Below are positions 1 to 19,358 of a stretch of DNA of 19,358 nucleotides, piece after piece. Made by a program: the position numbers and the translations under genes. Positions within the stretch are counted from its first letter, which is position 1. Each line of letters begins with the position of its first letter. Source of the stretch: an uncultured Clostridia bacterium (GTDB taxonomy: Bacteria > Bacillota > Clostridia > Oscillospirales > Acutalibacteraceae); the NCBI GenBank assembly GCA_945875045.1, contig CAMCIX010000001.1, forward strand, positions 1 through 19,358. The letters run 5' to 3'. Below the pieces are notes generated by a model. The model saw only the letters and a program-made list of their open reading frames with translations. It made no database searches and was not told the DNA's origin.

Positions 1-1
1 A

Positions 2-142
2 CATATTCTTGATTGTAAAGATAAATTTATTTTTACTAAGGACAAACTTAAAGAGGTTCTTCAAAGGTATGTTGATATGGATAAAAGCGGTACTTTTGCC
101 GATATGATTGAAAATGCAATTGCATTTTTTCGGTCAATTTAA
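2..142 (+). CDS. 3' end of an unidentified protein (partial)
   Basis: An open frame enters from the left edge and stops at TAA 140-142, giving the last 46 residues of a protein. The visible part is charged and probably helical (KDKLKEVLQRYVDMDKSGTF), ending in AIAFFRSI. Its stop lies 24 bases before the next start, so it is probably co-transcribed with the membrane protein gene at 167. I do not recognise the family and the missing N-terminus prevents a functional call. Confidence 0.5.
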   Translation, partial: HILDCKDKFIFTKDKLKEVLQRYVDMDKSGTFADMIENAIAFFRSI

Positions 143-166
143 TATAAATTACGGAGAATAAAATTT

Positions 167-856
167 ATGGAAAATAATATAAATGAAAACGATTTACCCC
201 TTGAATACCCCGATTTCAACAAACTCTATACTTTCAAAAGTGAAATAAGAACAGCTCCTAAAGGTACATGGTTGGGAATTCGTAAGGCGACTCTCGGGAT
301 TTACTTAACAACATTGATTTTATCTATTCTACTGTGTGTGCAATATCTTATATGCAAAGAACCTAATAATCTTCAAAACGTTTTAATGTCTATTGGTGCG
401 AGTGGCGTTGGCGCTGCTCTATTGGGTTACTTTATTGAAGTTGCTATTACAAGTGCCGAGCGAGATAGAAAAGTAAAGGCATATAACAGCTCTATTATTT
501 CGATTTATTATAATCTTTGGCTTATTTTCGGAAATGGCACATATTCATATTTAAACAGTATCGACTCAAATGAAATGAAACTAAACAGAGCTCGCCATTT
601 TGCTGACGAATTTATATTTCAGTTTAAGCATGTTATACCTCAAATTGAAAATTTCATTTTAGAACATGGTGAATGGTTTGATGAATATACAGTAAAGGCT
701 TTGGATGACCTTAAAAGTCAATTAATTAGATACATTGCCTCTTTGCAGAATCCAATAGATACTGCTCATTTGATTCAATTGCTTGATGGTATAAGAGTCA
801 ATTTGAGACAGTTTTGCAATATGTTAAAAATGAAGAAATTATTTATAGGGAAATAA
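167..856 (+). CDS. Two-helix membrane protein of unknown function
   Basis: This 229-residue protein begins at ATG 167 with GGAG about 11 bases upstream. Residues 1-40 are polar. Two hydrophobic segments follow, at about 43-63 (LTTLILSILLCVQYLIC) and 70-94 (a Gly/Ala-rich helix containing GASGVGAALLGYF). The remaining 135 residues are soluble, mostly helical and rich in aromatic residues. The likely topology is a membrane hairpin with a large C-terminal cytoplasmic domain. I recognise no catalytic motif. It sits just outside the mobile-element operon, facing it across a shared terminator hairpin. Small proteins with two N-terminal helices and a helical cytosolic domain occur among defence effectors, but nothing here proves such a role. 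Confidence 0.75.
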   Translation: MENNINENDLPLEYPDFNKLYTFKSEIRTAPKGTWLGIRKATLGIYLTTLILSILLCVQYLICKEPNNLQNVLMSIGASGVGAALLGYFIEVAITSAERDRKVKAYNSSIISIYYNLWLIFGNGTYSYLNSIDSNEMKLNRARHFADEFIFQFKHVIPQIENFILEHGEWFDEYTVKALDDLKSQLIRYIASLQNPIDTAHLIQLLDGIRVNLRQFCNMLKMKKLFIGK

Positions 857-864
857 AAATAGCT

Positions 865-888
865 GCCCCGCCGATTTTTCGGTGGGGC
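865..888. terminator. Intrinsic terminator, probably bidirectional
   Basis: The arms GCCCCGCCGA (865-874) and TCGGTGGGGC (879-888) form a 10-bp stem with one G-U pair and a TTTT loop. Read on the minus strand the stem is followed after AGC by a T-rich stretch (TATTTTTATTT), so it mainly suits the end of the leftward operon. It also lies nine bases past the stop of the rightward membrane protein gene. It is a natural candidate for the left edge of the mobile module. Confidence 0.7.
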
Positions 889-907
889 ATTCTGTTACGA
901 CAAGAGA

Positions 908-1234
908 TTAAAAATCGATTTCTTTTATTATAAAAATCTTTTTATCCTTACCATATCCTTGCATCTTGATATATCCAAGCGCTTCGAGGTCATCACAGTA
1001 GGTGTATCCAAGATAGGATTTGTGCAGATCATCTCTCCCAAGAGCGACGAGCATTTGCCACGGGTATGGGTTGCAACTGCCGTCCTCGGTTTCGGTGCAA
1101 CGCTCTTTGAGGTACATATACAGCTTATATAAATAATTTCTGTATTCACCTATGATGAGACCGTCGCGCTGTTTACGGAGATAATCAAGCTTTTCAGCTA
1201 TCTGTTCTTGTGTCAGAACTTTCTTCTTAATCAA
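908..1234 (-). CDS. Small conserved-type hypothetical protein, last gene of the mobile-element operon
   Basis: I favour TTG at 1234 as the start, giving 108 residues, because AAAGAGG lies eight bases upstream. A GTG at 1243 would overlap that ribosome binding site and add three residues. The start lies inside the end of the preceding double-HTH gene with an 8-base overlap, so translation is probably coupled. The protein is lysine- and tyrosine-rich and mixed alpha/beta. Its C-terminal half (DLEALGYIKMQGYGKDKKIFIIKEIDF) resembles the recognition helix and beta wing of a small winged-helix protein, with a YLKER helix in the middle. That fold suggestion is inference; no family is recognised with certainty. 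Confidence 0.7.
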   Translation of the reverse strand: MIKKKVLTQEQIAEKLDYLRKQRDGLIIGEYRNYLYKLYMYLKERCTETEDGSCNPYPWQMLVALGRDDLHKSYLGYTYCDDLEALGYIKMQGYGKDKKIFIIKEIDF

Positions 1235-1832
1235 TGTTTTCACCTCTTTTCATTCTTCTTTTGCATCGGCGTTGTTCGTTTTCACGCTCTCTGCGTTGTA
1301 TGTATTTAAATTCTCGGATGAGTTCTTTATATCTGTCAGTACGTGGGTTGGAGAGTTTTTGCGGTGATGCCATATAGCATATAAATTCTTCTTTCACACA
1401 GTATTGGGTGCAGCCGATTTTTATACCGTGCAAGGTTTCTTCTCTGATAAGTTCATGTATACGCTGTGGGTTATGTCCGACAAGTTCCGCCGCCGTCTGT
1501 GTGGGCAGAGCTTCGGGTAGCTCTGCCCACAGCATCTCCAACCATAGCCTGAAGGCTTCGCAGTTTTCTTCGGTGGCTTCGAACATCGGGCGTGGATGCC
1601 ATTCGGTTCGGTTTGAGAACAGACCGTTCAGCTCGGATAAGAATCCCACCTCAGTATCCATACGGATTTTGAACATTTCCGCATCCTCTATCAGCACTCG
1701 GTACTTATGGGTTGTGTGTCCTGTGTTTTTGTGTGGGATATAGTTATGATCCATCAGATATTTCATTTTCCGTGTAGAGATGTGCAGATATTGACGGAGC
1801 TGGCATCCACTCATATATTTCTTTTCAGCCAT
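1227..1832 (-). CDS. Double helix-turn-helix protein (MerR/excisionase-like)
   Basis: The 201-residue protein starts at ATG 1832 with AAAGGATG upstream. Two segments look like separate MerR/Xis-type HTH units. The first, residues 7-55, contains CQLRQYLHISTRKMKYLMDH followed by a short wing and a VLIEDAEMF helix. The second, at about 110-155, contains TQTAAELVGHNPQRIHELI followed by the wing GIKIGCTQYCVKEEF. The C-terminus is very basic (RRERENEQRRCKRRMKRG) and probably contacts DNA. It lies 51 bases downstream of the integrase gene and overlaps the next small gene. By position and fold it is probably an accessory DNA-binding factor for recombination, or a regulator of the module. The exact role is inferred. 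Confidence 0.7.
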   Translation of the reverse strand: MAEKKYMSGCQLRQYLHISTRKMKYLMDHNYIPHKNTGHTTHKYRVLIEDAEMFKIRMDTEVGFLSELNGLFSNRTEWHPRPMFEATEENCEAFRLWLEMLWAELPEALPTQTAAELVGHNPQRIHELIREETLHGIKIGCTQYCVKEEFICYMASPQKLSNPRTDRYKELIREFKYIQRRERENEQRRCKRRMKRGENID

Positions 1833-1883
1833 ATATTAAATCATCCTTTCGGTTAGCAAAAATGCACCTTTATCCGAGGTGTA

Positions 1884-3080
1884 TCATTCCTTTGCTTTAT
1901 TAAAGATATTGCTGATAACATCAGCGCTTTCCTGTTTTTTGGACTTATCAAGGTGGGCATAGATATTTGCCGTTGTTGAGAGGTCGGAGTGACCGAGGAA
2001 GGTCGATACATTCAGCAGAGGCACATCCCGATTGATAAGGATACTTGCGAAGGTGTGTCGTAGGTCGTGGAAGCGAATCTTTCGCAGGCCGTAGCGCTCG
2101 ATAAGGTCAGCAAATCGCCCCGTAACTCTGTTCGGTCTTAGCAGTTCGCCGAGCTGATCGACGCAGATATAATCATCGAATTTGCGATTATAACTGCCTT
2201 TAAACATTCGGCGGTTTAGGTCTTGCTTTTCCCGTTCCTCGCAGAGCATTTCGTAGACGGGGTCCGGCAGAGGAAGGGTTCGGCGGCTTGATTTATTTTT
2301 CATTTCCTCTACAGGCTCTACGATAACCTTGCCGTTTTCCTTGTACTCGATAACCTTGGTGTCGAGCAGGATGGTGCGTTTTTCCCAATCAACCCTTGAC
2401 CATCTTGCACCCAAGGCTTCGCTTCGGCGTAGCCCCAAGCCACCCGCTAACATTACCGCAGGGTAGATAACATCCCCGCGCAGGAGTCCGAGCATTGTTA
2501 TCAGCTCGTCCTCGGAATAATTTTCACCGGTGAACTTGTTTTTCTTCGGGCGGTCGATTCGGTCGAAGGGGTTGGCATCTATCAGCTCGTCCTTGAGCGC
2601 TCTTTTGAAGGCGCTGTGCAGGACGGTATGATAGTGAATGACGGTGTTGGCAACGACACCCGACTCGAACATCCAATCATAAAAATTCTCAATGTCCTTT
2701 GACGTTATATTGCCGACCGTCAGATCACTGTGGGCAGTAAAATACCGCCGAATTCTACCGTAGATCATTCCATGGTAGCTTTCGGCGGTACTCTTTTGGA
2801 TATTCTTTTCGATCTTTTTATAGTGGGCGCACATATAATCGAAGATTGGAATATCCGAGGCAGGCTTGGCATTTCGGGCAATCTGCTCGGCGTAATCATT
2901 TTCAAAGGCTTTGACTACCTCTCGGTAGGCTTTGTTCACCTTTGATTTATTTGAGCCTTCGGGAAGACCGAGAGCTCGCCACACGGGTTTTGTCTTACCG
3001 TTTTCCTTTACTTGTATCACGGCATAGAGGCGACCCTTTTTAGCCTGTACGCTGGCGGCAAGTGTGGTTTTGGCATCCAT
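1884..3080 (-). CDS. int: Tyrosine recombinase / integrase of the mobile element
   Basis: This 398-residue phage/Tn916-type integrase excises and inserts the element by site-specific recombination. An N-terminal arm-binding region covers about 1-70. A SAM-like core-binding domain covers about 75-175 (FDYMCAHYKKI ... TVIHYHTVLHSAFKRAL). The catalytic domain runs from about 185. The active-site set is complete: Arg218 (GLGLRRSEALGARW), Lys263 in the beta-hairpin (KNKSSRRTLPLP), His338 and Arg341 (RFHDLRHT), His364 (FLGHSDLSTT) and the nucleophile Tyr374 (ANIYAH). The start has an excellent RBS (AAAAAAGGAG). The first 41 bases overlap the excisionase gene, the usual xis-int arrangement. With no missing residues it should be active. 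I could not identify attachment sites. Confidence 0.96.
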   Translation of the reverse strand: MDAKTTLAASVQAKKGRLYAVIQVKENGKTKPVWRALGLPEGSNKSKVNKAYREVVKAFENDYAEQIARNAKPASDIPIFDYMCAHYKKIEKNIQKSTAESYHGMIYGRIRRYFTAHSDLTVGNITSKDIENFYDWMFESGVVANTVIHYHTVLHSAFKRALKDELIDANPFDRIDRPKKNKFTGENYSEDELITMLGLLRGDVIYPAVMLAGGLGLRRSEALGARWSRVDWEKRTILLDTKVIEYKENGKVIVEPVEEMKNKSSRRTLPLPDPVYEMLCEEREKQDLNRRMFKGSYNRKFDDYICVDQLGELLRPNRVTGRFADLIERYGLRKIRFHDLRHTFASILINRDVPLLNVSTFLGHSDLSTTANIYAHLDKSKKQESADVISNIFNKAKE

Positions 3081-3396
3081 TTTTTATCACTCCTTTTTTG
3101 TTTTTGCCAACACGAACAATATCACAAGTTGGTTTGCAAGTCCAGACATTATCGAAAGTTTTCTCAAGATAATAGACCTTAGGGTTCGAACTTGTTCCGT
3201 CCTTTTGCTGTAAATAATCGATCAGCTGCGATTTGGCAATGCGATTTTCTCTGCCGACCTTAACCGCCGGCAGAGTTTTTTCTTTGATAAGCTTGTAGAC
3301 GGTTTTTATACTAACTCTCAGTATCTCCGCAGCTTCAGCGGCAGTCAGTGCCGCCGGATAACAGCGCAATTCTTTTTCGCGCTCTTTTTTAGTCAT
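3040..3396 (-). CDS. xis: Excisionase-like helix-turn-helix protein
   Basis: The 118-residue protein carries a MerR/Xis-type HTH_17 domain at about residues 17-62: LTAAEAAEILRVSIKTVYKL, then the wing LPAVKVGRENRIAKSQLIDYL. Proteins of this type bend DNA at attachment sites and steer the integrase toward excision. Its start follows the relaxase stop by 17 bases, and its RBS (GAAAGGAG) sits directly after that stop. Its 3' end overlaps integrase by 41 bases. The tail beyond residue 70 is longer than in the minimal Xis proteins, basic and Cys-containing (ICxxH-like residues CQNHTC), and may be extra DNA-contacting sequence. Function follows from fold and position. Confidence 0.88.
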   Translation of the reverse strand: MTKKEREKELRCYPAALTAAEAAEILRVSIKTVYKLIKEKTLPAVKVGRENRIAKSQLIDYLQQKDGTSSNPKVYYLEKTFDNVWTCKPTCDIVRVGKNKKGVIKNGCQNHTCRQRTG

Positions 3397-3413
3397 AGGC
3401 TAACTCCTTTCTC

Positions 3414-4871
3414 CTACATCTTCATCGTAGGTGTTTCGGTTTCTTCTGTAGTTGTGTCCTCGGTGTTATCGGCATCGCTCATGGCGGCAATGGCACCGAC
3501 GGCGAGACCGATCATCGCACCGAGGTTTGAAGCATTTTCCTGTGCTTCGATTCGTTTTCGACGTTCCTCCGGATCTTCGGATGTGCTGTCGATTATGCTA
3601 CCAGCTTCCAGAATACCACGCAGACCAACACCGACAGTGCTACCGCCGACACCGCTGTGGCAATCATTATTTTCATAATCTTCTGCTGCAGTTTCTCGAT
3701 CGTACTGTCCAGAGCCTTGGTACTCCCCGAAATGGTTTCGGAGCAGTTCGAAATAAATTGCTCTTGATTCTTCCCAGCCTGTTCTACGATCGTCTGCATC
3801 TGAGCCACTGTATCCGCGTTGGCATTCACCACCTCCTGAACCGTTCTCTCCATATACTCCGCCTCGATATTCTGTATCTCTGTGCAGTGGTCGGTCAGCT
3901 CTTCCCGTGTCGCCAGCCCCTCTATCAGCTGATACAGCTTCGGCTGAAACTCCACCGCGTCCTCCAGCAGTTGGCTCTCCCGCTTGCGCTGTTCTATCGG
4001 AATCGCATACACCTGCGGCTGATACGGAATCTGTGCCAGTTCGGATACCGTCCGTGTGTTTTTCTGCTTCAGCATATCCACCGCCGTGTTCTGCTGTGAG
4101 CCGTTTCCTGATTGTGAACTCATACTCTAATACTCCTTTCAAATATTTGTCATCGTGCAGTCGTATGTCCCTGCACTTCATTCCGTTTGGGCAAGTGAAA
4201 GTGATATATTTTCTTTCATCTGTCCACGTAACTTGATAGCCGAGCCGATTCATTTCTCTTATAAAATCCGCTCGGCTACCGCTTCGGTTCATAACAAAGT
4301 CAATGTCGGCAATCAATTTAAATTTCCAACTCTCGCCTTTGGAGGCGGCGCGGTACTCTCGGCTTGAAATATTTGCACCATCTTTTCTATACGGTTTTAA
4401 AACACTAAGCCCGTGTTCGTTACAGATGCTGTCGCTGAGTGTTCGTAACCGATTCAGCGTTCCGGGGTTCTGCCTAAGCTTATTGCCGTTTTCATAATGC
4501 ACAGAGTTTATAACAAAGTGATTATGAAGGTGCTCGGCATCGGTGTGGGTAGTCACTAAAACTTCATGTCCTGGCCACGCTTTTTCTGCGAACTCCAAAC
4601 CGATTTTGTGAACCTGCTCGGCAGAAACATTTTCCTTCGGTGAAAAGGATTGAACGTAATGATAAAAAGTAATACCGCCCTTCTTTTTATGCGCGTTCTT
4701 TGTCACCATAAATTCTGTGAAAGAATTCTCGCCGTTGCAATTTACGCCGCCCACAAGTCTGCGACCGCTGTCCTCGTCTGCAACCTTTTTCTGTTGCAAA
4801 CAATAATCTATCACCGCCTTCATTGCGCTGATACTTTGATTGGATTCGGGAATAAAATTTACGGTTGCCAT
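3414..4871 (-). CDS. Relaxase / mobilization nuclease (MOBP-like)
   Basis: The 485-residue protein has an N-terminal relaxase domain (about 1-250) that would nick oriT and pilot single-stranded DNA. Motif I is AMKAVIDYCLQQKK with candidate nucleophile Tyr23. Motif III is the metal-binding signature HTDAEHLHNHFVIN with His109, Asp111, His114, His116 and His118. Residues 136-165 (GTLNRLRTLSDSICNEHGLSVL) are typical of this family in Firmicutes. From about residue 250 the chain becomes Gly/Asp/Arg-rich and low in complexity. That stretch is exactly where another gene is encoded in a different frame. The last 60 residues regain order with a small Ala/Gly hydrophobic helix (GAMIGLAVGAIAA). The start overlaps the mobC stop as TAATG, so translation is probably coupled. 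Confidence 0.93.
   Translation of the reverse strand: MATVNFIPESNQSISAMKAVIDYCLQQKKVADEDSGRRLVGGVNCNGENSFTEFMVTKNAHKKKGGITFYHYVQSFSPKENVSAEQVHKIGLEFAEKAWPGHEVLVTTHTDAEHLHNHFVINSVHYENGNKLRQNPGTLNRLRTLSDSICNEHGLSVLKPYRKDGANISSREYRAASKGESWKFKLIADIDFVMNRSGSRADFIREMNRLGYQVTWTDERKYITFTCPNGMKCRDIRLHDDKYLKGVLEYEFTIRKRLTAEHGGGYAEAEKHTDGIRTGTDSVSAAGVCDSDRTAQAGEPTAGGRGGVSAEAVSADRGAGDTGRADRPLHRDTEYRGGVYGENGSGGGECQRGYSGSDADDRRTGWEESRAIYFELLRNHFGEYQGSGQYDRETAAEDYENNDCHSGVGGSTVGVGLRGILEAGSIIDSTSEDPEERRKRIEAQENASNLGAMIGLAVGAIAAMSDADNTEDTTTEETETPTMKM
3593..4123 (-). CDS. Nested MobB/MbeB-like coiled-coil membrane protein inside the relaxase gene
   Basis: This 176-residue frame lies wholly inside the relaxase gene, in a different frame on the same strand, covering relaxase codons of about 250-426. 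Three things argue that it is real: a strong RBS (GAAAGGAG, nine bases before ATG 4123); ordinary protein composition, unlike the low-complexity relaxase frame opposite; and a coherent layout. That layout is a polar N-terminus, a long heptad-like helical region at about 75-150 (EIQNIEAEYMERTVQEVV and so on) and one C-terminal membrane helix at about 151-173 ending FWKLVA. In ColE1-type plasmids mbeB and mbeD are likewise nested in the mbeA relaxase gene, and MbeB is a membrane-associated stabiliser of the relaxosome. A similar job is inferred here. Confidence 0.85.
   Translation of the reverse strand: MSSQSGNGSQQNTAVDMLKQKNTRTVSELAQIPYQPQVYAIPIEQRKRESQLLEDAVEFQPKLYQLIEGLATREELTDHCTEIQNIEAEYMERTVQEVVNANADTVAQMQTIVEQAGKNQEQFISNCSETISGSTKALDSTIEKLQQKIMKIMIATAVSAVALSVLVCVVFWKLVA
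4133..4139 (-). promoter_or_regulatory. Internal ribosome binding site for the nested gene
   Basis: On the minus strand AAAGGAG lies inside the relaxase coding sequence, nine bases upstream of ATG 4123. It matches the consensus used by the other genes of this operon and is the main evidence for independent initiation of the nested protein. Confidence 0.75.
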
Positions 4872-5188
4872 TATCCTTTCCTCGCAATCTCTAATAGTTG
4901 TTCGTAGATTTTCTTCTGTTCGTCTACCACATCCTGAAAATCATACGACACGAATACTCCCGAATTTATCTTCGTTGCAATCTGATTCAGGTTGTTGCCG
5001 ATGCGCTTGAGTTCGATCAGCAACGGTTTTACATCCTCTGCAACTTGGATGGGTATTTCGAGCGAAAGCGAAACAATATAGTCGGTAAGGCTTCGCTTGG
5101 CGCGTTTTGCATTTCGCTCGATGCGTTCCTTTTCGGCTTTGGTGAGCCGAATGGTCAGCGTGTTATCACGCCGTCTTTTTTCACTCAT
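4871..5188 (-). CDS. mobC: MobC-like relaxosome accessory protein (ribbon-helix-helix)
   Basis: The protein has 105 residues from ATG 5188; ATG 5197 would add three. I prefer 5188 because GGA lies nine bases upstream of it, while 5197 has no RBS at a proper distance. The N-terminus matches a ribbon-helix-helix DNA-binding domain: a basic lead (SEKRRRDN), a beta strand TLTIRLT, then helices KAEKERIERNAKRAK and SLTDYIVSLSLE. The second half has the MobC signature LIELKRIGNNLNQIATKIN and a long helix to the end. Such proteins bind oriT, open it and recruit the relaxase. The gene directly follows the structured interval proposed as oriT, and its stop overlaps the relaxase start by one base. Confidence 0.9.
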   Translation of the reverse strand: MSEKRRRDNTLTIRLTKAEKERIERNAKRAKRSLTDYIVSLSLEIPIQVAEDVKPLLIELKRIGNNLNQIATKINSGVFVSYDFQDVVDEQKKIYEQLLEIARKG

Positions 5189-5218
5189 TTTTATCATTCC
5201 ATTCGTAATAATAGTGGG

Positions 5219-5236
5219 TTCGGGCTACCGCCCGAA
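5219..5236. repeat. Perfect inverted repeat in the oriT candidate
   Basis: TTCGGGC (5219-5225), loop TACC, GCCCGAA (5230-5236): a 7-bp perfect stem about 30 bases upstream of mobC. It has no T-run on either strand, so it is not a standard terminator. Confidence 0.65.
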
Positions 5237-5275
5237 ATTTCAGCGGTCAGGCGGACAGCCGGACGCTCTGCTTGC

Positions 5276-5293
5276 CCCAGACTAAAGTCTGGG
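5276..5293. repeat. Perfect 8-bp inverted repeat in the oriT candidate
   Basis: CCCAGACT (5276-5283), AA, AGTCTGGG (5286-5293). The two-base centre is too tight for a comfortable RNA hairpin, and no T-run follows. It therefore looks more like a protein-binding palindrome or relaxase recognition arm than a terminator. Confidence 0.65.
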
Positions 5294-5346
5294 AAATGAA
5301 AAACCGAAGTTCTCACAATCGCCCCAAATTTGCGTTTTAATCTTCA

Positions 5347-5384
5347 GTGGGGTGTTTATGCATTTCTCTTGCCAAACGCCCCAC
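5347..5384. repeat. 11-bp inverted repeat in the oriT candidate
   Basis: GTGGGGTGTTT (5347-5357) pairs with AAACGCCCCAC (5374-5384) with one G-U pair and a 16-base loop. The right arm runs into the tandem 9-mers at 5383-5402, so the two structures overlap. Confidence 0.55.
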
Positions 5385-5402
5385 AAATCGCCTACAAATC
5401 GC
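5383..5402 (+). repeat. Tandem 9-mer, 11-base period (iteron-like)
   Basis: ACAAATCGC occurs at 5383-5391 and 5394-5402, a spacing of one helical turn. A degenerate relative, ACAATCGCC, lies at 5315-5323. Such helically phased short repeats are typical of binding sites for replication or relaxosome proteins. Only two full copies are present, so this is suggestive only. Confidence 0.4.
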
Positions 5403-5452
5403 TCACAGGGACGAAAGGAACGCTTGGGACGAATGTTTTGGGAGGCCCCTTT

Positions 5453-6472
5453 TTATTCGTCATGAACGACACTATCGTCACTGGCAGAGGAAGAATAATT
5501 TACTTCCAAGAGCCTGACTCCGTTACTGCGGTGACTGCGAAAACTTAAACCGAAATCAATGAGACTGTACTGCCAAAGGTTCATCAATCGCTTGAGTCCT
5601 CTCGGCGATATTGACTGCTCGGTATGCGTGTTATACATTTCACAGAATTCGGTGTTACTGCCGCTGTAAGATTTTTTTGTTTTCATAAAATCAATCAGCA
5701 GTTCCATCTCTTTCGGCAAAAGCATTTCACGGTTCTCCATACTGTCACGAAGCATTTTCCAAACGAAATCATTTTTGGAAAACTGCAGTTCGAGCTGACG
5801 GTCTTCCACGTCACGACCTGTGCAGTAGAGTGTGGCACTGTCAGCATTGCGCTTGCTCTTGTCAAGAACAAAAGCAGTATCGACTGCGCCTACGATACCT
5901 GTGGTGCCGGTCAGCTTATTGAACGGATCGCTGTCGCCCTGCTTACGAAGGTGATGCACAAGCAGAAGACAAATATTCAGTTCGTCTGCCAACTGTTTCA
6001 GCAACCGAATTTCATCGTAGTCGTTTGCGTAAGAGGTATCGATACTGTTGTTGCGCACAATCTGAAAAGTATCAACCGCAACGAAAACGGTATCGGGATG
6101 CTCTTTTACAAATTCACGAATCTGTTCGCACAGCCCATCTGATAAAGTTCCGGCAGAGGTAGCAAAAAACGCATTGGGAGGAACCTCGTCCGTGATACAC
6201 AGAAGGCGATTCTGAACACGGCGCAGGGTATCTTCAAGACAAAGATACAAGGTTGTTCCCTTTGTCGTTTTTAAATCCCACATCGGTTCACCCTTTGCAA
6301 TGCGGATGCACAGATCCAGCACCCACCACGATTTGCCTATCTTGGAAGCGCCGCCGAGGATACACATACCTTGCGGCAACAAGGTTTCTACACAAAACTT
6401 TGTCGGGGGCAGTTTCATGTCCATCAAGGTTTCGCCGTCAATAACAGCAAGTTTTGCTTTTTTATCAGCCAT
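5453..6472 (-). CDS. RepA-like AAA (RecA-fold) ATPase
   Basis: The start is ATG 6472, giving 339 residues. A GTG six codons upstream belongs to the RBS itself (GTGAAAGGAG), so I reject it. The protein has the RepA/AAA_25 layout of plasmid-type hexameric helicases. Walker A is GGASKIGKS at 40-48. LCLEDT at 77-82 supplies the acidic residues. Walker B is VFVAVD at 129-134. A LLLVHHLRK strand carries the sensor-like histidines, and GTTGIVGAVDTAFVLDK follows. The C-terminal 100 residues are a small, probably DNA-binding region. It is the first gene of the leftward operon. It may replicate the excised element or open DNA for transfer; which one is not shown. Confidence 0.88.
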   Translation of the reverse strand: MADKKAKLAVIDGETLMDMKLPPTKFCVETLLPQGMCILGGASKIGKSWWVLDLCIRIAKGEPMWDLKTTKGTTLYLCLEDTLRRVQNRLLCITDEVPPNAFFATSAGTLSDGLCEQIREFVKEHPDTVFVAVDTFQIVRNNSIDTSYANDYDEIRLLKQLADELNICLLLVHHLRKQGDSDPFNKLTGTTGIVGAVDTAFVLDKSKRNADSATLYCTGRDVEDRQLELQFSKNDFVWKMLRDSMENREMLLPKEMELLIDFMKTKKSYSGSNTEFCEMYNTHTEQSISPRGLKRLMNLWQYSLIDFGLSFRSHRSNGVRLLEVNYSSSASDDSVVHDE

Positions 6473-6490
6473 AGGAATTTCTCCTTTCAC

Positions 6491-6539
6491 AAAAAAGTAA
6501 GAGCGAAAACATCAGCCGCGGAACCGGTGCTTTCGCTCT
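6491..6539 (-). terminator. Leader hairpin with T-run (attenuator-like) before the ATPase gene
   Basis: On the minus strand AGAGCGAAA pairs perfectly with TTTCGCTCT (plus coordinates 6500-6508 and 6531-6539), with a 22-base GC-rich loop containing further self-complementary CCGCGG and ACCGGT. It is followed by TAC and six Ts (6491-6496), then directly by the RBS of the ATPase gene. Its position ahead of the first gene, not after the last, makes it a plausible attenuator or regulated terminator for the whole mobilization operon. Confidence 0.6.
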
Positions 6540-6625
6540 CCTAATTATCTAATGGATGAAAATTCAAAAATTACATAAAATGTTGTGAGCGTTAAAAATC
6601 GTTTCTAAAAAAATTGTGATTTTTA

Positions 6626-6654
6626 ATGACAACGAAATATTTTTGTGATATAAT
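6626..6654 (+). promoter_or_regulatory. Near-consensus sigma-A promoter for the rightward genes
   Basis: The -35 box ATGACA (6626-6631) matches TTGACA in five of six bases. A 17-base spacer follows, then a perfect -10 TATAAT (6649-6654). The predicted transcript would start about 60 bases before ATG 6718. It is the strongest promoter I can see in the window. Confidence 0.8.
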
Positions 6655-6717
6655 TATCGTAGAGTACGGTTTATGGTACAGACCGTTTTGTAAAATTATA
6701 GTGCGGGGGGGAAGCGC

Positions 6718-7905
6718 ATGAGGGCAATCGAAACAAAACCGATCGGCGATGCGAATTTTTATAAATTCTCTATCGACTTCGTTGACGATAAATTTATCAT
6801 AGGCGGACAATCTTTGCCGCTCGGAATTATCACGCACGATATATTAAATATTCCCGTAGACAAACAGCCTGCTATCGGCGATGTGGGCAATGAATTAATT
6901 ACCTTATATAGCCGTCTGAATTCAGAAAACTACAGCGATGAGCTTTTTATAAGCATCAGAGAAACGATTGAAAAAACAATAAAGGTTATTAAAAAAATTA
7001 AACCGTTTTCTTACTTTAACATCAACGGCGAATACGATTACATTAATTTTCTTCTCAGTGATGCTAAAATTAAGGAGTGGAATCACAGTTTTTCTTCTAT
7101 GCCGATTCCTAACATTAATTTTGTACCCGAAGGCACGGACATGTATGACCAAGCTATTATTCTCACAGAGTTTATAAAATCCTATATGTACCTTTGTACT
7201 GACACTGTCAATTTTTATAACATTGCGAAGACCTATTTTGTAAATCTCACCGAGAACGGATTTCGCGACAAAGTGCTTCTCGCCGGGTATACAAAAGAGT
7301 TCTTTTCCCACGAGGGAATTTTACAGTGGCTCGAAGAAATGAATGTGACCGATTTCACACACAACTTTACGCTTGAGCCGGGCGTTTGGATGGCGCCCGT
7401 TATAATAAAAAATAAAGATGGCTTAGCTATGCTCGGTCGCCGAATCCATTTCGACCGTATGCTGAACTTTTATGTTACCGATATGTTTGAGGGGCTTGCT
7501 GTTGGACACTACTCTTGGCAATGCGGGATCTGTAATAAATTTTTCTTTATGGAGACGGCGCGTAAACAACTGTATTGCAGCGCAGTCAATCCGGAGTACG
7601 GTGTTCCTTGCGCTTACGTCGCTAAAAACAAATTAAATATGCCAAAGCAAAAGAAATCAGACGGGCGCGGTTATGTCACTTGGAAACACAGAAAAGACTC
7701 TATCCGCCGTGAAAAATATCTCACGAATAATAACAAACCAAATGCAAAATACGATGTGGAGACCTGCCTTAAAGCAAGCGAGCTTATCAACCGTTATTTT
7801 GAGCAGGCACAAATTGATTTCGATTACGCTGAGAATGGGTACGAACAGGATATGGCTTTAGATCATATCTTTGCCGAGGCGAAACGATTGCTCGGCAAAA
7901 AATAA
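6718..7905 (+). CDS. DUF6076-like zinc-ribbon protein
   Basis: This 395-residue soluble protein starts at ATG 6718 after a G-rich RBS (GGGGGGGAAG). The N-terminal 260 residues are mixed alpha/beta with no catalytic motif I recognise. From 265 a zinc-binding pattern appears: Cys269-x2-Cys272 (CGICNKFFF), Cys287 (LYCS) and Cys298 (VPC), reminiscent of CGNR-type zinc knuckles that bind nucleic acid. The C-terminus is basic (KQKKSDGRGYVTWKHRKDSIRREKY) and then helical. Length, zinc site and location match my recollection of the DUF6076 family carried by clostridial mobile elements; that label is from memory. It is first in a rightward pair with the sigma-like gene and is divergent from the mobilization operon, so a regulatory role is plausible. 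Confidence 0.72.
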   Translation: MRAIETKPIGDANFYKFSIDFVDDKFIIGGQSLPLGIITHDILNIPVDKQPAIGDVGNELITLYSRLNSENYSDELFISIRETIEKTIKVIKKIKPFSYFNINGEYDYINFLLSDAKIKEWNHSFSSMPIPNINFVPEGTDMYDQAIILTEFIKSYMYLCTDTVNFYNIAKTYFVNLTENGFRDKVLLAGYTKEFFSHEGILQWLEEMNVTDFTHNFTLEPGVWMAPVIIKNKDGLAMLGRRIHFDRMLNFYVTDMFEGLAVGHYSWQCGICNKFFFMETARKQLYCSAVNPEYGVPCAYVAKNKLNMPKQKKSDGRGYVTWKHRKDSIRREKYLTNNNKPNAKYDVETCLKASELINRYFEQAQIDFDYAENGYEQDMALDHIFAEAKRLLGKK

Positions 7906-7938
7906 TAATATCTTTATTCTTTGAAAGGAGGTGCGAGT

Positions 7939-9309
7939 ATGAACGCAGAATATATAAAAGTTGCAAACAAACTGCTTTGCGGTATTACGGACAAGCGGTT
8001 GCGTGAGCCTGAAATATGGAACGATATTCTTTCTTCTGTGAGGTCGGGTAGGCTTCTGCTTTGGGAAATTAACGACGAAATTCTGCGCATAAAGTATTAT
8101 TGCAAAGAAAAAATCGAACTCGCATCTACCTTTACCGAGACCGATAAAAGCGATGTGCTGTTCGATGATCTGAACGAGTATTTTATTAAGGCGCTTGAGA
8201 GCCGTGATAAAGGATTTTTTGAAGCATTTATCACGGCTTACGAGCCCGCTCTTGAAAACTCCGCCAACCGTTTTATTATGCATTACGGGTTGAGCGAGGA
8301 CGATTCCGAGGATATCAAACAAATCTTTTTAGAGACACTGTGGTTTGCTTTTCTTGATTATGATACCTCCGATCCTATTCCGCTTTTGCAGTATATAAAA
8401 AAGGCAGCACACCATAAACAACTTGATTATATCCGCACAACCAAAAATGCCTGTACCGTGCCAACGCAAAACGGATATAATGATTTGCGGAAGGTTATGG
8501 GCATTTATAACAGCAATCCCGAAATCCCTACTGTTGAACGTATTGCTCTCATCGTAAAAGAAACAGGGTTTACCGAGGAGAAGGTCACCGAGTTTATTGC
8601 CATCGGCAAGGCTACCGAGTATCCCATCAGCATCGTACCGACAGATGATGACGAGGAAGAACTTGACAGTGCTATCTCGGATGAGCTTATTGAAGATCCG
8701 TCTATATCTCTGTTCCAAGAGGCTTGGCGGAATATTTGCCGTGAATATTTTCGTGAGGCTGCCGATAACATTTCACCTAAGGACAAACAAATTATATCCT
8801 TATCCCTCGGAATTTGCTTTGACTGCTTCGGTATTTTCAAACCGAGCACCTATGCGGAGATTGCTATGAAGCAAGGTGCTTCGGGTGAGAAGAGCATTGA
8901 GAAAAAACGCAAGACAGCAATCGAAAAGTTTGCAAAGCAACTTTGTGAATTGGGCTTCTGTGACGGTGTTTCCCTAAAGCAAACGGATATGGTTATTGTT
9001 AAAGAAAACGGTGAGAAAAAGGTGCAGTCGGTAACCTACGCCTATACTCCCTACGGAGAAGGCGAAGCCGGAGAGATCATTCATGCCACCATTGGAAGAC
9101 ACCGCTTTCAGGTCATTCGCCTTGCCGAGTTTGATATGACCGGTGCTTACGCTGAACAAGTTACAAAAATTATCGGTTATATGAACGGCACCTATATCAA
9201 AGAAAAGTTTTATGCTATTCCCTTGGAGGAACTATCCAACGTGAATAAGCATAACGCTAAACCCAAGCTGCCGTTTTATAAAAAGCCCCGTACAATCGAA
9301 CAGAAATAG
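7939..9309 (+). CDS. Sigma-70-like RNA polymerase sigma factor
   Basis: I place the start at ATG 7939, giving 456 residues. A TTG at 7921 lies upstream of and overlaps the near-perfect RBS AAAGGAGGTG, so I reject it. Residues 92-170 look like sigma region 2 (a helix, then EDDSEDIKQIFLETLWFAF, then LLQYIKKAAHHKQLDYIRT). Residues 195-232 resemble region 3 (TVERIALIVKETGFTEEKV). Residues 279-335 resemble region 4 (SPKDKQIISLSLG ... STYAEIAMKQGASGEKSIEKKRKTAIEKF). Extra parts are a 90-residue N-terminal helical region and a 120-residue C-terminal tail. It should direct RNA polymerase to element promoters, or act as a sigma-derived regulator. It lies 33 bases after the zinc-ribbon gene, under the same promoter. 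Confidence 0.78.
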   Translation: MNAEYIKVANKLLCGITDKRLREPEIWNDILSSVRSGRLLLWEINDEILRIKYYCKEKIELASTFTETDKSDVLFDDLNEYFIKALESRDKGFFEAFITAYEPALENSANRFIMHYGLSEDDSEDIKQIFLETLWFAFLDYDTSDPIPLLQYIKKAAHHKQLDYIRTTKNACTVPTQNGYNDLRKVMGIYNSNPEIPTVERIALIVKETGFTEEKVTEFIAIGKATEYPISIVPTDDDEEELDSAISDELIEDPSISLFQEAWRNICREYFREAADNISPKDKQIISLSLGICFDCFGIFKPSTYAEIAMKQGASGEKSIEKKRKTAIEKFAKQLCELGFCDGVSLKQTDMVIVKENGEKKVQSVTYAYTPYGEGEAGEIIHATIGRHRFQVIRLAEFDMTGAYAEQVTKIIGYMNGTYIKEKFYAIPLEELSNVNKHNAKPKLPFYKKPRTIEQK

Positions 9310-9369
9310 TTTTATCGACCGTAGGTCGTTTCAGATGAAACAAAAGCCTACAAAGGCAAAACAAAAAAT

Positions 9370-9429
9370 TACCCACCGGATGTTGTGGCAAAGTTCCGTG
9401 CCTGACCGCCGCATCCAGTGGGTATTTTT
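9370..9429. terminator. Intrinsic terminator shared by convergent genes
   Basis: TACCCACCGGATG (9370-9382) pairs with CATCCAGTGGGTA (9412-9424) through 13 positions with one G-U pair. TTTTT follows on the plus strand, and on the minus strand the stem is followed by ATTTTTTGT. It lies between the sigma-like gene and the end of the DUF6809-like gene, so it can terminate both. Confidence 0.8.
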
Positions 9430-9712
9430 ATATTTCTTCCACTTCTTCCGAGCCTTCCATTACTTCGACCATTATGCGTGTTGCGAGGATGAATCCCGAG
9501 CTGAACGCTTCACGCTCGGTGATACAGGACAGTTCGCTTGTGCAGTCCTTGAATTTTTCAAAAGTTTCTTTTTGCTTCTCTGTCAGACCAGCATTGAGTT
9601 CTTCCTCATTTTTACATATCAGCTTGACGAGTTTGTCTACTCTTGTACCTCGTTTGATATTCCTTTCGTGAGGACTGATGTTCCCATAGTATAAATCTTC
9701 AAGTGTTGTCAT
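9428..9712 (-). CDS. DUF6809-like small protein of mobile elements
   Basis: The start is ATG 9712, giving 94 residues, with AAAGGAGG eight bases upstream; a GTG at 9748 has no such site. The opening MTTLEDLYYGNISPHERNIK, then KLVKLICKNEEELNAGLTEKQKETFEKFKDCTSEL and FSSGFILATRIMVEVM, match what I remember of the DUF6809 family common on clostridial integrative elements. It is acidic, entirely helical and probably cytoplasmic, with no known activity. It is transcribed toward the sigma-like gene. Its RBS is contained in a perfect inverted repeat, so translation is probably regulated. Confidence 0.82.
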   Translation of the reverse strand: MTTLEDLYYGNISPHERNIKRGTRVDKLVKLICKNEEELNAGLTEKQKETFEKFKDCTSELSCITEREAFSSGFILATRIMVEVMEGSEEVEEI

Positions 9713-9716
9713 AAAA

Positions 9717-9760
9717 ATTGCCTCCTTTGCAGTACAAACACATACCACAAAGGAGGCAAT
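9717..9760 (-). promoter_or_regulatory. RBS-sequestering hairpin in the DUF6809-like leader
   Basis: ATTGCCTCCTTTG (9717-9729) and CAAAGGAGGCAAT (9748-9760) are perfect 13-bp inverted repeats with an 18-base loop. In the minus-strand transcript the downstream arm is the gene's own Shine-Dalgarno sequence and the upstream arm is an anti-Shine-Dalgarno. When folded, the ribosome site is fully paired. TTTTT follows the stem, so it could also terminate transcription just before the start codon. Confidence 0.7.
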
Positions 9761-9827
9761 AAGTCCAGATAATTATTTTTTTACGATTCTCAAAATAAGT
9801 TTGAATATTAGCGAACCGTTTTATTAT

Positions 9828-10173
9828 TCACTTCTTCAACATTCCCATTAACTCATTGAAACCGTCAAGTGCCGATTGAAGATTATCGATTATATCTGCC
9901 GCAAGCACATCGGGGTTGATATGCTGAATAAAGTTGAGCTGTTTGTTGGAGCTTGTTGTCCAAAAATCCTGACGGTTATATACGAGTTCCTCTTCTTCCT
10001 CTTCGCCTTCTTCATTTGTCATAGTGATAGAGGATTTTTTACCGAAAGGAGGATTTGTGAGAACATAATCCACACGGTATCCGGGATCGGATAAAAGCGA
10101 ATCGCCTTTGGTAACGGGCACATTTCCATAAATATCACCGATATTACCCCGTCAGTTTCTTTTCTGTTGGCAT
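9828..10173 (-). pseudogene. hsdM: Remnant of type I restriction methylase gene hsdM
   Basis: A 97-codon frame (10121-9828) preserves the adenine-methylase motif IV block GDSLLSDPGYRVDYVLTNPPFG, then KKSS and NRQDFWTTSSNKQLNFIQHI. It then jumps directly into the extreme HsdM C-terminus (NPDVLAADIIDNLQSALDGF). HsdM is normally about 500 residues, so the N-terminal domain and the stretch after QHI are gone. The same frame continues upstream as GNIGDIYGN until a TGA. A separate start (MPTEKKLTG, ATG 10171-10173, with AAGGAG upstream) ends at TAA after nine codons in another frame, as if joined out of frame by a deletion. No hsdS or hsdR is present. Not expected to be functional. Confidence 0.82.
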
Positions 10174-10244
10174 AATGTTTTTCTCTCCTTATAATTTAAA
10201 AATATCAGTTACTTAAAGTGATACACTACTCAATTATTATTTTG

Positions 10245-10955
10245 TTATAATTGTATGATTAGTTTCCACAAAATTGACCCAGTTAAAACTAATGAAAAAA
10301 ATACTATTGCTCCAATCGTAATTTTTGGTGAAAAAAACACTATTGGACACAGCAGAGCAAGTACATATGCTAAAATTAATGAATATATACCAACAACAAT
10401 CAACATTCCTGTCCCCCAAAGGATTGGATACAAAACTTTTTTGAGTCCCGAGTTTTCCTTATTGTAATCCACAGTTAACATGATTAACGCAAACATAGAC
10501 AGTATTATTAGCGGTATCAAATTCCAAAGGAGTATGGGTTTAAACAAATCGGGTTTAAAACCATAACCTACATATTGAAACCGACCACTTATCTCTGTTT
10601 GGTATAAAGATATTGCATTATCCGTTAACCTTTCTATGTAAGTTGTTACACTGGAAGTGATGTCACTAATTAAGAGGTGCCTATCGTTATATTTATCAAC
10701 TAGTAATTTATATTGATTGAATAATTCGGGAGATAAGTTAGATGCATCCGTAGATGATAATTCTGCAATTATGTTTGCATGTATTTGTAGCTCTTGCAAA
10801 GCTAGAAAGTGAAATACAATGGGAATAATAACAAAAATAATCGCAATTAATGAGAGAAAAGTTTTTATTTTCTTTTCGTGTTGCTTGTTCTTAGAGAACA
10901 AGTCCACAATGCCATCTGTTATTCGTGTTACAATCTTTGTTGGTTCACTTATCAT
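10245..10955 (-). CDS. Four-helix membrane protein of the acyltransferase cassette
   Basis: This 236-residue protein begins three bases after the stop of the upstream acyltransferase gene; the RBS (GAAAGGA) lies across that stop, so it is translationally coupled. Hydrophobic segments lie at about 31-54 (TFLSLIAIIFVIIPIVFHFLA), 141-163, 175-203 and 211-233. Between helices 1 and 2 is an 85-residue soluble loop rich in polar and helical residues (ELSSTDASNLSPELFNQYKL ... SVTTYIERL). I recognise no family. Its coupling to the acyltransferases suggests it anchors the enzymes, or handles their lipid product in the membrane. That is inference from context only. Confidence 0.78.
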   Translation of the reverse strand: MISEPTKIVTRITDGIVDLFSKNKQHEKKIKTFLSLIAIIFVIIPIVFHFLALQELQIHANIIAELSSTDASNLSPELFNQYKLLVDKYNDRHLLISDITSSVTTYIERLTDNAISLYQTEISGRFQYVGYGFKPDLFKPILLWNLIPLIILSMFALIMLTVDYNKENSGLKKVLYPILWGTGMLIVVGIYSLILAYVLALLCPIVFFSPKITIGAIVFFSLVLTGSILWKLIIQL

Positions 10956-10958
10956 TTT

Positions 10959-11954
10959 TTATCCTTTCAACCTCTTATTAAACAAAAATGCATTTTGCAT
11001 TGTGGGGCGGATGTTCTTCAAATCAGCTCGGAGTTGTTCGTGTTCAATTTCCAATTTACTATGAAACCTCTGCTCCACATTATCACTCATCTTATATCCG
11101 GGCCATTCAGATGTTAATCCTGTTACGAAAGTCTGCCAATAGTCAGCGGGCAACTCTGCGCGGGATTCAACACCGAACTTTTTTGCGTGGTCTTCCCATA
11201 TTTCAAAGGTGAGAGTTGCCATGGCATCGCGTAATTCCCGATTACATTCTGTTAATATTTTGTTGACTAAATCTTTGTTTTGAGAATCGGATTGCAATTC
11301 CGCATATGATTTATCTGTGTACTTATTCAGAATTAAAGAGGGGTCAAAGTATCCTTTGTGGTTGATAATATACTTCTTTCCATAACGCTCTATAGCGGTA
11401 CAAATGATTACAGCATTACTTTCCAAAGCCGCCCTAACAGTTCCAAAGAATGTTTCCAGAACAATCTTGTTTTCAGATAAGTTCCACACTGCTTCAGGGA
11501 AAATCATACAATAGTGACCTTCTTGCAGATATCTAACCATCATTTTATATGTATAGTTTTTATCTTCCTTTGAATAAGGATCAACAAATATAGTTGGTCG
11601 AGTACCAAAATACCAACCATTAATAGTTTTATAAGAATTCTTAAAGTCACTAGCCATCATCACAGACGGTCGTTTAATAGACAGCGTAATTTTTTCGATA
11701 TCCGGCTTGAATTTATGAGTATTAGCAAAAATAATCGGTCTGCCGATTGGTGTCCTAACATTCTTTTCATTAAGAAAAGAAATACTTTCACCATTAAAAA
11801 ATGTAATCATCCTCAGCAAAAATTGCGTCATTGGATAATAATACTTTTGCTTTTTCACTCCCGGTAAAGGAAGCCCATAGTCAATAATTTCTTTTTTGCG
11901 TTTTTTATACTCGTCAAACGCGGTCATAGCCTGTGTTAAAGGATTTTCTGTCAT
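10959..11954 (-). CDS. PlsC-like acyltransferase, copy 2 (divergent motif)
   Basis: I choose ATG 11954, giving 331 residues; longer starts run back through the GNAT gene and have no RBS, and even this one has only a weak GAGAG. The family transfers acyl groups from acyl-CoA or acyl-ACP to a lysolipid-type acceptor at the membrane. The catalytic HX4D motif is His80-KFKP-Asp85 (ANTHKFKPD). The second conserved block is IFPEAVWN at 151-158, where the usual Gly-Thr of FPEGT has become Ala-Val. Only moderately hydrophobic stretches occur, so it is probably peripheral. The C-terminus ends NAFLFNKRLKG, nearly the same as the paralogue at 12674-13678. The exact acceptor is unknown. Confidence 0.8.
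   Translation of the reverse strand: MTENPLTQAMTAFDEYKKRKKEIIDYGLPLPGVKKQKYYYPMTQFLLRMITFFNGESISFLNEKNVRTPIGRPIIFANTHKFKPDIEKITLSIKRPSVMMASDFKNSYKTINGWYFGTRPTIFVDPYSKEDKNYTYKMMVRYLQEGHYCMIFPEAVWNLSENKIVLETFFGTVRAALESNAVIICTAIERYGKKYIINHKGYFDPSLILNKYTDKSYAELQSDSQNKDLVNKILTECNRELRDAMATLTFEIWEDHAKKFGVESRAELPADYWQTFVTGLTSEWPGYKMSDNVEQRFHSKLEIEHEQLRADLKNIRPTMQNAFLFNKRLKG
10965..11007. repeat. 43-bp repeat, 3' end of acyltransferase copy 2
   Basis: This segment matches 12677-12719 in 40 of 43 positions, same orientation. It encodes the shared C-terminus QNAFLFNKRLK. The conservation at DNA level is higher than between the rest of the two genes. Confidence 0.8.
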
Positions 11955-11970
11955 ATTTTTACTCTCAATA

Positions 11971-12666
11971 CTATTTGATTTCTTCATCGGAATTAATGCG
12001 AGGTTCTCTACGCATAGCATAGTGGACAACATCTGTTCCGGGTATCTTACCCGTTTCCATAAGTTTAAAACCATAATGCTCATACATTGGAACATTGCAA
12101 AGCTTATTGGTTTCCAAATAACAACTTTGACCGGTGGTGTCAAAGAAATCAAGCATCGGCTTTAGAGCTATAGTCGCTAAACCCTTATGCTGATAATCGG
12201 GATGAACAGTTAAACTATATAAATACCAGCAATTATCATCCGAATATTTTTCTTTCATGTGCATAGCATATTTTTCATAATTTAAAAGTCTGAATACCAT
12301 TCCTAAAGAATATTTACAAATCAGTTTAATTCCCCCGTAAATCAGAAATGGAAATGCAGGAGTACCTTTATAATTTGGTTTGATAAACAGTGCTAACGCA
12401 GATGCGTTTTCGCCTGCTGATATGCCTATAATTTTTGTTTTGCTAGATTTAACAGAAGCCCTTAAAATCTGTTTTATTGGTTCAGCTTTACTGTCTTTTC
12501 CAACCAAGTAATTGAACAGAGGATAATCTTCATATGCCAGTGCTGCAGATTTTAAAAAATTATTTATATCTTGAGGTCTCATATAATGAACCTTGTCTGT
12601 ATTAAGTTCATCACTACTCAGTCTTTTTTTAAGGATTTTTAATTGTTCGTTCGCTAATATGTTCAT
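11971..12666 (-). CDS. GNAT-family N-acetyltransferase
   Basis: This 231-residue protein has a recognisable GNAT acetyl-CoA-binding core: WYLYSLTVHPDYQHKGLATIA at about 147-167 (the Q-x-x-G-x-A loop at Gln159-Ala164), then CYLETNKLCNVPMYEHYGF at 182-200. The N-terminal third resembles the Pac/AAC-like branch (ALAYEDYPLFNYLVG). It would transfer an acetyl or short acyl group to an amine. It sits between two PlsC-like genes, seven bases after the first and 16 before the second. The start ATGAACATATTAGC and the first residues MNILA are shared with an internal start of the upstream acyltransferase gene, so its 5' end may come from a duplication. Substrate unknown. Confidence 0.87.
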   Translation of the reverse strand: MNILANEQLKILKKRLSSDELNTDKVHYMRPQDINNFLKSAALAYEDYPLFNYLVGKDSKAEPIKQILRASVKSSKTKIIGISAGENASALALFIKPNYKGTPAFPFLIYGGIKLICKYSLGMVFRLLNYEKYAMHMKEKYSDDNCWYLYSLTVHPDYQHKGLATIALKPMLDFFDTTGQSCYLETNKLCNVPMYEHYGFKLMETGKIPGTDVVHYAMRREPRINSDEEIK

Positions 12667-12673
12667 AGTTTCT

Positions 12674-13678
12674 CTATTTCAATCTCTTATTAAACAAAAA
12701 CGCATTTTGTATTGTGGGGGTTATTGAGTTCAAATGTGCGAATGCTTCTGATTTTTCAATTACTCCTTTTGGCTTATACACCAAACCGTCTATGTATTCC
12801 AAATTGAAATACGGCCATTCTGCAAAACGAGTTTCTATATAATCGTCCCATTCGTTTCCCGAGAGCTCAGCTCTCTTTAAAATAGGCTCGGACTCCCAAA
12901 TTTCATATTTTAAGGTAGCTAAAACATCCCGGAGAGAGTTGATGGCTTTCGCTTTTTCATGGGCGTCGCAGCCAAACTGCTGCATATCAAAGTTCGCTCC
13001 AATATTTATTTTAAAATGTTTGCCATATTGTTCGGCAGCTACAGGCACTATAACAGCGTTACTCTTCTGAGCTACTTCAACAATTCCCCAATAGCATGGG
13101 AGCATAGGCAGATTTGGCGACATATTCCATGTGCCTTCAGGAAAATACATCAGGTTGCCGCCTGATTTAAGATGCTTAATCATCTTCTCACTCACGGCTG
13201 CACGGTCAGATTTTACTTTTTCATTAAAGTAGATAACTCCGTTCACCGCAAGAAAAGGCGCATCAATAATTCCTTGTATGTGCTCGTAATCACCGCTTAA
13301 CAAATAATAGTGATCTTTAATCGCTTCGCTTACAACCTCTATATCAAACTTACCGACATGAGTGATTGCAAAAATAATAGGGCGATCGGTTTTTGTGCGT
13401 TCATCTTTAATGACTTCGTGGGAAAATCCACCCAGATGGTTTTTAATTATGTACACAAGCAAAATAAGCTTGTGCAACCTTTTTCTTGTCTTTAACGAAA
13501 GTCTGCCCAGGAATCCGTTTTCATCTTTGTTCCTTAACTTATAGTAAAGGTCTAAAAATTCTTTCTCTTTTACCGCTCTTTCCGCATCACTTAGAGTTGG
13601 GTTAAATAATTCTTTCTGTTTATCAGCTAATATGTTCATAAGTTGGTCAATCCAATCAACAATGTATTTATTTGTCAA
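12674..13678 (-). CDS. PlsC-like acyltransferase, copy 1 (canonical motifs)
   Basis: The longest supported frame uses TTG 13678 with AAAGG eight bases upstream, giving 334 residues. ATG 13639 is the alternative: it has a poor RBS but lines up with the GNAT gene's start. The motifs of lysophospholipid acyltransferases are present: ITHVGKFD with His107 and Asp112 (HX4D), a DRAAV block at 158-162, and YFPEGTWN at 178-185. The region at about 66-85 (RLHKLILLVYIIKNHLGG) could be a membrane-contact helix. The C-terminus is NAFLFNKRLK. It is the first gene of a leftward cassette behind the promoter at 13708-13737. It probably acylates a lipid precursor; the acceptor is not deducible. Confidence 0.85.
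   Translation of the reverse strand: MTNKYIVDWIDQLMNILADKQKELFNPTLSDAERAVKEKEFLDLYYKLRNKDENGFLGRLSLKTRKRLHKLILLVYIIKNHLGGFSHEVIKDERTKTDRPIIFAITHVGKFDIEVVSEAIKDHYYLLSGDYEHIQGIIDAPFLAVNGVIYFNEKVKSDRAAVSEKMIKHLKSGGNLMYFPEGTWNMSPNLPMLPCYWGIVEVAQKSNAVIVPVAAEQYGKHFKINIGANFDMQQFGCDAHEKAKAINSLRDVLATLKYEIWESEPILKRAELSGNEWDDYIETRFAEWPYFNLEYIDGLVYKPKGVIEKSEAFAHLNSITPTIQNAFLFNKRLK
12677..12719. repeat. 43-bp repeat, 3' end of acyltransferase copy 1
   Basis: Partner of 10965-11007, with three differences, all consistent with C/T transitions. Together with the shared 15-mer GCTAATATGTTCATA at 12653-12667 and 13626-13640, it outlines the ends of a duplicated unit. Confidence 0.8.
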
Positions 13679-13697
13679 AATGTGTACCTTTTGACAA
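13672..13697. repeat. Palindrome A, operator-like, at the start of the acyltransferase cassette
   Basis: TTGTCAAAA (13672-13680) and TTTTGACAA (13689-13697) are perfect 9-bp inverted repeats. GACAATTGTC (13693-13702) is an adjoining perfect palindrome. The 22-base core 13674-13695 reversed matches palindrome B (13810-13831) in 21 of 22 positions. It lies over the predicted transcript start and the TTG start codon, as a repressor site would. Confidence 0.6.
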
Positions 13698-13707
13698 TTG
13701 TCATAAC

Positions 13708-13737
13708 TTTATAAAATATATTGCATAGAACCGACAA
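13708..13737 (-). promoter_or_regulatory. Probable promoter of the acyltransferase cassette
   Basis: On the minus strand: -35 TTGTCG (13732-13737), an 18-base spacer, and -10 TATAAA (13708-13713). Transcription would start near 13700, inside palindrome A and about 22 bases before the TTG start. The match to consensus is moderate. Confidence 0.5.
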
Positions 13738-13806
13738 AATTTGAGTTTATATTCATAAATGGTTGCGTTTATAGGGTTTTTATGGTAAAATTATTATTAA
13801 AATACG

Positions 13807-13834
13807 GCAGTCAAAAGGTACACCTTTTGACTGC
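13807..13834 (-). terminator. Palindrome B, probable terminator of the recombinase gene
   Basis: GCAGTCAAAAGG (13807-13818), loop TACA, CCTTTTGACTGC (13823-13834): a perfect 12-bp stem. On the minus strand it is followed by CGTATTTTAATAATAATTTT, a T-rich tail. It starts six bases past the second (natural) stop of the recombinase frame. Its core is nearly identical to palindrome A, so it may double as a protein-binding site. Confidence 0.65.
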
Positions 13835-13839
13835 TGTTG

Positions 13840-13944
13840 CTATTTGTGTATTAAATTGTACTCTCGTCTACGGCGGTAGAAAGTTGATGTACTCATATTG
13901 CAAAGTTTAAGGGCATCGGCAGTTGATATCTTTCCTTTATCCCA
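13840..13944 (-). pseudogene. Severed C-terminal HTH of the serine recombinase
   Basis: After the amber codon at 13945-13947 the same frame stays open for 34 codons, WDKGKISTADALKLCNMSTS then TFYRRRREYNLIHK, and ends at TAG 13840-13842. This is a typical resolvase HTH: linker Trp, ISTADALKLCNMS turn and TFYRR recognition helix. It therefore belongs to the upstream gene. It has no start codon with an RBS of its own and would be made only by readthrough of the UAG. Confidence 0.85.
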
Positions 13945-14457
<513 letters not shown>

Positions 14458-14470
14458 CTACACATAAAAA

Positions 14471-14511
14471 ATTATACACGACTCAAAGCCGGGCACTTCA
14501 AATCGTGTATA
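14471..14511 (-). promoter_or_regulatory. Promoter and inverted repeat of the recombinase gene
   Basis: On the minus strand, TTGAAG (14496-14501) and a perfect TATAAT (14471-14476) are separated by 19 bases. Perfect 9-bp arms TATACACGA (14473-14481) and TCGTGTATA (14503-14511) flank the -35 box and overlap the -10 box. Resolvases often repress their own gene from recombination sites in this position, so the repeat may be a res-type subsite or an operator. Confidence 0.5.
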
Positions 14512-14590
14512 GAATGTAGGGATATAAATTTTATTTTTCAAGAAAACTTAATGGGATACAAAACTGCCGTCCAAACAAACAGCCTCTATC

Positions 14591-17500
14591 TTAGAAATAG
14601 CCTTTTAGCTCTCTAGCTCTTTCAAATCTGGACTCGCATTTATAGCGATCGCTGATTTCTTTTACAACACGCGCAGTTTTTGGATATAACAACTGCAATT
14701 TTCGAGCGTATTCATTGTAAGTAGCGGCAAACTGTTCTTCTTCATCACCGCCGGTAATAGTATGAACCCCTCGCTGATTAAATACGCCCATGCATATATG
14801 TGTATTAATTGTTTCTGATGTGTTCTTTTCAAGAAAATCTCGTACACATTTATGTGGCCAAACGCCGTCCTCATCAAAAGGTGAATATGATAGGATTCTA
14901 CCAATCTGTATGTCACATGCGGTCACATATTTCAATTCTTTTGCAAGCTCAAGAACAGACAGTATCCAAGAATTGAATTCGTCAGCATTGACGATTTTAT
15001 CTGTTTGTCCCGGAAGTCTTTTTATCTTGTCCAAAGCTTTATATGCCAAATTTGCGATATACTCGTTATTATCTGTCGTTTCTTCTCCGATATCATCATC
15101 TTTCTTGAAACAACAAGAGACCAACTCAACGAAAACAGGGGGATTACTTAGAGCATTTTTTACCAAGCATTCTGGCTCAAAATCCATACCAAATTTATTC
15201 ATATAAGCCAATTCAAGTTGTGAGACTCTCATTAGTTCTGGCGACGGGCTCTTATAAATCTTCTCAAACAAATTTTCAATAAAGTGACCATCTATGTTAT
15301 TTAGATTTAAACCATTCCTTTCAGTATTCGGATGGTAATCTAAAGCTGCTTGCAATGTCTCTAAAATCAAGTCGACATATAAATCATCGGAAAAATAAAG
15401 TTCTCTTATAACAGAATAGGGTCGACAGGATTTTAATAAAGAGTTAATACAATCACGTGCAAAAGTTTGGTCGTAATACATTATCCCCCAAGTCTTTGCA
15501 CATTGCCAAAACTCATCTTTTATATCCTCTTGGAAGGAATTTATAAATTGTATGACATCAGGGGTGATCGGTAGTTGACTAACTATCCATTTGATATCAT
15601 CGTTTGAAAGTCCTTCAAGTTTATCAGCAAAAAACGCAATACCTTTTGCGTAATATATAGAATTTATAAGTCTTTCTGCAAATTCAGGGAAAACCAAATG
15701 AGCCTTAATAATGAAATCAACATTGATGCATGCAAAATACTTTGATTCAATTAACGCATCAATCAAAAATTTTAGTTCTGCAACATTTTGAGCAAGAAGT
15801 AAAACTGAATCAAGTTCAAATTTATCTAAAGTCTCCTCTAACGCTTCCGTTCGCAACTTTTGTAAAGTTTCTTTTTCTTTGTTATAGTCATAATCACCAG
15901 CACGGAAAACCTCCGGATTAAACCCATAAAAATTATACGAATAATAGTGTGCATATCTTAACGGCGAATTTGGAAGCAACGAATTATATATTTTTTCCAT
16001 TTCATTGATAAGATTCTCGTTATCAGTATCGCCTTCATCAAGGAATTTCCGTTCTCTACCTATACTGGTTGCCATATTTGTGCACAATTTCAATCTATCA
16101 GAGTCAGATAATAATAATCCTCTATTAACAATGTCAACTCCAAGTTCCTTAAAGATATTATAAAAAACTGAAAAATGCTTGATTATTATCCTCCAATCTT
16201 CATAATTAGAACAGATGGTTTGAACAAATTTATTAGCTATACATTTAACCGAATTCCAATATTGAATATTTGTGATTTTTTGATTGTAGTATTCAACATA
16301 TCTCCAAGTAAATTCAGCTAATTTTGTTGTCGTAGTCATGCCGTTTGGTAGCAACTTTTTAACTAATTTACGCCCAACTGTGTGATGCTTATCTATTATA
16401 TTTGAAAGAAGAACATCACGTTCGTCAACAGATAAAGCTCCTTGCGGATGCCAAAGACAGAAAATTTTAAGCAAAGAATCCATAGGACAATTAGAGATTT
16501 TGTATTCAAAATTTTTCTCGTCAAGAACAACTAATAAATTGATCGCTCTAACACAATATTCTTTTATCCAAACAAGTTTTTCAAGTGCCCAAAGAATATG
16601 CGTATAAAAAGTTCTGCCGAAGAACGGATCGCCTGATGACTCAAAAAGACTCCAGAAGTTATCAGAATCTTGCGCAACATTAGACTCTATAATATTTAAT
16701 ATTGTCTCGGGGGTTGCTTCAACAAAGTCTGCAATGTGGGGAATTAAAGTGCGCCATTGATTTATATTTTTTAACCCATTATAAATATCGAGAACCAGAT
16801 TACTGCACTCTCTTGTACAACTGGCCGTAAAATTAAAGAAGTTTTCTTTTTCATCTAACTCAATTAACTTCGTCATTGAAATAATGAGTCCTTTTTTTAG
16901 GCGCTCTGAAAATTTGGATTTCTTACCATAAATGCTAGCCGCGTTCCATTTTTCTTCAGGAAGCTCATATCTTGGGTCAACTTCGGCAAAAACATAATTA
17001 ATACATTTCTTATAGTTTTCAAAGAAATCCTTATTAATATGATGTGCTAAAACATCCCACAACTCGTTAACGGATATACAAGCAAAAGAATGATCCAATC
17101 GAAAAATAGGCATATTATCCCCTTGAGTATAATCGGAAATAGTTGAAATATAATCATTGTATCTCTGGCCCGAAAGAATTTCCAAAGCAATTTTGTCGCC
17201 CTCTAGATTTTCTTCCCAAGCGTTTGCAAATAGTGCCGGAATAAGATTGCTTATTTCAGTATCAGAAGCCCACGAGGGTAATTTGAATTGTATATCGTTT
17301 GTTATTTTTCTGAGTAGAGGTAAAAAACGACACTTTACATCACCAGCAATTTTACTTGCTTCATTAGTATCATAACCAAGTTTTTCAAGCGCCTCGGTAA
17401 ATACTTTTCTCCTTCGCGGTTCAACCTTACTTTTAGGTGAATTTTTATATAACAAATCAATAGGACCATTGTTTTCAGTTGGGAAAATCAAAAAATTATG

Positions 17501-18358
17501 ATTGATGGCTGGTATTGATTCTTTTTTGAATGCGGGTATTATAATTGCGTTTTTATAATTCCTACAAATATTATTTAATCCTTCCGAGGATAAAGCGACT
17601 ACCGCTTTCGATAATAATCGTTGTCTTTCTAGATTTGTATCTTTCAACAAATCTGCGGTCAAGGTTAGGATTGCTTCTATTTTTGATTCGGCAGACAAAA
17701 TAATTTGAGAGCAACCGCCGTTCACCTTTTGAATTATTTCGTCAGCTATCGATTTATCTCGTCCATAGCAAAAGAATTCTGATGTTAATTTAGGCTCTGT
17801 TTTATCGATAACATAATCCCAATAATCTTGTAAGGACATAATATCATCAAACTGCTTTTCAATAATTTTTGAAAACCACGCCGCAACAGAGGGGCACTCA
17901 CTAAGCCACATTTCGAGATTATTGGCATCAAAAATGCGCACGCCTTTCCAAACGCCGTCTTCCTGTTTTGCTTTAGTAAATTCAGTGATGCCTTCTCTAT
18001 AACTCCATATTCTACTTGTAACAAAACAAAAGGTCGTCTCGCTTGTGTCAATGCCATTAGGATTATCGCTTCTTTTTTTGTAATCGTCATTGAACTTTGA
18101 TTTGATATCTTCATTTGTTCCAAATTCCCAAACTGAAATCCCATTTGGGTAGAAAGAATAAGTATCTGTCGTTACCAGATAACCATCATATCCCGCATAC
18201 TGAACCGCTTTCTCAAAAGGAAAGTGATGGTCTTCTATTGTTTTTGAAGAAGCTAAAATCAACTTCCATATCAATTTAGGTAGTAATTCCTGTGCTCTTC
18301 GTGGCTCCTTATAAGTCCAATTATCTATATCTGAAGCCTTAATAGATAAAACTTTCAC
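14591..18358 (-). CDS. Giant nuclease-like protein with degenerate ATPase segment; candidate defence protein
   Basis: The frame has 1255 residues. The only usable start is GTG 18358, since no Met occurs before residue 150; AAAAGGA lies 12 bases upstream. The N-terminus (about 45-165) resembles a PD-(D/E)XK-type fold: FEKAVQYAGYDGYLV with Asp58, then GISVWEFGTNEDIKSKFNDD with Glu78, then TTFCFVTSRIW, WKGVRIFDANNLEMWL and PSVAAWFSKII. Residues 195-300 begin like an NTPase (FFCYGRDKSIADEIIQKVNG) but lack the GKS/T of a P-loop (IILSAESKIEAIL). The rest is a long helical, repeat-like body reminiscent of STAND-type sensor regions. No signal peptide or membrane helix. It follows an AAA/DUF4143 ATPase gene by 32 bases. 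I recognise the N-terminal pattern from large uncharacterised bacterial proteins, not a named family. Confidence 0.8.
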   Translation of the reverse strand: MKVLSIKASDIDNWTYKEPRRAQELLPKLIWKLILASSKTIEDHHFPFEKAVQYAGYDGYLVTTDTYSFYPNGISVWEFGTNEDIKSKFNDDYKKRSDNPNGIDTSETTFCFVTSRIWSYREGITEFTKAKQEDGVWKGVRIFDANNLEMWLSECPSVAAWFSKIIEKQFDDIMSLQDYWDYVIDKTEPKLTSEFFCYGRDKSIADEIIQKVNGGCSQIILSAESKIEAILTLTADLLKDTNLERQRLLSKAVVALSSEGLNNICRNYKNAIIIPAFKKESIPAINHNFLIFPTENNGPIDLLYKNSPKSKVEPRRRKVFTEALEKLGYDTNEASKIAGDVKCRFLPLLRKITNDIQFKLPSWASDTEISNLIPALFANAWEENLEGDKIALEILSGQRYNDYISTISDYTQGDNMPIFRLDHSFACISVNELWDVLAHHINKDFFENYKKCINYVFAEVDPRYELPEEKWNAASIYGKKSKFSERLKKGLIISMTKLIELDEKENFFNFTASCTRECSNLVLDIYNGLKNINQWRTLIPHIADFVEATPETILNIIESNVAQDSDNFWSLFESSGDPFFGRTFYTHILWALEKLVWIKEYCVRAINLLVVLDEKNFEYKISNCPMDSLLKIFCLWHPQGALSVDERDVLLSNIIDKHHTVGRKLVKKLLPNGMTTTTKLAEFTWRYVEYYNQKITNIQYWNSVKCIANKFVQTICSNYEDWRIIIKHFSVFYNIFKELGVDIVNRGLLLSDSDRLKLCTNMATSIGRERKFLDEGDTDNENLINEMEKIYNSLLPNSPLRYAHYYSYNFYGFNPEVFRAGDYDYNKEKETLQKLRTEALEETLDKFELDSVLLLAQNVAELKFLIDALIESKYFACINVDFIIKAHLVFPEFAERLINSIYYAKGIAFFADKLEGLSNDDIKWIVSQLPITPDVIQFINSFQEDIKDEFWQCAKTWGIMYYDQTFARDCINSLLKSCRPYSVIRELYFSDDLYVDLILETLQAALDYHPNTERNGLNLNNIDGHFIENLFEKIYKSPSPELMRVSQLELAYMNKFGMDFEPECLVKNALSNPPVFVELVSCCFKKDDDIGEETTDNNEYIANLAYKALDKIKRLPGQTDKIVNADEFNSWILSVLELAKELKYVTACDIQIGRILSYSPFDEDGVWPHKCVRDFLEKNTSETINTHICMGVFNQRGVHTITGGDEEEQFAATYNEYARKLQLLYPKTARVVKEISDRYKCESRFERARELKGYF

Positions 18359-18390
18359 CTACAATTCACATCCTTTTAGATCAACTATAT

Positions 18391-19358
18391 TTATTTTAAA
18401 TACCTTTTCAACAGGAATGTACAATAATACGGAAAAGTATAAATATTATTTTCGAATCCAATATTTCCTGCACAGAATTTAATTCCGTAAGATATATCGG
18501 AATATTTATCGCTTTTTATAAGTTGAGTCAGCGATTTTGCCTTGCTGTTTTTTGCTTTTACCTCTATAGGTATTAAGTTTTCGGCAGTTCGAACAAAGAA
18601 ATCTTCCTCAAGAGTAGAATCATCCCGTTTGAAATAATAAAGCTGATAACCTGCTTTTACAAGTGCTTCTCCAACAATGCTTTCGTATAATGCGCCTTTG
18701 TACACAGATAGGTTTTTATTTGCTCTCAAATCCTCTTGTGCCTCATCATCAAGGAGTGCCACAAAAAGTCCGGTATCGCAAAAATACATCTTAAATTTGT
18801 TAATATCATAGTTGCCTTTGAGAGGAAGTTCAGCATTATTAAGGCAATAGCACATATGCACCATACCTGCATCTTGGAGCCATTCAATACATCCACGATA
18901 ATCTTTGAAACGTGCGCCTTTTTCCACTTTGGATAACTGGAATTTCTTATTTTCTTTTGCAAGTTGTACAGGGATACTGTTAAACACATTGATAATACGG
19001 GTTTGATCCATACCCTCGGCATATTTACGAATATCTTCCTTGTAGTCTGCAAGTAATTGTCGCTGAATATCAAGTGTTCCTTCAAATGTTTTATTCTTAA
19101 TAAACTCACGCACCACGGCCGGCATACCGCCGAGAATGCAGTAATCCAAAAAATGAGATGAAAATACAGAATGCTCAAGCTCAGAAAAAGGTTTCAACTC
19201 TTTCATATGGGTAAGCATATTTTCTACTACATCAGATGTGTATCCTTTTGCCCAAAGAAATTCCTCAAAATCAAGAGAATACATATTATAGTCAATTTTA
19301 TAACCGACACTGTTGCTTTCAATTTTTTTGTAGTTAATACCTAAAAGCTGTCTCTTAT
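18391..19358 (-). CDS. AAA_14/DUF4143 ATP-binding protein (5' end beyond window)
   Basis: The frame continues through the window edge. The visible 321 residues begin KRQLLGINYKKIESNSVGYK, which in this family follows the P-loop ATPase core (the GSLLG segment). The start is therefore outside, and ATG 19284 is internal. After YNMYSLDFEEFLWAKGY come the lid helices and the DUF4143 domain (FSSHFLDYCILGGMPAVVREF ... YFCDTGLFVALL ... YKGALYESIVGEAL). Its end is nuclease-fold-like: LEEDFFVRTAENLIPIEVKA, with an E-x-K pair. Members are widespread, often mobile and functionally obscure; some sit in defence or toxin-antitoxin settings. It is probably co-transcribed with the giant protein. Confidence 0.88.
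   Translation of the reverse strand, partial: KRQLLGINYKKIESNSVGYKIDYNMYSLDFEEFLWAKGYTSDVVENMLTHMKELKPFSELEHSVFSSHFLDYCILGGMPAVVREFIKNKTFEGTLDIQRQLLADYKEDIRKYAEGMDQTRIINVFNSIPVQLAKENKKFQLSKVEKGARFKDYRGCIEWLQDAGMVHMCYCLNNAELPLKGNYDINKFKMYFCDTGLFVALLDDEAQEDLRANKNLSVYKGALYESIVGEALVKAGYQLYYFKRDDSTLEEDFFVRTAENLIPIEVKAKNSKAKSLTQLIKSDKYSDISYGIKFCAGNIGFENNIYTFPYYCTFLLKRYLK

Follow-up and report, generated by a model that had tools for sequence, protein, structure and literature searches.

Overlap between a relaxase gene and an accessory mobilization gene is known from ColE1, RSF1010 and staphylococcal mob regions. In RSF1010, mobB lies within mobA/repB in another reading frame, and published accounts count MobB as one of the activities that mobilization requires (PMC2200642) and describe a C-terminal membrane domain, an N-terminal domain that contacts MobA and an overlap of mobB with mobA in another frame (PMC4655240). 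Some ColE1 plasmids are described, in an excerpt, as having mbeB and mbeD overlapped by mbeA (PMC6118388). Further excerpts report three partly overlapping genes, mobA, mobB and mobC, on S. aureus pKKS49, which are described as no more than distant relatives of the staphylococcal ones (PMC6157413), and a mobA stop that overlaps the mobB start in Lactococcus (PMC6098607). With respect to integrative mobilizable elements, the main text of one paper contained no words beginning with "overlap" or "MobB" (PMC5704250), and another used "overlap" once, concerning integration sites (PMC12904643). The clostridial family of nested genes analysed here had no description in the titles and abstracts that searches of the open-licence PMC literature listed.

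The relaxase locus and its nested reading frame

The window, the whole stretch of 19,358 nucleotides that was analysed, contains a 485-codon relaxase ORF on the minus strand (3414..4871), which wholly encloses a minus-strand ORF of 176 codons (3593..4123; ATG at 4123, stop at 3593) at an offset of 748 nt, that is, in phase +1. The original prediction gave the coordinates, strand and length of this frame correctly, as well as its strong internal ribosome binding site, a Shine-Dalgarno sequence AAAGGAG (4133..4139, minus strand) placed 9 nt from the ATG and read as Lys-Gly in the relaxase frame. The predicted start and Shine-Dalgarno sequence sit directly behind the relaxase domain. The relaxase can be assigned to MOBP from its domains: its catalytic domain (residues 23-155; 4407..4805, minus strand) matched PF03432 well above the curated cut-off (E 3.3e-37, 128 bits; cut-off 24.6), and it is accompanied by a NikA/MobC-type relaxosome accessory protein of 108 aa (4871..5197, minus strand; PF21983, E 5.7e-19, 68.5 bits; PF05713, E 1.2e-9, 38.9 bits). 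The gene order continues from the NikA/MobC protein and the relaxase to an excisionase-like helix-turn-helix protein (3040..3396, minus strand; TIGR01764, E 6.3e-14) and then to the tyrosine recombinase, or integrase, of the element (1884..3080, minus strand; PF00589, E 2.9e-26); judged from these neighbours, the setting is an integrative mobilizable element. A candidate oriT core, non-coding and assigned to neither strand, was located at 5243..5297. It contains an inverted repeat (CCCAGACT/AGTCTGGG) at 5276-5293 and is conserved among relatives, with 91-95% identity across 51-55 nt in L007, L016, L017, L035, L036 and L040.

Comparison with ColE1 bore out the architectural likeness that had been claimed. 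As in the window, a MobC-type protein is encoded upstream of the ColE1 relaxase gene mbeA, mbeB (with mbeD) lies inside mbeA in phase +1 (offset 688), and mbeB has the Shine-Dalgarno sequence AAAGGAG read as Lys-Gly and an ATG inside a TAT-GAG pair; the ColE1 relaxase is typed as MOBP and that of the window is MOBP-type by domain. MbeB differs from the nested protein in carrying PF04837 and in the position of its hydrophobic segment, which by eye is mid-protein, and the mbeB start lies 16 alignment columns earlier than that of the window, partly because of a gap. RSF1010/R1162 mobB, likened here from partial published descriptions rather than from sequence, is similarly an accessory gene in another frame of mobA whose product has a C-terminal membrane domain, but the RSF1010 relaxase is MOBQ, unlike that of the window.

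Plasmids of Bacillota provided further parallels. The mobB frame of pC221 and the gene for the DUF334 protein of S. epidermidis p1 have the same phase, +1, and a possible start at the same relaxase-domain column, and the p1 product has a membrane segment, as does that of the window (the pC221 frame runs off the record); in contrast to the contained gene of the window, their relaxases are short (314-315 aa) and the p1 gene extends past the relaxase stop. The frames of pC221 and ColE1 that carry no annotation are called mobB and mobA here. A Waltera plasmid (LC817946) and pCD-METRO encode a related clostridial relaxase with a +1 frame, a hand-chosen start at the same column and a membrane segment, but there the relaxase stops within the second ORF, and the pCD-METRO product carries DUF6040. 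In all, +1 ORFs with a membrane segment just past the relaxase domain were found in S. epidermidis p1 (annotated as DUF334), Secundilactobacillus (annotated as MobB), E. faecium pJHP38_4, the Waltera plasmid and pCD-METRO, and the +1 frames of pC221 and M. lentus extend beyond the fetched records. In Fusobacterium pFN1 the gene whose product has a membrane segment is separate and lies downstream, and no +1 ORF of at least 70 codons was present in the Lactococcus relaxase. Since overlapping +1 frames occur on staphylococcal, lactobacillar, enterococcal and clostridial plasmids, and are also indicated by the excerpt on pKKS49 (PMC6157413), the arrangement is not new for Gram-positives, contrary to how it had been presented.

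Database entries for these plasmids were uneven. The Waltera plasmid and pCD-METRO (L075 and L079) have a MOB-suite type of non-mobilizable in PLSDB, yet each has, besides a MobC-like gene, a relaxase-like ORF that a second ORF overlaps. The PLSDB gene tables for ColE1, S. epidermidis p1 and Secundilactobacillus (L080, L072 and L076), which are incomplete by design, list the overlapping gene and not the relaxase.

Distribution of the nested gene and its start site

A protein database contained 143 homologues of the nested protein, all predicted proteins. Among the 120 listed, 63 were 176 aa long, none had a functional name, and 52 were encoded on contigs of fewer than 1500 bases, too short for a full relaxase gene with flanks. 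The relaxase had 3092 matches, distant families included, and the best 120 of these were all 482-485 aa and covered the full query. The expectation that automatic annotation would usually drop the nested gene goes further than these counts allow. Genome searches (198, 394 and 391 genomes, in overlapping samples) and one contig scan identified 31 distinct places, three of which (L011, L026 and L041) were left out because the relaxase ORF was absent beside the match. In 24 of the remaining 28 loci the nested frame was open, in phase +1 and inside the relaxase ORF, and in these 24 it lay between the relaxase domain and the tail; identity to the nested protein of the window was as low as 23% (L012, the lowest measured). 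Because L040 was interrupted by a contig end, 27 loci could be judged, and the relaxase frame was open over the overlap in 25 of them, being broken in L005 and L036. Both frames were broken in L005/L018, L036 appeared to be a decayed copy, and in L003 the relaxase frame shifts just past the nested gene. Stop codons common in the nested frame of relatives with an open relaxase frame had been named as the observation that would count against the gene; just one of the 27 loci, L035, showed such a stop.

Searches farther afield returned little. Three scans of viral contigs turned up no relatives, and a tblastn search of plasmids with the nested protein gave no match. A search of 398 genomes drawn across the phylum had its sole match in the window's own genome, so that the family has been seen only within the window's class. 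The best PF03432 matches of 291 genomes, comprising 30 loci, included two with a contained +1 ORF of more than 100 codons and a hydrophobic C-terminus (L048 and L055), both of which were already in the set. A relaxase of another branch (L067) contains a 202-codon +1 ORF from codon 95 that lacks a hydrophobic C-terminus. In addition, L016 and L017, from genomes of two families in the order, were 97.5% identical across 3.6 kb, which points to transfer between the two families.

The position of the start was shared widely. In a joint alignment a start codon occupied the window's column in seven Bacillota plasmids and in 19 of 22 intact loci (the window included, selected for both frames intact), with the starts in the eight outside plasmids being picked by us from candidates; those of ColE1 and Secundilactobacillus are the annotated ones, the annotated S. 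epidermidis start is two codons downstream of the one used, and for the remaining five the annotation offers no start that matches. The first ATG was off the shared column in L023, L038 and L039. A Shine-Dalgarno-like stretch preceded the nested ATG in 19 of the 22 intact loci.

Beyond the nested stop, the relaxase tail (3414..3592, minus strand) was conserved in the alignment, with the motif EDPEERRKRIEAQENASNLGAMIGLAVG in the window, and is wholly or mostly without this motif in L032, L033, L037, L038 and L039. In one locus, L069, a relaxase frame of 382 codons runs in one ORF from the domain through a shorter linker to a tail that can be recognised by eye; the nested gene is absent, although a Shine-Dalgarno-like motif remains. 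This loss, together with the tail variation among loci, suggests that the overlap stretch is a replaceable relaxase linker. A different, longer and repeat-like relaxase tail (Sel1-like by eye) follows the nested gene in L008 and L021.

An unrooted tree, from which ColE1 was left out because of its long branch in an earlier tree, grouped the nested loci and L069 at 96/94, with L069 placed within the nested clade, and the Bacilli overlap group at 100/100. On this tree, nesting requires two changes (one clade and the loss in L069), an overlap running past the relaxase also requires two, and all three labels together require four.

Constraint on the two overlapping frames

In a +1 overlap, position 3 of a relaxase codon is position 2 of a nested codon and relaxase position 1 is nested position 3, so that the frame under constraint can be read from the periodicity of substitutions. 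For the window, L003, L004 and L005, variable columns at relaxase positions 1/2/3 numbered 13/7/70 upstream, 37/23/14 in the overlap and 0/2/20 in the tail; the periodicity thus moves to the nested frame in the overlap (contingency p=5.8e-13) and returns in the relaxase tail (p=3.5e-9). In three further sets (the window/L004/L006/L015, L010/L012/L002 and L024/L025/L028/L022) position 1 was likewise the fastest within the overlap, and position 3 on either side of it. In the negative control, relaxases without a nested gene, position 3 was fastest in both halves in all four sets, and contingency tests (p 0.075, 0.019, 0.35 and 0.31) indicated at most changes of degree, not of order.

Substitution ratios in both frames, the check proposed in the original prediction, agreed with this pattern. 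Excluding ratios based on rare SS sites, nested dNN/dNS ranged from 0.09 to 0.66 over nine sets and was at most 0.42 in eight of them, the value of 0.66 coming from L007/L016, a pair so alike that the overlap holds 13 differences. Relaxase dNN/dSN in the overlap was 0.42-1.10 over the nine sets, and upstream relaxase dN/dS was 0.05-0.17. From these ratios and the inverted periodicity, the nested frame is the better guarded of the two, being under purifying selection and more constrained than the overlying relaxase frame, and the latter is here a loosely constrained linker, kept free of stops, to the conserved tail. The proposal that the nested gene shapes a Gly/Asp/Arg-rich relaxase frame was likewise sustained; G, D, R, E and S make up 54% of that frame above the nested gene vs 32% upstream. 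The sequence evidence therefore shows that a second, real gene is hidden within the relaxase gene of a gut-type bacterium's mobile element, a separate selected gene in another relaxase frame, of the kind found in ColE1, RSF1010 and pC221.

Divergence along the locus was mosaic in a comparison of the window with L003, in which variable columns numbered 5/725 before the overlap, 27/525 within it and 16/175 after it. L024/L025 showed a similar step. This mosaic divergence suggests recombination close to the junction of the relaxase domain and mobB.

Several simpler accounts of the second frame were weighed against these data. When the relaxase codons of the window were permuted among equal amino acids, the nested frame stayed open in 0.5% of 5000 shuffles, or in 2.2% with upstream codon usage, and under either scheme it was open in fewer than 5% of shuffles in 15 of the 22 intact loci. 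In the remaining seven, more than 5% of the synonymous shuffles preserved it, which would be compatible with a long second frame that is an artefact of relaxase codon usage, as would the stop in L035, and an open nested frame by itself is only moderate evidence on this result. The substitution pattern and the negative control are much stronger; the periodicity that inverts over the overlap, reverts after it and is absent in control relaxases, along with the fixed site of the start and its Shine-Dalgarno-like stretch in 19 of 22 loci and the hydrophobic C-terminus in 22 of 22, leave such an artefact a negligible probability. It is very unlikely that translation of the relaxase frame does not continue through the overlap, so that the protein would in effect be complete at the end of its domain and the frame beyond a relic. 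Near-neutral relaxase ratios in several sets (dNN/dSN about 1) and the broken frames of L005 and L036 would fit a relic, but permuting the nested codons left the relaxase frame open in fewer than 5% of shuffles in 21 of the 22 intact loci (the exception, L033, gave 9.6%), so that stops are predicted where 25 of the 27 judgeable loci have none. Moreover, the tail that follows the overlap is under selection in the relaxase frame, L069 has the domain and the tail in a single ORF, and the full-length coverage of the best 120 of the 3092 relaxase homologues also argues against a relic. Finally, the shared strand, the +1 phase and an overlap starting at the domain edge could accommodate a programmed frameshift that yields a relaxase-MobB fusion in place of two proteins. 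We regard this as highly improbable, since no shift is needed for expression where a Shine-Dalgarno sequence and an ATG occupy one fixed site.

The predicted product and its role

The product of the nested gene, a mobB-like protein of 176 aa, is predicted to be a rod of helices with a membrane helix at its end. It combines a flexible N-terminus, two short helices, a long helix and a C-terminal hydrophobic segment, and the AlphaFold model (mean pLDDT 81, pTM 0.36) places helices at residues 14-30, 43-68 and 73-175. The C-terminal membrane helix anticipated by the original prediction corresponds to a hydrophobic helix at residues 152-170 (KD 2.69). In all 22 intact loci a hydrophobic segment ends no more than 10 residues from the C-terminus, with a net positive stretch before it in 21, and the C-terminal helix rule holds for 89 of the 120 listed homologues (63/63 at 176 aa and 26/57 of other lengths).

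Comparisons with named families gave no link. The nested protein had no Pfam or NCBIfam match above the cut-off, the sub-threshold matches being coil-like, and no match to PF04837 (MbeB_N) or DUF334 (PF03904) at E up to 1; a single weak hit in PHROGs (E 0.0077) was to a family of unknown function. Two designed TPR proteins matched in the PDB were taken as helix noise. Comparisons by hhalign detected no profile similarity to MbeB (probability 0.3%) or to the DUF334 protein of S. epidermidis p1 (1.4%), and the probability was at most 2.6% against MbeB and the overlapping products of three other plasmids, all of these comparisons being of low power because each set one sequence against a shallow profile.

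We propose, with a probability of roughly 0.72, that the nested ORF is translated and serves the integrative mobilizable element as a MobB/MbeB-like accessory mobilization gene. Its product is best read as an unnamed MobB/MbeB-like relaxosome membrane anchor, a function suggested by context and layout; calling the ORF a complete mobilization gene was thus right as to the gene and too strong as to the role. A real gene with another role in the mobilization module, such as entry exclusion, regulation or manipulation of the helper system, is improbable but deserves consideration. No sequence link connects the nested protein to any protein of known function, L069 keeps its relaxase without the nested gene, which is therefore not always needed, and for exclusion there is a precedent in ColE1 MbeD, which is also encoded within mbeA and is annotated by NCBI as mobilization/exclusion. 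Arguing for the anchor instead, the nested gene follows the relaxase domain and precedes the tail in all 24 intact loci and adjoins MobC in the window, and a helical protein with a C-terminal anchor is the layout given for RSF1010 MobB in the partial descriptions cited above.

If the product is an anchor, a single operon mRNA would yield both it and the relaxase with its tail. The C-terminal helix would lie in the donor membrane, and the stalk and head would keep the complex of relaxase, MobC and oriT close to the coupling protein that a helper conjugation system supplies, which would increase transfer. The overlap may couple anchor production to relaxase production and thereby its dosage, and the relaxase tail could be a recruitment or regulatory segment. 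Of the two, mobB is probably the older gene, on which the relaxase linker was overprinted, rather than the other way round.

A broader and more tentative possibility is that the MOBP relaxase domain ends in a site of ancient dual use, at which the last motif (Lys-Gly/Glu ... Tyr/His-Glu) doubles as the Shine-Dalgarno sequence and start of an embedded membrane-anchor gene. Such a site might have been inherited from Pseudomonadota (ColE1) to Bacillota, with the anchor diverging until no likeness remained and each branch later overprinting its own relaxase C-termini on that gene; the shared start column makes convergence versus common descent of the mbeB/mobB overlaps testable.

If annotation retains one of two overlapping genes, either the relaxase or the anchor can vanish from catalogues of mobile elements. 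In sum, these results extend the mobilization machinery of such elements by a family of proteins that has no name and was seen here only in genomes of the window's class, and they invert the usual view of such overlaps, as it is the hidden frame that is conserved and the enzyme frame that yields.
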